Below, piece after piece: positions 1 to 64,000 of a stretch of DNA of 64,000 nt (position 1 is the stretch's first letter; each line of letters opens with the position of its first letter). Source of the DNA: Eubacterium sp. (lineage in GTDB: Bacteria > Bacillota > Clostridia > Lachnospirales > Lachnospiraceae); the NCBI GenBank assembly GCA_017433825.1, contig JAFRGL010000009.1:1-64000 (forward strand). Direction: 5' to 3'. A program made the position numbers and the translations under genes. The notes below the pieces were generated by a model. It was not told the DNA's origin. It searched no databases and worked only from the letters and a program-made list of their open reading frames with translations.

Positions 1-54
<54 letters not shown>

Positions 55-72
55 AGACATTTGCAACATGAA

Positions 73-143
73 AGCAGGTGATGGGAATCGAACCCACGTG
101 TCCAGCTTGGAAGGCTGGTGTTCTACCATTGAACTACACCTGC
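73..143 (-). tRNA. tRNA-Gly (TCC)
   Basis: A complete cloverleaf on the minus strand: acceptor GCAGGTG/CACCTGC, anticodon stem CCAGC/GCTGG around CTTCCAA (anticodon TCC) and the T-loop GGTTCGATTCC. No CCA is visible in the gene copy. It is the middle tRNA of the cluster. Confidence 0.93.
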
Positions 144-200
144 ATATTATATCCACGGATTCCTTCCCACCTGCGGTGGACCCGCTTCCATGGAGTTCAA

Positions 201-275
201 TCGGGGTGACAGGATTCGAACCTGCGGCCTCCTGGTCCCAAACCAGGCACTCTAGCCAAACTGAGCCACACCCCG
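201..275 (-). tRNA. tRNA-Pro (TGG)
   Basis: A complete cloverleaf on the minus strand: acceptor CGGGGTG/CACCCCG, anticodon stem CCTGG/CCAGG around TTTGGGA (anticodon TGG) and the T-loop GGTTCGAATCC. It is the first tRNA after the promoter. Confidence 0.93.
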
Positions 276-327
276 AAGATGCCCTGTTCCCCTGAATAAA
301 AAGTGCCTCGTTTCAAAGCGCACGACC

Positions 328-356
328 ATTCTATTATAAAGAAAAATAAATGTCAA
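328..356 (-). promoter_or_regulatory. Sigma-A promoter of the tRNA cluster
   Basis: On the minus strand there is a perfect -35 TTGACA (351-356), a 17-base spacer and -10 TAGAAT (328-333), about 50 bases ahead of the first tRNA. A TATAAT overlaps the spacer but would leave only 13 bases to the -35. Confidence 0.75.
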
Positions 357-367
357 GGATTTTCTTC

Positions 368-408
368 CCCTGCCGGCGCTTTATTTTCGTAATAAAACAC
401 CGGCAGGG
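368..408 (-). terminator. Hairpin behind the glycerol-dehydrogenase-like gene
   Basis: CCCTGCCGG (368-376) pairs with CCGGCAGGG (400-408), and the intervening AT-rich bases can extend the stem. The stem lies just after the stop of the minus-strand gene. No clear U-run follows, so termination is inferred from position and strength only. Confidence 0.4.
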
Positions 409-429
409 AAATGAAATCATCCCCGGAGG

Positions 430-1539
430 TTACGTTTCCTCTTCCGCCTCTTTAAATTCCCTGCCCAGGGCGTCAGCCGCCAGTATTGCAGCCTTGATTT
501 CGGGAATGCCCGCCTTCTTCGGCAGATAATGCAGGGAAGGATCCTCATCCGCAATGGCGGCTGCCTGCGTCAGCTGCTCTTCCGTGATATTCCCGATGCC
601 CAGATCCGCAAGGCAGACCGGGAGTTCCACGTCCGTCAGGAATTCCAGCACGTCGTATATCAGGTCTTCGTCCTCATTGTTCAGCACCAGCTGCACCAAA
701 AGGCCGAAGGCCACGTATTCGCCGTGCAGGTTGTCTTTTGCTGCCGGAACCGAGGAAATGCCCACATTGATGGGATGCGCGCCGCACACGCCGCCGCTTT
801 CAAAACCGATACCGGAAAGCAGGATATTGGCTTCGATGACGTTTTCCACCGCCCGGGTGCAGAGGCCGCGCGCCACGGCGCTGTAAGCCTTGCGGCCGTC
901 CGTCATCAGCGTGTCATAACAGCGCTCCGCGATGGCAGCCGCCGCCAGAGGCACCTGCCCGCCCACGAAATTCGCGGAATCCGTGTCCACGCAGGCTTTC
1001 ATTTCGAAATAAGTGGCCAGCGCGTCCCCGATACCGGCGGAAAGCAGCCTCACCGGAGCAGTTGCGATGATTTCGGAATCCACCAGCACCAGATCCGGGT
1101 TCTTCTTCAGATGAAACAGGCATTCAAAGCTGCCGTCCTCCTTGTAAATCACGGAAACAGCTGAGCAGGGTGCGTCGGAAGCCGCATTGGTAGGCGCGAT
1201 GATAACCGGAAGGCCGGCAAAATACGCCGCAGCCTTGGCGGTATCCAGCACTTTGCCTCCTCCCAGCCCCACGATGACATCACATTTTTTCTCCAGCGCC
1301 AGGTCTTTCAGACGGGTAATCTCCGTCATACAGCATTCGCCGCCGAAGGATTCCCGGAAAAATACACTGTTTTCCGCATTTTTCTCATTTTCATCCAGAA
1401 TGGCGGCAAACCGGCCCAGTCCGCCCCTGCTGGTAATAATCAGCACTCTTTCGCCGAATTCCTTTGAATACTGCGAAAGACGCGTAATAACGCCCTTTCC
1501 CTGAATGTATTTCGACGGTGACTGAAAAATCTTATCCAT
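430..1539 (-). CDS. gldA: Glycerol dehydrogenase-like iron/zinc alcohol dehydrogenase
   Basis: Cytosolic NAD-dependent polyol/alcohol dehydrogenase of the GldA branch, 369 residues, the usual family length. The N-terminal Rossmann half has GGGKVLDTAK at about 93-102 (NAD binding). The helical C-terminal half supplies the expected metal ligands: Asp172 in GIGDALATYFE, His255 and His272 (LHGE). The start at 1539 follows a purine-rich ribosome site. It lies about 20 bases after the OYE-type reductase, so the two are probably cotranscribed. The family name suggests glycerol to dihydroxyacetone, but relatives use other vicinal diols or hydroxy-ketones, and the reductase partner gives no clear substrate. 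The symbol marks the family rather than proven activity. Confidence 0.85.
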   Translation of the reverse strand: MDKIFQSPSKYIQGKGVITRLSQYSKEFGERVLIITSRGGLGRFAAILDENEKNAENSVFFRESFGGECCMTEITRLKDLALEKKCDVIVGLGGGKVLDTAKAAAYFAGLPVIIAPTNAASDAPCSAVSVIYKEDGSFECLFHLKKNPDLVLVDSEIIATAPVRLLSAGIGDALATYFEMKACVDTDSANFVGGQVPLAAAAIAERCYDTLMTDGRKAYSAVARGLCTRAVENVIEANILLSGIGFESGGVCGAHPINVGISSVPAAKDNLHGEYVAFGLLVQLVLNNEDEDLIYDVLEFLTDVELPVCLADLGIGNITEEQLTQAAAIADEDPSLHYLPKKAGIPEIKAAILAADALGREFKEAEEET

Positions 1540-1559
1540 TCTTTTAACCTCCTGTATCC

Positions 1560-3512
1560 TCAGCGGCCGATATCCATGGCAGCTGCATAGGCGTTCGATA
1601 CGGCATCGCAGATATTGGCGGGCACAAGGCAGTCACCCACCGGTACATACTGTTTTGCACAGGCATTGAAGGCATCCGACTGTGCGGTAAGCGGCGTCAT
1701 GCCGAGGGCGCAGATATAGGTGCTGCCGGAAATGGTGCATTTTCCTTCCGGTCCGTCACATACGATTCCTTTCTCTGTCAGCTCCAGTGCCTTCGTGCGG
1801 AAATGGAAGGTAATGTCCTCCGCAGCCAGGTAATCTTTCAGGCATTCCACATGCAGATGGTTGTTGGAGGGATTGATGCCCTCTCCCATTTCAATTATGT
1901 CAACCTTTCTGCCGTTCTGCGCCAGGTAAAGTCCCAGTTCGCAGCCCACGAGGCCTGCACCCATGATTACTGCATGGTCTCCCACCAGGGAAATATCCCG
2001 GAATGCGTCTTCGCCGGATACGGCCTTTTCAATACCCGGAATATCCGGCACGGCCGGAACCGCGCCGATGGCGCTGACGATCACATCCGCGCCGATGCTT
2101 TTTGCGTAGTCAGGCGTAACCTCACAGTTTAAGCGGACCTCTATGGCCGGATTTTCCTCCACCAGTCTCGCCTGCAGGTCCAGGTATTCCTGTGTATGTT
2201 TCTTGAAGGGAACATTCTCCTCGCAGCGCAGCGCGCCGCCCAGCCTGCCTGATTTCTCGCAGAGGATGACCTGGTGGCCCTGTTTTGCCGCCGTAAGGGC
2301 TGCTTCCATACCGCCGGGGCCGCCGCCGATAACCAGCACCTTCTTCGGTTCTGCTTCCGGAAGGGCGTATTTCAGTTCCAGCTCCCTGCCCACTTCGGGA
2401 TTTACCGCACAGTGGAACTGCCGGGTGGTCATAAGCCGTGAAAAACAGGTCATGCAGCGCAGGCACTTGCGGATATCCGCTTCCCTGCCGTCCCGGATCT
2501 TGTTCGGAAGGTCCGGATCCGCCAGCAGAGGCCTGGCCAGCTCCACGATATCTGCTTTGCCGGAAGCGATGATTTCCTCCATTTCCGCCGGGTCGTTGAT
2601 GGCGCCTACCGTGGCTACCAGTGCATGGCGTACATGCTTTTTGATTCCCGCCGCGTAATGCACGTTCATCATGTCGGGTGCAAACATGGATGGCTCCATC
2701 GTGGAAAATGAAAGCATATGATGGCCGGCGGAAACATGAATGATATCCACATATTCGTCCACTGCTTTGGCGATTTCAATGGCATACGCCTCGTCAAAGC
2801 CGCCCTCGCAGCATTCCGCACCGCTCATCCGGAATTCGATGGGGAAGCCCTCCCCCACGGCTTTTCGGATTGCCTTTAAGACCTCCAGGGTGAGCCTCAT
2901 ACGGTTTTCAAAGCTGCCGCCCCACTTGTCGGTCCGGTCATTGTTCGGTGACATGAACTGAGGAAGAAGCCAGCCGTGGGCTGAATGCACCATAACCATG
3001 TTGAAACCAACCTGTTTCGCGTATGCTGCTGCCCTGCTGTACATGCCGATGATTTCATAAATCTGCTCTTCTGTCATGGGAAGCACGTGCTTGACCGCTT
3101 TGGAAAAAGCACCCATGGTCGCGTCGCATTCCACCGGGCCGTAGCACTGCTCACCGGGCATGGCAAAATGCGCGTATTTACCCCAGTGCTGGATTTCCGC
3201 ACAGCAAACTGCACCGTGCTTTTTCACAGCGTCGGTAAGCGAGCAGAAAATCCCCACCTGCGCCGGGTCTCCGAAAAACATGCTGGAATCGCCGCCCCGG
3301 GCATTTCTGTCCACTGAGCACTCACCCAGGCAGACGGAGGCGGCACCGCCTTTCGCTCTGCGTTCATAGTAGGCAATGGCTCCTTCCGTTGGATGGCACT
3401 GCGCCGTCAGATTAAGATATCCGGTCGGTGCGGAAAAAATCCGATTGCGGAAATACTGTTTTCCAATCCGCATCGGCGAAAAAAGATGCGGATATTTCTC
3501 GGCTGCATTCAT
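1560..3512 (-). CDS. NADH:flavin oxidoreductase (old yellow enzyme / 2,4-dienoyl-CoA reductase type)
   Basis: 650 residues with the FadH/enoate-reductase layout. An N-terminal FMN TIM barrel (about 1-340) contains HSAHGWLLPQF and the GSFENRMR stretch. A Cys cluster CLRCMTC followed 11 residues later by another Cys would hold a 4Fe-4S cluster. The C-terminal half carries two dinucleotide-binding folds (VIGGGPGGMEAA and IMGAGLVGCELG) for FAD and NAD(P)H. Known relatives reduce alpha,beta-unsaturated acids, dienoyl-CoAs or bile-acid intermediates, or demethylate amines; the substrate here cannot be read from sequence. It is first in a two-gene operon with the glycerol-dehydrogenase-like gene, and a sigma-A-type promoter lies at 3564-3592. 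Confidence 0.85.
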   Translation of the reverse strand: MNAAEKYPHLFSPMRIGKQYFRNRIFSAPTGYLNLTAQCHPTEGAIAYYERRAKGGAASVCLGECSVDRNARGGDSSMFFGDPAQVGIFCSLTDAVKKHGAVCCAEIQHWGKYAHFAMPGEQCYGPVECDATMGAFSKAVKHVLPMTEEQIYEIIGMYSRAAAYAKQVGFNMVMVHSAHGWLLPQFMSPNNDRTDKWGGSFENRMRLTLEVLKAIRKAVGEGFPIEFRMSGAECCEGGFDEAYAIEIAKAVDEYVDIIHVSAGHHMLSFSTMEPSMFAPDMMNVHYAAGIKKHVRHALVATVGAINDPAEMEEIIASGKADIVELARPLLADPDLPNKIRDGREADIRKCLRCMTCFSRLMTTRQFHCAVNPEVGRELELKYALPEAEPKKVLVIGGGPGGMEAALTAAKQGHQVILCEKSGRLGGALRCEENVPFKKHTQEYLDLQARLVEENPAIEVRLNCEVTPDYAKSIGADVIVSAIGAVPAVPDIPGIEKAVSGEDAFRDISLVGDHAVIMGAGLVGCELGLYLAQNGRKVDIIEMGEGINPSNNHLHVECLKDYLAAEDITFHFRTKALELTEKGIVCDGPEGKCTISGSTYICALGMTPLTAQSDAFNACAKQYVPVGDCLVPANICDAVSNAYAAAMDIGR

Positions 3513-3563
3513 ACTGCTTCTCCTTTCATTGTTTATATGAAATACTGCATGCTTTCACATTTA

Positions 3564-3592
3564 ATTATACTTATTCCGCAAATAAAAGTAAA
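3564..3592 (-). promoter_or_regulatory. Promoter of the OYE-type reductase operon
   Basis: Minus strand: -35 TTTACT (3587-3592), 17-base spacer, -10 TATAAT (3564-3569), about 50 bases before the reductase start. The opposite strand leads to the siroheme-type gene at 3715. Confidence 0.55.
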
Positions 3593-3714
3593 CTGCGAAG
3601 AAGCCGTTTTCCACCCGGAACTGTCTGCCTGTTCAAGAAGCGCTGGACAGGCCGCAAAAAGTGGCGCATAATTTCAGGCAGATACATCATTTGCCTTTAC
3701 AGGAGGTACGTGCC

Positions 3715-4422
3715 ATGGCAGCATTAACCATTTCCCCGGAAGAAGTCAAAAGACTGAAAGGCCTGGGGTTTCTGAACAATAAAAACACGGATTCATTTTC
3801 CGCCCGGGTGATTACCGGGTTCGGCAGGCTTTCCGCGGATAAACTCCGTCTGCTTGCCGAAGCCGCGCAAAGCTTCGGCGACGGACATGTGGTCTTTACC
3901 ACGAGACTGACCGCGGAAGTAACCGGTATTCCTTACGAAAAGATTGAGGGTTTCCTTGCATTTCTCTCTGAAAACGGCATGGTGACCGGCGGCACGGGCA
4001 ACCGCGTGCGGCCCATTGTCTCCTGCAAGGGTACCACCTGCCAGTACGGTCTTATCGATACCTTCGATATTGCGGAAGAGCTTCACGAACGCTTCTACCT
4101 TGGGTATCACGAGGTCCTGCTGCCCCACAAATTCAAGATTGCGGTGGGAGGCTGCCCCAACAGCTGTGTCAAGCCGGACCTGAATGATTTAGGCATCATG
4201 GGCTGGGGAGGCGGCTTCAAAATCTTTATCGGCGGCCGCTGGGGAAAGAAGCATACCATAGGCAGGCCTCTTTCCGAAATCGTTTCCACCCGGGAAAAAC
4301 TGATGTCCGTCGCGGAAAAAGCCATCCTGTATTATAAAGAAAACGGCCTTCCCGGCGAACGTTTCTGTGAAACCATCGAACGTATCGGTTTCGAAACCGT
4401 GGAAAAAGCCATTCTGGGGTAA
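3715..4422 (+). CDS. Siroheme/4Fe-4S nitrite-sulfite reductase-like protein, compact form
   Basis: 235 residues when started at ATG 3715, which has AGGAGG about 9 bases upstream; an in-frame start at 3661 lacks a ribosome site. An N-terminal ferredoxin-like half-domain (about 1-75) is followed by the siroheme/Fe-S region with CKGTTC near 105 and GGCPNSC near 145, the two Cys pairs that hold the coupled siroheme-4Fe-4S centre in the NiR/SiR family. Full sulfite or nitrite reductases have two such repeats and are about twice as long or longer, so this is a one-repeat protein, similar in size to anaerobic small sulfite-reductase-like proteins. Role inferred: reduction of sulfite, nitrite or another small oxyanion. 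It is followed closely by an SDR gene. Confidence 0.75.
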   Translation: MAALTISPEEVKRLKGLGFLNNKNTDSFSARVITGFGRLSADKLRLLAEAAQSFGDGHVVFTTRLTAEVTGIPYEKIEGFLAFLSENGMVTGGTGNRVRPIVSCKGTTCQYGLIDTFDIAEELHERFYLGYHEVLLPHKFKIAVGGCPNSCVKPDLNDLGIMGWGGGFKIFIGGRWGKKHTIGRPLSEIVSTREKLMSVAEKAILYYKENGLPGERFCETIERIGFETVEKAILG

Positions 4423-4482
4423 CCCATGCGGGTCTGCTGTCCGCATACTGCCCTTAATCTGACAACAAGGAGGACATCTGCT

Positions 4483-5214
4483 TTGTCTGATAAAAATGTA
4501 CTGATTACCGGCGCTTCCAGGGGAATCGGGAAGGCCGCCGCGTCTGCCTTTGCCGCGGAAGGCTGGCATATTTATGCCCTGGCCAGGAATAAAGACGGCG
4601 CTTTGGAGAAAATGAAAGACGGGCTGCAGGCTGTTTATCCTGTGCCGGTAAACATCTTTTCCGGGGATGCCGCGGACGAGGCTTTTATCCGGGATGTATT
4701 TGCCGTAATTGAAAAGGACGGCGGACTGGACGTGCTGGTAAACAATGCCGGCATCGACTATTTCGGGCTGCTTCAGGACATGTCGCTGGAAGACTGGAAC
4801 CGCATCTTCGGCATCAACGTGACTTCCATGTTTTTAACCTGCCGCGCCGCCGTACCGCAGTTTCTGAAAAAGCCGGGCGGCAGCATCGTAAACGTCTCCT
4901 CTGTGTGGGGAATCCGCGGAGCTTCCTGCGAAGCGGCTTATTCCGCCACGAAAGGCGCGGTAAACGCGCTGACCTCCGCCCTGGCCCGGGAACTGGGGCC
5001 TTCCGGCATCCGTGTAAATGCCGCTGCCTTCGGCGCCATCGATACCGACATGAACGCCAGGCTTACCGCAGAAGAGCGTAAATCCCTGGAGGAGGAAATC
5101 CCTCTCGGCCGTTTCGGAACGCCAAAGGAAACCGGCGCGTTTATCTATGATCTGGCCGTAAATCATCCTTATCTGACCGGCCAGATTATCACTCTCGACG
5201 GCGGGTGGACATGA
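4483..5214 (+). CDS. Short-chain dehydrogenase/reductase (FabG-like)
   Basis: 243-residue classical SDR. TGASRGIG near the N terminus binds NAD(P), NNAG stabilises the central sheet, and Ser in VNVSS with the YSATK motif forms the catalytic Ser-Tyr-Lys set. The C-terminal GRFGTPKE...G.IITLDGG stretch is typical of FabG-like 3-ketoacyl reductases and sugar/alcohol SDRs. I place the start at TTG 4483 because AGGAGG sits at 4468-4473, nine bases before; the upstream ATG at 4426 would add a tail unlike the family and has no ribosome site. It follows the siroheme-type gene by about 60 bases and is probably in the same transcript. Substrate unknown. Confidence 0.82.
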   Translation: MSDKNVLITGASRGIGKAAASAFAAEGWHIYALARNKDGALEKMKDGLQAVYPVPVNIFSGDAADEAFIRDVFAVIEKDGGLDVLVNNAGIDYFGLLQDMSLEDWNRIFGINVTSMFLTCRAAVPQFLKKPGGSIVNVSSVWGIRGASCEAAYSATKGAVNALTSALARELGPSGIRVNAAAFGAIDTDMNARLTAEERKSLEEEIPLGRFGTPKETGAFIYDLAVNHPYLTGQIITLDGGWT

Positions 5215-5281
5215 ATTTAATTTGCGGACTGAAATATCTGCTGTTTCACCTTAAAAGTTCACAGAATTTTCACAAAAACTA

Positions 5282-5308
5282 TTAGCACTCACTATTGACG
5301 AGTGCTAA
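5282..5308 (+). promoter_or_regulatory. CIRCE element (HrcA operator)
   Basis: A perfect TTAGCACTC (5282-5290), nine-base spacer and GAGTGCTAA (5300-5308). CIRCE is the known binding site of the heat-shock repressor HrcA in Firmicutes, so the downstream hsp20 gene is predicted to be de-repressed on heat shock. No other CIRCE was seen in the window. Confidence 0.95.
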
Positions 5309-5323
5309 TAACTGTGGTATAAC
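5295..5323 (+). promoter_or_regulatory. Sigma-A promoter embedded in CIRCE
   Basis: -35 TTGACG (5295-5300) runs from the CIRCE spacer into its right arm. After a 17-base spacer comes -10 TATAAC (5318-5323). HrcA bound to CIRCE would cover the -35 directly. Confidence 0.8.
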
Positions 5324-5332
5324 ATAATCGCA

Positions 5333-5397
5333 AGGAGGAAATGAGAAGAACTCCTCCTGAATAAATTCATTCACAAACATATTTCTAATATAGGAGG
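5333..5397 (+). promoter_or_regulatory. hsp20 5' leader with decoy SD, anti-SD and real SD
   Basis: The untranslated leader holds AGGAGG (5333-5338), its exact complement CCTCCT (5353-5358) and the real Shine-Dalgarno AGGAGG (5392-5397) nine bases before the hsp20 ATG. CCTCCT can pair with either AGGAGG, giving two exclusive stems. A seven-codon ORF (5341-5364) also fits, but its SD spacing is only two bases. A temperature-sensing role is inference. Confidence 0.45.
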
Positions 5398-5406
5398 TAT
5401 AAGATT

Positions 5407-5850
5407 ATGTTAATGCCCAGTATTTTCGGAGAAAGATTATTTGATGACTTTTTTGACAGTGTCCGTCCCGCACGCGAGCTGATGAAAATCCAGACACCCG
5501 CAACCGGCATCATGAAGACCGATGTCAAGGAAACTGAAAACGGCTACGAGCTGGAGATTGACCTTCCCGGCTACACCAAGGAAGACGTCAAGGGAGAAAT
5601 CAAGGACGGATATCTCACCATCTCCGCTACCACTTCGAAGAACAACGATGAGAAAGACGAGAAGACCGGCCGCTACATCCGCAGGGAGCGTTATTACGGA
5701 AGCTGCTCCAGAAGCTTCTATGTAGGCGAGGAAGTTACCGAAGAGGACATCAAGGCGAAGTTCGAAAACGGTATCTTAAAGGTCTGCATCCCGAAGAAGG
5801 AAGCCAAGCCCCAGGTTGAGGAAAAGAAATTCATTGCCATCGAAGGCTGA
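5407..5850 (+). CDS. hsp20: Small heat-shock protein, Hsp20/alpha-crystallin family
   Basis: 147-residue ATP-independent chaperone that binds unfolding proteins in the cytosol. The alpha-crystallin domain occupies about 38-140: it opens at MKTDVKETENGYELEIDLPG, and the closing part contains FENGILKVCIPK, a variant of the A-x-x-x-N-G-V-L signature. A short N-terminal arm (MPSIFGERLFDDFFD) is typical of bacterial members. AGGAGG precedes the ATG by nine bases. Expression is predicted to be controlled by HrcA through the CIRCE at 5282-5308, and an intrinsic terminator at 5877-5907 makes it monocistronic. Confidence 0.95.
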   Translation: MLMPSIFGERLFDDFFDSVRPARELMKIQTPATGIMKTDVKETENGYELEIDLPGYTKEDVKGEIKDGYLTISATTSKNNDEKDEKTGRYIRRERYYGSCSRSFYVGEEVTEEDIKAKFENGILKVCIPKKEAKPQVEEKKFIAIEG

Positions 5851-5876
5851 TGCTCCGATTTGAATAATTAATCATA

Positions 5877-5907
5877 CGGCTGCCGCATTTGCGGCGGCCG
5901 TTTTTTT
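5877..5907 (+). terminator. Intrinsic terminator of hsp20
   Basis: CGGCTGCCGC pairs with GCGGCGGCCG (one mismatch) around a short loop, followed by seven T residues, about 25 bases after the hsp20 stop. Confidence 0.85.
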
Positions 5908-5973
5908 GTGCAGACTGTCCGATTTTCGCCGTAAACGCCCGGAGAATGATTGTGTATTGCCGTCGGATTATCG

Positions 5974-5982
5974 TGCTATAAT
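5974..5982 (+). promoter_or_regulatory. Extended -10 promoter of the first UroD-like gene
   Basis: TGC followed by TATAAT (5977-5982) matches the extended -10 pattern. The nearest -35-like TTGCCG is only 14 bases upstream. The gene starts 54 bases downstream. Confidence 0.5.
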
Positions 5983-6036
5983 ATAAAAAGAAGAATTATA
6001 CTGTTTAAACCAGAAAGACATTTAAGGAGAATCGCT

Positions 6037-7092
6037 ATGGCTCTTGATACGAAATTTGACATTAAGGAACTGACCCCCAAGGGTGAAATCCCCGGAATGT
6101 TCGGACCGGCCACCCCGGTTTACGACACGCCAATCACGCATAAGGAAAATACGCTGCGGCTCTACCAGGGCAAGACCCCCATGTGGGCGCCTTTTGCCTT
6201 CGGCGACACAAATATGCTTATGGCCAGCTGCGATCCGGAAAATCAGGCCAGAAGCCCCAAGGGCGGCATTGACGGCTACGGTATTGAATGGGTGTACGTG
6301 GAGCAGGCCGGCGGAGCCATGGTTAAACCCGGCAACCCGGTTATCCAGGATATCAATCATTGGGAAGACTACGTACATATCCCGGATCCGGACACCTGGG
6401 ACTGGGAAGGCTGCTACAATGAGGCCTCCAAAAAATTCCGGGATGATATGTGCGTCTTTGTTGCTGTGCCCGGCTGTCTGTTTGAACGTCTGATCGCAGG
6501 AATGGATTTCGGCAACGCCGCCCTGGCCCTGATCGACGAGGATCAGCAGGAAGGCGTGCACCGGTTCTTCCGGGAAGTGACGAAGGTGCATAAAAAAACC
6601 TACAGCAACCTGAAGAAATGGTTTAATCCCGAAATCGTAAACTTCAACGATGACTGGGGTTCACAGAGAGCCCAGTTCTTCTCCAATGATACCTATGAAG
6701 AAATGATCCTTCCGTATACGAAGGAAATCGGCAAACATGTGCATTCCCTGGGGATGTACTGGGATCTGCACAGCTGCGGTTTTGTAGAGCCCCTTGTGCC
6801 CTTCATGATTGAGGCAGGCTTCAACAGCTGGGGCGGACAGCCCTTGAACGACAAATGGAAACTGAAACAGATGTACGGCGACAGATTCATCTTCACCGCC
6901 AATGTTTCCTGCGATATGGAAGCCACCGAAGAAGAGATGGACGCTGTCGTGGATAACTTCATCAAGACCATCGGCGCGGATAACCGCTGCCTGGTGGAAG
7001 CCAGAGGTCCGGCTGCCTTAAGGGAAAAGCTGTATGTGGCTTCCCGCCAGAATTATGACCGCCTGCTGGCAGAAGGAAAGGTTATATTCTGA
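6037..7092 (+). CDS. UroD/cobalamin-methyltransferase family protein
   Basis: 351 residues from ATG 6037, which has AAGGAGA seven bases upstream. The fold is that of uroporphyrinogen decarboxylase-type TIM barrels; in anaerobes most such proteins are MtaA/MtbA/CmuA-like methyltransferases that move methyl groups between a corrinoid protein and a thiol or folate. H245-S-C247 matches the His-x-Cys zinc ligands of that group. The C-terminal stretch where a third Cys ligand usually sits (APGC-like) reads LVEARGP, so the site may be incomplete, though Cys292 or Cys318 could substitute. No corrinoid protein lies next to it. A second, diverged relative is at 55087. True heme UroD activity is unlikely because no heme genes surround it. 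Confidence 0.7.
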   Translation: MALDTKFDIKELTPKGEIPGMFGPATPVYDTPITHKENTLRLYQGKTPMWAPFAFGDTNMLMASCDPENQARSPKGGIDGYGIEWVYVEQAGGAMVKPGNPVIQDINHWEDYVHIPDPDTWDWEGCYNEASKKFRDDMCVFVAVPGCLFERLIAGMDFGNAALALIDEDQQEGVHRFFREVTKVHKKTYSNLKKWFNPEIVNFNDDWGSQRAQFFSNDTYEEMILPYTKEIGKHVHSLGMYWDLHSCGFVEPLVPFMIEAGFNSWGGQPLNDKWKLKQMYGDRFIFTANVSCDMEATEEEMDAVVDNFIKTIGADNRCLVEARGPAALREKLYVASRQNYDRLLAEGKVIF

Positions 7093-7131
7093 TCAGTACT
7101 GACAGTTGTTTTACCATACGCATATATACGG

Positions 7132-7161
7132 AATGCCCCGGCAGCTGCCGGGGCATTTTTT
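7132..7161. terminator. Terminator between convergent genes
   Basis: AATGCCCCGGCAG/CTGCCGGGGCATT is a perfect stem followed by T7 on the plus strand. It ends the UroD-like transcript and may also serve the lipoprotein gene converging from the right. Confidence 0.85.
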
Positions 7162-7166
7162 AATGT

Positions 7167-9131
7167 TTATTCACTTAAGACAGTACCGTCCGCCAGGGTA
7201 ATGGTATAACCGTTGAAGTTGATGGTGCCTTCATTGGTAAGGCTGGTGATTGTGCAGTCTCCGGTCAGGGTCCAGGTACAGCCCTCTTCGATGGTAATCA
7301 CCGCGTTGTCCTCTACAGCAGTTCCGCCGTCTTCATTGTCCACGATGTTCACGGTGCCGGTGAAGGAGCTGCCATCGGACAGCGTAAGCTCCAGCGTGGA
7401 AATGGTATCTACGATGATGTCGCCCGAAAGCTCCTGGCTGACGGCTGTAAATACCGCATTCGCGCCGTTTTTGCCGGCCGTTCCCCAGCCGTGGCTGGCA
7501 TCATTGCCCACAACCCGCAGAAGAATATTTTCCTCATCCTGAATATCCAGTTCCACATCTTCCAGGGTAATGACGCAGTCTGTATTGGTCACATAGATCA
7601 TATCCCCGTTCAGGGCGGTTAAGGTTCCTCCGGTCATGGTGAAGGAGGAGGTGCCCACATCCGCGTCCCCGGACATGGACTGATAAATCATCACGTTGTG
7701 CACGTTGATATCAGAGCTTGCGCCTTTGCTGTCACTCATGTTGCCGGTCACGTCACAATCGGTCAGGGTAATGGAATTTTTGCCCTCAATGACCAGGGCT
7801 TCGGAGTTGTTGGCCGTAAGCGCGGCATTCTCTACTGTAATATCCGCCGTGGAATATACTGCCGGTGAATTGTAACCGTTGGAGGTATAGGTGCCTTCGT
7901 CCACATTTACGGTACCGCCGCCCCTGTCTGACCGGATGGCTGCGGAAGAATTGCCGGAAGTATCCACCGTCAGGTTGGAGGCATTGGTGGTGCCGCCGCC
8001 GGTGGTCTGGATTCCGCCGGAATTGTCTCCCGTCGTGGTAATGGCGGAGTCGGAAATGTTCACGGTCGTGCCGCTGCCGTAGGAGAAAACACCGTTGCCG
8101 TTCTGGGCAGAGGAGGAAATCTCTGCGTCGGTTATGGTAAGCGTCGCGCCGTTTGTGGCCAGGACGGCGGCGTTAATGCCGTAGAAATCCCCGTTTTCCG
8201 CGTTGGAGGAGCTGCCGGCGGATTTGTCAACCGTAATACCGCTTAAGCTTACCGCTGCGCCGTCCACCTTCAGGGCATTTTCATCGTCTCCCGTGGAGGT
8301 GTAGGTTTCGTTCTGAATATCTGCATCTTCTGTTATGGTTGTGGCTGCACTGCCTTCCACCGCTGAAAAGGAACCGCCGAAACCGCCTGGCTGTGAACCG
8401 GACTGGCTGCTGCCGGGCCTGGAGGGACGGCTGCTGTCAGAGCCGGTACTGTCGGTGCCGGTGCTGTCGGAAACTGAGGCATCAGGCGCCTGACCGTCAG
8501 GTCTGGAAGCAGTCTGGCTGTTTTCGCCGGCGGACAGTACATAAATGGAGGCTTCCCCATCGTCTTCGTTCAGCTGAAATACAACGATGCTGCCGACTTC
8601 AATGCTGCTTAATTCAATCTCGGTAATCTCCTGCCCGGACTGTGTTTTCAGGGTCAGGCCGGTCAAATCGAAGGATACGCTCTCGCCATTCTCTGTAAAG
8701 CTGCCGGCCATCTGAGGGCCGCCCCCCGGCATCTCCGGACGTTCGCCATTCATCTGGGGCATCTCACCCTCCGGCATTTCCGGACGTTCACCGTTCATCC
8801 GGGGCATCTCACCTTCCGGCATTTCCGGACGTTCACCGTTCATCTGGGGCATCTCACCCTCCGGCATTTCCGGACGTTCGCCGTTCATCTCCGGTCTCTC
8901 ACCTTCCGTCCATTCTCCCAACGCCAGGGTGATGGTATTTCCTTCGATAGCTTCCACCCGTCCGGTAAGAATCTTTCCGTAATACTCTGCAGCCGTTTCC
9001 GTTGCGATGGCTTCGGATAAGTTAACGGTTCCCGCCTGACTTCCGCAGGCTGCCAGGGAAATGGCCAGGGCGGCCGCGCCGATAACTGCTGCGATTCGTT
9101 TTATATTTCTCATATTTCTAAGTTTCGTCAT
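7167..9131 (-). CDS. Secreted beta-helix lipoprotein with Pro/Glu/Met repeats
   Basis: 654 residues. The signal peptide ends in a lipobox (LAAC, Cys29), so the protein should be anchored to the outer face of the membrane. Residues of roughly 75-140 hold a 15-residue repeat built around MNGERPEMPEGEMPQ. A Ser/Thr/Gly linker follows, then about 400 residues of Asn/Thr/Gly-rich parallel beta-helix-like repeats (for example SSAQNGNGVFSYGSGT, TTGDNSGGIQTTGGGT) resembling carbohydrate-binding or adhesin helices. It follows a two-component system whose kinase has a similar Pro/Glu/Met-rich extracellular segment. A terminator separates them, so it has its own promoter and is a likely target of that system. 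Ligand unknown. Confidence 0.7.
   Translation of the reverse strand: MTKLRNMRNIKRIAAVIGAAALAISLAACGSQAGTVNLSEAIATETAAEYYGKILTGRVEAIEGNTITLALGEWTEGERPEMNGERPEMPEGEMPQMNGERPEMPEGEMPRMNGERPEMPEGEMPQMNGERPEMPGGGPQMAGSFTENGESVSFDLTGLTLKTQSGQEITEIELSSIEVGSIVVFQLNEDDGEASIYVLSAGENSQTASRPDGQAPDASVSDSTGTDSTGSDSSRPSRPGSSQSGSQPGGFGGSFSAVEGSAATTITEDADIQNETYTSTGDDENALKVDGAAVSLSGITVDKSAGSSSNAENGDFYGINAAVLATNGATLTITDAEISSSAQNGNGVFSYGSGTTVNISDSAITTTGDNSGGIQTTGGGTTNASNLTVDTSGNSSAAIRSDRGGGTVNVDEGTYTSNGYNSPAVYSTADITVENAALTANNSEALVIEGKNSITLTDCDVTGNMSDSKGASSDINVHNVMIYQSMSGDADVGTSSFTMTGGTLTALNGDMIYVTNTDCVITLEDVELDIQDEENILLRVVGNDASHGWGTAGKNGANAVFTAVSQELSGDIIVDTISTLELTLSDGSSFTGTVNIVDNEDGGTAVEDNAVITIEEGCTWTLTGDCTITSLTNEGTINFNGYTITLADGTVLSE
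8737..8890 (-). repeat. 45-bp tandem repeat inside the lipoprotein gene
   Basis: Three full units and partial ends with a 45-bp period; the GGGGC mark recurs at 8756, 8801 and 8846. It encodes the 15-residue Pro/Glu/Met repeat. The nearly identical DNA copies make slippage and length variation likely. Confidence 0.9.
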
Positions 9132-9231
9132 GATTTTGTTCTCCTTTTTTCTTTATGATAAGTGGTCTTTCTTTTGGTTTGTTGCTTCCTTGAGCTTGAC
9201 CTCATTGTAAAGGGTGAACCTTAATTCAAAC

Positions 9232-9272
9232 TTAGAAAAAACAAGGAACTTCACTTGATTTTGTGAAGTTCC
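9232..9272 (-). terminator. Terminator of the two-component operon
   Basis: AGGAACTTCAC (9243-9253) pairs perfectly with GTGAAGTTCCT (9262-9272). On the minus strand the stem is followed by TTGTTTTTT, ten bases after the kinase stop. Confidence 0.85.
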
Positions 9273-9282
9273 TGTGAAATCT

Positions 9283-10617
9283 TTACAGTATTACGGTAAA
9301 TTTTACGCCCGGCGGCGTCAGATAGGAAGCCTCAATGCTTCCGCCGTTGGCTTCGCAGATGGACCTGGCTACCGCAAGCCCGATGCCGAAGCCGCCGTTC
9401 TTCTGGGTTCTGGCGCTGTCCGAACGGTAAAACCGGTCAAACAGCCGTTCCGGCGGTACCTGGGGTATCTCCGTACAGGTGTTTTCCAGTTCAAGGACTG
9501 CCCGGCCTGCATCCTTTCTCAGTGAAATACGCACCTGTCCCCCCTCCTCCGTATACTTTACGGCATTGTCAAGCAGAATGGACAGGAGCTGTTCCGTCTG
9601 GCCTTTGTCCGCCAGAACGTCTACCTCAGGAGAAATCTCCTTTTCCACCGTTATCTTCCTGTTCTCAAAGGCTTCCGCAAAATCCTCTGCAAACTGTTCC
9701 GCCAGCCCGCTGAGGGAAAACTCCGTTTTCTCCGGTTTCTCGCTGTTCTCATCCATGCGTGACAGCAGAAGCAGTCTGTTCATCAGTTCGGACAGACGGT
9801 CTGTCTGCGTTTTGATGTTCCGGCTCCATTTGTTCTCCCCGTTGTACAGCTCCATGGCTTCCGCATTGGCCTTGATAATCGCCAGGGGGGTCTTCAGGTC
9901 ATGCCCGGCATTGGTAATGAACTGCTTCTGTTTTTCGATATTTTCCGCAATCGGACGGACCGCACGGCCGGAAATACGCCATACTATCAGAAGCATCAGG
10001 AACCAGCACAAAATGCCTATCCCCGCGGAAATCAGCAGCACCCGCAGACAGGAAGCATTCTGGCCGGATACATCCAGGAAGACAACCGTCGTCTCACCGT
10101 TTACCCGGGAATCCGTAATCCGGTAGCGGTAATTTGCCGTCCTGCCTTCACTGCCGCCCTTTTCCAGAACCTCAATTGCAAGCGTGCCGGCCTCCTCTTC
10201 GGATACCGAACCCACATGGCTTACGTCCACATAGGTGACCGCCTCGCTGCTGTCCAGCCGCACTACGAAGAAATTGGAGGACATGAAGGTGTCATAATCT
10301 GCCTCCGCATCCCGGCCGCGAAGCATTTCCGGCGGTTCCCCTTCCGGCTTCTCCGGCGGAACCATGCTGCTGTCCGACGGCATTTCCGGCGGCTCTCCGT
10401 CCGGTTTCTCCGGTGGCTGTTCCCCTGTACCATCCCGGTCAAAATCCAGATTGCCGATTTCCCCGTCATAACCGGAGATCATCTGCAGATTTTTCTTTGT
10501 CTGCTGCTGAACCAGGACCGTATTCGCAATATTGATAACTCCCAGCAGGATAGCCAGCAGAATCGTGATCGCAAGCATGGAGGAAAATACAAATCTTTTC
10601 TGCAGCGTTTTCGTCAT
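9283..10617 (-). CDS. Sensor histidine kinase with Pro/Glu/Met-rich extracellular segment
   Basis: 444 residues from ATG 10617, which overlaps the response-regulator stop as ATGA, indicating translational coupling; the longer in-frame extension is regulator sequence. TM1 is at about 9-33 and TM2 at about 191-213, enclosing a 155-residue extracellular domain. That domain begins with two copies of a PPEKPxGEPPEM motif (about 67-98). The phospho-acceptor is His239 in NAGHDLKTPL. The ATPase domain has the N box (DNAVKYTEEGG), a G1-type stretch and GGFGIGLA. No full HAMP is visible; the linker is about 20 residues. It partners with the OmpR-type regulator upstream. Its extracellular motif resembles the repeats of the lipoprotein encoded just downstream. 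Stimulus unknown. Confidence 0.88.
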   Translation of the reverse strand: MTKTLQKRFVFSSMLAITILLAILLGVINIANTVLVQQQTKKNLQMISGYDGEIGNLDFDRDGTGEQPPEKPDGEPPEMPSDSSMVPPEKPEGEPPEMLRGRDAEADYDTFMSSNFFVVRLDSSEAVTYVDVSHVGSVSEEEAGTLAIEVLEKGGSEGRTANYRYRITDSRVNGETTVVFLDVSGQNASCLRVLLISAGIGILCWFLMLLIVWRISGRAVRPIAENIEKQKQFITNAGHDLKTPLAIIKANAEAMELYNGENKWSRNIKTQTDRLSELMNRLLLLSRMDENSEKPEKTEFSLSGLAEQFAEDFAEAFENRKITVEKEISPEVDVLADKGQTEQLLSILLDNAVKYTEEGGQVRISLRKDAGRAVLELENTCTEIPQVPPERLFDRFYRSDSARTQKNGGFGIGLAVARSICEANGGSIEASYLTPPGVKFTVIL

Positions 10618-11288
10618 TTTTTCTTCTCCAGCCTGTAGCCCACATTTCTCTTCGCCGCCACCGTGACAGACGAACCGATACCGGCCAGTCTTTTGCGCAG
10701 GTAGGAAATATATACCCAAACGGTGCCTATCTCCGCCTCGGTATCATATCCCCAGACCTTCACCAAGATATTCTCTGTTGAAAGATACATGCCGGTATTG
10801 ATCATCAGAAGATCCATCAGCAGGTATTCCTGCTTCGGAAGCACCACGGAATGCTCCCCGCAGCATAGTTCGTAACTGCTTTGGTTCAGCGTAATATCCT
10901 CAAAGGCAAGCACATTCGGGGTAAAGCTCTCCTTCCGGCGCAGCATGGCCCGCACCCGGGCCAGCAGAAGCTCCATTGAAAATGGTTTCGGCAGATAATC
11001 GTCCGCCCCCATATCCAGACCGGCTATCTGGTCTTCGACCTGGGACCTGGCAGTAAGAAGAAGCACCGGCGTATTGTCACCGCTGCTTCTTAAAGCCTTC
11101 AAAACCTGCAGTCCGTCCATCTTCGGCATCATAATATCCAGGATTATGCCGTCATAATCCCCGGTTTTCGCGTAGTCCAGCGCTTCCTCACCGTCATAAA
11201 CTGCATCCACAATATATTTATGATAGGTAAGAATGTCCACAACCGCCTCGGACATGGCGGGCTCATCCTCTGCGTATAAAAGTTTCAT
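10614..11288 (-). CDS. OmpR-family response regulator
   Basis: 224 residues: receiver domain (about 1-115) with acidic pair E7-D8, phospho-acceptor Asp51 in LDIMMPKMDG and the conserved Lys in YLPKPF; then a winged-helix DNA-binding domain (about 125-222) ending in the usual TVWVYISYLRKRL and VGYRLE motifs. It is the first gene of the two-gene operon and overlaps the kinase by four bases. Likely targets are its own operon and the adjacent lipoprotein gene. Confidence 0.92.
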   Translation of the reverse strand: MKLLYAEDEPAMSEAVVDILTYHKYIVDAVYDGEEALDYAKTGDYDGIILDIMMPKMDGLQVLKALRSSGDNTPVLLLTARSQVEDQIAGLDMGADDYLPKPFSMELLLARVRAMLRRKESFTPNVLAFEDITLNQSSYELCCGEHSVVLPKQEYLLMDLLMINTGMYLSTENILVKVWGYDTEAEIGTVWVYISYLRKRLAGIGSSVTVAAKRNVGYRLEKKK

Positions 11289-11345
11289 TGTTTCTCCTTA
11301 CAGATGCCGTGTACTTTACTTCTTACGCATATACGGACAGTTTCT

Positions 11346-12473
11346 TCAGCCGACAGCGTCCTTAAAGGCTTCCGCTGCGGTTCTGATCTGCTCGAAATTC
11401 ACCATCTGGCGGTCCACTTCAATGGTCAGCACCGGGATGCCGGCTTCGTCCAGCACATTCTTCACCGGTACATAGTCGAATTCCTCCGGATCGCAGAACT
11501 TGGTGCCGACCCAGATGACGCCGGCCGCGCCGGCTTCCTTTGCCAGATTCTTCAAATCTTCCGCTCTCTTCTTGCCGGGATCGTACAGCACACTGGTGCC
11601 CTCGGTTTCGGCCAGACGGACAGCAAATCCGGATACCGGATCCTCCGGCACTTCCGGCACCGGATATCTTAATTCCACGGATTCATATGCCACCTGATCC
11701 GCGGCAATGACGAAGCCGTTTTCATCCAGGATGTTCATCAGTTCGGAAGAATCCGCGAGAATGCCCGTGGTGACCACGGGAATGCCTTTGGTGCATTCCG
11801 GAAGCTTTTGGAGGGCTTCGTTCAGCTCACGCACCAGCGCGGTGTGGCGGGCCTTGTCGGCAAACGTACGGCTTTTCAAGACCTTGCTTCTGGCAAGGGC
11901 GGAAATCACATCCGTGTGCTTTCCGGCCAGACGGACAAAGTCCATGCAGGCCGCGCGGTTTTCATTGAACAGGCGGATGGCCACCAGAATGTCTTCGTCT
12001 GTTACGGTTTTCCCGGATATTGCCGTAAGCTTCGCCAGAATCTCTTTGTATTTCGCCGTTGTAAAGGCTTTGCCGGCCTCGATTTTACGGTTCTGGGCGT
12101 AGGGTACGTCAATGATCGGGATGGTCTTCACACCGTATTTCCAGTTGGCGCCCATGCCCTTTAAGGAATCGCAGGTTAAGGGGATCATCACGGCGGAGAG
12201 GCCGGAAAGCTTCCCTGTAAGGCCCAGCTCCAGGATGGTATGTACGATGCCGCAGTAAAATGCGGGGAAATACTGCCTGGACTCGGAAACAGCCATATCC
12301 GCTCCCCACAGGCCGAAGGGCACCATGCCCGCGGCATAAACCAGTTCTTCCGGTGCGTAATACGGCATTACGCCCACGGCCTTTTTGCCCGCTGCCAGGA
12401 CTTCGTCCAGGCAGGCCTTCGGATTGTCCGCAATCCGGATTAATTCATCCAGTATTTCTTTCACATCACGCAT
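11346..12473 (-). CDS. 2-hydroxyacyl-CoA dehydratase, beta-type subunit
   Basis: 375 residues of the HgdB/BcrB-type family. These proteins form heterodimers that hold 4Fe-4S clusters and dehydrate (R)-2-hydroxyacyl-CoA to enoyl-CoA by a ketyl-radical route after ATP-driven one-electron activation. Visible family features are the N-terminal PYYAPEELVYAAGMVPFGLWG segment and the Cys in PLTCDSLKG. The start overlaps the alpha-subunit stop by eight bases, so the subunits are translationally coupled. Known substrates in the family include 2-hydroxyglutaryl, lactoyl, phenyllactyl and 2-hydroxyisocaproyl-CoA; no CoA-transferase or 2-hydroxyacid dehydrogenase is adjacent, so the substrate is open. 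Benzoyl-CoA reductase subunits are more distant relatives. Confidence 0.82.
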   Translation of the reverse strand: MRDVKEILDELIRIADNPKACLDEVLAAGKKAVGVMPYYAPEELVYAAGMVPFGLWGADMAVSESRQYFPAFYCGIVHTILELGLTGKLSGLSAVMIPLTCDSLKGMGANWKYGVKTIPIIDVPYAQNRKIEAGKAFTTAKYKEILAKLTAISGKTVTDEDILVAIRLFNENRAACMDFVRLAGKHTDVISALARSKVLKSRTFADKARHTALVRELNEALQKLPECTKGIPVVTTGILADSSELMNILDENGFVIAADQVAYESVELRYPVPEVPEDPVSGFAVRLAETEGTSVLYDPGKKRAEDLKNLAKEAGAAGVIWVGTKFCDPEEFDYVPVKNVLDEAGIPVLTIEVDRQMVNFEQIRTAAEAFKDAVG

Positions 12474-13689
12474 GATTTTCCTCCTTTCGGCTCTGCCGGT
12501 TCGCTTCCATGATTTCCATCAGGGCTTCCACCCGGGTATCATACTGGGCTTCCGAGAATACCCTGGGGTCGGACTGGTCGCCGTCAAAAGTCATAGTGGG
12601 GATACCCGCCTTGTCCCGCAGCTGCCGTTCCATTTCGTAGGTATTGCCGCTCCAGCGCTTGCAGGAACGGTTGATGTGCATAACCGCGCCGTCCACTTTA
12701 TTGCGGATGGCGGAATCCACACGCAGCTGCACTTCCTTTTCGAAGCAGTAGGAATTGGGCACGTAGGCATAGGCTGCCATCAGCTCGTCCATGTTCTGGT
12801 ACAGGAAGGAAAATGCCGGGCCGTAAATGGTGGAGGTCAGGTTGATGCCCCGGCTCTGCAGCGCCTTGTAGGTGAATTTCAGATTTGCCCAGCAGGCAAT
12901 GCCTTCAAACAATATCCGGTATTTCTCCTCGCCCTTGAAGGTGGATTTGCCTTCCGCCGCCAGAGCTTCATATTCGTCCGCCAGGAGTTCAAAGGCTTCC
13001 GCCGCTTCCGCAGTGCCCCTGCCCACGCAGGCAACGGCCATGTTGTTGAAGGTATCAAAGCCGGAGAAGGGCGAAGGCGTATTTTTCATGGCGTCCATGG
13101 CACGAAGCCATGCTTTCGAGCTTCTCTGGGATACTTCCATAACCTCGCGGAATTTGTCCCAGTCCATCTTCTTGCCGGTAAGCTTCTCAAGCCCGGCGAT
13201 ACAGTCGTCAAACTGGGCCCGGATATAGGCAATCCGGTCCGCGTCGCAGACTTCCTCGGTCAGGTGCGGAATATCAATCATGAACAGCGGAATGTCCAGT
13301 TCCAGCGCCAGGTTCTCGTACCATTTCATCATGCAGCCGCAGATATTGTTGCAGCAAAGCAGGAAATCCGGCCGCGGAATCTGAATCTCCGGGCAGTCAT
13401 CGTGGGCCGCGTAGGCCAGATTCATCCGGGCGTAGGAGCAGATGTCATTGGAATAGCCCATGGCCTCCGCTTCCTCGCACATCCTTTTGCCGCCGCCCTT
13501 CGCACCGATGGCCGCGCCCATGTTCTCCGGGTACGCCACCTTGATATCCATGGCGGTGGTGATTTCCTGGGGGAAGTTCGAAGCGCACCAGCCGATTTTC
13601 TCGCCTCTCCTCTTCGCCTCCCAGACATCTTCGGCGATCTTGTCCTGAAGATCCCTCAATACAATTTTTGCAGGTTTTTTCTCCTCCAT
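12466..13689 (-). CDS. 2-hydroxyacyl-CoA dehydratase, alpha-type subunit
   Basis: 407 residues of the HgdA/BcrC-type family, partner of the gene that overlaps its 3' end. Cys residues fit for the Fe-S site are in GWCASNFPQEI near the N terminus and in the LLCCNNICGCMMKWYE segment. The start at 13689 has AGGAGG seven bases upstream. In many anaerobes the activator gene lies immediately upstream of this pair; here the activator (15332-16114) is about 1.6 kb away, separated by an ATPase gene between short direct repeats. Confidence 0.82.
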   Translation of the reverse strand: MEEKKPAKIVLRDLQDKIAEDVWEAKRRGEKIGWCASNFPQEITTAMDIKVAYPENMGAAIGAKGGGKRMCEEAEAMGYSNDICSYARMNLAYAAHDDCPEIQIPRPDFLLCCNNICGCMMKWYENLALELDIPLFMIDIPHLTEEVCDADRIAYIRAQFDDCIAGLEKLTGKKMDWDKFREVMEVSQRSSKAWLRAMDAMKNTPSPFSGFDTFNNMAVACVGRGTAEAAEAFELLADEYEALAAEGKSTFKGEEKYRILFEGIACWANLKFTYKALQSRGINLTSTIYGPAFSFLYQNMDELMAAYAYVPNSYCFEKEVQLRVDSAIRNKVDGAVMHINRSCKRWSGNTYEMERQLRDKAGIPTMTFDGDQSDPRVFSEAQYDTRVEALMEIMEANRQSRKEENHA

Positions 13690-13776
13690 AGCTACCTCCT
13701 CGGGAATATATAAAACGATTGTCTTCTCTTTCGATTATACAATTCAGAATTATTATAATACATGTTTTCCAAAAAA

Positions 13777-13796
13777 ACAGATTTATCCGTCTGTCC
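13777..13796. repeat. Direct repeat, copy 1, beside the ATPase gene
   Basis: A 20-base segment identical at 19 of 20 positions to 15296-15315, in the same orientation. The pair brackets the ATPase gene and its control region (about 1.5 kb). Confidence 0.7.
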
Positions 13797-13833
13797 TGAA
13801 AACGATTTATTAAATCTGAAATCCGGCTCTGAC

Positions 13834-15087
13834 CTAAACATCCAGACTGTCCGGGTTCAAAAGAAAATCGAAAATGCTCATTACCAGTATCCCGTTCTCA
13901 TTATATAACGGAGCCAGGGCATCTTTTGTGATGATAATTTTTTTGAAACCATCCCCGGTACTAATCAACGGACGCTGTTCCTGAAGCATTTTTCTTTCGT
14001 CTGGCATGGCAAATGCAGATTGTATATAATATCTTTTTGAACCTTTATTGCAGACAAAGTCGATTTCAAGCTGTTTGCGGATCTTCTTCCCGGTTTTATC
14101 AACTTCATTGGCAACGACCACGCCAACGTCAACATTGAAACCTCGGACCTTCAGTTCATTAAAAATGATATTCTCCATCGCGTGTGTTTCTTCGACCTGT
14201 CTGAAATTCAGTCTGGCATTACGAAGCCCGAGATCTGTGAAATAATATTTCGAGGGCGTATCAATGTATTTTTTGCCCTTGATATCATATCGAATCGCAC
14301 TGTCGATCAGGAAAGAATCACAAAGGCTGTCGATATACCGCTTGATCGTATTGGGGCTGATGGTTTTATTCTTTACACTCTTAAAGGCGGCAGAAAGCTT
14401 GCGGGGATTTGTAAGCGACCCAATCCCGGAAGAAAGAATGTTCAACAGTTCTTCCAATTCTGCCTTGTTACGGATATTCGTGCGTCCGATTATGTCTGCT
14501 ATGTATGTTTCTTCAAAAAGAGCCTTCAGGAAATCGCCCTTTTGCTCAGGCGTCTCAAGCGAAAAAATCAACGGCAGACCACCGTAGATTACATAGTCAC
14601 GCCATGCACTCGTTCTGTCACCTGAATAAACGCTCATGTATTCCGCAAAAGTCAGCGGATACATATGCACTTCATCACCCCTGCCGCGGAATTCTGTAAT
14701 GACATCTTTGGACAGGAACTTCGCATTGCTGCCTGTCACATATACATCTATGTTTTTTCTTCGCAGAAGGCTGTTCAATACCGACTCGAAATCGCCCAGC
14801 AGCTGCACTTCGTCCAGCAGAACATAATACATTTCGTTGTCGCGGAACTGTTCCATAAGGTATGGAAAGAAAACTTCCGGATCGCGATATCTTCTGTTTT
14901 CATATACATCAAAAGCCATTTCTATGATGTGATCATCCGGTACATTCAGCCTTGTCAAGAGATCTCTAAAGAGATTAAACAGGAGATAAGATTTCCCGCA
15001 TCTGCGTACGCCGGTGATTACTTTGATCAACCCATTATGTTTCTTCGATATCAGTTTGTTAAGGTAGATATCTCTTCGGATCTCCAT
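13834..15087 (-). CDS. AAA ATPase with DUF4143 domain
   Basis: 417 residues. An N-terminal AAA_14 P-loop domain has Walker A GVRRCGKS (26-33) and Walker B YVLLDEV (about 88-94). A winged-helix middle follows, then a C-terminal DUF4143 region (KYYFTDLGLRNARLNF) with nuclease-like features including a late EIDFVCNKG stretch. Such ATPases are common, patchily distributed and of unknown role. Here it interrupts the usual activator-alpha-beta order of a hydroxyacyl-CoA dehydratase locus and is flanked by 20-base direct repeats. Its upstream region is AT-rich with two palindromes (15125 and 15204). These features suggest arrival as an insertion. Confidence 0.85.
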   Translation of the reverse strand: MEIRRDIYLNKLISKKHNGLIKVITGVRRCGKSYLLFNLFRDLLTRLNVPDDHIIEMAFDVYENRRYRDPEVFFPYLMEQFRDNEMYYVLLDEVQLLGDFESVLNSLLRRKNIDVYVTGSNAKFLSKDVITEFRGRGDEVHMYPLTFAEYMSVYSGDRTSAWRDYVIYGGLPLIFSLETPEQKGDFLKALFEETYIADIIGRTNIRNKAELEELLNILSSGIGSLTNPRKLSAAFKSVKNKTISPNTIKRYIDSLCDSFLIDSAIRYDIKGKKYIDTPSKYYFTDLGLRNARLNFRQVEETHAMENIIFNELKVRGFNVDVGVVVANEVDKTGKKIRKQLEIDFVCNKGSKRYYIQSAFAMPDERKMLQEQRPLISTGDGFKKIIITKDALAPLYNENGILVMSIFDFLLNPDSLDV

Positions 15088-15124
15088 TTAAACGTAACCT
15101 CTGACTTATATTGATAATGCTCAA

Positions 15125-15143
15125 AAATGCGGAATCCGCATTT
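15125..15143. promoter_or_regulatory. Palindrome 1 upstream of the ATPase gene
   Basis: AAATGCGGA and TCCGCATTT form perfect nine-base arms around a single A, 38 bases before the ATPase start. The same core recurs inverted at 15204-15216. It looks like a dimeric-regulator operator; no regulator is assigned. Confidence 0.5.
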
Positions 15144-15203
15144 CTGCTCATTAGCATTATATCGAACATCCTTTTCACTGTCAATGAACATGCGTTCTTT
15201 TTT

Positions 15204-15216
15204 TGCGGATTCCGCA
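15204..15216. promoter_or_regulatory. Palindrome 2 upstream of the ATPase gene
   Basis: TGCGGA and TCCGCA around a single T, the reverse-complement core of palindrome 1, with centres about 76 bases apart. It could serve as a second operator allowing looping, or be a remnant of element ends. Confidence 0.45.
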
Positions 15217-15295
15217 TTTTTGTTACATAGAATGCTTCTTATATTGAAAAGTGATGCCGGCTTTTTACGCCACTAAAAAGGGCAAGCGAATAAAT

Positions 15296-15315
15296 ACAGA
15301 TTTATCCGCCTGTCC
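15296..15315. repeat. Direct repeat, copy 2, beside the ATPase gene
   Basis: Matches 13777-13796 at 19 of 20 positions in the same orientation, ending 16 bases from the activator stop. Confidence 0.7.
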
Positions 15316-15331
15316 AGTAACCATTTTGTAT

Positions 15332-16114
15332 TTACTGCTCCGTTTTCTGCAGCCCGTACACCGCCGCGCCGAAGGCGCCGTTAAGCTGGGCGATGCTGCT
15401 GACGGTGATTTCCGTTCCAAGCTCGTATTCCAGTGCGGTTACGACACCGGCATTGCCTGCCACGCCGCCGGTCATGATAACCGGGTCAATGACGCCGAGC
15501 CTTTTCACCAGGCCTGCCGTCCGGACCGCCACCGATTCGTCGATACCCCGCACCAGGCTTTTGATATCGACACCGCGGGCCAGCTGGGAGATAACCTCCG
15601 ACTCGGCGAATACGGTGCAGGTGGAGCTGATGGCGACCGTGCCTTCCGCTGCTGTGTCCATGCTGCCGAGGTCTGAAACATCCAGCTCCAGAATCCGGGC
15701 CATGACCTCCAGGAACCTTCCCGTCCCGGCCGCGCATTTGTCATTCATGATGAAATTCTCCAGCCGGCCGTTTTTGCCTATCCGGATGGCCTTGGCATCC
15801 TGCCCGCCGATATCGATGACGGTTTTCGCTTCCGGGTACAGCGTATGGACGCCCAGGGCATGGGCGGAAAGCTCGGATACGGTCATATCCGCCTTCTCAA
15901 AGGTATTTCTGCCGTAGCCGGTTGCGGTGATGCAGGCCAGGTCTTCTTCTCTGATGCCCGCTTCCTCCAGCGACGCGGCAAATGCCCTGGCAGGGCCGGT
16001 CGTGCCGGTGCCCACCGGAATTACGGCCGAAGCCACTATCGTTTTATCTTCATCAATAATCACGCATTTGGATGCGGTGGAACCCACATCGATGCCCAGA
16101 TAATACCCCGGCAT
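15332..16114 (-). CDS. 2-hydroxyacyl-CoA dehydratase activator (BadF/BcrA/HgdC type)
   Basis: 260-residue ASKHA-fold ATPase, the length of HgdC. As a homodimer bridged by one 4Fe-4S cluster it injects an electron into the dehydratase at the cost of ATP. The phosphate motif LGIDVGSTASK opens the protein. Cys127 (NDKCAAGTG) and Cys166 (SSTCTVFAESE) are the two expected cluster ligands, and DIGGQDAK and TGGVAGN complete the nucleotide site. An RBS with AGGAGG precedes the ATG. It follows the Uma2-type gene by 11 bases and belongs functionally with the dehydratase subunits at 11346-13689, from which the ATPase gene separates it. It should be highly oxygen sensitive. Confidence 0.92.
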   Translation of the reverse strand: MPGYYLGIDVGSTASKCVIIDEDKTIVASAVIPVGTGTTGPARAFAASLEEAGIREEDLACITATGYGRNTFEKADMTVSELSAHALGVHTLYPEAKTVIDIGGQDAKAIRIGKNGRLENFIMNDKCAAGTGRFLEVMARILELDVSDLGSMDTAAEGTVAISSTCTVFAESEVISQLARGVDIKSLVRGIDESVAVRTAGLVKRLGVIDPVIMTGGVAGNAGVVTALEYELGTEITVSSIAQLNGAFGAAVYGLQKTEQ

Positions 16115-16125
16115 ACGCGCCTCCT

Positions 16126-16986
16126 TTAAGTATCCTTCGGCCAGTCTTCAAACCAGTCCGCCATCTGTCCGGAGATATCCGAAAAATCCACCTGACACTC
16201 ACCATTATAGATCATTACCGGGACAATGTCTGCAAAAGAATACATCTTTACCTTTGTTTCCGGTACAAAGACATATGTCAGAATGCTCTTGTCCATCGGG
16301 TCGATAAGCCAGAGTTCCTTTGTTCCGGCTTCCCGGTATTTCAGTGTTTTGATAAAAATATCCTTATTTTTGGTAGCGGGGGAAAGTACCTCCGCCACAA
16401 AATCCGGCGATCCATTCAGCCATCTCTTGGTAACCTTCGTTCTATCGCAGATAATGAAGACATCGGGCTGCACCATGGTACGGTTGTCTGTATCCAGCTT
16501 CACATCCGTCGGCGCGGCAAAAGCCCTGCAGGAGCCGCCTTGTCTGCGAATATACTCCCTTAACCGGCTCACCAGCTCTGTAACGATATACTGATGATGA
16601 AGATCCGGCGAGGCCATATCGTAAAATATGCCGTCGATCAGTTCTGCCCGCTGCTCATCCGGCAGCGCCAGGTAATCTTCAATCGTATAGGTTCCCTGCC
16701 TGTTATACCGGCGGAAATTTTCTTTTACGGGGTCTTTCCTTACAGCATAACCGGCAGAACTTTCCCGGACAGTCATGACCGTATTGTCCGCAGCACTATA
16801 TTCCGTCTTCTTTTTGCTCTCAAAGACGCCCGACAGCGCCGCCATTGTATTATATCTGGGCGCCTTGGTGGATGAGCCCAGGATTTTCTGTAAAGTACCT
16901 AAGGGAACGCCGGAAAGCGCAGCCAGCTGCTCATTGGTGTAACCGTATTCTTTCTTCTTCTGTCTTATCTCTTCTATTGTCAGCAT
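16126..16986 (-). CDS. HTH-Uma2 family putative endonuclease
   Basis: 286 residues. The N-terminal 50 form an XRE-type helix-turn-helix (YTNEQLAALSGVPLGTLQKIL). After a linker comes a Uma2/DUF820 domain of the PD-(D/E)XK nuclease fold (about 105-280), with QPDVFII as the acidic strand, EVLSPATKNKD and the later KTLKYREAG segment. Uma2 proteins are abundant in genomes with rearrangements and lack a settled role; an HTH fusion suggests DNA-targeted or autoregulatory use. It sits just upstream of the dehydratase activator, so it is probably cotranscribed with it, an odd partner. Confidence 0.78.
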   Translation of the reverse strand: MLTIEEIRQKKKEYGYTNEQLAALSGVPLGTLQKILGSSTKAPRYNTMAALSGVFESKKKTEYSAADNTVMTVRESSAGYAVRKDPVKENFRRYNRQGTYTIEDYLALPDEQRAELIDGIFYDMASPDLHHQYIVTELVSRLREYIRRQGGSCRAFAAPTDVKLDTDNRTMVQPDVFIICDRTKVTKRWLNGSPDFVAEVLSPATKNKDIFIKTLKYREAGTKELWLIDPMDKSILTYVFVPETKVKMYSFADIVPVMIYNGECQVDFSDISGQMADWFEDWPKDT

Positions 16987-17085
16987 ATCGTCCTCGTCCT
17001 CCTTTCACCTGATTAGAGCATACTGTATCCCGGGCCATATGTCAACCGTATTCGGATTATCAATCCGTTTTTGGATTTATATGTA

Positions 17086-17118
17086 TAAAAAAGACTGCTG
17101 CAGATTACTGCAGCAGTC
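17086..17118 (-). terminator. Terminator of the ECF sigma/ABC operon
   Basis: An 11-base perfect stem (17093-17103 with 17108-17118) with a four-base loop, followed on the minus strand by T6. The stem contains the stop codon of the ATPase gene. Confidence 0.88.
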
Positions 17119-17767
17119 CTCCGGCAGCCGGCGTTGGCACGGCAGCGGGTTGAATTTTCCCGTTTTTCACCTCGTACACCTCATCGCAGAGATAATCAAT
17201 ATCCTGCGTGTTATGGCTTGTAATAACCACCACACAGTCTTCCGTCCGGAGCGCTTTGATGACATTTCTTATCGTTTCCTGCGAATATGCATCGATTCCG
17301 TTTAACGGCTCGTCAAAAAGATAGATATCATGAGGCTTCATCACTGCCTGGGCGATGCCCAGGCGCTGACGCATTCCATAAGAGTATTTGCCAACGCCTT
17401 TACGTAGTGCGGGATCCAGCCCGACGGTATGCATGGCGTTTTCCAGCGCTTCTTTCGACAGTCCTCCCTCCAGGGCGGCAAGGTACCGCAGGTTATCCAT
17501 GCCGCTCATGTAGTCGACAAAGCCCGCTTCATTGATCAGGCCGCCGACGGAGACCGTCTTTCTGTCCGCGGCGTCTTCACCGCCTGTGAGGACCTCTCCT
17601 TCCGTCGGCGCCGCAAGCCCTGCCAGAAGCTTTAAGATTACGGATTTTCCTGCGCCGTTCTCTCCCACAAGCCCGTATATCTTTCCTCCGTCAAAGCAGC
17701 AGGAAGCCCCGCTTAACACACATTTTTCCTTATAGGTTTTCACGACATTGATTAATTCCGCTTTCAT
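17105..17767 (-). CDS. ABC transporter ATP-binding protein
   Basis: 220 residues: Walker A GENGAGKS (about 34-41), signature YSYGMRQRLG, Walker B IYLFDEP and the switch His in ITSHN. It resembles ATPases of ABC-2/CcmA-type exporters. The start overlaps the permease stop (ATGA), and it is the last gene of the ECF operon before the terminator. Together with the permease it probably exports or extracts an envelope compound; substrate unknown. Confidence 0.9.
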   Translation of the reverse strand: MKAELINVVKTYKEKCVLSGASCCFDGGKIYGLVGENGAGKSVILKLLAGLAAPTEGEVLTGGEDAADRKTVSVGGLINEAGFVDYMSGMDNLRYLAALEGGLSKEALENAMHTVGLDPALRKGVGKYSYGMRQRLGIAQAVMKPHDIYLFDEPLNGIDAYSQETIRNVIKALRTEDCVVVITSHNTQDIDYLCDEVYEVKNGKIQPAAVPTPAAGGLLQ

Positions 17768-18510
17768 TGCGTCCTCCTGTAAATAAGCAGGCCCGACACC
17801 GCCGCAAGGACAGCCATCGCAGCCAGCTGAACCGCAAAGATAAATCCGACCGACGGCAGGATGGTGGTATCGCCCCGGAGCAGGTAGATCGGGTTAAAGG
17901 GATTTCCCGCCAGGAAATACCACAGTCCCATATACACCCCCAGCGGAACGATAACGGCACAGTAAATATTGGCCGTAAGCGCGGAAACCGCAAGACCGAA
18001 CAGGGCCCAGACGGCACCGAAGAGAAAGGCCAGCACAATTTTGCATGCGTACATGCCTGCGCCGCCGTAATCTGTCAGGAATTCATACCGCCCCCAAAGG
18101 GTCCTGCTCAGAAGATCCGCGCTTTCAGCCGTACCCGGCTGCCGGACAAATGCCGCACTGAACAGCAAAACCAGGATTACGTAGGCCGCCATCGAAAAAC
18201 CGCCGCCCATTATCGTCGTAAGGATGCGCTGCCGGATATAGCCCATCCTGCCGGTCCGGAACATACACATCCTTATGCCTCCGGAGGCATAATCCTCCGC
18301 AAAGACCGTCGCGAACATCACCGCCGGGAAAAAGGCGGCAAAAGGCGTAAAATCGCCGGTGGCGAAGGCAAACATGTAACATTCATGCAGCGTATAACGG
18401 CCCAGCGAAGTAATCAGCCTCAGCAGCGGATGCAGCAGCATTGCGAGCCCGCCGAAAAAAGCCAGAAGCGGAACCTTTCTTTTCAGCGTCCTGCGCAGTT
18501 CTTCCACCAT
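17764..18510 (-). CDS. ABC-2-like membrane permease
   Basis: 248 residues with about six hydrophobic helices, starting near 18-40 and ending just before the C terminus (AAMAVLAAVSGLLIYRR). I use ATG 18510, which has AAGGGGG seven bases upstream; an in-frame start at 18531 would overlap the lipoprotein gene. It has the organisation of ABC-2 permeases but no strong motif. Its stop overlaps the ATPase start, so the two form a transporter within the ECF sigma operon. Confidence 0.72.
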   Translation of the reverse strand: MVEELRRTLKRKVPLLAFFGGLAMLLHPLLRLITSLGRYTLHECYMFAFATGDFTPFAAFFPAVMFATVFAEDYASGGIRMCMFRTGRMGYIRQRILTTIMGGGFSMAAYVILVLLFSAAFVRQPGTAESADLLSRTLWGRYEFLTDYGGAGMYACKIVLAFLFGAVWALFGLAVSALTANIYCAVIVPLGVYMGLWYFLAGNPFNPIYLLRGDTTILPSVGFIFAVQLAAMAVLAAVSGLLIYRRTQ

Positions 18511-18524
18511 GACAAATCCCCCTT

Positions 18525-19430
18525 TCACCACAGAAATTCAAGCATCCGTACATCTGTCAGATAGCCGTCCTTTGCACTGTACAGGTAAGCTTTGAGGCTT
18601 TTTTCTTCCTGTACATAAAAAGCCCAGGCGGGAATGAGTCTGGTTTCGGTTTCGGTTCCGGTCCCGTCTGTATCCGTTATATAGACCAGTTCACACCTCT
18701 CACACCGTCCGAATCCGCCGGCCAGGAATCTGTCGGCGATCACCGCCGGGTCCGCATAGCTGTCAATGGCTTCTTCCTCTTCTTCCCGGTAAAGGAACCG
18801 GCCGTAATAAGCATACACGCCCTGGGGGGAATACTTGGCAACAACCCCGGCCGTTTCCTTTTCAAGCACCGGGATACCCGCTCTTTCCAGCATCAGCCAT
18901 ATCCAGTATTCCCCTGTTTCACCTTCTTTCAGGGGATTGGAGGTTACAACCCGGTATGTCTGGAAGGACCGGCCTGTAAGATCCTGCAGGAAAGCCTCTG
19001 TCTCCACTGCCGCTTCCGCCGGGGATACCCCGACGCCCTCCGCCTGGATGTCCGAGATATAACCGAACTGAACCGACTGTTCTCCTTCTCCGGCAAACAT
19101 GCAGTTTGGCGGCACGGCATCCTGCCAGACACCTTCACGCAATATCATATAATGCTCATAATCCACATATCCGTCCTCGTCCATCGCCAGACCCAGCTGC
19201 TCCGCCTTCGTACTGTCGGGAACAAGTGTGACTGTCCGGAGGCTGTCCACAGAAGGGATATGCACCACGACGTGCACGGCAGCCCCTTCCTGCTCTTTGT
19301 CAATCGCCAGGCCGTCCATTTCCGATAATCCGGCGGCAGTAACCGGGCCGTCCTTCCCGCCGCCTTTCCCGCAGGCGCCAAGGACAACAGCCGCTGCCAG
19401 AAGCAAAACAGAAAACATCCGCATTTTCAT
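18525..19430 (-). CDS. Lipoprotein of the ECF operon, unknown function
   Basis: 301 residues. The signal peptide ends with lipobox LGAC (Cys20). The remainder is a soluble alpha/beta extracellular domain rich in Glu/Asp with no motif I recognise. AAGGAGG precedes ATG 19430. It lies between two membrane-protein genes in the sigma-factor operon, so it may be part of the envelope-stress response or a binding partner for the transporter encoded downstream. Confidence 0.65.
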   Translation of the reverse strand: MKMRMFSVLLLAAAVVLGACGKGGGKDGPVTAAGLSEMDGLAIDKEQEGAAVHVVVHIPSVDSLRTVTLVPDSTKAEQLGLAMDEDGYVDYEHYMILREGVWQDAVPPNCMFAGEGEQSVQFGYISDIQAEGVGVSPAEAAVETEAFLQDLTGRSFQTYRVVTSNPLKEGETGEYWIWLMLERAGIPVLEKETAGVVAKYSPQGVYAYYGRFLYREEEEEAIDSYADPAVIADRFLAGGFGRCERCELVYITDTDGTGTETETRLIPAWAFYVQEEKSLKAYLYSAKDGYLTDVRMLEFLW

Positions 19431-19470
19431 ACAGGTTCCTCCTTAACTATCATTCTTATGACTGTCCTGT

Positions 19471-20307
19471 TCATATTTCGAGAAGTTTTTCCCGCCGGGA
19501 TGCCAGCCGCAGGAAGAGGGCAGTCAAAGCCGGAAGTATACCCGCCGCGGCTGCCACAGCCCGGATTCCGCCAAGTGCCGCTGCCGGGCCGGGCATGGCC
19601 AGAAACATCGGACAGAGAAAAGCAGATACGCCAAGCGGTAAAAAACCCAGCACATAACAGACAATATGGATGGAGGCTCCGGTGGCCCAGCCCGCGGCAT
19701 TTTTACAGGTTATTCCCACGATAAACACGACGCAAAAAATCAGGATGAAATACGCCGAATTCAGGAAATATGTGACAAGAAAGGCAGCAACTGCCGGCAG
19801 TCCTTCCACAAGCGCGGGATACGGAAAGGAGAAATGGAATAATCTTACCGCAAAGTCGGACGTTGAGAACGCCAGCATCTCCATACACGGACTGTACCCG
19901 GCCCGGAAACTAAAGGGCACTGTAAAAACAAGCATCAGAATACTGGCCGCCGCTATCAGAAGCATATAAAGAAAGACAGAGGCGGTTATATAGGCAAGTT
20001 CTGCCCGGATCCAGGTCTTCTTCCCCATCCGCAGCACCTCATATCTGCTTCTTTTCGACAGAAAAGGCGTGTCGGACAGAAGGATGACGGCGCCGAGAAA
20101 AAGCCCGGTCAGATAATGCGGCGTGGAACCGATGACAATTAATCCTTCCAGCGGGTTCACCGGCGCGCCGACGGCCGCCGCAAAGGACACATACCGCGAT
20201 AGATTATAGAAAGCCAGCGCCAGCCCCAGCAGCAGGCCAACCGCCTGCCGCCCGCTTCGAAGCCACCCTTTCAGCTGCATGGCAAGCAGAATCCGTGTAC
20301 TGTTCAT
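19471..20307 (-). CDS. Multi-pass membrane protein of the ECF operon
   Basis: 278 residues from ATG 20307 (GGAGGAG upstream; a longer in-frame start has no ribosome site). About six hydrophobic helices are visible, with a cytosolic N terminus (MNSTRILLAMQLKGWLRSGRQ). The layout resembles ABC-2 type permeases and could be a second half of the transporter encoded downstream. It lies 20 bases after the anti-sigma gene. Function not assigned. Confidence 0.65.
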   Translation of the reverse strand: MNSTRILLAMQLKGWLRSGRQAVGLLLGLALAFYNLSRYVSFAAAVGAPVNPLEGLIVIGSTPHYLTGLFLGAVILLSDTPFLSKRSRYEVLRMGKKTWIRAELAYITASVFLYMLLIAAASILMLVFTVPFSFRAGYSPCMEMLAFSTSDFAVRLFHFSFPYPALVEGLPAVAAFLVTYFLNSAYFILIFCVVFIVGITCKNAAGWATGASIHIVCYVLGFLPLGVSAFLCPMFLAMPGPAAALGGIRAVAAAAGILPALTALFLRLASRREKLLEI

Positions 20308-20326
20308 CTTTCTCCTCCGCAATCCG

Positions 20327-21334
20327 TCATTCAAGGTCAATCCAGTCTTCGTAGGCAGCCGGAAAGAGGGTGTAAGCCTCGCCTTTCTGCCCAATCCTGC
20401 AGACAAGGCAGATTCTTGCCGGTATTTCCTTGTATCCGCTTAAGATGAGCACATCGGAGAAACCATCCTCCGTAAACGTCCGTTTTCCATCCAGGACATT
20501 GAACTCTTCTCCGTTTTCCGACTGAACCGCAAAATGAATTCCTTCCGTTTCGTCCGGTATACATAAGCCTTCTGCTTCAATTTCCAGCCTGAGGCAGTTC
20601 GCCGAAGCCATTGCGGACAGAACCGTAACCGTGCATTCGTCATGCACGAAGGTCTGCGGTCCGGCCAGCTTGTGTTCAACGCCTTTGCCGCCTGTTACCC
20701 AGAAGGAGAGTTCCTGGTTCCGGTAGCGGGTGCCGTCGCGCCCGTACACATTCACGATAACCGTCACTTTAAAACTGTTTCCCGTATCTTTCTTCGAGAT
20801 ATCCGCCCGGAAAGCAAAGGTATCCTCATCCTCATTCGTATAGGCAGGCATTTCCTCGTTCCGTACATCATCGATATACAGCTCCTTTAAAGCGATGTCA
20901 TAGCCCTTTGCCGCGTTCGTTTTCTCCAGTACCGCAAAAAGCTCTATTCCGTCACTTTTCACCTCCGCAACGCGCAGGATGTCTTCCTCTTCGGGGAAAG
21001 CCGGAAGTTCAGCCTGTACATACTGCATTTCCGGTGAAACGTCTGTGCGTTGCTGTGCCTCCTTCATTTCCGACAGGATGCCGTACTCTGTCCCCTCCCG
21101 CGCGCTGTCCGTAAGAAAACTCGAAGGATAAAAGGTCGCAAGGCCCTTGTACACACCTGCAGCGGCCAGAACCGCGGCGGCGGCAACCGCCACGCCAATC
21201 ATTGCTCTTTTACCTTTTCCCGCTGTTCTCCTGACAGCGGATGCTTCCGCCTCATCCAGGGACAGGCTCTCAAGAAGGGCAGCATGAAAGCTCTCCGGCA
21301 TTGCAGGGTATTCATTCTTCCATTTTCTGTTCAT
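20327..21334 (-). CDS. Anti-sigma factor, DUF4179-like
   Basis: 335 residues: a short cytosolic segment (about 1-42, ending AGKGKRAM), one membrane helix (about 44-62, very Ala/Val rich) and an extracellular domain. This fits the RsiX/RsiV-like anti-sigma plan with DUF4179-type exterior. The start overlaps the sigma-factor stop by four bases, the usual coupling of ECF sigma and anti-sigma. It would hold the sigma factor at the membrane until an envelope signal arrives. Confidence 0.78.
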   Translation of the reverse strand: MNRKWKNEYPAMPESFHAALLESLSLDEAEASAVRRTAGKGKRAMIGVAVAAAAVLAAAGVYKGLATFYPSSFLTDSAREGTEYGILSEMKEAQQRTDVSPEMQYVQAELPAFPEEEDILRVAEVKSDGIELFAVLEKTNAAKGYDIALKELYIDDVRNEEMPAYTNEDEDTFAFRADISKKDTGNSFKVTVIVNVYGRDGTRYRNQELSFWVTGGKGVEHKLAGPQTFVHDECTVTVLSAMASANCLRLEIEAEGLCIPDETEGIHFAVQSENGEEFNVLDGKRTFTEDGFSDVLILSGYKEIPARICLVCRIGQKGEAYTLFPAAYEDWIDLE

Positions 21335-21807
21335 CGCACTTCTCCTTCCATCAGTTTCTTTAATGCCTGCCGCCCCCGTCTTAACCGGGTCTTGACCGTC
21401 GCCTCGGGGATTTCCAGAATATCCGCAATCTCACGCAGGCGGTATCCCTCGATATAATGCATGACGATGGCAGCGCGGTAATCCTCGGAAAGGGAAAAGA
21501 TCGCTTCGTAAAGCTCGGTGTAGTCCTTTTGTTCCTCTTCTGCACCGTCAAACGCCGCCTCATCGAGGTCCAGGACATACATCCGCTGCTTTCTTAAAAT
21601 ATCGTAGGCCGCATGGATCAGAATCCGGATGAACCAGGTTTTTGCATAGGCGTCGTTTTTTAAGGACGGAAGCGCCGCCAGGGCTTTTGCAACCGCTTCC
21701 TGGGCCGCGTCGGCACAGTCCTCATCACGCTTTAATATGGATTTGGCAATCCGGTAAATCTGCTGTTCATTACCAATTACCATACGGCAAAACGCTTCCC
21801 TGTCCAT
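21331..21807 (-). CDS. ECF RNA polymerase sigma factor
   Basis: 158 residues. Region 2 (about 10-80) contains the DCADAAQEAVAKAL stretch and the AKTWFIRILIHAAYDILRKQ helix; region 4 (about 100-150) has FSLSEDYRAAIVMHYIEGYRLREIADIL and EATVKTRLRRGRQALK. No region 1.1 or 3, as usual for ECF sigmas. Its own promoter (21842-21871) matches the ECF consensus, so it is probably autoregulated. It is followed by the anti-sigma gene, two membrane/lipoprotein genes and an ABC transporter. Confidence 0.93.
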   Translation of the reverse strand: MDREAFCRMVIGNEQQIYRIAKSILKRDEDCADAAQEAVAKALAALPSLKNDAYAKTWFIRILIHAAYDILRKQRMYVLDLDEAAFDGAEEEQKDYTELYEAIFSLSEDYRAAIVMHYIEGYRLREIADILEIPEATVKTRLRRGRQALKKLMEGEVR

Positions 21808-21841
21808 ATCAGTACAATCTCCTCTTTTCTCTTTTCATCTA

Positions 21842-21871
21842 TTAGACGCAGGCAGTTCCTGAAAGGTTTCA
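21842..21871 (-). promoter_or_regulatory. ECF-type promoter of the sigma-factor operon
   Basis: Minus strand: -35 TGAAAC (21866-21871), exactly 17 bases, then CGTC with TAA following (21842-21848). This is the classic Bacillus ECF pattern and lies about 35 bases before the sigma gene. Confidence 0.8.
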
Positions 21872-21904
21872 GCACCGGAAATCTGAAGGTAAAAAGTTGA
21901 AGGT

Positions 21905-21936
21905 AAAAAAAAGCGGCTGCCCGTTAAGCAGCCGCT
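21905..21936 (-). terminator. Terminator of the rpsM-rplQ ribosomal operon
   Basis: AGCGGCTGC (21912-21920) and GCAGCCGCT (21928-21936) form a perfect stem followed on the minus strand by T8, about 20 bases after the rplQ stop. Confidence 0.92.
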
Positions 21937-21956
21937 GTAAGCGAATTCGTTTTCAA

Positions 21957-22493
21957 TTATACCAGCTCGATGAGCACTTCCATCGCGGCGTCGCCCTTGC
22001 GCTGTCCGATCTTGATGATACGGGTATAGCCGCCGTTGCGCTTCGCGTACTTCGGGGCTACTTCGTCAAACATCTTTGCAACCATGTCGATGTCCTTGGT
22101 GTTCTTCTTTTTGCCCTTGTTCTCGGTGGGAACGGACTTAACGGGATAGAACACTTTCAGTATCTGACGGCGGGCATGCAGTCTGGACGGCATATCCTTC
22201 TTGATGGTCTTGGTCACTTCGTCATATACGGTAACCTTCTTGCCGTCTTTCACTTCTTTAACGCGCTTGCCGTTGGCATCTTTTCTGGCTACCTTGGCGG
22301 TAACGGTTACGTTTTCGAAGTTATCCTTCTCACGTACTGCCATGGCGATAAGGCCTTCGGCGATCTTGCGGATTTCCTTAGCCTTGCTCTCTGTGGTACG
22401 AATCTTTCCGTGATATAACAGAGCAGTTACCTGGTTGCGCAGAAGAGCTTTTCTCTGGCTGGATGTTCTGCTCAGTTTTCTGTATCCTGACAT
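21957..22493 (-). CDS. rplQ: Ribosomal protein L17
   Basis: 178 residues, near the peptide exit tunnel of the large subunit. The N terminus (GYRKLSRTSSQRKALLRNQVTALL) is diagnostic. Compared with the roughly 120-residue bacterial form, the protein has an extra charged segment (about 72-120, rich in Lys and Asp) between the usual halves; similar insertions are known in clostridial L17. Last gene of the operon, before a strong terminator. Confidence 0.97.
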   Translation of the reverse strand: MSGYRKLSRTSSQRKALLRNQVTALLYHGKIRTTESKAKEIRKIAEGLIAMAVREKDNFENVTVTAKVARKDANGKRVKEVKDGKKVTVYDEVTKTIKKDMPSRLHARRQILKVFYPVKSVPTENKGKKKNTKDIDMVAKMFDEVAPKYAKRNGGYTRIIKIGQRKGDAAMEVLIELV

Positions 22494-22607
22494 TTATCTA
22501 ATCCTCCATTTGTAAAGCGAACCGCCATGCTTGTTCGGACTTACTGGCCGGCCGCTGTGATTCTACAAATTGTCCGGCAGATTCTTCTGCCGTCATACGG
22601 GGAAGCC

Positions 22608-23576
22608 TCAGTTTGAAGTTTCCTCTTCAGAGCTTAAGGAAAGTCCCAGCTCTTCCAGCTTGCTTAAAACCTCCTCGAGGGACTTCCGGCCCAGGTTGCG
22701 AACCTTCATCATCTCATCGGGGGTCTTGCTGCAAAGCTCTTCAACGGTATTGATGCCCGCACGCTTCAGGCAGTTGTAGGAACGGACGGAGAGTTCCAGC
22801 TCGTCAATGCTCATATCGAGAGCCTTCTCCTTCTCATCCTCTTCCCTCTCCAGCATAACCTCAGCGGTCTTCGCATGCTCGGAAAGGTCGATGAATACCT
22901 TCAGGTGCTCGCTCAAAACCTTGGCGGCAAGGCTGACAGCCTCATCCGGTTCCAGGGTTCCGTTGGTTGTTACATCCAGTGTAAGCTTGTCAAAATCGGT
23001 GACCTGGCCGACACGGGTATCTTCTACGGTGATGTTCACATGCTCGATGGGCGTGTAAATCGCGTCGATGGCGATAACGCCGATGGGCTGGTTTTCCATC
23101 TTGCCCCTGTCAGCGCTCACATAACCGCGGCCGCTGGTGAAAGTCAGCTCCATGTAGAGCTGGCAGTCGGCGCCGCCGTTTAATGTGGCGATAACCTGGT
23201 CCTTGTTAATGATTTCCAGTTCGGGATCCAGCTGGATGTCAGATGCCCTGACAACGCCTTCACCGTCGAAATCAATATAACCGATCTTCTGTTTGCCGTT
23301 GCCGCTGTGATCCTTCACGGCGAGGCTTTTCAGGTTCATGATGATCTCGGTAACATCTTCCTTGATACCGGGAATGGAACTGAATTCATGAAGTACGCCT
23401 TCGATCTTAACCTGGCTTACGGCGCATCCCGGAAGAGAGGACAGCATAATTCTGCGAATGGAGTTACCAAGTGTGGTGCCGTAGCCTCTTTCCAGAGGTT
23501 CAACTACGAACTTGCCAAACTTTTTGTCTTCAGAAATCTCAACGACCTGAATATTCGGTTTGTTAAAATCAAACAC
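22608..23576 (-). CDS. rpoA: RNA polymerase alpha subunit
   Basis: 322 residues: the alpha N-terminal dimerisation domain (about 1-230; [25 protein letters not shown]) and the C-terminal DNA/activator-binding domain (about 245-322; helix-hairpin-helix [20 protein letters not shown]). Full length and intact. It lies between rpsD and rplQ as in most bacteria. Confidence 0.98.
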
Positions 23577-23603
23577 TTATATGCCCCTCCTTATGGGATG
23601 ATA

Positions 23604-24197
23604 TTACTTGGAGTACAGCTCGACGATAAGCATCTCGTTAACGGGAACATCGATGGCTTCACGGGTGGGAACAGATACAACCGTGCCCTTTAAAGCCTCC
23701 TGATCGGCGGTCAGCCAATCGGGAACAAGACGTCCGCCGGTCACTTCGAGAATATCTTTGTATCTCTGCATGCCTTTCTTGGATTCTTTGATCTCGATTT
23801 CATCCCCTGCCTGTACAAGGTAGGACGGGATGTTAACCTGTTTGCCGTTTACGAGAACGTGCTTGTGGTCCACGATCTGACGGGCTTCTCTTCTGGTTCT
23901 GGCAAAGCCCAGACGGAAGATGATGTTGTCAAGACGCAGCTCCAGCATCTGCAGCAGGTTTTCACCGGTCTGGCCCTGCATGCGGTCTGCCTTCTCATAA
24001 TAATTGCGGAAAGGTTTCTCTAAAACGCCGTAGATGAATTTGGCTTTCTGCTTTTCACGAAGCTGAAGACCATACTCGGAAATCTTACGGCTGCTTCTCT
24101 TTAACTGACGTTTTGATTTCTTGTCAATGCCAAGATAAACCGGATCCAGACCAAGGGATCTGCATCTTTTTAATACCGGTACTTTATTTACTGCCAT
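23604..24197 (-). CDS. rpsD: Ribosomal protein S4
   Basis: 197 residues with the S4 RNA-binding domain (about 88-150; RLDNIIFRLGFARTRREARQ and HKHVLVNGKQVNIPSY). Primary 16S rRNA-binding assembly protein and often an autogenous repressor of its own operon. The N terminus lacks the zinc-binding Cys set found in some S4 forms, and it is placed inside the alpha operon rather than alone as in Bacillus subtilis. Confidence 0.97.
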   Translation of the reverse strand: MAVNKVPVLKRCRSLGLDPVYLGIDKKSKRQLKRSSRKISEYGLQLREKQKAKFIYGVLEKPFRNYYEKADRMQGQTGENLLQMLELRLDNIIFRLGFARTRREARQIVDHKHVLVNGKQVNIPSYLVQAGDEIEIKESKKGMQRYKDILEVTGGRLVPDWLTADQEALKGTVVSVPTREAIDVPVNEMLIVELYSK

Positions 24198-24216
24198 TTA
24201 CTGTTTCCTCCTCTAA

Positions 24217-24609
24217 TCAGACTCTTCTGCGCTTGGGCGGACGGCATCCGTTATGGGGAACGGGTGTTACGTCTGTGATGCTGGTAACCGTAAGTCCGCA
24301 GGCATTCAGCGCACGGATAGCGGCTTCTCTTCCTGAACCGGGGCCTTTAACGAATACGTCAACGGTCTTCAGTCCGTGAACGAGAGCTGCTTTGGTTGCA
24401 GTTTCGGCAGCCATCTGAGCTGCATAAGGAGTGGATTTTCTGGAACCGCGGAAACCAAGGCCGCCTGCAGATGCCCATGAAAGTGCATTGCCCTCGGCGT
24501 CAGTCAGGGTAACAATTGTGTTATTGAAGGATGACTGAATGTGGGCCTGGCCGCGCTCAACATTTTTCTTAACACGACGTTTGGTCGTCTTCTTTGTTGT
24601 TTTTGCCAT
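24217..24609 (-). CDS. rpsK: Ribosomal protein S11
   Basis: 130 residues, standard length, with the conserved core ([16 protein letters not shown]) and C-terminal [16 protein letters not shown]. Forms the platform of the small subunit. Follows rpsM by about 30 bases. Confidence 0.97.
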
Positions 24610-24642
24610 ATGTTAAACTAACCTACGCTTTCTTTTTAATGA

Positions 24643-25011
24643 TTATTTCTTCTTGTTGGCAACAGTCCTCTTCGGACCCTTACGTGTACGGGCATTGGTC
24701 TTGGTCTTCTGTCCGCGGACGGGAAGGCCTTTCCTGTGACGGATGCCCCTGTAGCAGCCGATCTCCTGGAGACGCTTGATGTTCATGGCAACTTCACGTC
24801 TTAAGTCACCTTCCACCATCTGGGTCTCATCGATAACAGATGAAATTCTCTTAACTTCTTCGTCGGTTAGATCTCTGACGCGGGTACTCGGGTCAACCCC
24901 GGCATCGGCCAGAATGCGGTTGGAAGATGCTCTTCCGATGCCGTAGATATAGGTAAGGCCTATCTCTACGCGCTTGTCTCTCGGTAAATCTACACCAGCT
25001 ATACGAGCCAT
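24643..25011 (-). CDS. rpsM: Ribosomal protein S13
   Basis: 122 residues, full length; starts [19 protein letters not shown] and ends with the basic tail that reaches toward the tRNA sites. An unusually long leader of 236 bases separates it from rpmJ. Confidence 0.97.
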
Positions 25012-25247
25012 GTAACTTTTCCTCCGTTTTACTAAAAATATTTTCCTAAATGGGGTGTCGGTATGTGCACCCAGCCGTAAATGTTACGGCCTTTCCCCTT
25101 CCTGACGGTTATAAGGAAGGAGTTTTAAGCAATATTATAAGGAGGAAGCCACATGCTGCGGGCATAGTTCCCGAATGCATCCTGATGCAGCCGGCTCAGG
25201 GGCTCTCTTTATAATATTCACTGCATAAACGCTAAGGTTTTTGAGGG
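25012..25247 (-). promoter_or_regulatory. Structured leader between rpmJ and rpsM
   Basis: 236 bases without a gene in an otherwise tightly packed operon. On the minus strand it holds an outer inverted repeat (AATATTATAA near 25134 and TTATAATATT near 25210), a GCCGTAA/TTACGGC stem (around 25071-25087) and GGGTG/CACCC pairing near the rpsM start. The position corresponds to the S4-binding alpha-operon leader of enterobacteria; autoregulation here is inference. Confidence 0.4.
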
Positions 25248-25361
25248 TTAACCCTGACGCTGTTTATGCTTCGGATTCTCACAAATAATGCGAATGCTTC
25301 CTTTTCTCTTGATTACTTTGCACTTGTCGCAAATCGGTTTTACAGAAGATCTTACCTTCAT
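25248..25361 (-). CDS. rpmJ: Ribosomal protein L36
   Basis: 37 residues, read directly from the minus strand: [20 protein letters not shown] then [17 protein letters not shown]. The Cys/Cys/Cys/His set (C11, C14, C27, H32) is the zinc-binding form. A good AGGAGG precedes the ATG. It opens the ribosomal operon; infA, which usually precedes it, is not here. Confidence 0.96.
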
Positions 25362-25462
25362 GTGAATCCTCCTTTCTCGTGCCTGATCATCAGTTACTTG
25401 TGCCTGTTTGCAGCCCTCTTACCGCATTTGGTGGGTCAGTCCGAAAGACAGCAAAAAAGAGA

Positions 25463-25504
25463 CGTGCAGAGAGGCACGCAGTACATTATAGCATTGCGTG
25501 CCTC
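25463..25504 (-). terminator. Inverted repeats at the ribosomal operon promoter (terminator or attenuator)
   Basis: GAGGCACGCA (25471-25480) and TGCGTGCCTC (25495-25504) form ten-base arms around the -10 box. Just downstream CGTGC/GCACG (25463-25478) makes a shorter stem followed on the minus strand by TCTCTTTTTT. This can terminate divIB transcripts arriving from upstream and, in the shorter form, attenuate transcripts starting here. Confidence 0.55.
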
Positions 25505-25513
25505 CCGATGCAA
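25485..25513 (-). promoter_or_regulatory. Promoter of the rpmJ-rplQ operon
   Basis: Minus strand: -35 TTGCAT (25508-25513), 17-base spacer, perfect -10 TATAAT (25485-25490), about 125 bases ahead of rpmJ. Confidence 0.8.
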
Positions 25514-25558
25514 GGATTATTTTACAGAATTTTTAAGAAATTTTTAAAGCGTTTTCGG

Positions 25559-26563
25559 TTATTCCGCCGGTGTTTCCGGCGTTCCTTCAGGCGGATTTTC
25601 CGGCGTCTCCTGCGTGTAGCCTTCTTCGGTGTTTTCCTCGATGGCCTGGGTGGTGCCCTCGCCAATCGGCTCCTCGGTGATTTCCACCTGCGGCGCGATT
25701 TCCGCCTCAGGCTCTTCCTCCACCGTCGCGTAGATATCCGTTTCCTCCTGGGTTTTGTCCTTCCAGTCGGTCTGGATGAAGACGATGTTCACCGTATCAT
25801 CCGAGAAATTCTCCAGGTGCAGGACCCCTCTTTCGTTTTCCAGCTGCGGCAGGATGGCCGCCACCCTGCCCATCTTCTCTTCCAGCAGGGTATCGGTGCC
25901 GACGAGCACCTTGACGTCACCGTAAATCAGCGAAACCGTATTGTCTTCGGTATTGTAATCCAGATAATCCGGATGAATCTGGTATTTCTTAATCATCCGG
26001 GCGGCTGCGGTAATGGTTCCCAGCACGCCTGAATCGATTTCCAGGGTCTCGCCGTAATTCACCCTCTTGATGTCCAGGCCCAGAATACGGGGGACCAGCT
26101 TCTCGTCGCCGTAGTTCTCCGCGTCCGCCGTCTCCACGACGGTGCCGGTGTTGTCGAAATAATAATCCAGGCCGCTGACGTTCAATACGCCGACCAGCTG
26201 CTTTTCCTTTACCCGCAGAAGCAGCGTGTGGTTGTCCTTCATGGCCACGTCCACGTATTCCATGAAAGGCACGTCATCCAGGTAAATCCGGCTGTGGAAT
26301 TTCGAAAACAGCAGCGTGTTGCCCGCCAGGGGGCTGTCGCAGGTCATCTCGATAATCTCGTCGTCGGTGTAGCGGGCATTGTCCGCGACCACGATATCGG
26401 TTACATGATACATGCCGGAGAAAATCAGAAGGACGGCAACGACCGCAATGAATACACCCCATATGATACGGGCTCTTCTGGTGCGGGCCAGGGCACGGCG
26501 CTGTCTTCTGCGCATGACCGACGTCAAAGGCCTTTTCTCTTTCCTTCCGGCGTTATTACTCAT
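25559..26563 (-). CDS. divIB: Cell-division protein DivIB/FtsQ
   Basis: 334 residues: basic cytosolic N terminus, one membrane helix (about 33-53, IIWGVFIAVVAVLLIFSGMY), then the extracellular POTRA/FtsQ region (VTDIVVADNARYTDDEIIEM, about 54-125) and a beta domain. The last 60 residues are an acidic Thr/Glu/Pro-rich tail, probably disordered. It stabilises the FtsL-FtsB-type complex of the divisome. It follows murD by 14 bases and is the last gene of the dcw cluster here. Confidence 0.88.
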   Translation of the reverse strand: MSNNAGRKEKRPLTSVMRRRQRRALARTRRARIIWGVFIAVVAVLLIFSGMYHVTDIVVADNARYTDDEIIEMTCDSPLAGNTLLFSKFHSRIYLDDVPFMEYVDVAMKDNHTLLLRVKEKQLVGVLNVSGLDYYFDNTGTVVETADAENYGDEKLVPRILGLDIKRVNYGETLEIDSGVLGTITAAARMIKKYQIHPDYLDYNTEDNTVSLIYGDVKVLVGTDTLLEEKMGRVAAILPQLENERGVLHLENFSDDTVNIVFIQTDWKDKTQEETDIYATVEEEPEAEIAPQVEITEEPIGEGTTQAIEENTEEGYTQETPENPPEGTPETPAE

Positions 26564-26577
26564 GTGTCTTTTCCTTA

Positions 26578-27954
26578 TTATTCAAGCACGTACTTTTTAA
26601 AGAAATCTCCCCGCTCTTCGAAATTCTTAAACTGGCCCCAGCTGGCGCAGGCCGGGGAAAGAAGGACGGCATCGCCGTCTTGTGCGTGGGCCTTGCAGAA
26701 ATCCACGGCTTCCTTCAGGTTTTCCAGAAGGACGATTTTCTCTTCCTCCATGCCGCAGCGTCTGGCCGCGTCGGCGATTTTCTCCTTCGTCTGGCCGATG
26801 AGCACGAAATACTTCACCTTGCCGTCGAAGCAGTTTATCCACTCCTCATAAGTGGATTCCTTGTCGTAGCCGCCGCCGATGAGCAGGGTGGGCCGGTTCA
26901 TGGCCTGAATGCCCTTGATGGCCGCGTCGGGATTGGTCCCCTTGGAGTCATTGTAGTACCGTACGCCGTCTATCTCCGCCACAAAGCTGATGCGGTGGTC
27001 GACACCGGCAAATTCTTTCAGGACTTTCCGGATCGTATCCAGGTCCACGCCCGCAAATTCCGCCATCGCGGCCGCGGTCATCACGTTTTCGAAGTTGTGA
27101 AGGCCCAGAAGCTTCAGGTCGTTTACATTTATGAGGGGAATGGTTTCCCCGTTTCTTTTTATGACGATTTCATCGCCGTCCAGGCAGAAGCCCTCGTCCA
27201 GGACCCGCCTGGAGGAGAAAAAGCAGACGGAAGCCGGACATTTGTCCGCAAAGGCGCGTAAAACTTCGTCCTCGTAGTTCAGCACACACAGGTCTTCCTT
27301 TGTCTGGTTTTCGCAGATGCGTTCCTTGACCCGGATGTATTCCTCCATGGTATGGTGGCGGTTCAGATGGTCAGGGGTGATATTGGTAATGGCGGAGGCC
27401 TTCGGGTGGAAGGTTTGGATGGTTTCCAGCTGGAAACTGGAAATTTCCGCCACGGTGACGGTTTCATCCGTCTGGGCAAAGGCAGCCTCCGTATAGGGGC
27501 TTCCGATGTTGCCCACCACGTCAACGGAGGGAAATGCGGCCTTCATGATTTCGCCGAGGAGGGTCGTGCTGGTGGTCTTGCCGTTGGTGCCGGTGATGGC
27601 ATAAACGGTGCCCTTCCCGGCTGTATAGGCCAGCTCAATCTCCCCGATGACCGGGATATTCCTCATACGGAACTGCTTCACCGTCTCAATATCGGTGGGG
27701 ATGCCCGGGCTTAAAACCGCCAGGTCCAGCCTGCCGTACAGTTCTTCCGGAAAGGCTCCCGTGATGATTTCAATGCCTTCCGCGTTCCCGCCGGTCTGTT
27801 CCGCCACTGCGGAAAGCACATTTTCCTTATCCAGCTTTTCATTACCGTCGTAAATGACGACCCGGCCGGCCTCTGTTTTCGCCAGCAGCGCCGCTGCGCC
27901 GATGCCGCTGATTCCCGCACCGAATACCAGTACGGTTTTACCCTTCCATTCCAT
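26578..27954 (-). CDS. murD: UDP-N-acetylmuramoylalanine--D-glutamate ligase
   Basis: 458 residues, cytosolic ATP-dependent ligase adding D-Glu to UDP-MurNAc-L-Ala. N-terminal UDP-binding Rossmann domain (VLVFGAGISGIGAAALL), central ATPase with ITGTNGKTTSTTLLGE (about 118-133) and HPKASAITNITPDHLNRH, and C-terminal ligase domain with YYNDSKGTNPDA. Full length, and located between mraY and divIB. Confidence 0.96.
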   Translation of the reverse strand: MEWKGKTVLVFGAGISGIGAAALLAKTEAGRVVIYDGNEKLDKENVLSAVAEQTGGNAEGIEIITGAFPEELYGRLDLAVLSPGIPTDIETVKQFRMRNIPVIGEIELAYTAGKGTVYAITGTNGKTTSTTLLGEIMKAAFPSVDVVGNIGSPYTEAAFAQTDETVTVAEISSFQLETIQTFHPKASAITNITPDHLNRHHTMEEYIRVKERICENQTKEDLCVLNYEDEVLRAFADKCPASVCFFSSRRVLDEGFCLDGDEIVIKRNGETIPLINVNDLKLLGLHNFENVMTAAAMAEFAGVDLDTIRKVLKEFAGVDHRISFVAEIDGVRYYNDSKGTNPDAAIKGIQAMNRPTLLIGGGYDKESTYEEWINCFDGKVKYFVLIGQTKEKIADAARRCGMEEEKIVLLENLKEAVDFCKAHAQDGDAVLLSPACASWGQFKNFEERGDFFKKYVLE

Positions 27955-27965
27955 CTTTTTCCCCT

Positions 27966-28922
27966 TTAAAGCGCTGCCAGCCCTACGATGGACAGCAGCA
28001 CCGTGATTATTGTAAATACCGCAACGATTCTGGGCTCCGACCAGCCGCAGAGTTCAAAATGATGATGAATCGGCGTCATTTTGAAAATCCGTTTGCCGTG
28101 CGTTGCCTTGAAATAAGTGACCTGGATTACCACGGAAAGCAGCTCAATGGCATAAATCAGGCCGATAATCGGGATGAACAGCGGCATGTTCATCACGTAT
28201 GCCATGCCAGCCACAAAGCCGCCCAGCGCAAGGGATCCCGTATCCCCCATGAAAACCTTCGCCGGGAAGGTATTGTAAAGGAGGAAGCCCAAAAGTCCGC
28301 CGATAACGGCTGCTGCCACAGGCTCCACGCCCGCGCCGGTAAGAAACGCCGCCGCCATGAATGCGGCCGCCACAACGCTGGTTACGGAGCTTGCCAGGCC
28401 GTCCAGTCCGTCGGTGAAATTCACGCCGTTTACCACGGCCAGCACCACGATGTACAGGAAGGGAATGGCAAACCAGCCCAGATTCAGCATCCTGCCCCCT
28501 GAGAACGGAATCCTCAGCAGGAGGGAAATATCCGTGCATTTCAGGAGATAAACCAGGAAAACGGTGGTAAAGAGAATCTCCAGCAGAAGCTTCTGCCAGG
28601 CCTTAAGGCCGGTGCTGTTCTTTTTTACCACCTTCAGATAATCGTCGATAAAGCCTGTAATCGCAAAGCCGCCGGTCAGGATGAGTACCGGGACAATCTG
28701 CGGATATTTAAATGCAGCAATCACGGAAACGAGAAAGATGGCAATGAGGAACATGATGCCCCCCATGGTAGGCGTGCCCGCCTTCTTCAGGTGTGACTGT
28801 ACCCCTTCTTCTCTCTCTGTCTGTCCGAATTTCAGTCTCTTTAAGGCGGGAATGAGGATCGGCCCCAGAACCGCCGTTACGGCAAATGCCGCGAAAAGAG
28901 GCACGAGGATTGCTTTAATCAT
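27966..28922 (-). CDS. mraY: Phospho-N-acetylmuramoyl-pentapeptide transferase
   Basis: 318 residues, ten-helix membrane enzyme that makes lipid I. Diagnostic motifs: KKAGTPTMGGIMFLIAI, DDYLKVVKKNSTGLKAWQK (catalytic Asp pair region), NFTDGLDGLA, FMGDTGSLALGG and PIHHHFELCGWSEPRIV. Complete. Confidence 0.97.
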   Translation of the reverse strand: MIKAILVPLFAAFAVTAVLGPILIPALKRLKFGQTEREEGVQSHLKKAGTPTMGGIMFLIAIFLVSVIAAFKYPQIVPVLILTGGFAITGFIDDYLKVVKKNSTGLKAWQKLLLEILFTTVFLVYLLKCTDISLLLRIPFSGGRMLNLGWFAIPFLYIVVLAVVNGVNFTDGLDGLASSVTSVVAAAFMAAAFLTGAGVEPVAAAVIGGLLGFLLYNTFPAKVFMGDTGSLALGGFVAGMAYVMNMPLFIPIIGLIYAIELLSVVIQVTYFKATHGKRIFKMTPIHHHFELCGWSEPRIVAVFTIITVLLSIVGLAAL

Positions 28923-28946
28923 GTGCTTACCTTCTTTAATAATGGT

Positions 28947-31028
28947 TTAGTTTCCGAGAATCTCAATCATCTCGTTGTCCAGGCCTTCTTCGAAGATGTC
29001 GTTGCCGCCGTTGATGACCTCGTCCGATTCCGTCTGCTCCGGCGGGACGGCTACATTTTCGCCCTTGGTGCCGGTTTCGTCCTTATATCTGGCTTCCCTG
29101 GAATTGGAATCCTGGTTTTCGGGATAAATGCCAAGGTAAGGCAGAAGCTCGGTCATGATATTCTTCGCGATGGTCTGGGCCATGCCGGACTGGGCCTGGT
29201 CTGTGATATTGGGCTCGTCCACGATGACGTAGACCAGCACCTGGGGGTCATCCAGCGGTGAGAAGCCGATGAAGGAAACCAGGTAGTTGCCGCTGTCGCG
29301 GGGAATTTTCTGGGCTGTGCCGGTTTTGCCGCCCATGCTGTAGCCCGTTACCTTCGCGCCGGTACCGGTACCGAATTCCACGGTCCAGCCCAAAGCCTTC
29401 CGGATGTAGGCGGAAGTGCTCTCCGTGGTGGTCCTGGCCACCAGGACAGGCTCCATGCTCTCCACCACGTTGCCGTCCTTGTCTGTGATATTTCTCACGA
29501 CGTGGGGCTTGTAATAATATCCGCCGTTGATGACGGAGGAAAATGCCGCCGCGTTCTGCACCATGGTGCAGGTAAAGCCCTGGCCGAAGGAGGCGGACGC
29601 CAGCTCGATGTCTCCCAGTCCTTCAATACTGTAAAGAACGCCGGCGTTTTCGCCCGGCAGGTCGATGCCGGTGCGCATGCCGAATTTATAAATTTCCTGG
29701 TATTTAAGGAAATTCTCCGCTCCCAGCGCGTCTCCCACATGCATCATCACGTCGTTGCAGGAATAGGTAAGACCCAGGGCGGGGGAAAGCTTGCCGTGGT
29801 AGCTGGGATAAACCGAACACCTGATCATCTGGCCGTTTATCATCTCAAAACCGTCGCAGTAATAGCTTTCCGTACCGTCGATCGTCCCGGTATCCAGCGC
29901 CGCGGCGGTAACCATCGGCTTGTAGGTGGAGCCCGGCTCAAAGGCATCGGAAACGCAGAAATTACGCCAGATGCGGTTCAGGTTGTCCCTGGCCTGCTCG
30001 TTGGTCATCTCCTCAATCTCGGCGGCGGTATAGAACTGCCTGAGATCCCGGGGATTGTTCAGGTCATACCAGTCGGTGGAGTCCATGGCCAGGATTTCCC
30101 CGTTTTTCGGGTTCATGACCAGGACGGCCACGTTTTTTGCGCCGCGGTTCCCGTTGGGGCCGTTGGCATAGGTGGCCATGAATTTTTCGATGGCCGAACG
30201 GCAGATTTCCTGGATGTTGATGTCGCAGGTGCTGACCACGTTTTTGCCGTTGGTGGGCTCGATGATGTTCATCTCCACCTCGGACTCCGAGTTGTAATAA
30301 CTGAATTTCCGGCCGTTGACGCCGTTTAATATCTGTGTGTAATAACCCTCAATGCCCCAGGACGCTTCATTGCCGTTGTAGGTAAAGCCGATGAGGTCGC
30401 AGGCCTGGGATTTCTGGGGGTATACCCTCTGGTAGGTCTGCTCGAACCAGACGCCGATAATTTTCAGGCGTTCGGCGTATTCCTTGTCGGAAACCGTGCC
30501 TTTCGCCGGATTCTCGTAGGATTCGAAATATTCCTTCTCTTCCATGGTCACGTTCCGCATGACCACCTGGTACTGGCTTTCCTTCGTCCTCTCCGAATCC
30601 AGTCTCTCCCTCAGGTCCTCTTCACTGATGCCGAACACCTGCACAAGTGCCCTGATGGTGGGTTCCTTGTAGGGCTGGATACGGCTGCCGTTGTCGTCTT
30701 TGGTGACGTAATTGGCCACCTTGCAGTCCAGGATGACGTTGTACACACGTTCCGAAGTCGCCAGGATGGTGCCGTTTCTGTCCAGGATGTCGCCCCTTTT
30801 ATAAGGAATGATGTTGCTGACGTACTGCTGCTGGTTGTTGGAAAGCACGATGCGGGCGTACTGGTCGCCGTTGGTGGCGTTGACGTAGGTGATTCTTACG
30901 GCTAAACCGACTAAAGCCAGCATGACTACGATAAACAGTCCTGCCAGCTTCCTTTTCACCGTCGTATTGACCTGGTTCACCGGAACCGGTTTTTGTCTTT
31001 TTCTTCGCTGTGTTCTCTTTCCTGCCAT
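28947..31028 (-). CDS. ftsI: Septal class B penicillin-binding protein (FtsI/PBP2B/SpoVD type)
   Basis: 693 residues from ATG 31028. A GTG four codons upstream overlaps the ftsL stop (GTGA) and is a possible alternative; the ATG has the better-spaced GAGGT. Short cytosolic tail, membrane anchor (about 28-48), pedestal domain, then the transpeptidase with SxxK (Ser367-TYK), SCN near 423-425 and KTGT near 568-571. There is no PASTA domain at the C terminus, which is acidic. It cross-links septal peptidoglycan. Whether it is the vegetative division enzyme or a sporulation paralogue cannot be settled, but its dcw position favours division. Confidence 0.92.
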   Translation of the reverse strand: MAGKRTQRRKRQKPVPVNQVNTTVKRKLAGLFIVVMLALVGLAVRITYVNATNGDQYARIVLSNNQQQYVSNIIPYKRGDILDRNGTILATSERVYNVILDCKVANYVTKDDNGSRIQPYKEPTIRALVQVFGISEEDLRERLDSERTKESQYQVVMRNVTMEEKEYFESYENPAKGTVSDKEYAERLKIIGVWFEQTYQRVYPQKSQACDLIGFTYNGNEASWGIEGYYTQILNGVNGRKFSYYNSESEVEMNIIEPTNGKNVVSTCDINIQEICRSAIEKFMATYANGPNGNRGAKNVAVLVMNPKNGEILAMDSTDWYDLNNPRDLRQFYTAAEIEEMTNEQARDNLNRIWRNFCVSDAFEPGSTYKPMVTAAALDTGTIDGTESYYCDGFEMINGQMIRCSVYPSYHGKLSPALGLTYSCNDVMMHVGDALGAENFLKYQEIYKFGMRTGIDLPGENAGVLYSIEGLGDIELASASFGQGFTCTMVQNAAAFSSVINGGYYYKPHVVRNITDKDGNVVESMEPVLVARTTTESTSAYIRKALGWTVEFGTGTGAKVTGYSMGGKTGTAQKIPRDSGNYLVSFIGFSPLDDPQVLVYVIVDEPNITDQAQSGMAQTIAKNIMTELLPYLGIYPENQDSNSREARYKDETGTKGENVAVPPEQTESDEVINGGNDIFEEGLDNEMIEILGN

Positions 31029-31036
31029 GGCGGACC

Positions 31037-31498
31037 TCACTGTTCTGCCACGTCGGTATACTGACGGACATAGCTGTCATCCGTCAGGGTATAATACCTC
31101 ATATGATCCGAATCGGGATAGTGCATCCCGAGCCGGTTGATCGCCGCGTTCTTGACATCCTCCAGCGTGACCGAGCTGACAACCTGGTTGTACCGGGCGT
31201 CATTGTCGTTCTTCAGGGTGTTGTACCGGGCCTGAAGGGATGCCATGTTCTCATACTTTGTGGTAAGCGCGGACTTCTGCTGAAGATAATAAACACACAG
31301 AAGGAAAGCAACGGCGCAGATGACGGTCAGGAAGATCACGTATCTTCCGCCGACAAAGCGCACCCTGCCTCTTTCCGCACGTGCTGTCTGTGTCTGGTTC
31401 TGCCCCGCGTTTACCGCAGTCCTTGCTGCAGCCTGCGCGGCGCTTCCGTTCCGACGCCTGTTTGAATTTACCCTTCTTTGTGTATTACCAGAAGCCAT
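31037..31498 (-). CDS. ftsL: FtsL-like cell-division protein
   Basis: 153 residues: a disordered basic N terminus, one membrane helix (about 49-68, YVIFLTVICAVAFLLCVYYL) and an extracellular coiled coil (about 69-115). This is the FtsL/DivIC plan, and it lies between rsmH and the septal PBP as ftsL does elsewhere. Sequence conservation in the family is low, so the call rests on position and topology. Confidence 0.82.
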   Translation of the reverse strand: MASGNTQRRVNSNRRRNGSAAQAAARTAVNAGQNQTQTARAERGRVRFVGGRYVIFLTVICAVAFLLCVYYLQQKSALTTKYENMASLQARYNTLKNDNDARYNQVVSSVTLEDVKNAAINRLGMHYPDSDHMRYYTLTDDSYVRQYTDVAEQ

Positions 31499-31647
31499 TT
31501 TCGTCTCCGCAAAGTAAAGATGTAAAGTATATTTTACCTCTAATCTCTTCTTTAATCAACCTGTTTCACGGATTCTTCATAGTTTTGCCAGAAGAGTCTT
31601 CCGTCTGTTCTCCTCACCATTCCCGGCTAAGATACGTGTCCTGCGCT

Positions 31648-32601
31648 TCAGGCCGGCGCATCCTCCAGCCTTCTTTCGAACACCCGCAGCTTCGCGCTGT
31701 GGGAACGGGGGTTGTTTAAAAGCTCTTCTTCATCCGGCAGAACCGGTTTTCTGGTAATGATCTTGCCTTTTGATTTCCGTCCGCAGGTGCACACCGGGAA
31801 ATCCGGCGGGCAGATGCAGGGATTCTCGTTTTTCCTGAAATTGTTTTTGACGATGCGGTCTTCCAGGGAATGGAAGGTGATGATGCACAGCCGTCCCCTG
31901 TCAGCCAGGAAATCAATCATTTCGTCCAGCGACTGTTCGAGGACGGCCAGCTCATCATTGACCTCTATACGGATTGCCTGAAAGGTTCTCTTTGCGGGAT
32001 GGCCTTTCTCCCCCCTCATCCGCGCCGGTATGGCGGCCTTTACCAGGTCCGCCAGTTCACCTGTGGTCAGAATCGGCTTTTCTGCCCGTTTTCTGACAAT
32101 GGACTGCGCAATCCGTCCGGCGAAACGCTCTTCGCCGTAGTCTTTAATCACCCTGTAAAGTTCATCCTCGGAATAGGTGTTGACCACCTTTTCCGCGGTG
32201 AGGCTTTTCCGGTTGTCCATCCGCATATCCAGCGGCGTGTCCGTCCGGTATGTAAATCCCCTTTTTGCATCGTCCAGCTGGTGCGAGGACACCCCAAGGT
32301 CCAGCACGATGCCGTCCAGATGCGGCACCCCTCTTTCCGAAAGCTCGGATACCATTTCCCGGAAATTCTTCCGGATAAATACGGTCCGGTCCGAAAAAGG
32401 GGCCAGCCGGATTTCAGAAGCCTTTAAGGCCTCTTCATCCACGTCAAAGCCGTACAGCCTGCCTTTGTCCGATAAGCTTTCGCATATCTTCTCCGAATGG
32501 CCTCCTCCCCCAAGGGTGCCGTCGGCGTACAGTCCGTCCGGTCTGATGCAGAGTTCCTTAATCGTCTGGGTCAGAAGCACCGATACGTGGGAAAATTCCA
32601 T
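31648..32601 (-). CDS. rsmH: 16S rRNA (cytosine(1402)-N(4))-methyltransferase
   Basis: 317 residues. N-terminal [16 protein letters not shown] site [13 protein letters not shown] (about 27-39), [19 protein letters not shown] and C-terminal [14 protein letters not shown] are all diagnostic for RsmH (MraW). It methylates C1402 in the ribosomal P site. Its start touches the mraZ stop. Confidence 0.97.
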
Positions 32602-33032
32602 TACAGTACGATACCGTATTCCCTTAAGTTGTCACTTACGGCGTCCATATCGTCATAAGTGCTGTTTTCCGTCCAGGAAGACCGATCCCAGACCTCGATC
32701 CTCTCCAGGTTGCCGGCCAGGACCACGTCCTTGTCCAGCTTTGCATACTCCCTTAAAGCAGCCGGGATCAGAACTCTCCCCTGTCTGTCCAGCTGCAGGT
32801 CTGCCGCGGCGCTTACCAGGAACCTGGTGATCGTCCGCGCGCTTTTACTGGTAAGCGGCAGCGTGGAAAGCTTCTCCTCCAGGCGTTTCCAGGCCGCTTC
32901 CGGGTAAATATAAAGACAGCCGTCCAGCCCCCGGGTAATCACGAAGCCTTCGCCTAACTGCTCCCGGAATCTGGAAGGAATAATCAGCCTGCCTTTTTCA
33001 TCTATGGAATGAACATACTCACCCTTAAACAT
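32601..33032 (-). CDS. mraZ: Transcriptional regulator MraZ
   Basis: 143 residues from ATG 33032 ([20 protein letters not shown]); a longer reading would start inside the operator repeats. Two SpoVT/AbrB-like swapped-hairpin domains, each with the DxxGR signature (DEKGR, DRQGR). MraZ forms rings that bind GTGGNG repeats upstream of its own gene and modulate the dcw cluster; exactly such repeats lie at 33058-33083. Confidence 0.96.
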
Positions 33033-33057
33033 GTCGGTCTGCCTTTCGCGGGAAATC

Positions 33058-33083
33058 CCCCACTTTCCTCCACTTTTCGCCAC
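33058..33083 (-). promoter_or_regulatory. MraZ-binding repeats (MRR)
   Basis: Minus strand: GTGGCG, GTGGAG and GTGGGG spaced exactly ten bases apart (starts at 33083, 33073 and 33063), 26 bases upstream of mraZ. This matches the known MraZ operator pattern. Confidence 0.9.
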
Positions 33084-33092
33084 TTCAGCAAC

Positions 33093-33121
33093 ATATTATC
33101 GCATTTTAAGGCAAATAGCAA
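33093..33121 (-). promoter_or_regulatory. Candidate promoter of the dcw cluster
   Basis: Minus strand: -35 TTGCTA (33116-33121), 17 bases, -10 TAATAT (33093-33098). The MraZ repeats lie immediately downstream, where bound MraZ would block initiation. Confidence 0.45.
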
Positions 33122-33130
33122 CCTTTTTAT

Positions 33131-33170
33131 AAAAAACAGGCTTCCCCGCCGGATGACAGGGAAGCCTGTT
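33131..33170 (-). terminator. Terminator of rsmA
   Basis: AACAGGCTTCCC (33135-33146) pairs perfectly with GGGAAGCCTGTT (33159-33170); on the minus strand the stem continues into a T-run. It insulates the dcw cluster from rsmA. Confidence 0.9.
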
Positions 33171-33206
33171 TATGTAAATATCTCAGTTTCGGAATTCATT
33201 CCCGCC

Positions 33207-34073
33207 TTACGGCAGGATATCGGAAAGCGCCGCAAACTGCGGCAGGGAGAGGGTTTCTCCCCTGACGGAAGCGGGAAGGCCGAGTTTTTCCACGGCGGCT
33301 TCCGCCTCCTCTTCTGTAATCTGCAGTTCTTCCGCGCTGCGCAGGCAGTTCACCAGCGTTTTTCTCCGCTGGGAAAACGCCGCGCGGATTATTTTTTTCA
33401 TCTTTTCCGGGTCCTTCACCGGAATCCTGTCTTTTTTGATGTCCATCCGGATAACGGCGCTGGACACCTCCGGCCGGGGAAGGAAACAGTTGGGCGGCAC
33501 ATTTGCCGCAAGATACGCGTCGGCATAATACTGTACCGCAAGGGTCAGCGCGCCGTAATTCTTATTGCCGGGTTCCGCGGCAATCCTCTCCGCCACCTCC
33601 TTCTGGATCATCACGGTAATGGACTGTATGGGCAGTTCCTGCTCCAGAAGATTCATCAGGATGGGCGTGGTGATGTAATACGGCAGGTTTGCCGTCACCT
33701 TTATCCTGCCGCCCGGACAATGCTCTTCGATAAGGGCCCTTAAGTCCAGCTTCAGGACGTCTTCCCAGATAACGGTGATATTGTCCCAGCCTGCCAGGGT
33801 TTCGGCCTGGATGCGTTCCAGGCTTCTGTCAATTTCCACGCAGATGACTTCCTTCGCCGCACTTGCCAGATACTGGGTGAGGGTTCCGATGCCGGGCCCG
33901 ATTTCCAGTACCGCATCCTCCGGGCCGATATCCGCGGCCGCGACGATTTTATCCAGGACAAATGAATCCACGAGGAAATTCTGCCCGAATTTCTTTCTGA
34001 CGCGGAAATCGTATTTCTTCAGGATCTCCGATGTGTTTTTCGCGTTTCCCAGCCAGGGAGCCGGTTTTTCCAT
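33207..34073 (-). CDS. rsmA: 16S rRNA dimethyladenosine transferase
   Basis: 288 residues (KsgA). FGQNFLVD near residue 30 and the SAM motif VLEIGPGIGTLTQYLA, followed by NLPYYITTPILMNLL, are diagnostic. It dimethylates A1518/A1519 late in 30S assembly. The start at 34073 is about 75 bases after the carD stop with a terminator between. Confidence 0.95.
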   Translation of the reverse strand: MEKPAPWLGNAKNTSEILKKYDFRVRKKFGQNFLVDSFVLDKIVAAADIGPEDAVLEIGPGIGTLTQYLASAAKEVICVEIDRSLERIQAETLAGWDNITVIWEDVLKLDLRALIEEHCPGGRIKVTANLPYYITTPILMNLLEQELPIQSITVMIQKEVAERIAAEPGNKNYGALTLAVQYYADAYLAANVPPNCFLPRPEVSSAVIRMDIKKDRIPVKDPEKMKKIIRAAFSQRRKTLVNCLRSAEELQITEEEAEAAVEKLGLPASVRGETLSLPQFAALSDILP

Positions 34074-34133
34074 GCTGTGTATCTCTTTTCTTAAAACATT
34101 TCCGCCGGTGCATCCGCGGATTCCTTTTACAGA

Positions 34134-34171
34134 TAAAAAGCAAGGTCCTCTAACCTTGCGCTGAGGACCTT
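34134..34171 (-). terminator. Terminator of carD
   Basis: AAGGTCCTC (34142-34150) pairs with GAGGACCTT (34163-34171); GCTTTTTATC follows on the minus strand. The right arm lies inside the end of the coding sequence. Confidence 0.82.
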
Positions 34172-34671
34172 CTTTTTTCCTGCATTACTGTTGTGATAAG
34201 CGCCCGGACTTCATCCTTGGATTTCTCCAGGGCGAAGGCCAGTTCCGTGTAGAGCGTATCTTCCGCCTGACGGAAATACCGCTCATCGGTTGCCGTTACC
34301 TTTTTACCCATGGCAATTCTGTCCTGCCCCCTGCGGTACAGACTCTTGATGATGCTCACCAGGTCTGCCGGGTCATTGCTCCGCAGCGTCTCCTTGTACC
34401 TCTGTTCCCTCTGTTTGTCATTTGCTATCCAGGCAGCCTCGATTTCATCCATACAGTAGATAAAATCCATGGCTTCGTCGCCTGTCATGACCGGCCGAAT
34501 CCTGGTTCGGTCCGCGTCCACCGGCACAAACATCTTAAGCCGGCCGTCGTCTTTCGGAAGCAGCACATAATAATCTTTCTCCCGGCTGCTGTCCGTGGTC
34601 ATCTGCACGATCTCCACGACCTGGCAGATGCCGGCATTTGCCTTAACAACATACTCTCCTACCTGATACAT
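34150..34671 (-). CDS. CarD/CdnL-type transcription regulator
   Basis: 173 residues from ATG 34671 (AGAGGTG upstream); an in-frame GTG 24 bases earlier overlaps a possible leader peptide. The N-terminal Tudor-like RNA-polymerase-interacting domain (about 1-60; YQVGEYVVKANAGICQVVEI ... YYVLLPKDDGRLKMFVPVD) is followed by a helical DNA-contacting domain. Members bind the beta subunit and stabilise open complexes at rRNA and other promoters. An eight-residue ORF with a strong SD lies directly upstream. Confidence 0.88.
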   Translation of the reverse strand: MYQVGEYVVKANAGICQVVEIVQMTTDSSREKDYYVLLPKDDGRLKMFVPVDADRTRIRPVMTGDEAMDFIYCMDEIEAAWIANDKQREQRYKETLRSNDPADLVSIIKSLYRRGQDRIAMGKKVTATDERYFRQAEDTLYTELAFALEKSKDEVRALITTVMQEKRRSSAQG

Positions 34672-34681
34672 TCTGTCACCT

Positions 34682-34708
34682 CTAAGGTCTCTCACCGGCT
34701 GTCAGCAC
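34682..34708 (-). CDS. Possible eight-residue leader peptide upstream of carD
   Basis: GTG start at 34708 with a strong AAGGAGG (34717-34723) exactly eight bases upstream, then LTAGERP and a TAG stop ten bases before the carD ATG. No unusual codon run suggests classical attenuation; reinitiation coupling to carD is possible. Read from sequence only. Confidence 0.4.
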   Translation of the reverse strand: MLTAGERP

Positions 34709-34768
34709 TAAAACAGCCTCCTTAAATACGTGTAGACTATTGCCCAATATTACTCTGATAACAAAGCA

Positions 34769-34777
34769 ATTATAGCA
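34769..34777 (-). promoter_or_regulatory. Extended -10 promoter of carD
   Basis: Minus strand: TGC followed by TATAAT (34769-34774), about 100 bases before the carD start. No good -35 was found. Confidence 0.45.
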
Positions 34778-34879
34778 AAAAAATCACTTTCGCGCATGGT
34801 TATATTTTACGAACCGGGTGGCAAAATAAAGAGAAAAAGGTTGTATCAGGTCCCTGCGGAGGAGTATGTCCGGGCCTGT

Positions 34880-35650
34880 TTATTGCTGTGATACGGGCAT
34901 CACATAACAGTGCAGCCCGTCCTCTCCCCTGTAAAAACGCGGAATGACGCCGAAGGCTTCTTCGATATGGCCGGAGCCCAGCACCTCTTCCGCGGTACCG
35001 CTGCATACGACGCCGCCGGCCTTCATCAGTACAACGTGGTCCGCATAGCGCAGCGTTTCTTCAAAATCGTGCAGGATCATGATAATGGTCTTGCCCGCGT
35101 CCGCCAGTGCCCTTGCCCGGTCCAGAAGCTCAAACTGGTTCCTGATATCCAGATACGTGGTAGGCTCATCCATCAGGATGACTTCTGTATCCTGGGCCAG
35201 GGCCATGGCGAGGTACACTTTCTGTCTCTGGCCGCCGGAGAGGTTCTCCATGCTGCGGTGCGCCAGCTCCGTAAGGCCCATCCACTCCATCGCCCGTCCG
35301 ACGATTTCATAGTCTTCCTTCCGGTACCGTCTCGGATAGCCAAGATAGGGGAACCGGCCGTGCATGATCATTTTTTCCACTTCGATGTCGCCCGCAACCC
35401 GGCTCTGGGGAAGGTAGGCAATCTTTCTGGCCAGTTCTTTCTGTGTGTATTCCGCCAGGGATTCGCCGTTTAAGGTTATGGTTCCCTCCGCTTCCGGCAC
35501 CAGGCGGATGATGGACCGGATGGTGGTGCTTTTACCGCACCCGTTCGGGCCGATAATGACGGAAATCTGCCCCTCTTTAAATTCCGCATTAATGTCGTTT
35601 AAAACTCTGCTGCCTTCTATTTCTGCCTGCAGGCCTTCAATCTGGATCAT
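34880..35650 (-). CDS. ABC importer ATPase, iron/heme/cobalamin type
   Basis: 256 residues of the FecE/BtuD/HmuV group: Walker A GPNGCGKST (about 35-43), Q-loop YLPQSRVAG, signature LSGGQRQKVYLAMAL, Walker B VILMDEPTTYLD and a switch His in ILHDF. It energises the permease with which it overlaps by four bases (ATGA). Last gene of the operon that starts at the cobalt chelatase. Confidence 0.92.
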   Translation of the reverse strand: MIQIEGLQAEIEGSRVLNDINAEFKEGQISVIIGPNGCGKSTTIRSIIRLVPEAEGTITLNGESLAEYTQKELARKIAYLPQSRVAGDIEVEKMIMHGRFPYLGYPRRYRKEDYEIVGRAMEWMGLTELAHRSMENLSGGQRQKVYLAMALAQDTEVILMDEPTTYLDIRNQFELLDRARALADAGKTIIMILHDFEETLRYADHVVLMKAGGVVCSGTAEEVLGSGHIEEAFGVIPRFYRGEDGLHCYVMPVSQQ

Positions 35651-36663
35651 GTCTGTTTCTTCTCCCTCCTTTTCAGCAGCAGCCAGACGAAGAAAGGTCC
35701 GCCGATGGCGCTTAAGAGTATGCCTGTCGGGAGTTCATAGGGGGAAAATATCATCCTGGCAGCCAGATCGCAGACCGAAACAAGCGCAGCACCGGTTACG
35801 GCGCAGAACGGCAGCAGCAAAGTACTGCTGTTTCCGATGAGCCTTCTGGCAATGTGGGGCACAATCAGGCCCACGAAGCCCAGGATGCCGGCAATCATTA
35901 CGCTGGTCCCCGCCAGAAGCGCAGCCATGGTCAGAAAGAAATTTCTCATTGGTGTTACTTTTATGCCCAGCGACTGTGCCGTATCATCTCCCAGGGAAAG
36001 CACCTCCAGATCATGGCTTAAGGAACAGACGACGATGACCGCTGCAACCACGAGGATGGCGCAGGGAAGCAGCCTGGACTGGTTGACGGAGGAAAATCCG
36101 CCCACCCTGAAATCCGCATTGGCCAGGGCCGCATCCGGCACCATGGTGGTAATGCCTTCCGTAACCGCGCTTAAGCAGGCTGTCACCGCCACACCGCTTA
36201 AAACCACTGTGGTTCGTGCAGCACCGATTTTCCTGCCGATGGCCACCACCAGGAAGGTGGCGCCCAAAGCGCCTGCAAAAGCAAATCCCGCCACCGCCCA
36301 GGCGGTATAAAGGCCGATGGCGGAACATACCGCGACCGCCAGGCCGGCACCGGCATTTACGCCGATGATATGGGGAGAAGCCAGCTGGTTGGCCAGCACC
36401 TTCTGGATCACCGCACCTGCTGTCGCCAGGGCCGCACCGGAAAGCAGTGTGGCTGCCGTCCTCGGAAGCCGTACATACCAGAGAATTCTGGCAGCGGAAG
36501 ACGTGCCGGGTCCGGAAACCAGGGCCTCCCAGAGTCTGGAAAGGCTCATTCCCGACGCGCCAAGACAGATATTCAGGAGCACGGCCGCCAGAAGGATGAC
36601 CACTGCCAGCAGCAGCACCAGCTTCCCGTTAATCCTCGAAGAGGATTTTTTCGAGTTCTTCAT
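35647..36663 (-). CDS. FecCD-family ABC importer permease
   Basis: 338 residues, about ten membrane helices, with FecCD signatures (YVRLPRTAATLLSGAALATAG; GFVGLIVPHIARRLIG; CDLAARM). Its start lies 35 bases inside the binding-protein gene; the overlap is longer than usual, but no better start was found. It would form the channel for a chelated metal or tetrapyrrole. Confidence 0.92.
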   Translation of the reverse strand: MKNSKKSSSRINGKLVLLLAVVILLAAVLLNICLGASGMSLSRLWEALVSGPGTSSAARILWYVRLPRTAATLLSGAALATAGAVIQKVLANQLASPHIIGVNAGAGLAVAVCSAIGLYTAWAVAGFAFAGALGATFLVVAIGRKIGAARTTVVLSGVAVTACLSAVTEGITTMVPDAALANADFRVGGFSSVNQSRLLPCAILVVAAVIVVCSLSHDLEVLSLGDDTAQSLGIKVTPMRNFFLTMAALLAGTSVMIAGILGFVGLIVPHIARRLIGNSSTLLLPFCAVTGAALVSVCDLAARMIFSPYELPTGILLSAIGGPFFVWLLLKRREKKQT

Positions 36664-37669
36664 ATGCAGTTCCCCAGCGGTTGTTCGGCTTGAAGTGATA
36701 AAGCTTCTTGTCCAAATAGAAAAGTCTGCCCTCCTTTACAGCCGTAAGTCCGGACCAGGCAGGATTGCTCATCAGCGTTTCATCTAAAAGTTTCTGCATG
36801 CCTTCCGTATCGTCACCCTGCTGTACGATGAAGATGAAGTCCGGGTCTTCTTCGATTATTTTCTCCAGGCTCAAATCCTCCAGAAGGCCGCTTCCGTCGG
36901 CAATGTTGACAACGCCCAGGTCTGCCAGCATTTCGCCGGCAACCGTACCGGAGCTGCCCTTTGCATGCACGCCGGAAGCCGCTGCACGGATAAGCAGCAC
37001 CTTCGGCGCGCCTTTTTCGGAAACCGCGGCCTCCGCCGCCGCTTTCACCGCGTCAACCTGCGTTTTTACGGCAGTACCGTTGGTTTCGAAAAGGTCGTCG
37101 CGCATCGTTATCTGTGTGCAGGCGGCAAGCATCCGCAGATAATCGTCAAAATTGTTGACCTCGAAATACAGTACGTTCAGCTTCGCGTTTTCAAAGGTTT
37201 CCAGCGCAGCCTTATGGCTGGTGCTGCCTGCGCTGGCAATGATAAGATCCGGGTCCGTGTCGAAAATCAGTTCCATGTTGAGGTCCTTGGTGCTGCCCAG
37301 GTTCACAACATCCTCTGAAAGGCCGAAGTCGTAGTCCTCCCAGGCATCCTTCACCGCCGCGCTGATTTCACCGCCGGCAAGAAGCCAGGTTTCGGCATAG
37401 CTGCCGTTTAATACGGCTACCTTCTGAGGAGGCCTGTGCAGTTCCACCGTCCGGCCCAGGTCATCGGTGATTTCCACATAATAATCAGAATAATAGGCTG
37501 AATAGTCAGATATTTCCGCCTGTTCGCTGCTGCTGCCAAATGACCAGGAGGCGGTTTCCGTACTGCTGTTTTCGCTGCTTTTTTCACTGTTTTCATTCGA
37601 ACTGCCGCACCCGGCCAGCAGGCCTGCGCAAAGCGCAGCTGCCAGAAGGAAGGCTGAAAGCTTTCTCAT
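36629..37669 (-). CDS. ABC importer substrate-binding lipoprotein
   Basis: 346 residues. Signal peptide with lipobox LAGC (Cys21), a Ser/Glu-rich linker (about 22-50), then a periplasmic-binding fold of the BtuF/FepB class (VEITDDLGRTVELHRPPQKVAVLNGSYAE; LIFDTDPDLIIASAGST). The neighbours that chelate cobalt or oxidise precorrin-2 suggest a cobalt, heme or corrinoid ligand over a siderophore. Tyr-rich residues 55-66 (YSAYYSDYY) are notable. Confidence 0.88.
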   Translation of the reverse strand: MRKLSAFLLAAALCAGLLAGCGSSNENSEKSSENSSTETASWSFGSSSEQAEISDYSAYYSDYYVEITDDLGRTVELHRPPQKVAVLNGSYAETWLLAGGEISAAVKDAWEDYDFGLSEDVVNLGSTKDLNMELIFDTDPDLIIASAGSTSHKAALETFENAKLNVLYFEVNNFDDYLRMLAACTQITMRDDLFETNGTAVKTQVDAVKAAAEAAVSEKGAPKVLLIRAAASGVHAKGSSGTVAGEMLADLGVVNIADGSGLLEDLSLEKIIEEDPDFIFIVQQGDDTEGMQKLLDETLMSNPAWSGLTAVKEGRLFYLDKKLYHFKPNNRWGTAYEELEKILFED

Positions 37670-37706
37670 GGTGTTATTCTCCTCCGGTATAGTTAGTCAA
37701 ATCGGT

Positions 37707-38342
37707 TTACAGATTCATTTCCTGCGCCGTTATCTCCCGGACGTCCTCGATTTCTTCCTCCGTAAGCGGCCTGTTTTCGGCCATCATCCGGTCAAAACAC
37801 CGGTGCAGGAAGATACGGCGTACGGACTGGTCATCGAAGAAGCGGCGGGAAACCGGCCGCAGGGCTGCCATGGCAGCCAGGATATCGTCCAGCCTGTCCG
37901 GGATATCTTCCGCCAGCCGGTCACGAAGCCAGGCGGAAGCAACCGGGCTTGCGCCTTTACTGGAAACCGCAATCACGGTGTGCCCTTTTGAATAAACGGC
38001 CGGGAAGATGGCCGTACAGGCCTCACCGTGCCCCGCGCAGTTATAGGGAATTCCGTGGTTTCTGCAGTATGCGGAGAGGATTTCCTCCGCCTGCGGATTG
38101 CCCGTGGCATCCACCACCAGGGCTTTCCCTGCCATTTCTTCTTCCGCATTCCCGGCCGAAAGCCTCTTGTTTACCAGTCGCACCGGGAGCTTTTTCAGCC
38201 CTTCGCAGAAGGAAGACGACATCACCGTCACGTCCGCGCCGTATCCGGCCAGAAGCTCCGCCTTGTGCAGGGCGATCTCCTGACCGCCCGCAATCATTAC
38301 CGGCATATCCTGCCAGTCAATCAAAATCGGAAAAAATGCCAT
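37707..38342 (-). CDS. Precorrin-2 dehydrogenase/sirohydrochlorin ferrochelatase-like protein
   Basis: 211 residues, the size of Met8p/SirC. The N-terminal NAD-binding half (PILIDWQDMPVMIAGGQEIALHKAELL) departs from the usual GGGxVAxRK signature. A helical dimerisation part follows (VSSKGASPVASAWLRDRLAEDIP). It would oxidise precorrin-2 to sirohydrochlorin, supplying the CbiK-type chelatase encoded just upstream, and so feed cobalamin or siroheme. The siroheme-type reductase at 3715 is a possible user. Confidence 0.82.
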   Translation of the reverse strand: MAFFPILIDWQDMPVMIAGGQEIALHKAELLAGYGADVTVMSSSFCEGLKKLPVRLVNKRLSAGNAEEEMAGKALVVDATGNPQAEEILSAYCRNHGIPYNCAGHGEACTAIFPAVYSKGHTVIAVSSKGASPVASAWLRDRLAEDIPDRLDDILAAMAALRPVSRRFFDDQSVRRIFLHRCFDRMMAENRPLTEEEIEDVREITAQEMNL

Positions 38343-38354
38343 CTTGTCTTCCCC

Positions 38355-39140
38355 TTATGCCAGCGCTTCCTTTGCGTGCGCCGTGTACAGTGCGCGGACA
38401 GCTTCGAATTCTCCCAGGCCTTTTAAGATACATTCGACTTCGCAGCCTTCCGCGGCTATCTGATTCTTCCAGGAATCCGGTTCGTCGCCTGCCATGTCAT
38501 TTGTGGCGTGGTCGCCGGCCACCACCAGAAGCGGCGCCAGGTATACCTTTTCAGGCTTCCTTTCCCGGATTTTCTCCATGACCGGTTCAAATCCGGGCTC
38601 GAATTCCACAGTGCCCAGGGCAAAGTTTTCATGACCGTCCTTTTCAAAACAGCCGGCAAGCCATTTATAGGCAGCGCATTCTTCCTTTTCACTGCCGTGG
38701 CCCATCAGTACCAGCATTTCATTTTCCTTTACGCCGGCATATATCTCTTCCATCACGGCCGCAAGCTTTTCCGCGTCCTTTTCATCCGCAATCAGCGGCC
38801 GGGCAACGGTTATTTTTGCAAACCGGTCTTTATACGTCTCCAGTACACTGCAGATTTTAATGTCAAATTCATTGCCTTCCAGAAGATGCGTCGGAACCAC
38901 CAGAAGATCGGAGAAGCCGTCTTCCGCCATCGCTTCCAGTGCTTCTTCCACGGACAGAATCTTTTCTCCCGTGGTCTTCAGAAGCTTTTTGCGGATGAAA
39001 CCGCTGGTCCAGGCGCTGAAACCGGTTCTGTCCGGAAATGCTGCATAAAGTGTCTCTTCCAGTGCGTCAATGGTAACTTTCCGGGTCTCAGGATAGGAAG
39101 TACCGAAACTTACAGCCAGCAATGCTTTTTTATTGTCCAT
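38355..39140 (-). CDS. cbiK: Sirohydrochlorin cobaltochelatase
   Basis: 261 residues of the CbiK group, which inserts Co2+ into sirohydrochlorin for anaerobic B12 synthesis, without ATP. Opens with KKALLAVSFGTSYPETRKVTI; metal and tetrapyrrole residues are expected in LVLMGHGSEKEE and in VAGDHATNDMAGDEPDSWK. Some homologues may act with iron or nickel. First gene of a five-gene operon (promoter 39168-39196) with the dehydrogenase and ABC importer. No signal peptide, so it acts in the cytosol. Confidence 0.9.
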   Translation of the reverse strand: MDNKKALLAVSFGTSYPETRKVTIDALEETLYAAFPDRTGFSAWTSGFIRKKLLKTTGEKILSVEEALEAMAEDGFSDLLVVPTHLLEGNEFDIKICSVLETYKDRFAKITVARPLIADEKDAEKLAAVMEEIYAGVKENEMLVLMGHGSEKEECAAYKWLAGCFEKDGHENFALGTVEFEPGFEPVMEKIRERKPEKVYLAPLLVVAGDHATNDMAGDEPDSWKNQIAAEGCEVECILKGLGEFEAVRALYTAHAKEALA

Positions 39141-39167
39141 AGCAGTCCCTCTTTTCTGTTTTTTTTA

Positions 39168-39196
39168 ATAATAACATTAACAATGGGAACAGGCAA
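39168..39196 (-). promoter_or_regulatory. Promoter of the cobalt/siroheme/ABC operon
   Basis: Minus strand: -35 TTGCCT (39191-39196), 17 bases, -10 TATTAT (39168-39173), about 27 bases before the cbiK ATG. I looked for a cobalamin riboswitch in the region upstream and saw no B12-box. Confidence 0.6.
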
Positions 39197-39244
39197 TATG
39201 TATAAGAATTAGTTATAGGTAAAAAAGAGAAAAAAGGGATCAGA

Positions 39245-39268
39245 AAAGAGGCTGCCAGCAGCCTCTTT
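39245..39268. terminator. Isolated perfect hairpin in the 523-base gap
   Basis: AAAGAGGCTGC and GCAGCCTCTTT form an 11-base stem with almost no loop; on the minus strand TTTTCTG follows. The rest of the gap from 39270 to 39540 is AT-rich in part, with no gene or clear motif that I can support. Confidence 0.5.
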
Positions 39269-39574
39269 CGTCAGGAAGGATTCCGGTCAAACCGGATTAT
39301 GAAAAAGAAAAAAGTGTTAATATTTGCTCTTCTGATGTTATGGTAACGGATAAATATGAGTAAAAGATGAGTCAATTGTAACGAATTTGTAAATAAGATG
39401 TAAATTCGCATCCGGACGCGGATTCCGGTCTTAAACAGGCATCCCGGCGCCGGCCGCAATCCGCAAATAGTTCGGAAAAGCTTTACGGCTGGTTCATATT
39501 CCGTTCATAAATACCATCTACAATAACAATCAGCAAGAGCTTGACATTTTCTTTGTGTTTATATTTTTCATAAT

Positions 39575-39664
39575 AATTGCCCCGGTCGGTTAACGTCCGG
39601 GGCACTCCTCGTTTTATAAGGCTGCCGCGTCCGGATTTTCCCTGCCGGACGCGGCGTTTTTATT
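39575..39664 (+). ncRNA. Candidate small RNA with two hairpins and a terminator
   Basis: Two strong stems lie in tandem: GCCCCGG/CCGGGGC (39579-39603) and GCCGCGTCCGG/CCGGACGCGGC (39624-39655). The second is followed by GTTTTTATTT only on the plus strand, although the only adjacent gene runs on the minus strand. A TTGACA at 39541 could be a -35, but no well-spaced -10 follows. The 3' end looks real; the 5' end and expression are unproven. The alternative is a weak terminator pair for the esterase gene. Confidence 0.35.
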
Positions 39665-40623
39665 TATTTCAGGTGTTTGTCGAAGAAGGCGAAAATCTTA
39701 TCCTGGAACGGCTTCGTCAGAAATGCCGGGTCCGCATGGGTAAGGCCTTCGAACAGCTCCATTTCCGCGCTTCCTTCACCGCAGATTTTCAGCATTTTCT
39801 CATACATTTCCTTTGAATTCTGGTAGGCCACCAGGGGATCCGCCAGGCCGTGCAGGAACAGCACCGGCGGCATGTCCGTATTGACCATGTTGATCGGAGA
39901 CACCAGGTTGATGAGATTCTGGATGTCCTCACCGAACATCACGTCATACAGCGACGGTTTCGCTTTCCTGCCCATTCTGGGCACCTTGCTTTCCAGGAAC
40001 CATTCGTCCTCCTTATCCGGGTCAAAGCAGGATACACCGTAAAGGCTTACACAGCAGGAAAGCTTCGTGGATTCGCCTTCAAAGCCGAAGGGGCCTTCGT
40101 ACTCCGGATGGTTCTGGGTTACCGCGTTCATCAAAGTGATGTGTCCGCCGGCGGAATCGCCCATCATGCCGAAGCGTTCCGGATCCAGCTTGTATTCCGC
40201 CGCATGCGCGCGCAGGAACCGGATGGCGGTTTTTACATCCCAGATGTATTCCGGGAAAGCAACAGTGGGCACCAGCCGGTAATCAATGCCCACCACCGCG
40301 TAGCCGCGGTTTACACCGTCAATTGCCAGATCAATGGCTGAGGAATCCCTCGTGCCCAGCACCCAGCCGCCGCCGTGTACGTACAGCACAGCCGGGAACG
40401 GTCCGTCGCCCTCTTCCGGCAGATAGATGTCCAGAAGCTGCCCCTCTTCCGGGCCGTAGGCGATATTGCACCACTGCCTTTTGATATGCTCCACGTGAAT
40501 CTCTTTGGGCATTACCAGCGCGCCTAAAGCCATGGCGTCTTCCGGTTTCATATACTCAAACCGGTCATCCGGTATGATCACCGCACCTTCCACTGCCATT
40601 CCGTTCATTTTCGGTCTTGCCAT
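39664..40623 (-). CDS. Alpha/beta hydrolase, HSL-type esterase
   Basis: 319 residues from ATG 40623 (AGGAGG upstream). Oxyanion-hole motif HGGGW (YVHGGGWVLGTRD), nucleophile elbow GDSAGG, acid in LHGLADPLVAY and His in GLTHADP, the full hormone-sensitive-lipase/BD-FAE pattern. No signal peptide, so a cytosolic esterase acting on short acyl or acetyl groups, possibly of sugars or xenobiotics. Monocistronic by spacing. Confidence 0.88.
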   Translation of the reverse strand: MARPKMNGMAVEGAVIIPDDRFEYMKPEDAMALGALVMPKEIHVEHIKRQWCNIAYGPEEGQLLDIYLPEEGDGPFPAVLYVHGGGWVLGTRDSSAIDLAIDGVNRGYAVVGIDYRLVPTVAFPEYIWDVKTAIRFLRAHAAEYKLDPERFGMMGDSAGGHITLMNAVTQNHPEYEGPFGFEGESTKLSCCVSLYGVSCFDPDKEDEWFLESKVPRMGRKAKPSLYDVMFGEDIQNLINLVSPINMVNTDMPPVLFLHGLADPLVAYQNSKEMYEKMLKICGEGSAEMELFEGLTHADPAFLTKPFQDKIFAFFDKHLK

Positions 40624-40651
40624 AATTTTCCTCCTTCTGTGTGTTCTGTTT

Positions 40652-42976
40652 TCAGAGAATATCAATATACGTATTGTATTTTTCCAGACATTCCGCATCT
40701 ACGGCTTCAATCTGCGCTTCCAGTTCTTTTCTCTGCTTCCCGTTAAAGAGCCCTTTCAGGTTTTTAAGCTGTTCCACCAGCTCCGCTTTCCGGTTCTTCA
40801 GCTGATTAATCCCGTTCTGCCTTTCGATATCCTTACGGACGTTCAGAACCGCTGTTTTTCTTTCTTCTTCAAATGTGTCTATGCTGTTGAAAAGCTTCCA
40901 TTCCCGGAAAGGATTCTCCTCTGATATTCCCTTTTCAGAGCAGGAAGCAGGATTCGTGTACATGGCAGCCATGTTTCCGTCTGCTTTAAGGCCTACAAGC
41001 CTTTCTTCCGGCCCGGGACTGAGATAAACCAGATTGCTCCAGGTTTCCTTGTCCTGCTTCAGTCTGCTGAGAATGTATTCCGCCCGTTCTTTTCCATCTG
41101 GTTTTATATAATCAACAACTACGGTACCGTCTTCTTTAAGCGCTGCAGCCACAGATCCGATGCATACTGAGGATACAATCCCTTTCCACTGCTGTTCCGG
41201 GAAATGACCGTTCCAGCGCTCCTGGCTTAAGGGACCTGCATACCTGGATTTCTGACTGTTTCTATACAGCCTTCCGTCTGCTTTGACTACCAGTTCGGAT
41301 TCGTCTTTCGGTTCGAGAACATATTCTTCGGTCTGTGAACCGCTGTCCAGCAGCTCCTGCTTTCTCTGTTCCGACAGCCAGCCTCCGTCAGCCGCCAGAT
41401 TTAACCCATAACCGCCTTCGGTTGCGATACCTGCAACCTTTCCGTCATTCTGAACCCCTGCAAGAATTCTTATATTGAAGCAGACAGCTGTTATCCTTCT
41501 CCATTTTGATACCTCTTCAGTCTGATGTACATTCAAACCGTTTGTCAGAACCGTACCGTCTGTACATACGGCGGCAAGTGCATCGTGTTCAAAAGCCTTC
41601 TCATATGCAATCAGCGGACGGGCTTTATTCCATTTCCTGCGAATGCCTGCCAGTCTTTCCGTATCCCGGGCAAGCTCCTCCATTTCAAGCCTTTCCTTCC
41701 GGGCCTGAAGTGCTTTCTCCTGCTTTATCCTTTCTGTTTCTGCCTGCCTTTTTTCTTCCAGTCCGCGCATCCATACACGGTCTGCTTCGTCAGCATACTG
41801 GGCAAACCGGGAAATGGATTTGCCTGCCGGCCCGTTTTTAATATAATGCTCCTCCAGCATTTTCCTGTCAGGAACCTTTATATCAGCCATATACATACCC
41901 AGATAGCCTTCCGCACTTTCCGGATTCCGGTTCAGAATATCATCTGCTATCTGCCTGGCCTTCGCCCAATCGCCGTCCTCCAGGGAAATAACCAGTCTTT
42001 TCTTCAGGGTTTCATCCGTCGGCCCCGAATATCCCGCAGACGATACATTCTGCCCGGCGGCCTGAGGCGCATCGTAAATGCTCTCCTGCCGCAGCAGCTT
42101 GTCAACCCCCCGCAGCAAATCCTGCACAGCACCGGGTTTTCCCATATCCTGCCCCTGAAGATGGGCAAATTCCTTCGGAATATCATAAGCGTCAATACCC
42201 TTGTAACAGGCTATCAGATGCTTTGATTTGTCCCCGGCCATCAGCTTTACAAAACGGCTCCACTCATTTTTCACCCAGACAGCATTGTAGTTGTTATAGG
42301 AAGTGCCGAAGGCCAGCATCAGTTTCGCTGACTGCAGCGCAGCGAAGATATAGGGTTCATAATTTACCCCCAGCTTATCCTCCAGGGAAACTCTGGAAAA
42401 GAAGACACGGTATCCTTTGCCGGACAGTGCATCATACACCTCCTGCGCCAATACGGAATCCACGGTGCGGTCTCCTTTGTCATCTGTTTCCTTGTAACAG
42501 ATAAATATATCATACGGCTCTTCTTTTCCGGAAATTTCCAGTATGTCACGCCGCAGGCCTTCGAGAACTTTCGCCTGCCTTCTGTACAGTTCCCTGGCTT
42601 CTCCTTCTGAGTTTTCCATCACCATTTCAAAATCCGGGTCTTCCAGAATGCTGTCAAAGGAAACCCGGTGGCAGGTAGGTACCTTCTTTCCCGTAAGCGG
42701 ATCATCTATGTACTCTACACCGTATTTGCATAAGAGCAGCCCCCAGTAGCTGTCTGCATCTGCAGGGAATTCATTGATAATTGCATCATAGGCGCCTTCT
42801 GCTTTAGTGAAATCACAGGCAAAGAGCAGAGGGTTCGCCCGCTCATAAAGTTTTTCCTTTCTTTCGTCATCAAGGGAAGGGATGGTCTGACGGCTTCCGC
42901 AGAATTCACATTCCGCAATATTGTTTACCCCGACCGGATTCAGTGTTCCTCCGCACATTCTGCATTTGATCATCAT
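40652..42976 (-). CDS. Zinc-ribbon TIR protein with C-terminal RCC1-like repeats
   Basis: 774 residues, apparently cytosolic. Cys5, Cys8, Cys23 and Cys26 form a zinc ribbon. A helical tetratricopeptide-like stretch follows (about 35-145). A TIR domain spans about 154-290 (YDIFICYKETDD ... KGYRVFFSRVSLEDKLGVNYEPYIFAALQSAKLMLAFGTS). In it Glu238 (WVKNE) sits where TIR NADases have their catalytic Glu. After a helical, Lys/Glu-rich segment (about 395-450) come beta repeats such as AAVCTDGTVLTNG and AGVQNDGKVAGIA, resembling RCC1/propeller blades. TIR enzymes of bacteria act in antiphage NAD depletion or signalling; here the repeats could sense a ligand. No partner gene is adjacent, and the esterase is 28 bases downstream. 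Confidence 0.78.
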   Translation of the reverse strand: MMIKCRMCGGTLNPVGVNNIAECEFCGSRQTIPSLDDERKEKLYERANPLLFACDFTKAEGAYDAIINEFPADADSYWGLLLCKYGVEYIDDPLTGKKVPTCHRVSFDSILEDPDFEMVMENSEGEARELYRRQAKVLEGLRRDILEISGKEEPYDIFICYKETDDKGDRTVDSVLAQEVYDALSGKGYRVFFSRVSLEDKLGVNYEPYIFAALQSAKLMLAFGTSYNNYNAVWVKNEWSRFVKLMAGDKSKHLIACYKGIDAYDIPKEFAHLQGQDMGKPGAVQDLLRGVDKLLRQESIYDAPQAAGQNVSSAGYSGPTDETLKKRLVISLEDGDWAKARQIADDILNRNPESAEGYLGMYMADIKVPDRKMLEEHYIKNGPAGKSISRFAQYADEADRVWMRGLEEKRQAETERIKQEKALQARKERLEMEELARDTERLAGIRRKWNKARPLIAYEKAFEHDALAAVCTDGTVLTNGLNVHQTEEVSKWRRITAVCFNIRILAGVQNDGKVAGIATEGGYGLNLAADGGWLSEQRKQELLDSGSQTEEYVLEPKDESELVVKADGRLYRNSQKSRYAGPLSQERWNGHFPEQQWKGIVSSVCIGSVAAALKEDGTVVVDYIKPDGKERAEYILSRLKQDKETWSNLVYLSPGPEERLVGLKADGNMAAMYTNPASCSEKGISEENPFREWKLFNSIDTFEEERKTAVLNVRKDIERQNGINQLKNRKAELVEQLKNLKGLFNGKQRKELEAQIEAVDAECLEKYNTYIDIL

Positions 42977-43027
42977 AACAGGCGCTTCCTTTCAGCCTCT
43001 CTCTAATACTGATATAATAACATAAAC

Positions 43028-43055
43028 GCTGCGAAAAGTGTGGACTTTTCGCAGC
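43028..43055 (-). terminator. Terminator of the serpin gene
   Basis: GCTGCGAAAAGT (43028-43039) pairs perfectly with ACTTTTCGCAGC (43044-43055). It lies just behind the serpin stop; the following minus-strand bases are AT-rich rather than a clean U-run. Confidence 0.65.
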
Positions 43056-43113
43056 GCTTTTGAAATGAAGCCTGTTATTTGATTCGGAACAAAAGGGTGG
43101 TACCGGAAGCTGT

Positions 43114-44493
43114 TTATCCCACATTATTTACCACACCGGCGAACAGAATTGAGCCGTCCATGCCGGTTACCGCAAAGCCGAAGGGCCTGTCCAGGGTGAA
43201 ATATTCTTCCTCAGGCTCCTCGATGGCCAGGGCGGTTTCCGCAATCATGATAGCCGTATAGGCAGCGCCGGTGACGCCGTCTTCATCCACTTCCAGCATG
43301 GCCGCGTGCTCCGCTGAAGAAACAGCCAAAGGTTCTGTGGTACCCGGCTTAACCAACGGGGAGAAATCGGACTTTCCGGGATCCAGAACGTCTGTTATTC
43401 CCAAATCCGCCATGATTCCCAGCAAATCCGTTTTCTGTTCAGCCCTGAATTTCGGGATAGAGAGATTCACCCTGGCCATCCGGCTGCTGTACGCTTCCCT
43501 GTCGATGGCAAGCTTCAGCATTTCCTCTCCTGCCATGACTTCCGAAGGCTCCACGCCTTCGTCCGGCAGGAAGAAGGTAACCCAGCCGCTGTCTCCCAGA
43601 TACAGCTGCACCGCCGTAAAGTTCGTGCCTTCGATGTAAGTCATATCCTGCTTCATGTGCATCATGTCCGCCTGCACGTCGCCGGCCTTGCCGTGGAAGG
43701 TTACGGGGAACGTATTGTCTTCATTGAAGCTTTCCCGCCAGGCAGCCTTGTAATAAATGGTGGAAACCAGCGCCATGACGGTTTCAGCCTGCATCTTCAG
43801 GTCTTTGGTATAGTCGGAAAGCAGGCCGCCGGTATTTTCATCGGTCCACTCCTGCAGCATCCGGTTAAACTCCTCCGAACCCATTTCCCCGGCAAATGAG
43901 GAAGCATAGTACTGCTCCGCCAGGGTCTTTAAGGTTTCCTCGTTGTAAATACCGCTGTTCCGCAGCCAGAGGGAATTGGCCAGCAGGCTGGTCAGGTTCG
44001 GCGTATCCACGTAATTGGCTTCCCAGAGGGCCTTTGTCTTCGTCCGCAGTTCTTCAATATCCGCTGCGTGCAGAACCTCCAGGATCTGGCCCCGGCTTTC
44101 GCCGTCCGTCACTTCCGCCAGCATTGCCAGCGCGATATAGATATTTAAGGGGGAGCAGACCGCGTTTTCATCCCCCGCCCGGCTCATGAATTCGGAAATA
44201 ATCAATTCGTAATATTCCGCCATGCCTTCCTGCGCATTTTCAGAAGCCGCAAGAAGCGGCGCGTAGCTCTGCCACCATTCCGTGTAAGCATCCGACAGGC
44301 TGAAATCCTCGCCGTCCTCCACAGTGAATGCCTGTTCCGGGTAATCCGCCAGTACCGTGGTATTGGAAGAAGTCCGCTGCTCCGGATCGTATCGGTCGTC
44401 CGGTTCACCTTCATTTTTCGCGCCGCATCCCGCAAATGCCGCCGCGCCTAAAACCGCGGCCAGAAGAAATGCCACCATACGTTTTTTCATCAT
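43114..44493 (-). CDS. Secreted serpin lipoprotein (serine protease inhibitor)
   Basis: 459 residues. Signal peptide with lipobox FAGC (Cys23), an acidic linker, then a complete serpin fold (about 75-459): SPLNIYIALAMLAEVTDGES, LVSTIYYKAAWRESFNEDNTF (the shutter/breach region), and the reactive-centre loop after VDEDGVTGAAYTAIMIAET, ending in DRPFGFAVTGMDGSILFAGV. The hinge has small residues at most expected positions, so inhibition by loop insertion looks possible, although a Tyr interrupts the usual Ala run. Serpins are rare in bacteria but recur in gut Firmicutes and Bifidobacterium, where they are thought to act on host or microbial proteases. Confidence 0.9.
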   Translation of the reverse strand: MMKKRMVAFLLAAVLGAAAFAGCGAKNEGEPDDRYDPEQRTSSNTTVLADYPEQAFTVEDGEDFSLSDAYTEWWQSYAPLLAASENAQEGMAEYYELIISEFMSRAGDENAVCSPLNIYIALAMLAEVTDGESRGQILEVLHAADIEELRTKTKALWEANYVDTPNLTSLLANSLWLRNSGIYNEETLKTLAEQYYASSFAGEMGSEEFNRMLQEWTDENTGGLLSDYTKDLKMQAETVMALVSTIYYKAAWRESFNEDNTFPVTFHGKAGDVQADMMHMKQDMTYIEGTNFTAVQLYLGDSGWVTFFLPDEGVEPSEVMAGEEMLKLAIDREAYSSRMARVNLSIPKFRAEQKTDLLGIMADLGITDVLDPGKSDFSPLVKPGTTEPLAVSSAEHAAMLEVDEDGVTGAAYTAIMIAETALAIEEPEEEYFTLDRPFGFAVTGMDGSILFAGVVNNVG

Positions 44494-44726
44494 AAAAGCC
44501 TCCTTGCAAGACAGGCGTGACGCCTGCAGTATTCATTTACAGGAAATGTTTCAGACTGCCTGTCTGATTTACATTCTACAGAATATACGCGCTTCTTCCC
44601 ACTGTTTTATGGCGGAAATCTGATTTTCTTTGCAAAAATAAAGTTTTCGGGCTAAGATGGTGGGAGAAATCAGTGAAAATGCGTATTTTTGCGGGAAATA
44701 AGCTGTTTAATGTAAAAGGAGTACAA

Positions 44727-45794
44727 ATGGCAGTTACCGGAATGAACGGCGGCTTCAGACAGCTGCCCGGCCTTCTGCTGGCCTGGTATGATGAGCACAA
44801 AAGAAGGCTCCCCTGGCGGGATGATCCTTCTGCTTATCATGTCTGGGTTTCGGAAATCATGCTGCAGCAGACCCGCGCATCCGCGGTGATTCCCTACTAC
44901 GAACGGTTTCTGGCTGCCCTCCCGGATATCAAAGCCCTTGCGGAAGCCCCCGAAGAACTGCTTTTAAAACTCTGGGAAGGCTTAGGCTACTACTCCCGCG
45001 TCCGGAACATGGCGAAGGCCGCCCGGCAGGTGCTGGAGGATTACGGCGGGGAACTGCCGCCGGAACCGGAAAGATTATGTAAACTGGCAGGTATCGGCAG
45101 CTATACGGCCGCAGCCATCTCTTCCTTCGCTTTCGGCCGGAAAACACCGGCAGTCGACGGCAACCTGCTGCGCGTCTTTGCCCGGCTGACTGATTTTGCG
45201 GAGAACATCCGCACGCCGGCCGCAAAACGCCTTGCCGCAGCTTTTTTCGATGAGATTTTCCCGGACAGCAGACCGGGTGATATGAACCAGGCCCTGATGG
45301 ACTTAGGCGCCAAAGTCTGCCTTCCGAACGGAGCGCCGCAATGCGCTGACTGCCCTCTGGCGGAACTGTGCCTTGCGAAAAAAGCCGGCCGGGAAACGCT
45401 TCTGCCCGTTATGCCAGCCAAAAAGACAAGGCCTTCCGAAGAACGCACCGTCTTCGTCATCCGCACCGCAGACAATGTCCTGCTGCGCAGGCGGCCGCGG
45501 AAAGGCCTTCTCGCCGGCCTGTACGAGTTTCCCAATGAAAAAGGCACCTTCACGAAAGAAGATGCCTGTTCGTATTGTAAAAATCTGGGGCTTTCCCCCG
45601 TTTCCGTCCGGGTTCTTCCCGCGGCGAAACACGTCTTCACCCACCTGGAGTGGAAAATGACCGGGTTTGAAATCTGCGTTGCGGAAGATGCCGCGGCCAA
45701 TTTCACAGCCATCGCCGACCTGAAAGAGAGGATCCCCCTGCCCTCTGCTTTTGCGGTGTATACAAAAGCGGTTATGGAAGGGCTTAAAAATTAA
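44727..45794 (+). CDS. mutY: A/G-specific adenine glycosylase
   Basis: 355 residues from ATG 44727 (AAAAGGAG upstream); an in-frame ATG at 44673 lacks an SD. Removes A opposite 8-oxoG. Catalytic Glu43 (VSEIMLQQT), helix-hairpin-helix LAGIGSYTAAA (about 120-130), Asp144 (VDGNLLRVF) and the Fe-S cluster Cys198, 206, 209 and 215 (x7, x2, x5, one residue longer in the first gap than the usual x6). The C-terminal NUDIX-like 8-oxoG recognition domain is present (about 235-350). Transcribed alone and divergent from the serpin. Confidence 0.95.
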   Translation: MAVTGMNGGFRQLPGLLLAWYDEHKRRLPWRDDPSAYHVWVSEIMLQQTRASAVIPYYERFLAALPDIKALAEAPEELLLKLWEGLGYYSRVRNMAKAARQVLEDYGGELPPEPERLCKLAGIGSYTAAAISSFAFGRKTPAVDGNLLRVFARLTDFAENIRTPAAKRLAAAFFDEIFPDSRPGDMNQALMDLGAKVCLPNGAPQCADCPLAELCLAKKAGRETLLPVMPAKKTRPSEERTVFVIRTADNVLLRRRPRKGLLAGLYEFPNEKGTFTKEDACSYCKNLGLSPVSVRVLPAAKHVFTHLEWKMTGFEICVAEDAAANFTAIADLKERIPLPSAFAVYTKAVMEGLKN

Positions 45795-45826
45795 ACGCTG
45801 CAGTCTCTTATACATAACCGCTTTCG

Positions 45827-46603
45827 CTAAAACCGCAGCGACAGGCAGCTTAAACCGCCGTCCAGCTTCCGGAATTCGGAAGTGTCCACCGTAATCGTTT
45901 CGTATCCCAGCGCCTGCACGGCTGCCAGCACCTCCGGATAGCCCTCCGGGATGATTACGGTATCATTTACCCAGATACAGTTGGCCGCATAGGCCTCTTC
46001 TTCCGGAATAACGGTTTTCCGGAAAGAAGCAAATTCCGGCTTGTCAGTAAATTCCCCTGAAACCAGAAGATTATTGTTTTCCAGGTAGTTGACGCCGGTC
46101 TTCAGGTGCAGCACTTCTTCCAAAGGCACTTCCACGCATTGATAACCGTATCTTCCCAGGATTTCCGCAAACTGCCGGATTCCTTCCTCATTGGTCCTGG
46201 CAGAGCGGCCGACGTAAAACGTATCGCCCGCCATCATCACGTCCCCGCCTTCCAGCGTTCCCGGAAATGTGATTCTTTCAATACGCTCATCCGGGTAATA
46301 CTTCCGGACTGCCGCAAGGATTTCATCCTTCTCCCCGTTCCGGGATGCAGCGCCGGGATTGGTGATAACGGCACATCTGCCGGTTAAAACGGCCGGATCC
46401 TCCACAAAGCAGGAATCCGGATACCACTCATCCGCAGGCAGGATATCCACCTTCACGCCGCATTTCTTCAAAGCTTCGATATAGGCGTCATGCTGGACCA
46501 GTGCCAGCTGATAGTCCGGCTTCCCGGGGTACAGCCCGGAAGATATCCCTTCCGTCAGGGCCCTGCAGGGTCTTCTTACGATTGCATGGCTGAATTTCCG
46601 CAT
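45827..46603 (-). CDS. Dimethylargininase/arginine-deiminase superfamily hydrolase
   Basis: 258 residues of the guanidino-group-modifying fold. The catalytic set is visible: acidic residues in VEDPAV (68-69) and LEGGD (118-121), His166 in LHLKTGVNYL and nucleophile Cys253 near the C terminus (GLSCLSLRF). DDAH hydrolyses N-methylated arginines to citrulline; size and motifs favour DDAH over ArcA (about 400 residues). Converges with mutY; about 25 bases behind the zinc-ribbon genes. Confidence 0.88.
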   Translation of the reverse strand: MRKFSHAIVRRPCRALTEGISSGLYPGKPDYQLALVQHDAYIEALKKCGVKVDILPADEWYPDSCFVEDPAVLTGRCAVITNPGAASRNGEKDEILAAVRKYYPDERIERITFPGTLEGGDVMMAGDTFYVGRSARTNEEGIRQFAEILGRYGYQCVEVPLEEVLHLKTGVNYLENNNLLVSGEFTDKPEFASFRKTVIPEEEAYAANCIWVNDTVIIPEGYPEVLAAVQALGYETITVDTSEFRKLDGGLSCLSLRF

Positions 46604-46628
46604 ACAAATCCTCTTATGCTTTCTGAAT

Positions 46629-47336
46629 TCAGATCTTGCTTCCGCAGACTGCGCAGAAACGTGCGCCTGGTTTCAGTTTCGCGCCGCAGTTTACGCAGAA
46701 TTTCGGGGCAGACTGCGCTTCAGGCGCGGTGTTCTGCTGAACCGGAGTCTGCCGCATTTCAGGCTGCGGTGCCTTCGGCTGCATATTCTGCCTCGGAGCC
46801 TGCTGCATTCCCGGCTGCGGCGCCTTCGGCTGCATATTCTGCCGAACAGGCTGCTGCGGTGCCTGCGGTATATACTGCGGCGGATTCTTGGGCGTCAGCG
46901 CCTGGCCGATGAACTTTCTCTTCATGTTGAGCTTAATCGTCGCCCCGCCTTCCAGGTTGGAAATGGTATTTGACGGAAAATCATATACGTTTGGATAGAT
47001 TTCCTGAATCAGAAGATATACAGCGCAGCCAACCGGATAATTGATCTCCGGATTTACGTACTTTTCCCTCATTACAGGCTCGTAATTCCTTCTTGCGGGC
47101 TCCCACTGTGCTGCCCGGAAGCAACCGTCCTGGGTTCCCTCGATATTCACCGGCGGATGCGTATAATCATCGCCTATAAGCGCATGGAACACCTCACCGA
47201 AAACGTCAGTGCCGCGCAGCCTGTCCCTGCAGCCGAAAATAGCCTTCCTCAGGTTTCTGACCTGGCTGACATCACCGACTATGGCAGAAATGGACAGTGC
47301 GATCTGTCTTCCCGACTCATATCCGTTAAAATACAT
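46629..47336 (-). CDS. Zinc-ribbon protein with Gln/Pro-rich repeats, unknown function
   Basis: 235 residues from ATG 47336 (AAGGAGG upstream). The N-terminal 140 residues form a soluble domain I do not recognise (NGYESGRQIALSISAIVGDVSQVRN...). Then comes a disordered segment with two copies of a 17-residue repeat (QNMQPKAPQPGM). The C terminus is a zinc ribbon: CVNCG and, 13 residues on, CAVCG. The gene follows another zinc-ribbon gene, and the two are probably one operon. Confidence 0.6.
   Translation of the reverse strand: MYFNGYESGRQIALSISAIVGDVSQVRNLRKAIFGCRDRLRGTDVFGEVFHALIGDDYTHPPVNIEGTQDGCFRAAQWEPARRNYEPVMREKYVNPEINYPVGCAVYLLIQEIYPNVYDFPSNTISNLEGGATIKLNMKRKFIGQALTPKNPPQYIPQAPQQPVRQNMQPKAPQPGMQQAPRQNMQPKAPQPEMRQTPVQQNTAPEAQSAPKFCVNCGAKLKPGARFCAVCGSKI
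46745..46845 (-). repeat. 51-bp tandem repeat in the zinc-ribbon gene
   Basis: About two units with a 51-bp period; the shared GGCTGCGG segment starts at 46762 and 46813. Encodes the 17-residue Gln/Pro repeat. Confidence 0.8.
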
Positions 47337-47373
47337 GTTTTTCCTCCTTAATATATTTTCACCACCGATATAA

Positions 47374-48093
47374 TTACTGATGGCTGTAGATGGAATTCCG
47401 CAGGTTCTGATACACGGCATCCGTATATTTCTTATCCACCGCAAAGTCCAGCCTGCCGTCAGACCCTGTATCTATAATAATACTGCCCGTAAGGAGACCT
47501 TTGTTGGAGCGGATGCCCAGAATATCCCGGTAATCGTATGAATAAACACCGTTGGGACCGTTTCGGCGCTGGAGTCCGTTTCTCACCGCTTCAAGCACGT
47601 TGTTCTTTGTAACCACCATAAAACGGCGGTTGGTTGCCGCAATGAACACCGATACGCTGGTTTTAGACCCCAATCCCAACACGGAATCCGTGGCAAACTC
47701 AATCACCTCATTGGGAAACAGATCCGCGACGGTCGTCTCCATTACTTTCCGGTATTTTTCCACGCTCTTTTCACTGAGGCCCAGGCCAAGGAAGAAGTTC
47801 ATCAAATCATCCACGGTCCGCATGCCGCCGGTTGGCGGAACCACATTCACTCCGCCCTGCTGCGGTGCATTTCCGCGCATTCCCTGTGCGCCGGCATTCT
47901 GCCAGGGCTTTTTGATGCCCGCATTCGCCCGCGGTGCCTGGCTCATCTGAGGCTGCCGGAACTCCTGTACAGATTTCTCTTGCTGCTCCGCCTGATTCTG
48001 CGGCACAGTCTGTCCTCCTGCCGGTGTTCCGCATTTCGGGCAGAATCTCATTCCTTCCTGCAGTCTGGTTCCACAATTAACGCAAAAGCTCAT
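47374..48093 (-). CDS. Zinc-ribbon protein with C-terminal PH-like domain
   Basis: 239 residues from ATG 48093; the SD GGAGG is eight bases upstream and would lie inside the longer reading. N-terminal zinc ribbon (CVNCG ... CPKCG), Gln/Pro-rich linker, then an alpha/beta domain whose ADSVLGLGSKTSVSVFIAATNRRFMVV and YSYDYRDILGIRSNKGLLTGSIIIDTG strands resemble bacterial PH (YdjN/bPH) domains. No membrane helix. Upstream partner of the gene at 46629; possibly membrane-surface associated. Function unknown. Confidence 0.6.
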   Translation of the reverse strand: MSFCVNCGTRLQEGMRFCPKCGTPAGGQTVPQNQAEQQEKSVQEFRQPQMSQAPRANAGIKKPWQNAGAQGMRGNAPQQGGVNVVPPTGGMRTVDDLMNFFLGLGLSEKSVEKYRKVMETTVADLFPNEVIEFATDSVLGLGSKTSVSVFIAATNRRFMVVTKNNVLEAVRNGLQRRNGPNGVYSYDYRDILGIRSNKGLLTGSIIIDTGSDGRLDFAVDKKYTDAVYQNLRNSIYSHQ

Positions 48094-48211
48094 TCTGTTA
48101 TCCTCCATAATGCTTATTCTTCGCTGACCTTATTTCTGTCTTTTTTAGATTATATAAAAATTCAGCTGTTAAAGCAACCTCTACGCCATCTTAAGTCATG
48201 AAATGAATGTA

Positions 48212-48240
48212 TTGTTATTTCGCCGGAAATATTATTTAAT
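48212..48240 (+). promoter_or_regulatory. Promoter of the Fe-alcohol dehydrogenase gene
   Basis: -35 TTGTTA (48212-48217), 17 bases, -10 TTTAAT (48235-48240), about 38 bases ahead of the ATG. A TATAAT at 48240 is an alternative -10 but gives a 22-base spacer. Confidence 0.45.
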
Positions 48241-48277
48241 ATAATTAGAATAATACAGAATCAAGGAGGCAGTCATT

Positions 48278-49438
48278 ATGGCATTTCAGTTCTATTCCCA
48301 GACCTGCCCGGTGACCGTGGGCTGCGGCTCGATTTCCATACTGGGCGAAGAAATAAAGAAGCGCGGTCTGAAAAAGCCCCTGCTTGTATTCGACCAGGGG
48401 GTGAAGGAAGCCGGGATACCCGACAAGGTTATCAAGGTACTGACCGATGCAGGGCTTTCCTGTGCCTGCTTTGACGGTGTTCAGGCAGACCCGTCCGCAG
48501 ACGTGGTGGATGCCTGCGGCGAAAAAGCAATTGCCGAAGGTGCGGACTGCCTTATCGGCGTCGGCGGCGGAAGCAGCATGGACACAGCCAAGGCCACTTC
48601 CATCCGTACCAGCGGCTTCGAAGGGGATGCCCGCAAATACGTGCTTCAGTTCCCCATCAAGGTGGAAACCACCACCCCGGTTTTCCTGGTGCCGACGACC
48701 ACCGGTACGGGCAGCGAATGCACTGCGGTTGCCATCATTTCCATACCGGAGAAAAACGTGAAATGGAGCGTGAACGTCAACACCACCCTGGCGGTGATTG
48801 ATCCCGAACTTACGGTAACGTTGCCGCAGCTGTATACCGCCACCACCGGCCTGGATGCACTGGCACATGCCACGGAAGGCATTACCGCAAACACCTCCAA
48901 CGTCCACGCAACCTACATGGGCTTAGGCGCTGTGCGCAAGATTACCGATCATCTGCTGGACTGCTACAACCACCCCACGGACATCAACGCCCGGATGGAG
49001 ATGTCCATTGCCGCCAACTGGGGCGGCATGGCCTTCAATAATCCCTTAACCCATGTAAGCCATGCCATGGGAGACGCGTTCGGCTGTCATTTCCACACGC
49101 CCCACGGCTTAAGCTGCAGCCTCGGGCTTCCGGATTCCCTGCGGCTCGTGGCGGAGGTACGCAAAAAAGATATGCGGGATATCGCCGAAGCCATGCGGAT
49201 TCCGCTTGCCGGCAATGAAACCGGAAAAGAACTGGGCGACCTGGTGGCGGAAAAGATTTTCGGAATGATGCACGCCATGAACATGCCTTCCCTCAAATCG
49301 CTGGGATATTCCCGCGAAGAGGTGGTTGCCCTGGCAAAGGACGTGACCGAGAACCACCTTTCCACCCACTGTCCGGTGCAGATTACCATGGAAACGGCGG
49401 AAAAGCTTCTGGGCGACGTCTATGATCATTATCAGTAA
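48278..49438 (+). CDS. Iron-containing alcohol dehydrogenase
   Basis: 386 residues, the family length. GVGGGSSMDTAKA (about 94-106) binds NAD(P); metal ligands are Asp in VIDPELT-downstream GLDALAHATEG, with the His-rich HVSHAMGDAFGCHFHTPHG region. AAGGAGG is seven bases before the ATG. Likely reduces aldehydes to alcohols in fermentation or oxidises a diol; 1,3-propanediol or butanol-type substrates are typical. Unlinked to the glycerol-dehydrogenase-like gene at 430. Confidence 0.92.
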   Translation: MAFQFYSQTCPVTVGCGSISILGEEIKKRGLKKPLLVFDQGVKEAGIPDKVIKVLTDAGLSCACFDGVQADPSADVVDACGEKAIAEGADCLIGVGGGSSMDTAKATSIRTSGFEGDARKYVLQFPIKVETTTPVFLVPTTTGTGSECTAVAIISIPEKNVKWSVNVNTTLAVIDPELTVTLPQLYTATTGLDALAHATEGITANTSNVHATYMGLGAVRKITDHLLDCYNHPTDINARMEMSIAANWGGMAFNNPLTHVSHAMGDAFGCHFHTPHGLSCSLGLPDSLRLVAEVRKKDMRDIAEAMRIPLAGNETGKELGDLVAEKIFGMMHAMNMPSLKSLGYSREEVVALAKDVTENHLSTHCPVQITMETAEKLLGDVYDHYQ

Positions 49439-49497
49439 GGAAGGCAGAAAAGCCTCAAAATAAAACATTAAATATTCAGACTAAAAGGAAAAACATC

Positions 49498-50373
49498 ATG
49501 AAAAGACTGCAGAAGACACTTTCAGTACTTGCACTTGCACTGATGCTCGGGCTGGCTACGGCAGCCTGCGCAGGAAAATCAGGTAAATCGGAAACGCCGG
49601 ACAGTTCTCCCGCTGCGGAAACTGCCGGCCAGGATAATGCGGCAGAAGAAAAAACAGCAGTCCCGGACGCCGCTTCCGCGCAGCCGGAAGCCCCCGAAAA
49701 TACGGCCGCACCGGAATCAGAACCCGCAGGGACTACTTTTGGTTCAGTAATCACATTCGGAACTTATGAACAGGATAATGATGCTTCAAACGGCGCGGAG
49801 CCTGTGGAATGGATTGTGCTGGAGGATACCGGGGACAGCCTCCTTGTCATCAGCAGATACTGCCTGGAATGCCGGCCGTTCCACGATGTCAATGAAGAAG
49901 TCACCTGGGAAACCAGCTCCTTAAGGGCCTGGCTGAACGACGTATTCTACTACACCGCATTTACGGATGAAGAGCAGGCCGGAATTCTTCTGACAACCCT
50001 GCCGCCTTACACGGACGGGGCCCCTGAAACGCAGGATAAGGTATTTATCCTGAGCTATGCGGAAGTTGATAAATACTGGCCCTGGCCGGACACCGATGCC
50101 AGATGTGCCAGACCCACGGCATATGCACTGGCACAGGGCTGTTATTTCTTTAACTGGGAAGAGGAAAAGGATAAATTCATCGAACACGGCAATGAAGCCT
50201 ATGAAAAATTCGACGGCAACACCTGGTGGTGGCTGAGGAAGCCCGGACGCACCGCGAAAGACGTGGACTATATCAACTGGAACGGGGAATCCAACGGTTA
50301 CGGCGTCATCGCCCGTTATAACTACGACGGCAGTTCCTATACCGTACGCCCCGCATTGTGGCTGCAAAAATAA
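49498..50373 (+). CDS. Lipoprotein with DUF6273-like domain
   Basis: 291 residues. Signal peptide with lipobox TAAC (Cys23), then an Ala/Glu/Pro-rich linker (about 24-80) and a globular domain (about 83-291). The latter opens VITFGTYEQDNDASNGAEPVEWIVLEDTGDSLLVIS and contains WETSSLRAWLNDVFYYTAF and a closing YTVRPALWL, the DUF6273 pattern. These are common on the surface of gut Firmicutes and resemble formylglycine-generating/sulfatase-modifying folds only loosely. Function unknown; ends at a multi-hairpin repeat element. Confidence 0.72.
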   Translation: MKRLQKTLSVLALALMLGLATAACAGKSGKSETPDSSPAAETAGQDNAAEEKTAVPDAASAQPEAPENTAAPESEPAGTTFGSVITFGTYEQDNDASNGAEPVEWIVLEDTGDSLLVISRYCLECRPFHDVNEEVTWETSSLRAWLNDVFYYTAFTDEEQAGILLTTLPPYTDGAPETQDKVFILSYAEVDKYWPWPDTDARCARPTAYALAQGCYFFNWEEEKDKFIEHGNEAYEKFDGNTWWWLRKPGRTAKDVDYINWNGESNGYGVIARYNYDGSSYTVRPALWLQK

Positions 50374-50377
50374 AAAA

Positions 50378-50490
50378 AGCCTTCCCCCAGAGGGGGAAGG
50401 TGGTTCCGTAAGGAACCGGGTGAGGAGTCAACACCTCATCCGTCACGCCTGACGGCGTGCCACCTTCTCCTCAAGGAGAAGGCATTTTTT
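50378..50490. repeat. Multi-hairpin intergenic repeat element (MITE/REP-like)
   Basis: About 113 bases made of five consecutive inverted repeats: CCTTCCCCC/GGGGGAAGG (50380-50400), GGTTCC/GGAACC (50402-50417), TGAGG/CCTCA (50421-50439), CACGCC/GGCGTG (50444-50459) and CCTTCTCC/GGAGAAGG (50463-50482). The outer ends are also complementary: A7-GCCTTC against GAAGGC-A-T6. It lies exactly between two convergent genes, so it can terminate both. From memory, elements of this look are scattered in clostridial genomes. Confidence 0.8.
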
Positions 50491-53400
50491 CAGTACCGGA
50501 ACAGGAAGTTTACTTCCCCGGTCTTCAGATCTTTCTGAATCAGTACGCCGCCGGCCAGGTCGTAGCTGGGTCTCCAGCCCAGGCCGTCGCCGTTGGCGAT
50601 GCCCAGTGTACAGTAAATGTACAGCCGGTCATCCTGTTTCGTGTAATAATAGATCTTCAGATACGTACCGTTATCGTTGACATCAATCTTGCTGTTGGAT
50701 ATGGCAGCATATTCCTCCGGATAAAGTACTGGCTCCTCATGACCGTCTTCCCTGCTGATATCGTACAAGATGCCGTCCCTGCTGTAATAGAACCAGGTAT
50801 TTGATTCATACAGGCCGGCCGAGAGCCTGCCCTTCTGATATTCATAGGAATTCACGGAACCGTCTTCATTCACGGTGAAATCCGCATCAACCAGCGTACC
50901 TGTACCTGCGAGGATTTCTGCACTGTCTTCCCTGTTCAGATTAAACCGGGCAATTCTTCCGCCCTGGTACATGATGTAGCTTCCGGCTATCGTACCGTAG
51001 GATATATACAGGTATTCATCCCCGTCAATCACCGGCATGCGGACTTCCCCGAGACTGATGCCGCTCAAGGAATCCTTGAAATCCACTTCCAGCCGTCCGA
51101 GGAACAGCCTGTCGTCATCGTCCGCGGCAGCAATGGAGTAGACGTAAATACTGTTTCCGGTAGTTTCATAATAAATCACCCGGTCATTGTAATTCGCAAT
51201 ATACCCTGCCTCGCTGCTGATTTTGTTCATCACATAAGTTTCCTGGGTATCGCTGGGCGTGGTGTCCATGGTGTACAGTCCGGTGTAGTTGCTCACAATG
51301 ATATGGCTGCCGGACTCCAGCACGCCTAAAAGCTCACCTGTGCACAGCGTCTTTACCGGTCCTCCGTCCATATCCACCGCCTTTATGGTCCGTCCGTCTT
51401 CCCGGTATTCTCCCGTAAAGAAGATCTGGCCTCTGGCCGCGGCAATTCTGCCGGATGCGGGTGTTTCCGCAAGCACAGTCTCTTCGCCGTCTTTCAGGCG
51501 GACAACAGAATTCGGCTGGTTTGCGGCCAGAGCGAAGAAGCCGGTCAGGCCGGGTGACATATGGCTGTCCATGCTGTATTTGATGTAGTAAACCGCACCG
51601 CCTGCTTCCACGGCCACACCGTATGCACCGCTGCCGCCCAGATAAGCGGTCTTCATTTCCTTCTCAAGCCCGGATTCGAATTTTAACGAAAGCTCATCCT
51701 CCCCTTCCACAGTGGGCGAAGTAAAGACAAAGGAAAGCATGAAATCCAGATCCGGATTTTCTTCAATGTAAACCGGTTCCAGAACCGGGACGGAAATCTT
51801 TTCGTATTTACCTTCCTCATCCGGGTGGAAGCGGTTGATAAATTCATTGTCCCGGCCGTAAATATTGCACTCCGCATCCGGCACCGGGGAATCATCTTCC
51901 ATGTTTTTCACATCGCCGGAAATGGTGACGTAGAGCTTGATCACACTGTCAATCAGCCCGCTGTCGTCCAAGGCGTAATAGGCGTCCATCAGATCTCGGA
52001 AATTCAATGAAGCAATTGTATCGTCATCCGAAGGATTATAGTCATCCATCATTATAGACACTGCTGAAAGCATCTCTGATTTTTCGGATTTCAGTTCCTC
52101 GTCTATCGAATCCGTCTTCAATGCCTCCATCGCAAGCTGTCCGGTGGAAATGCACGTTCTCAGATACAGATACGCAGCCTCAATGGCATCTCTCCTGTCT
52201 TCTTCCGTCCAGGTTTTGCTTTCGGCAAATCTTCTGAGCATGGCATCTTCGGTATCCGCCTCCAGGGAAAGTCCGAAAAGGGAAGTCATATAACTGTCCA
52301 TACTTGCCAGTGATTTTTTCCAGAACGGAACCGTACCTGCCGCTATGCGGTAAACTGCTGTGAGGATTTCCGCCGGTGCGGAAGCGGCTCCTACTGCCGC
52401 ATCTATCGTAAAAGATACCAGGGCATCGGTGATAACCTGGCCCGTGCCGTAGTCCAGATAATCTTCCATTATAGCGTCGTATTCTTTTTTCATCGCCTCT
52501 GCGGCGGCAGTTCCGATATGTCCGTGGCAGCCGGTATCTTCCAAAAAGTCTTTCAGACTGTTTTCCAGAAACTTGTCCCTGCTGTCATACTGGTTGACAT
52601 AAATCTGGAAAGCCAGCAGTGCGCCGACTTCTGTAAAGACGATATTTGCGGTGTAGGCACCGGCCTCGGCAACCTGGTCTATCGCGTCAATAAAACGCTG
52701 TGATTTTTTCATCATTCTGAGCAGATCAACCTTTACCTGCTCTGCGCCGTACAGCCAGTTTTCCGATGCGCCATCGGATGCATTAATAAGCGCCCGGTAT
52801 AAAAGGCCCGGCTCCAGCTGACCCTCTCCTCCGAGGGTATACGGTGTTTCCCTGAATACTTCCACTGCCAGGTTTGTCAGAAACGCAGCCGAATCCGTAC
52901 TGGTCTGTGCCATGGCTTCCGCTTCATCCGCACTGCAGAACCAGATCTCTTCCAGCATTTTTTTGCCTACGATCCGGTTCCACTGATCTCTGGAAGGATC
53001 AATATCCTGATGTGTAATATATCCCCACGCATCTGTCCAGCCGGAGAATGCAGAAAGCGTGAAATACCAGATATACTCGCCTTTTGCATGAAGCATCTGG
53101 TCAAATGTGGTGGAAACTGCACCTGAAGTATTCATCCATCCGGCTGCTTTGGCATAGCCTTCCAGTTCATCATAGGAAAATGCATACTTCTGCCGAATCC
53201 TGCTGCTGCATAACCGGGCCATCACATCCCAGGAATTTTCCTCAGGCGGCATGATGGTACAGATCATTTTGTTCTTTTCATCCGGTGCGCATACTGCCCG
53301 GACGCCCATCAGCGTCAGCACTTTGGAAAAAGGCACCCACAAAACCTGTTCCTGCTCCAGCGTATAGAAAGATGCGGGCTCCATGGAGACCTGCAGGGAA

Positions 53401-53831
53401 TACAGTGATTCCTGCGGATTCTCCCCCAGGAAATAATCGGCCCTTTCCTGCTGCGGGGAAATCAGAAGATGCCGTTCAAATGCGGAAAAATGGGCCCGGA
53501 ATCCTACTTTTTCGTAATCCTCCTCATACGAAATACCGCTGACTTCGGCCAACTGCTTCGCCCGTACAAACACCGTATTTTTCCACACGAGCACGGGCAG
53601 ATAAGCTGTGACGGAATCATTTTCCAGCCCCCTGGGATAATAGCGAATCGGCAGATAGCCGTAATAGCCGTCTTCCTTCGGATTGTAGTCTTCCAGGTTT
53701 GTGCCGTCGCCGTATTTCGGAATTGTCGGATAAGCCAGGTCGTCGGCAGAAGTCTCTCTTTGCATGCCGGCAAAGAGGGAGAAAATCATGGTGATGACCA
53801 GCAGAAGGGAAAGTATTTTTCTTGTTTTCAT
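50490..53831 (-). CDS. Large secreted protein with copper-amine-oxidase-like N terminus and beta-repeat C terminus
   Basis: 1113 residues. A signal peptide (about 1-25, no lipobox Cys) precedes a segment with two short motifs (VFVRAKQLAEVSGISYEEDY, VLWVPFSKVLTLMG) resembling Cu-amine-oxidase N-terminal domains, which bind cell walls. A long helical middle follows (about 200-640), then a beta region (about 740-1100) with tryptophan-poor propeller-like blades (VYYIKY, IFFTGEY, VIYYETTGNSIYVYSI) similar to DUF5050. It overlaps the zinc-ribbon membrane-protein gene upstream by four bases (ATGA), indicating one unit. Function unknown. Confidence 0.6.
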   Translation of the reverse strand: MKTRKILSLLLVITMIFSLFAGMQRETSADDLAYPTIPKYGDGTNLEDYNPKEDGYYGYLPIRYYPRGLENDSVTAYLPVLVWKNTVFVRAKQLAEVSGISYEEDYEKVGFRAHFSAFERHLLISPQQERADYFLGENPQESLYSLQVSMEPASFYTLEQEQVLWVPFSKVLTLMGVRAVCAPDEKNKMICTIMPPEENSWDVMARLCSSRIRQKYAFSYDELEGYAKAAGWMNTSGAVSTTFDQMLHAKGEYIWYFTLSAFSGWTDAWGYITHQDIDPSRDQWNRIVGKKMLEEIWFCSADEAEAMAQTSTDSAAFLTNLAVEVFRETPYTLGGEGQLEPGLLYRALINASDGASENWLYGAEQVKVDLLRMMKKSQRFIDAIDQVAEAGAYTANIVFTEVGALLAFQIYVNQYDSRDKFLENSLKDFLEDTGCHGHIGTAAAEAMKKEYDAIMEDYLDYGTGQVITDALVSFTIDAAVGAASAPAEILTAVYRIAAGTVPFWKKSLASMDSYMTSLFGLSLEADTEDAMLRRFAESKTWTEEDRRDAIEAAYLYLRTCISTGQLAMEALKTDSIDEELKSEKSEMLSAVSIMMDDYNPSDDDTIASLNFRDLMDAYYALDDSGLIDSVIKLYVTISGDVKNMEDDSPVPDAECNIYGRDNEFINRFHPDEEGKYEKISVPVLEPVYIEENPDLDFMLSFVFTSPTVEGEDELSLKFESGLEKEMKTAYLGGSGAYGVAVEAGGAVYYIKYSMDSHMSPGLTGFFALAANQPNSVVRLKDGEETVLAETPASGRIAAARGQIFFTGEYREDGRTIKAVDMDGGPVKTLCTGELLGVLESGSHIIVSNYTGLYTMDTTPSDTQETYVMNKISSEAGYIANYNDRVIYYETTGNSIYVYSIAAADDDDRLFLGRLEVDFKDSLSGISLGEVRMPVIDGDEYLYISYGTIAGSYIMYQGGRIARFNLNREDSAEILAGTGTLVDADFTVNEDGSVNSYEYQKGRLSAGLYESNTWFYYSRDGILYDISREDGHEEPVLYPEEYAAISNSKIDVNDNGTYLKIYYYTKQDDRLYIYCTLGIANGDGLGWRPSYDLAGGVLIQKDLKTGEVNFLFRY

Positions 53832-54898
53832 TCTCCTTTCACCTCCTCGTACAGCTGTTCATACAAAGCAAGCATTTCCTGTTCATCCAACTCGATCAGT
53901 CCGCCGTAAAGCGCCCTGACAGCTTCCTCCGAACGATCCGCGTATACTTCACCATCCTCAGCCTTGTTCAGGGTTACGGTGACGGTAACGGTTCTTTTTT
54001 CATAACGGCCTGCCGCCAGCTCGCCTTTCATCGCCGCAAGCAGCGCGTCCGGGTCGTCATAATCCCGGAAATGCAGGGTTTCCATCACGGCTGCCGCGTC
54101 CGGCCCGGTGACAGTCATCTCCACCTCCGAAGGATATTTCATTCCGAAGCCTGTTTTCAGGGAAATATCCGTGCAGGAAAGGAGGGCTTTCAGCACCGGA
54201 GCGTCTTCCGCGCCGGACTCCGCATCATCTTCAAAGAAAGAACCGTACAGTTCTTCCATTTCCCGGATATGCGCCTCGTCCTCTGCCGTCCTTCCCTGAA
54301 GGCTGCGGACGCCTGCCAGATCGTCGATATCGCCGGAAAGCCACTTGTCAACCAGGGCTTTCGGGGAATCTGCCGTCTGTTCGCCGGGTGTGCCGTCCGC
54401 TTCCGTGTTCCCCGCTGTCCGGCTGTCACCTGACCGAAAATGCTTAAACAGAAAGACGCCGGCCACCGCAGCCGCCGCGATGATGCAGACAATCAAAATC
54501 AGGGCACCCTTTCTGATGCCCGTTCTGCTTCCTGAAACAGTCTGGTTTACAGGCTGCCTGCGGTTCTGCGTACGATTGTAAACCGGCTCCCGGTATTCTT
54601 CTTCGTACGGTTCATCTGCATACGGTTCGTCTGAATATTGTTCATCCGTATACTGTTCATCCGAATACGGTTCTTCCATGTACGGTTCGTCCGCAAAGGA
54701 TTCTTCTTCGTAAAACGGTTCTGATTCCTCAGGAATGTACGCTTCCTCCGGAATAAATGTTTCTTCCGGAATGTACGGTTCCTCCGGAACAGGTGGCTCA
54801 TCCGTCTGCCTCGGCGTGATTTGAACGGTTTTCTGTCCGCAATAAATACAGAAGGATGCGTTGTCCGGCAGTTTCCTGCCGCATATTCTGCAGAACAT
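53828..54898 (-). CDS. Zinc-ribbon membrane protein with acidic Tyr-rich repeats
   Basis: 356 residues. Zinc ribbon at the N terminus (CRICG, CIYCG). Then about 80 residues of Pro/Glu/Tyr/Asp-rich repeats (EEPYIPEETFIPEE; YSDEQYTDEQYSDEPY), a basic segment, one membrane helix (about 131-150, GALILIVCIIAAAAVAGVFLF), and an outer alpha/beta domain (about 170-356). The ribbon and repeats should be cytosolic. The overlap with the 1113-residue secreted gene couples the two. Function unknown; a membrane sensor or anchor is inference. Confidence 0.62.
   Translation of the reverse strand: MFCRICGRKLPDNASFCIYCGQKTVQITPRQTDEPPVPEEPYIPEETFIPEEAYIPEESEPFYEEESFADEPYMEEPYSDEQYTDEQYSDEPYADEPYEEEYREPVYNRTQNRRQPVNQTVSGSRTGIRKGALILIVCIIAAAAVAGVFLFKHFRSGDSRTAGNTEADGTPGEQTADSPKALVDKWLSGDIDDLAGVRSLQGRTAEDEAHIREMEELYGSFFEDDAESGAEDAPVLKALLSCTDISLKTGFGMKYPSEVEMTVTGPDAAAVMETLHFRDYDDPDALLAAMKGELAAGRYEKRTVTVTVTLNKAEDGEVYADRSEEAVRALYGGLIELDEQEMLALYEQLYEEVKGE
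54585..54790 (-). repeat. 18-bp repeats encoding the acidic Tyr segment
   Basis: Multiple imperfect copies of a short unit around TACGGTTCTTC/GTTCATCCGAATA, about 18 bases apart, strongest at 54600-54700. They encode the DEPY/DEQY repeats of the membrane protein. Confidence 0.7.
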
Positions 54899-54942
54899 TC
54901 TTAAGATTATCCTCCGGTTTTTCGTGCATTATTTCCGTTAAG

Positions 54943-54972
54943 TATACCATAAGAACGGCAGATATACCATAA
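54943..54972. promoter_or_regulatory. Two direct repeats between divergent genes
   Basis: TATACCATAA occurs at 54943-54952 and 54963-54972, exactly 20 bases apart (about two helical turns) between the zinc-ribbon membrane gene and the second UroD-like gene. The minus-strand reading includes TATACT, a possible -10 for the former. Could be a tandem operator. Confidence 0.4.
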
Positions 54973-54992
54973 CAGAGTTACCCGCCTGTCTG

Positions 54993-55021
54993 TTGACTAT
55001 TTCCTTTAGATGTATTACACT
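54993..55021 (+). promoter_or_regulatory. Promoter of the second UroD-like gene
   Basis: -35 TTGACT (54993-54998), 17 bases, -10 TACACT (55016-55021), about 65 bases before the ATG. Confidence 0.6.
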
Positions 55022-55086
55022 TTTTCACGAACGGTTTTGAACGCCGTCTTGTATTTGGGAGAACATTTATTCAGGAGGAATTATAT

Positions 55087-56079
55087 ATGCTTACTATCAG
55101 GCAGAATTTTCTGGAAGTAAAAAACGGCGGTCATCCGGACCGCTTCGTAAACGGCTATGAATACCTTGGCTTTGTCATGGGCTCACCCTTCGGAAAGAGA
55201 AATCCGAACCCCACCAAGGGCCAGATGAATGTGGTAAATGCCTGGGGTATTACCAAATCCTACCCGGATAACGCGCCGGGCGCGTTCCCTGTACATACCC
55301 CTGACAAGATCGTTATCAAGGATATCGAAAACTGGCGCGACTATGTAAAGGTGCCGAACGTGGTTTACGATGCGGAGGAATGGGAGCCTTTTATTGAAAT
55401 GGCAGAGAAAATCGACCGCACCCAGCAGTTTGTAACCGCGTATTTCGCGCCGGGCGTATTTGAGCAGTGCCACTACCTGCTGGAAATCCAGAACTGTCTG
55501 ATTGATTTCTACGAGTATCCGGACGAAATGCATGAAATCATCGACATGATCACCCAGTTCGAGCTGGATTATGCCGCTGAAGTCTGCAAATATATGAAGC
55601 CGGAAGCCCTCTTCCACCATGACGACTGGGGCAGCCAGGTTTCCACTTTCCTGTCACCGGATATGTTCCGGGAGTTCATCAAGCCCGCCTACATGAAGAT
55701 TTACCACTATTACAAAGAGCACGGCGTGCAGCTTATCGTACACCATTCCGATTCCTACGCCGCCACCCTGGTGCCGGATATGATCGACATGGGCATCGAC
55801 GTATGGCAGGGTGTCATGAACACCAACAATATCCCCGAGCTGATCAAACAGTACGGTCCGCAGATCACTTTCATGGGCGGTATCGACTCCGCCACCGTGG
55901 ACTATCACGGCTGGACCGAAGAGGTTGTGGCAGCCCGCGTGCGCGAGGCCTGCGAATCCTGCGGCAAGCTGTACTTCATCCCCTGCACCTCCCAGGGCCT
56001 GCCCATGAGCACCTACCCCGGCGTCTACGAAGCCGTAGCCAGAGAAGTGGACAACATGTCGAAGGAAATGTTCGGATAA
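55087..56079 (+). CDS. UroD/methyltransferase family protein, diverged copy
   Basis: 330 residues; AGGAGG lies nine bases before ATG. The UroD-like barrel is recognisable (FHHDDWGSQVSTFLSPDMFREFIKPAYMKIYHYYK; VPDMIDMGIDVWQGVMNTNNIPELIKQYGPQITFMGGID). Where the zinc-type relative at 6037 has His-Ser-Cys, this copy has His220-Ser-Asp222, so the Cys ligand is lost, although a Cys at 300 (FIPCTSQG) occupies the region of the third ligand. It may use another metal arrangement or act on a different cosubstrate. No corrinoid protein or activator lies next to it. Two terminators follow. Confidence 0.7.
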   Translation: MLTIRQNFLEVKNGGHPDRFVNGYEYLGFVMGSPFGKRNPNPTKGQMNVVNAWGITKSYPDNAPGAFPVHTPDKIVIKDIENWRDYVKVPNVVYDAEEWEPFIEMAEKIDRTQQFVTAYFAPGVFEQCHYLLEIQNCLIDFYEYPDEMHEIIDMITQFELDYAAEVCKYMKPEALFHHDDWGSQVSTFLSPDMFREFIKPAYMKIYHYYKEHGVQLIVHHSDSYAATLVPDMIDMGIDVWQGVMNTNNIPELIKQYGPQITFMGGIDSATVDYHGWTEEVVAARVREACESCGKLYFIPCTSQGLPMSTYPGVYEAVAREVDNMSKEMFG

Positions 56080-56160
56080 GAAGGGGGTCTGACCTCTTTT
56101 AAAAAAAAGAACTCTGCACTCGCTTAAGAAGAGCTTCTGCCCCTGATACACGACCAATTT

Positions 56161-56188
56161 AAAAGGACTGCAGCCGCAGTCCTTTTTT
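56161..56188 (+). terminator. Terminator 1 behind the second UroD-like gene
   Basis: AAAAGGACTGC/GCAGTCCTTTT stem with four-base loop and T6. Confidence 0.88.
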
Positions 56189-56216
56189 GCTGCTCACCGA
56201 AACTCTCTTATCCGGT

Positions 56217-56246
56217 GCCCGGCGGGTCTCCCGCCGGGGCTTTTTT
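56217..56246 (+). terminator. Terminator 2 behind the second UroD-like gene
   Basis: GCCCGGCGGG pairs with CCCGCCGGGGC (slight asymmetry) and is followed by T6. A second terminator within 60 bases of the first. Confidence 0.85.
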
Positions 56247-56308
56247 ATTAAAGCAGGGCAATTCTTCTCCCTTAAGTGCGTATATGGCTGTCTAGAGTAG
56301 AAAATTTG

Positions 56309-56503
56309 TCTTATATTCTCTTACCGTTTTCTACCCCACACAGCGTTTTCGCGGGTTGGAGGGAGAAAGCTTCTCTTGTTTTCTCTTACACCCTTCTACC
56401 CCTCGCAGCAGTTTCGTGGGTTGGAGGGAGAAGACTTCTCTTGTTCTCCTTCAAAAACTTCTACCCCCGGGAGATTTTACGTCCCGGAGGGGCAGAAATC
56501 TGA
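56309..56503. repeat. Three tandem 65-bp units
   Basis: Units at 56309-56373, 56374-56438 and 56439-56503. The first two agree at roughly four-fifths of positions (my hand alignment); the third keeps the ends and the GGAGGGG/TTCTACCCC parts but is more diverged. Each unit can pair TTCTACCCC with a GG.GGG..AGAA part. The third forms the clearest hairpin. No ORF uses the array. Confidence 0.7.
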
Positions 56504-56529
56504 TTTGTATTTTGATTTATGATGCTGTT

Positions 56530-57210
56530 TTATGACTTCGAGGGAAGATAGGGGATGAGGGATTCTGCCAGGCGCACAATCGGCATGGTCTGAATCCACA
56601 CTTTGCCCGGACCGGTGATCTGGGTGTTGAAGAGTGATTCGCCGCCGAACAGCACGTTCTTCACGCCTTTTACCGTGACGATGTCCATTTCACAGGATTC
56701 CGACATGGCGGCAAGATACCCGGTTGCGCAGACTATCTTCTGGCCGGGCTGCAGGTCATATTCCACTACCGCACCGTTGATCTCCAGGAAAGCGGTTCCC
56801 TGTCCGGTGAGCTTGCTCATGATAAAGCCCTCACCGCCGAAGAAGCCCGCGCCAAGTTTTTTCTGGAAAACGGTGGAAAGCTCAACACCGGCTTCACAGG
56901 CCAGAAATCCGCTCTTCTGGATGATAATGCCCCTGTCCGGCGTGACGTTCACCGCACGGATTTCCCCCGGGAAACTGGAGGCGAAAGCGATCATACCGGA
57001 GCTGCCTTCCGCTGTATAGGTATTCTGGAACATATGCTCCGAAGCGAAAGCCCTCGCAAAGGCCTTGCCGATGCCGCCGCCCGTGGAGGTCTGCATTTTC
57101 ATGTTTGGGCTCATCCAGCTCATTCCGCCGCTTTCAGTTACCATTGACTCGCCTTCCTCGAGGTAGCAGACCACTGCGGGAAGGTTTCCGCCCTTGATTT
57201 CGTACTTCAT
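56530..57210 (-). CDS. AIM24 / TIGR00266 family protein
   Basis: 226 residues, all-beta, with the characteristic opening (EIKGGNLPAVVCYLEEGESMVTESGGMSWMS) and repeated Gly-rich strands (GEGFIMSKLTGQGTAFLEINGAVVEYDLQPGQKIVCATGYLAAM). Related to mitochondrial Aim24 and to TRAP-fold proteins. Soluble and without catalytic motif. Biological role unknown. It stands alone, with the TIR pair 57 bases upstream of its promoter region. Confidence 0.85.
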   Translation of the reverse strand: MKYEIKGGNLPAVVCYLEEGESMVTESGGMSWMSPNMKMQTSTGGGIGKAFARAFASEHMFQNTYTAEGSSGMIAFASSFPGEIRAVNVTPDRGIIIQKSGFLACEAGVELSTVFQKKLGAGFFGGEGFIMSKLTGQGTAFLEINGAVVEYDLQPGQKIVCATGYLAAMSESCEMDIVTVKGVKNVLFGGESLFNTQITGPGKVWIQTMPIVRLAESLIPYLPSKS

Positions 57211-57267
57211 TTCTCTTCCTTTCTGTTCACTTTTTATACTGAATGTTTAATTATTACACGTATCTTA

Positions 57268-59337
57268 TCATAACGCCGGCTGCTCCAGATTGTATGTTTT
57301 CCGTTCCTTTGCCGTAAGCTTCCGCCCGTTCAGCAGTCTTTCTGCCAGCGCAATCCGTTCTTCCAGACTTTCCGGAACCGGAACGGCATCCTCATGGTAT
57401 TCATAAACGATTTCGCCGCACACCACCGCGGACGCGCTGCGGAAACCGGAAGCCGCGTCCGCCGGGCCGTGTATTTCAGGGTATTTCCCCGCGTCGGGTA
57501 TCTTCCGGCCTTCCAGTTCCTCCCCCGTTTCAGGATTGATAAAAAACGGTGTTTCCCTCAAGGTAGCCATGAAATAACCTTCCGATGAAAAGCCGAAGGA
57601 ATTGAAGCCGCCAAGGCCCTCTTCTTTCAGCTCGCACAGCCGTTTCCCTGTGTTCAGGTCATAAAAAGCAAAGCCCAGATTGGTGCCGCTCAGGCACAGA
57701 ATGCTCCTGCCATCCGGATAAAAGGCCTCATAATCCGCCGGCCCGGACGAGGTGTATTCATCGGTGATGGTATATTTCAGCGCAAAAGGCTCCAGGGAAT
57801 ATACGTAAATGGAAGTGCCGTCCCTGCCCAGAAGCAGGTTTTTCCCTTCCGGCTGTTCCAGACGGTACAGGCCTTCAAGGGCATCCGTTTCCCTGAAGGG
57901 CTCCGGCGTAAAAATATGGATTTTATTCGTATCGGAAGCGGTGGCCGCCGAAGAACCGGAATACACTGTCGGTCCGAATATAAGGCTGCTGCCTTCAAAC
58001 GTCATATAGTCCTTAATCGGGGAAATGTAGCCGTAAGGGGAAGCAAAGCCTTCCCTGTCCCCGGCCGTTTCATACTCCTGTCCGTCGAAAAACGGAAGGT
58101 ATTCTTTCGTAAGCGGGTTGTACCGGTAGGAAACATCTTCGGGAGAAAACCAGGTGCACAGAAAGCTTCCGTCCGGCAGAATAAGATCCCCGGAAAATCC
58201 AACCGGATTCCCTTCTTCATCCGTCAGGTAATAATTGTTTTCCGGATGGTCCGCAAAACAGATACGGGTTCTGTATTCATTGTCATGCTTCCCGTCCTCA
58301 TCCCAGAAATAGAAGCTCCCGCCGTAAACCGCATACCCGTATTCTTCCGACCAGACATCCCTTTTCAGGGTAAATGTATCGCCCCTTTCCGGGTTGTAGC
58401 CTTCCGGAATCCTTAAGGTAATTTCCCGCGGGAACTGACTGTCCTCTTCCGTTTCTTCCGGCGCTTCTTCATACCGGGTTTTGTCATATTCATACTGCGT
58501 TGTTACCGGCACATAACCGTCCTCGCAAAGGCGGCCGAGGGCGGAGACAAATACCTCCTCCAGCTCCGTACCCTGCCCGGTTTCCGGCAGGAATTCCAGG
58601 CACAGGAGAAGCGCAAGTTCGGAATCTCCTGCGTTCAGCGCATTTTTCGCATTGACGGCTGTGGAAAGGGCAAACTGTTCCCTGGCCGCATCCCTCTGCG
58701 CCTGCGTTTTTTCATTTTCCTCCTCCGCCTGCGCATACTTCTGCTGCAGGTTTTCGTTCTGTGAGGAAATTTTCCTTACCCGGGAAAACGCGAAAACAAG
58801 GAAGACGGCTGCCGCGGCCAGCACGATCACACCGGCCGTCATCAGTGTTTTCCGTATCTGACGCTGTCTTCTTCTCATCAGCTCGTCGAAGGTTACGCCA
58901 AGTACCGGTGCCAGAAGGCGTACGCATTCCGTTTTTAAGAGTCTCAGGCTTTCCTGCTCCGTATCCGCCGTGATATTGGCCGCCAGGGGCTCATGCTCAA
59001 TCACCCTGCCGTCGGCCAGCTTCTCATGCGTGAGCTCCTCCGGGAAGCTTTCCTCCGGTTTCCCGCCCGCCAGAAGCGTAAGGATATGATGATAATGCCC
59101 TTCATCCGCAAAGCCGCGGATGCGGGCTTTTACCTTTTCATCTTCCTTCGTATCCGGCGTGCAAAGCACAATAAGCCAGGGCTCCTTCACGTCGGATAAC
59201 GAGGCGATTCCGGTCTTCTCCGTGACATTTTTCGGGATTCTGAATGACAGCATTTCCTTCTGCAGCTGTCCGCAGAGGGCGTCCATTCCCGGCCTGTCCG
59301 GATATATGATTTCGATCAGGTTATTCCATCCGGTCAT
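57268..59337 (-). CDS. Membrane repeat protein with degenerate TIR-like N terminus
   Basis: 689 residues from ATG 59337 (GGAGG in the preceding gene), overlapping the TIR gene by 17 bases. Residues 1-110 align by eye with the TIR partner: WLIVLCTPDTKEDEKVKARIRGFA matches YLIAVCSEDYLTSKWCMAEVESFI, and HYHHILTLLAGGKPEESFPEEL matches the following strand. The WCxxE catalytic segment is missing. A membrane helix (164-184) and coiled coil (about 190-220) follow, then a helical NALNAGDSELALLLCLEFLP segment and about 400 residues of beta repeats. The same plan as its partner suggests an ancient duplication. Confidence 0.65.
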   Translation of the reverse strand: MTGWNNLIEIIYPDRPGMDALCGQLQKEMLSFRIPKNVTEKTGIASLSDVKEPWLIVLCTPDTKEDEKVKARIRGFADEGHYHHILTLLAGGKPEESFPEELTHEKLADGRVIEHEPLAANITADTEQESLRLLKTECVRLLAPVLGVTFDELMRRRQRQIRKTLMTAGVIVLAAAAVFLVFAFSRVRKISSQNENLQQKYAQAEEENEKTQAQRDAAREQFALSTAVNAKNALNAGDSELALLLCLEFLPETGQGTELEEVFVSALGRLCEDGYVPVTTQYEYDKTRYEEAPEETEEDSQFPREITLRIPEGYNPERGDTFTLKRDVWSEEYGYAVYGGSFYFWDEDGKHDNEYRTRICFADHPENNYYLTDEEGNPVGFSGDLILPDGSFLCTWFSPEDVSYRYNPLTKEYLPFFDGQEYETAGDREGFASPYGYISPIKDYMTFEGSSLIFGPTVYSGSSAATASDTNKIHIFTPEPFRETDALEGLYRLEQPEGKNLLLGRDGTSIYVYSLEPFALKYTITDEYTSSGPADYEAFYPDGRSILCLSGTNLGFAFYDLNTGKRLCELKEEGLGGFNSFGFSSEGYFMATLRETPFFINPETGEELEGRKIPDAGKYPEIHGPADAASGFRSASAVVCGEIVYEYHEDAVPVPESLEERIALAERLLNGRKLTAKERKTYNLEQPAL

Positions 59338-62300
59338 CTTCCGCCTCCGTCTGCGCCAGCCTTGCGGCGGCCTTCTCCACCAGCGTATCCGCGTCGGACG
59401 AGAAAACCAGGAACGGCAGCGAATCCGCAACCACTCCCTGATGTCCGATACATACGCTGCTCCCGTCCGGGGAAACCGCAAAGGTTCTGTTTTCTTCCGT
59501 CAGCTCGGGAAGCCCGCTGCCCTCTTCATTGCCGCCCAGAAGCACCGCGTCATCCGACATCCGGCGGATCTGCTTCCCGGTGATGTAAGCTTCCTCCCCG
59601 TAAATTTCAACATGGTCTTCTTTCCTTACCCAAAGTCTCCTGCCTTCGGGGCTGTCCGCAGCGTAAATACTGCCCATCGTACCGTCTTTGTACAGTGTAC
59701 AGCAGAAGCCGGCCATATCCTTATCCTCATTTTCCGCCATCCAGTAAAGGGTCATGCCGCCCGTAAAGGGGTGTAAAATCTGCGGCGAAGCGCTTTCCGC
59801 AAAAGGTATTTCCGCTGTGGTTTCAAAGGTTTCCATGGAAATAAGCCGGATGAGGCAGCTGTCATCTCCCGTTTTCCGGATAACCGCTGTCAGATCTTCA
59901 TCCTGAATAAAGCAGATGCTGCTGTCTGTGTCTTCCGCGGGAAGTGCAAGCCTGCCGGTTTCCTGTCCGTCTGCCGCATCCAGCGAAACAAGATAAACCG
60001 ACCTTGCCACATTATCCGTTCCGGAATCCAGCGGGTTGGTTACGCAGTATACCTTTTCCCCGTTTCCGGAAAATACAGGCGCTGCGGAACCGTCCGTGAT
60101 CATGTTTTCGGGCTTGGTCTGCCATAAAATGCTGCCGTCTTCCGTATCAAATACGGCAATGGTCTGTTCCACGTCCCCGTAAATGCTGCTGACCTCCAGT
60201 CCCAGGCTTTCGTCCGGCGACAGGCCGGGAAGCAGACAGTTGCCGGATGTTTTATCCCCGTATACCGAGGCGGTAACCAGCGTTTCCCCGGTCTGCGCAT
60301 CAATCTTTGAGATGCCGTTCCGGTAATGCGTAAGCTGCCACAGAGATGCGCCGTCCGCGCTCATGACCCAGCCAAGACCGCCGTTTTCCTCCGCCTGCCA
60401 CAGAAACTTCCCGGTTTCCGCGTCCCATTTGGTTATAGTTGATCCGAACAGGTAAACCGCGCTTCCGTCCGGAGAATAGAAAGGAATGCTTCCCGTATCA
60501 ACATCTTCCTGATACAAGGCCATATAATCCGTCCTGTCCGTACCTGCCTTTGTATCGGTCAGGTAAATATCCGTCCTGTCAGAGAAAAATACGGCAATGC
60601 AGTTTCCCTTCACGCCGTAACCGTTTCTCCTCCAGCCGTCCCAGACAGCGGTTTCCGGGCGTTCCCCGGTCACCAGGTCAAAACAGAAATGACCGTCGTT
60701 TAAGTCATACATCCGCACACCGTCTTCGCAGACCGCCATCAGATAGCCTTTTCCCTGACAGGGCCAAAGTTCCCGGATGGGTGCAGGCGCTTTGATTTCA
60801 TAGATTGTTTCATAGGTTACCGCATCCATCAGCCGGGCCGTGCCGTCCCGGTCAATGGTAAAGATTTTTGAGGTTGTATCGTAAAAGCTCTGCACGTACA
60901 CAAAATCCCCGGCCAGTTTCCCTGTCTGTTCCCCGTTCCTCCAGCTGTAAATCAGAAGGTCTCCCTCTTCGTCCACAATCAGTACCCGCCGGAAATCATA
61001 GCCGGCGGTGGCATCGGCCCAGCTGATGCTCACCGGTCTCCCGGTCAGTTCGATTTCCGCCAGCGCCTCCGGCTCGTTTAGGGCAAACAGAGCCATCCTG
61101 CCGGATTTCCCTGTGTCCTCCGAAAGCCAGGCCAGGAAATTCTTTTCGAAAACGTCAACGGAATCGGCATAAAAATCCTCACCGTCCAGCGTAAAGGAAT
61201 ACCGGCCTTCCGAATATGAAGTGCTGCAGTAAAGGGGAAGCTTTGCATCATAAAACACATAGTACAATGGGGTTCCGTTCTCATGGGCAAAATATTTCCG
61301 GTAGCCTTCTTCCCAGGCCTTTTCCAGCAATGGCAGTGTCGTCTCCTCAAAAACAGGGGATGCATTTCCTCCGTACAGTCCGGAATAATCGGTCAGCGTG
61401 CCGTCTTTTAAGTCATACAGAAACGGGCCGTCCTCCGTCCTTACCCCAATGCTTCCGGCGTAGGGCGAAGGCTGCGCGTATTTCAGGATATCCACGTCAA
61501 CCGGAAGTGTCCGTTCAAACCGGTAAGAAAGGCGCACCGTCAGATTTAAGGCGGTCCGCAGCACGCTTAAGGCTTCGGCGGAAACCGGTTCGTCACCGTG
61601 AAGATCGGAGGGCAGCGCGGACAGCGCCAGACGGATGGCTTCGTCATATTCGCCCGCCGTTATCATTTCCCACGCTTTGTTCGAGAGATACCCTGCCTGC
61701 GAAAGGAGGGCTGCATTCCGCTCCTGTACGGCTTCCGCTGCCGATTTTTCGGTACGGACCGTTGCCTGTTCAATCTGCGTGTTCAGCACGGCGATTTTCT
61801 GCGCCGACTGCATCGCATAGGTGGCAAAGCCGATGATGCCCGCGGCCGCAACAGCGGCAATACCGGCAGCCCGGCCGGTACGGAAACGGTTTTCCGACAG
61901 GCGGAAATCCGCTTCGTCCGTATCGGACATGCGGGAAAGAAGGACCGGGACATGCGCTTTGAACAGGCGCCGCAGGCGAAAAGCTTCCCTCAAATCCACC
62001 GGTTCCAGGTCACTGATTGCTTCCGGTACGGCAGTTTCCTTTGTGCCGGATACCAGAACCGGGATGATTCGGTCCTTCCTTCCCTGCTTTATGAAGCTTT
62101 CCACCTCCGCCATGCACCATTTGGACGTCAGATAGTCTTCCGAACAGACAGCGATAAGGTAATCGCTGTCTTCCAAAGCCTTTTCGATATCAGCGCCCAG
62201 GTCAGAACTGGTAGGCAGCTCTTCCGTATCCCGGAAAACCCGCCTTCTTTTCGGAATTGTACAGCTTTTCGGCAGGTGCCAGCCTTCCAGTTCCCTGCGC

Positions 62301-62368
62301 AGGGCGGCAGACACCCCTGTATCCCTTTCATTATGACGATAGCTGATAAAGGCCAGATAGTTGCTCAT
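59321..62368 (-). CDS. TIR-domain membrane protein with beta-propeller-like C terminus
   Basis: 1015 residues from ATG 62368 (an upstream start at 62431 falls at the expected transcription start). TIR domain 1-145: YLAFISYRHNERD (box 1), RRVFRDTEELPTSSDLGADI, YLIAVCSEDYLTSKWCMAEVESFI with Glu88 in the NADase position. Membrane helix about 166-185, a coiled coil (190-235), a short helical repeat (NKAWEMITAGEYDEAIRLALSALP), then about 730 residues of WD/PQQ-like beta blades (GSIPFYSPDGSAVYLFGSTITKWDAETGKFLWQ; TEDGSILWQTKPENMITDG). The TIR should be cytosolic and the blades outside. Its own promoter lies at 62440-62468. Confidence 0.8.
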   Translation of the reverse strand: MSNYLAFISYRHNERDTGVSAALRRELEGWHLPKSCTIPKRRRVFRDTEELPTSSDLGADIEKALEDSDYLIAVCSEDYLTSKWCMAEVESFIKQGRKDRIIPVLVSGTKETAVPEAISDLEPVDLREAFRLRRLFKAHVPVLLSRMSDTDEADFRLSENRFRTGRAAGIAAVAAAGIIGFATYAMQSAQKIAVLNTQIEQATVRTEKSAAEAVQERNAALLSQAGYLSNKAWEMITAGEYDEAIRLALSALPSDLHGDEPVSAEALSVLRTALNLTVRLSYRFERTLPVDVDILKYAQPSPYAGSIGVRTEDGPFLYDLKDGTLTDYSGLYGGNASPVFEETTLPLLEKAWEEGYRKYFAHENGTPLYYVFYDAKLPLYCSTSYSEGRYSFTLDGEDFYADSVDVFEKNFLAWLSEDTGKSGRMALFALNEPEALAEIELTGRPVSISWADATAGYDFRRVLIVDEEGDLLIYSWRNGEQTGKLAGDFVYVQSFYDTTSKIFTIDRDGTARLMDAVTYETIYEIKAPAPIRELWPCQGKGYLMAVCEDGVRMYDLNDGHFCFDLVTGERPETAVWDGWRRNGYGVKGNCIAVFFSDRTDIYLTDTKAGTDRTDYMALYQEDVDTGSIPFYSPDGSAVYLFGSTITKWDAETGKFLWQAEENGGLGWVMSADGASLWQLTHYRNGISKIDAQTGETLVTASVYGDKTSGNCLLPGLSPDESLGLEVSSIYGDVEQTIAVFDTEDGSILWQTKPENMITDGSAAPVFSGNGEKVYCVTNPLDSGTDNVARSVYLVSLDAADGQETGRLALPAEDTDSSICFIQDEDLTAVIRKTGDDSCLIRLISMETFETTAEIPFAESASPQILHPFTGGMTLYWMAENEDKDMAGFCCTLYKDGTMGSIYAADSPEGRRLWVRKEDHVEIYGEEAYITGKQIRRMSDDAVLLGGNEEGSGLPELTEENRTFAVSPDGSSVCIGHQGVVADSLPFLVFSSDADTLVEKAAARLAQTEAEDDRME

Positions 62369-62439
62369 TTTCCTTTTCTCCGGGGTCTTTAAGCGGCCGG
62401 ATTTCCCGTCTGCTTCAAACAGATGCTCCATATATATCT

Positions 62440-62468
62440 ATTATATCATCTCATTTGTTTTATAACAA
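62440..62468 (-). promoter_or_regulatory. Promoter of the TIR pair
   Basis: Minus strand: -35 TTGTTA (62463-62468), 17-base spacer, -10 TATAAT (62440-62445). Transcription would start near 62433, giving a leader of about 65 bases before the chosen ATG. Confidence 0.75.
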
Positions 62469-62565
62469 TTACCGGAACCGGGCTTCCACTTTTTCCGAAT
62501 TGGTGCTATATTGTGTTTTATATTCAAACCTTACTTCAAACGATTCTTTCCTGGAGGTGTTTATC

Positions 62566-63996
62566 ATTCCGAACCTATATGAAAGACTGGGGATTACTTC
62601 CCCCGTAGCCATCATCATTCTTTCCCTGTCTGCCATGCTCTTTTTCGGCTTTCTGCTTACCAGGGTAACCACGAAACTGAAGCTGCCAAACGTTACCGCC
62701 TATATCATTACCGGTATCCTCATCGGGCCTTATGTACTTAACCTGATTCCCGCCGGCCTGGTGGAGGGGTCTTCTTTCCTTCCGGATATTGCCCTGGCGT
62801 TTATCGCTTTTTCCACCGGCGAGTTTTTCAAGGTGGACACACTGAAGAAAAGCGGCATGAAAGTGCTCTGGATTACCATTTCCGAAGCCTTGCTGACGGC
62901 TGTACTGGTTTTCTGTGTCTGCTTCTTTGCCCTGAAGCTGAATTTTGCCTTCTCACTGGTGCTTGGCGCCCTTTCCACCGCAACGGCGCCGGCTTCCACT
63001 ATGATGACCATCCGGCAGACCAAGGCCAGCGGCGACTACGTGGATACGCTTCTGCAGGTCGTGGCCCTGGACGACGTGGTGGGCCTGGTGGTTTACAGCA
63101 TAGCCATTTCCGTGGCCTCCGCCTCCCTTTCCGGCGGAAAACTGCAGGTGGCCAGCATCGTGATCCCGCTTTTGAAAAACATCCTGGTTATTGCCATCGG
63201 CGCGGGCTTCGGTTTCCTGCTGAAAGCGCTTATCGGACGGCATACCACGGACAACCGGCTGATTATTGCCATTTCCGTTCTGTTTGTTTTCTGCGGTATC
63301 TGCGCGCTCATTGATATTTCCCCGCTCTTAGGCTGTATGGTCATCGGCATGGTTTATATCAATATCACCGGGGATGAACGTCTGTTCGCCCAGCTGAACT
63401 ATTTCTCCCCGCCGCTTCTGCTGCTGTTCTTCGTGCGTTCGGGCGTTTCCTTCAATTTAGGGGCCCTGACCTCCAAAGGCGCTGTGGGGGCAGTCCCCCT
63501 GCTTGCCATCGGCGTTACCTATTTCATTGTCCGTATTATCGGCAAATACGCCGGCGCGTTCGTGGGCTGCGCAGCCGTGAAAAAGCCGAAGGAAGTCAGG
63601 AATTACCTGGGCCTCGCCCTCATCCCGCAGGCCGGTGTGGCCATCGGTCTGGCAGCACTTGGCGCAAGGGCACTGGGCGGCGACCTGGGAAGATCGCTGG
63701 AAACCATTATTCTTTCTTCCAGCGTGCTTTACGAACTCATCGGTCCGGCATGCGCAAAGCTAGGCCTTCATCTCTCCCAGTCCTTCTCCACCAAGCTGGA
63801 GGATATCGTACAGGTGGAAGAGGTTAACGAAGAAGGCGAACAGAAGACCTCGCTGGAGCTGCTCATTGAGCGGATTGAAAAAATCCAGGAGGAAATCCCG
63901 GATCACGACGTAAATCCCAATGAAGAGGCCTTCACCGAGGCAGCCGAACAATACAGACAGTCTATGCGCGGCAGCGCAGGAAGGAGGATTTTCTGA
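62566..63996 (+). CDS. CPA2-family cation/proton antiporter
   Basis: About 476 residues from a proposed ATT start at 62566, placed eight bases after a strong GGAGG (62553-62557); no ATG, GTG or TTG fits that SD, and the next ATG (62635) would cut the first helix. The protein is a Kef/NapA-type Na+(K+)/H+ exchanger with about 12 helices, opening SPVAIIILSLSAMLFFGFLLTRVTTKLKLPNVTAYIITGILIGP. The C-terminal tail (about 425-476) is acidic and cytosolic, without a TrkA-N domain. Divergent from the TIR pair; the next gene begins with an overlapping start. Confidence 0.82.
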   Translation: MPNLYERLGITSPVAIIILSLSAMLFFGFLLTRVTTKLKLPNVTAYIITGILIGPYVLNLIPAGLVEGSSFLPDIALAFIAFSTGEFFKVDTLKKSGMKVLWITISEALLTAVLVFCVCFFALKLNFAFSLVLGALSTATAPASTMMTIRQTKASGDYVDTLLQVVALDDVVGLVVYSIAISVASASLSGGKLQVASIVIPLLKNILVIAIGAGFGFLLKALIGRHTTDNRLIIAISVLFVFCGICALIDISPLLGCMVIGMVYINITGDERLFAQLNYFSPPLLLLFFVRSGVSFNLGALTSKGAVGAVPLLAIGVTYFIVRIIGKYAGAFVGCAAVKKPKEVRNYLGLALIPQAGVAIGLAALGARALGGDLGRSLETIILSSSVLYELIGPACAKLGLHLSQSFSTKLEDIVQVEEVNEEGEQKTSLELLIERIEKIQEEIPDHDVNPNEEAFTEAAEQYRQSMRGSAGRRIF

Positions 63997-64000
63997 TGAT
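63996..64000 (+). CDS. Start of the next gene (cut by the window end)
   Basis: ATG at 63996-63998 overlaps the antiporter stop as TGATG; AAGGAGG lies at 63980-63986. Only the first codon is visible, so nothing can be said of the product, but coupling to the antiporter is likely. Confidence 0.4.

Follow-up and report, generated by a model that had tools for sequence, protein, structure and literature searches.

Two overlapping genes in the window (the whole stretch of 64,000 nucleotides that was analysed) are predicted to encode membrane proteins of similar architecture, designated CAT (1015 amino acids) and PSE (689 amino acids). Sequence, profile and model comparisons support a pair in which one partner carries the residues of an enzymatic TIR domain and the other a degenerate TIR domain; the new feature is that, relative to single-gene TIR receptors, the two partners appear to have lost largely opposite halves of that domain. 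The position of both genes was confirmed, the 689-residue gene overlapping the 1015-residue gene as originally predicted, by 17 nt. The features of the locus are as follows:

59321..62368, minus strand: CAT, 1015 aa, TIR - TM - beta-propeller (open reading frame and translation; Pfam TIR_2 and PQQ_2)
61985..62359, minus strand: TIR domain of CAT, residues 4-128, with AA loop FISYRH, BB loop RVFRDTEELPTSSDLG and WCMAE (Pfam, alignment)
62107-62105, minus strand: codon of CAT Glu88 in WCMAE
61811..61867, minus strand: predicted single TM helix of CAT, residues 168-186 (hydropathy; K/R 4 before, 1 after)
59876..60442, minus strand: propeller repeats of CAT, residues 643-831 (PQQ_2 match)
57268..59337, minus strand: PSE, 689 aa, TIR-like - TM - ectodomain (open reading frame; paralogy with CAT)
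58858..59337, minus strand: TIR-like domain of PSE, residues 1-160, lacking WCxxE and the beta-B/BB loop/alpha-B unit (alignment and AlphaFold2)
58789..58845, minus strand: predicted single TM helix of PSE, residues 165-183 (hydropathy; K/R 6 before, 3 after)
57271..58710, minus strand: ectodomain of PSE from residue 210, a probable diverged propeller (its profile matches the CAT ectodomain modestly)
62440..62468, minus strand: promoter-like site (TTGTTA-17-TATAAT, extended TG) lying 72 nt upstream of the CAT start

The promoter-like site is proposed from its position alone, since the number of such sites in the 64-kb stretch (5, against 4.2 expected by chance) is close to the chance expectation. 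A Pfam scan identified the neighbours of the pair in the window as AIM24, URO-D-like, Na/H exchanger and zinc-ribbon proteins. Around 13 pair loci a few neighbour families were common to two loci and none to more than three (MATE-like protein, by eye), and AIM24 or any other neighbour was therefore rejected as a third component.

The TIR domain of CAT was matched by Pfam TIR_2 over residues 7-128 (E 1.8e-16; 61.1 bits against a cut-off of 28) and its ectodomain by the PQQ_2 propeller (E 8.6e-13), and both families were found in 10/10 CAT proteins scanned. The predicted full TIR domain with Glu88 in a WCxxE motif, and the beta repeats outside, were thus both upheld. Residues W84, F45, R46, D47 and E88 were invariant in an alignment of 14/14 CAT proteins, while in 58 single TIR receptors collected with the CAT profile and no motif filter the Glu column held E in 58/58 and the Trp column W in 56/58. 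TIR domains often destroy or convert NAD, and CAT, judged by these residues, carries the set of a putative NADase or cyclase. The ThsB models of PADLOC matched CAT weakly (best 16.9 bits), and NCBIfam and PADLOC scans gave no useful assignment for the pair. One hydropathy peak per protein agrees with the membrane helix foreseen for both, and an excess of K/R on the TIR side of the helix was predicted in 30/32 proteins (with a tie in 2), which fits a single-pass, N-in/C-out topology with the sensor outside, as the original prediction had proposed.

The N terminus of PSE is a TIR derivative in which a deletion of 22 residues removes the BB loop and helix B, and which has no WCxxE. PSE residues 52-195 matched the TIR-TM region of C20, a single TIR receptor of the same genome (E 1.6e-21), and residues 53-287 matched its own partner CAT (E 9.5e-6), while hhalign aligned the N termini of CAT and PSE with a probability of 98.2% (E 2.9e-14, 136 columns) and the full-length proteins with 99.8% (E 2.1e-29, 563 columns). 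A chance resemblance of the N termini was rejected on these sequence matches and the N-terminal hhalign result. The AlphaFold2 model of the domain (pLDDT 89.6, pTM 0.85) has a TIR-like order of strands and helices minus the B unit, so that sequence, profile and predicted secondary structure agree that this N terminus is TIR-like, and the register proposed earlier for the shared core (WLIVLCTPD against YLIAVCSED) is the one that hhalign found. Pfam TIR did not match PSE from the window or any of 10/10 PSE alignment members scanned, and a search of solved structures with the PSE profile returned an unrelated protein at best (E 0.099).

Across 14 pseudo-TIRs the BB loop and alpha-B were gapped in 14/14, the Trp column held W in 0/14, and the Glu column read R in five, K in three, E in three, A in two and V in one. 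The claim that PSE has no catalytic Glu motif stands for the window protein, in which the residue equivalent to Glu88 is Arg72, but does not extend to the column itself, as three of the 14 relatives have Glu there, with no W, no C and no BB loop. In the fifteenth PSE, which belongs to the deepest pair (L150), the gap is shorter, the BB position reads RD and the Glu column Ala. That PSE shares the beta repeats of CAT received modest support (ectodomains in hhalign: 88.1%, E 3.1e-6, 201 columns).

Relative to single-gene receptors, CAT has kept the AA loop, BB loop, helix B and catalytic Glu, and PSE strand E, helix E and the basic juxtamembrane segment, with strand D kept about equally by both. 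Among 65 conserved columns in all, 26 of those up to helix C are retained only by CAT and 4 only by PSE; from strand D onward the numbers are 3 for CAT and 10 for PSE. The split was significant (P = 1e-4; 0.004 without the deleted block; a borderline 0.047 without the block and the AA motif) in a test that treats columns as independent though all have one history. It is also imperfect: at the 70% level, depending on the base, PSE alone keeps 4-9 columns of the N half and CAT alone 2-5 of the C half. The first base comprised 59 single receptors from PSE-profile searches and fetched neighbours, filtered for the AA-loop motif and FRD/FRE; its C halves lean to PSE because it was gathered with PSE profiles, and its AA and BB motifs are partly selected by the filter. 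Because of this bias a second base, on which the split test was run, was assembled with the CAT profile and no motif filter from 20 family, 20 class and 18 G306-relative stretches, hand-picked from the stronger rows, many of its 58 receptors being also in the first set. The AA motif was present in 58/58 and FRD/FRE in 53/58 of these. By these alignments the split holds in the unfiltered base, and is weaker without the deleted block and AA motif.

A second class of pairs, in which a TIR-TM-TPR protein accompanies a pseudo-TIR (PSE2), was found in seven other genomes and appears to show a similar split of the TIR domain (19/3 against 4/12 columns with the unfiltered 58-receptor base; P = 2e-4, 0.004 without the deleted block and 0.017 without the block and AA motif), with helix E eroded in the one partner as in the other (0.31 and 0.22; base 0.41). 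These pairs were chosen for two side-by-side matches and, being picked by adjacency, are no test of co-occurrence.

In total 15 CAT/PSE pairs were found in 10 genomes, three of them in the genome of the window, with CAT first in 11 and PSE first in four; contig ends cut the PSE of L039 and of G310 and the CAT of L032. Among the matches listed in the genome samples searched there was no lone CAT or lone PSE, so that the neighbourhood survey turned up neither gene without the other. Among relatives of G306, CAT and PSE occurred in the same 4/200 genomes, while in the class sample (391 genomes) and, at full length, in the family sample (299 genomes) both occurred, among the matches listed, in the window's own genome only. 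Scoring covered the best 2 candidates per genome with the CAT profile and the best 4 with the PSE profile in the family sample, the best 7 and best 9 respectively in the class sample, and the best 14 with the CAT profile among the G306 relatives, and extra copies of either gene may therefore have escaped; the rows listed for three further searches, including the one of the G306 relatives with the PSE profile, give no sign of such a limit. The C8 gene of the window's own genome was absent among the matches listed in the family CAT search (best 2 per genome). All other pair-bearing genomes were found via PSE profiles, so PSE is present in them by selection, and what was tested is whether a CAT accompanies each PSE and whether any CAT stands alone. 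A phage or plasmid origin of the pair was rejected: there was no match in 50,697 phage records, 0/18 candidates from a patterned scan of viral contigs were confirmed, and the single match in a plasmid collection was partial, to a TIR protein of a Butyrivibrio record whose annotation says no more than 'toll/interleukin-1 receptor domain-containing protein'.

Distances among CAT proteins correlated with those among their PSE partners (r 0.82 for 12 pairs, 0.90 for 11 and 0.81 for 10), as they did for the N-terminal regions (r 0.85, 13 pairs) and the ectodomains (r 0.85, 11 pairs), and in each run 0/10,000 permutations reached the observed r. L150 and L039 were left out of this test, L038/L135 entered the N-terminal run only, and L032 the 12- and 13-pair runs only. 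With all 15 pairs adjacent, the two genes are inherited as a unit; linkage and co-divergence establish that the genes are inherited together, but not that the proteins touch. A single comparison gave a dN/dS of 0.14 for the pseudo-TIR part of PSE, which indicates purifying selection. The N domain of PSE has 26 invariant columns over 12 sequences, and its copies form one clade, with open frames wherever a contig end does not truncate the gene; at this dN/dS a pseudogene was rejected. By sequence and tree the nearest relatives of the pair are single-gene TIR-TM-propeller receptors such as C20 and L026. A quick tree of 95 rows placed PSE apart from PSE2, while a careful tree of 62 rows joined them (93/87, not starred), and the AU test rejected neither PSE with PSE2 (P = 0.82) nor PSE with CAT (P = 0.77) as one clade. 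The claim of two independent origins of pseudo-TIRs was accordingly dropped; pseudo-TIRs may have one origin or two, and PSE may derive from CAT or from another receptor.

It is marginally probable that the two genes encode the two obligate subunits of one outward-facing, single-pass membrane receptor in which the BB side of CAT docks on the D/E side of PSE. This orientation is suggested by the opposite retention of the BB loop in CAT and of strand E and helix E in PSE. Having no BB loop, PSE would be unable to pass the strand on, and the outcome would be a defined, capped CAT-PSE unit, not an open-ended homo-oligomer; CAT may still self-associate, because strand D and the ADLR of strand E are retained in it. 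The propellers would sense a ligand or a change in the envelope and so shift the CAT-PSE contact, thereby switching NAD consumption by CAT (a putative NADase or cADPR-type second-messenger synthase), the response being probably defence or self-harm. PSE may either complete the active site as an activator, which is slightly favoured, or cap it as an inhibitor. The pair seems to share out one ancestral machine between two gut-bacterial proteins, which suggests a two-part outward sensor.

TIR enzymes work in head-to-tail assembly, and to our knowledge the limits on such assembly in bacteria are poorly known. The role of the BB-loop contact in TIRs is dealt with in an excerpt of PMC11364022. A more specific proposal, which we hold tentatively and somewhat short of an even chance, is that the two genes divide between them what was once a self-associating TIR receptor, leaving one full head-to-tail contact to the heteromer only. 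If true, this would be a prokaryotic outward-facing heterodimer whose pseudo-TIR both licenses and ends TIR assembly, and the division would have been kept, or have arisen anew, in the second class, with TPR replacing the propellers. A natural pair in which each partner has mainly one contact side offers a ready test of a hetero-contact as a switch, and its pseudo-TIR side is a protein family that Pfam and PADLOC fail to recognise.

One-to-one linkage in both gene orders, the overlap of the genes and an inactive partner that kept mainly its docking face would also suit an arrangement like toxin and antitoxin, in which CAT is a NADase harmful by itself and PSE a dedicated inhibitor on its BB side, the inhibition ending when PSE is lost or an outside signal arrives. 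We consider this rather unlikely, since PSE is a large membrane protein with its own ectodomain, which an inhibitor alone would not need and whose divergence tracks that of its partner, and since TIR receptors of this architecture are also found singly, with no PSE-like partner. It is improbable that CAT does not act through NAD, with its TIR domain serving as a scaffold for signalling and the pair forming a structural receptor that brings in other partners: no downstream reader was found (a STALD search of the window's own genome was silent, as was its control, and hence uninformative), but the catalytic Glu and Trp and the BB-loop Arg and Asp are invariant in 14/14 CAT proteins, and, by analogy, recombinant TIR_2 domains of other gut Clostridia produced ADPR or variant cADPR (excerpt of PMC9092222). 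Two receptors that have only an operon in common, with PSE sensing another ligand or serving as a decoy and never touching CAT, are less probable still. The tandem TIR-TM genes L146 and L147, which both keep their catalytic motifs, illustrate that tandem position alone does not imply a complex, but largely opposite losses in the TIR halves and one-to-one linkage would be unexpected for independent receptors. That PSE is a decaying, functionless duplicate, as its lost active site and failure to be recognised by Pfam might suggest, is scarcely credible, being contradicted already by its open frames, single clade, low dN/dS, invariant columns and constant place beside CAT.

No description of a pairing of the CAT/PSE type was found in the literature searched, and the original claim that no described system has exactly this pairing stands to that extent; it is qualified by cytosolic Thoeris with two TIR proteins, where one active site is needed. 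The ThsB1/ThsB2 pair of that system would be the nearest precedent. According to an excerpt of PMC12578639, ThsB1 of S. aureus, which binds a phage capsid protein, recruits ThsB2 and activates it; the active site required there is that of ThsB2, while in the Streptococcus system it is that of ThsB1. The staphylococcal ThsA-ThsB1-ThsB2 system resembles CAT/PSE in having two TIR proteins in one operon with one active site needed; however, in the same excerpt the Thoeris TIRs are handled as soluble proteins acting via ThsA and a putative catalytic Glu is present in each of the two S. aureus TIRs, whereas CAT and PSE both have a predicted TM helix and ectodomain and PSE is without a BB loop. No ThsA domain was found among the direct neighbours of the pair in the window. 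The single-gene TIR-TM-propeller receptors of Clostridia (C20, L026) have the same order of TIR, TM and repeats where examined but, unlike CAT/PSE, hold both TIR halves and the active site in one protein. NTP-dependent 'conflict' systems, as covered in an excerpt of PMC7159879, also place inactive enzyme versions beside active ones and in one subtype include beta-propellers, but centre on MoxR-vWA or STAND NTPases, unlike CAT/PSE. A scan of the pair and of six nearby window proteins found neither NTPase domain. In animals, TLR1/TLR2 are single-pass heterodimers with sensor repeats outside and TIRs inside, the sensor of TLRs being N-terminal and built of LRRs and their TIRs serving as scaffolds. 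The chain order is opposite to that of CAT/PSE and the repeats are LRRs, not propellers, so the likeness lies in the working plan only; in that plan CAT/PSE, if the favoured reading is true, would be a bacterial outward-facing TIR receptor pair comparable with animal Toll-like receptors.

The pair consists of two genes, both read from the open reading frame and its translation:

59321-62368, minus strand, CAT, the catalytic partner (TIR, transmembrane helix, beta-propeller), 1015 amino acids
57268-59337, minus strand, PSE, the pseudo-TIR partner (TIR-like domain, transmembrane helix, ectodomain), 689 amino acids; as predicted, it overlaps the 3' end of the CAT gene, by 17 nt

CAT matched TIR_2 (Pfam, E 1.8e-16) with Glu88 within WCMAE, in agreement with the original prediction of a TIR domain with this residue at the WCxxE position, and its propeller matched PQQ_2 over residues 643-831 (Pfam). 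PSE had no above-cut-off Pfam or NCBIfam assignment and no PADLOC match. One transmembrane helix was predicted per protein by hydropathy, and TIR-side Lys/Arg outnumbered those across the helix in 30 of the 32 proteins scanned (a tie in the other 2), so the propellers should face outwards, in line with the outward-facing membrane sensors originally proposed.

PSE is a TIR relative, as judged from sequence matches, profile-profile alignment and an AlphaFold2 model of its N domain. Searched as a single sequence, PSE hit the TIR-transmembrane region of C20, a single receptor (a one-gene TIR-transmembrane-repeat protein) encoded in the same genome, with residues 52-195 (E 1.6e-21), and its own partner CAT with residues 53-287 (E 9.5e-6). 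The TIR-like core claimed for the second protein was borne out by profile-profile alignment of the N domains (136 columns, 98.2%, E 2.9e-14), and the whole proteins aligned as well (563 columns, 99.8%, E 2.1e-29). The model of PSE residues 1-160 (pLDDT 89.6, pTM 0.85; 12 relatives as input) comprised strand 8-11, helix 18-31, a short helix, strand 54-59, helix 67-78, strand 85-89, short elements, strand 118-121 and helix 127-146, which may be read as strand A, helix A, strand C, helix C, strand D, strand E and helix E, with the B strand and B helix missing.

The window's own genome (2.6 Mb, 25 contigs) was found to carry three CAT/PSE pairs, in the window, on contig C14 (L024) and on contig C18 (L025). 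A profile of these three PSE proteins, searched against a genome collection (84,980 species), gave 21 loci, comprising 7 full-length PSE relatives, 2 cut at contig ends and 12 whose TIR protein was of the single-receptor type. The nine PSE loci were from Clostridiales, Clostridia or Bacillota, two of them from goat omasum or sheep rumen; some PSE-bearing genomes have RUG isolate names, which we take to denote rumen genomes. The eight genomes behind these loci held 11 PSE, giving 14 PSE and 14 CAT-type genes with the own genome included. A further pair in G737, one of 200 genomes surveyed as relatives of the PSE-bearing G306, brought the total to 15 pairs in 10 genomes. CAT came first in 11 pairs and PSE in 4 (G304, G305 twice, G310), the two genes overlapping by up to 17 nt or lying up to 13 nt apart (most commonly a 4-nt overlap, 9/15); in G310 the PSE gene spans two contig ends, its C-terminal part lying 12 nt ahead of CAT. 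Homologues mostly occurring without each other, named at the outset as counter-evidence, were not seen: the partners were adjacent in all 15 pairs, and no lone CAT or PSE was found among the matches listed in the genome samples searched.

Among the 200 relatives of G306, PSE was present in G306, G307, G311 and G737, and CAT-type genes in exactly the same four (229-400 bits versus at most 182 for the remainder). Outside the own genome, neither partner was found among the matches listed in 391 class genomes, nor at full length among those listed in 299 family genomes (43 other family genomes gave partial PSE-profile matches, mostly to the TIR-transmembrane region of large TIR proteins), and no further pair was found when 7 genomes of the genus, the own one among them, were sampled. 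The distribution is patchy, and in this may resemble that of many defence genes. Over 13 pair loci, one neighbouring family was common to three (MATE-like by eye) and a few to two, some of these loci being close relatives; neighbours were mostly unshared, so the unit is two genes. In L031 (7746-16534, plus strand) a PSE-CAT pair is followed 9 nt on by a complete single TIR receptor, making three TIR genes in a row. L035 and L137 have similar neighbours around two pairs that sit on separate branches in each of the two trees, a picture that would result from replacement of the pair at one site or from its divergence there.

PSE and CAT distances were correlated over 12 full-length pairs (r 0.822), 11 pairs without the cut L032 (r 0.901), 10 pairs with one of two near-identical pairs also left out (r 0.809), 13 N-terminal pairs (r 0.854) and 11 ectodomain pairs (r 0.852), each r being reached in 0 of 10,000 permutations. 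The own C18 pair grouped with one G309 pair in both trees of both families (support 87, then 99/88, for PSE; 98, then 100/97, for CAT). The correlation and grouping show joint inheritance, not contact. In the one close comparison available (L033/L034), dN/dS was 0.14 for the pseudo-TIR part, 0.27 for whole PSE and 0.32 for CAT, so PSE is, by this comparison, maintained.

In an alignment of 14 CAT, 14 PSE and 59 single receptors, the 22 residues bearing the BB loop and helix B were missing from all 14 PSE. The WCxxE Trp column was W in 14/14 CAT and 0/14 PSE; the Glu column was E in 14/14 CAT and R5, K3, E3, A2 and V1 in PSE. The predicted absence of the catalytic Glu motif held for the Trp throughout, but 3 of 14 PSE have Glu at its column. 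Single receptors taken without a motif filter had E in 58/58 and W in 56/58. In a fifteenth PSE, that of L150, the gap is shorter, the Glu column holds Ala and the BB position reads RD.

Conservation was compared by TIR part with single receptors that PSE profiles had picked up (14 CAT and 13 PSE rows). As the C half of this base leans to PSE and its members had passed a filter for AA and BB motifs, the comparison was repeated, unfiltered, on 58 stretches from CAT-profile matches (15 CAT, 14 PSE).

Table. Identity among the 58 single receptors; of CAT to them; of PSE to them
Strand A + AA loop: 0.79; 0.77; 0.12
BB loop: 0.67; 0.69; 0.03
Helix B: 0.43; 0.45; 0.01
Strand C: 0.65; 0.47; 0.60
Helix C: 0.44; 0.38; 0.24
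Strand D: 0.46; 0.41; 0.39
Strand E: 0.67; 0.42; 0.56
Helix E: 0.41; 0.17; 0.43
Juxtamembrane: 0.47; 0.18; 0.39

Among 65 conserved columns, 26 were kept by CAT alone and 4 by PSE alone up to helix C, versus 3 and 10 from strand D onwards (Fisher p 1e-4, columns being taken as independent). The difference was 14/4 versus 3/10 without the deleted block (p 0.004) and 8/4 versus 3/10 without the AA motif too (p 0.047). On the first base the counts were 26/8 versus 5/19 (p 4e-5; p 0.006 without the deletion). L150, the deepest branch of both families in one of the two trees, was intermediate in helix E (identity to 14 near singles 0.29 for CAT and 0.42 for PSE). The losses leave the BB side with CAT and the D/E side with PSE.

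A second class of pairs was found in seven genomes outside the ten (G520, G608, G592, G383, G433, G817 and G862; stretches L141-L145, L151 and L152), in which a TIR protein is preceded by a shorter pseudo-TIR protein. The TIR protein has TPR repeats replacing the propellers (L141 and L144, the two scanned), and in G433 it is a 124-residue frame only. The pseudo-TIR protein has a transmembrane helix in 5/5 tested and a weak, below-cut-off PDZ_2 match (L141 scanned); its Trp column is W in 0/7 and its Glu column A3, L2 and R2. On the unfiltered base, the same column test gave 19/3 versus 4/12 (catalytic alone/pseudo alone, p 2e-4), with p 0.004 without the deleted block and 0.017 without the AA motif too. 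Strand E identity was 0.64 in the pseudo-TIR versus 0.20 in its partner; helix E was poor in both.

The own genome has 12 TIR_2 matches in all. The protein at 40652-42976 (minus strand) of the window (TIR_2 E 2.3e-7, weak TPR matches) and a similar-looking one at L029 8461-10245 (minus strand) have an N-terminal Cys-rich stretch, then TIR. L030 7579-12760 (plus strand, contig C12) holds three consecutive genes, possibly another active/degenerate TIR set: the first product is weakly TIR-like (TIR_2 E 0.03), the second is clearly a TIR protein (E 1.2e-15) and also matches LRR weakly, and the third is an LRR protein of 1020 aa with an N terminus faintly TIR-like by eye. Adjoining genes at L028 8217-9101 and 9122-9910 (minus strand, contig C13) have two tandem TIR_2 stretches each, and a TIR protein at L027 2834-5446 (minus strand), just past the window on C8 (PF13676 match at C8:66003), starts with BspA-like leucine-rich repeats by eye. 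At 50490-54898 (minus strand) of the window, a 1113-aa secreted-looking protein with no Pfam match lies beside a zinc-ribbon protein that has an acidic stretch rich in repeats.

According to excerpts of one account (PMC11364022), all active TIR assemblies are head-to-tail strands: the BB loop of each domain binds the next domain at its strands D and E and helix E, and this contact contains the enzyme site. Read most simply, the split into a BB side (CAT) and a D/E side (PSE) means that CAT would dock on PSE and that the TIR strand would end there. We infer that the trigger lies outside the cell and that CAT uses NAD; PSE may either activate or restrain it. Among the papers listed in literature searches, mostly at title or abstract-opening level, no description of membrane CAT/pseudo-TIR pairs was found, consistent with the initial view that no system with exactly this pairing had been described. 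A precedent for such a division of labour between two TIR proteins is provided by Thoeris ThsB1/ThsB2 of S. aureus, in which, as stated in excerpts of PMC12578639, the active site of ThsB2 is the only one required, ThsB2 being recruited to the phage capsid protein by ThsB1.
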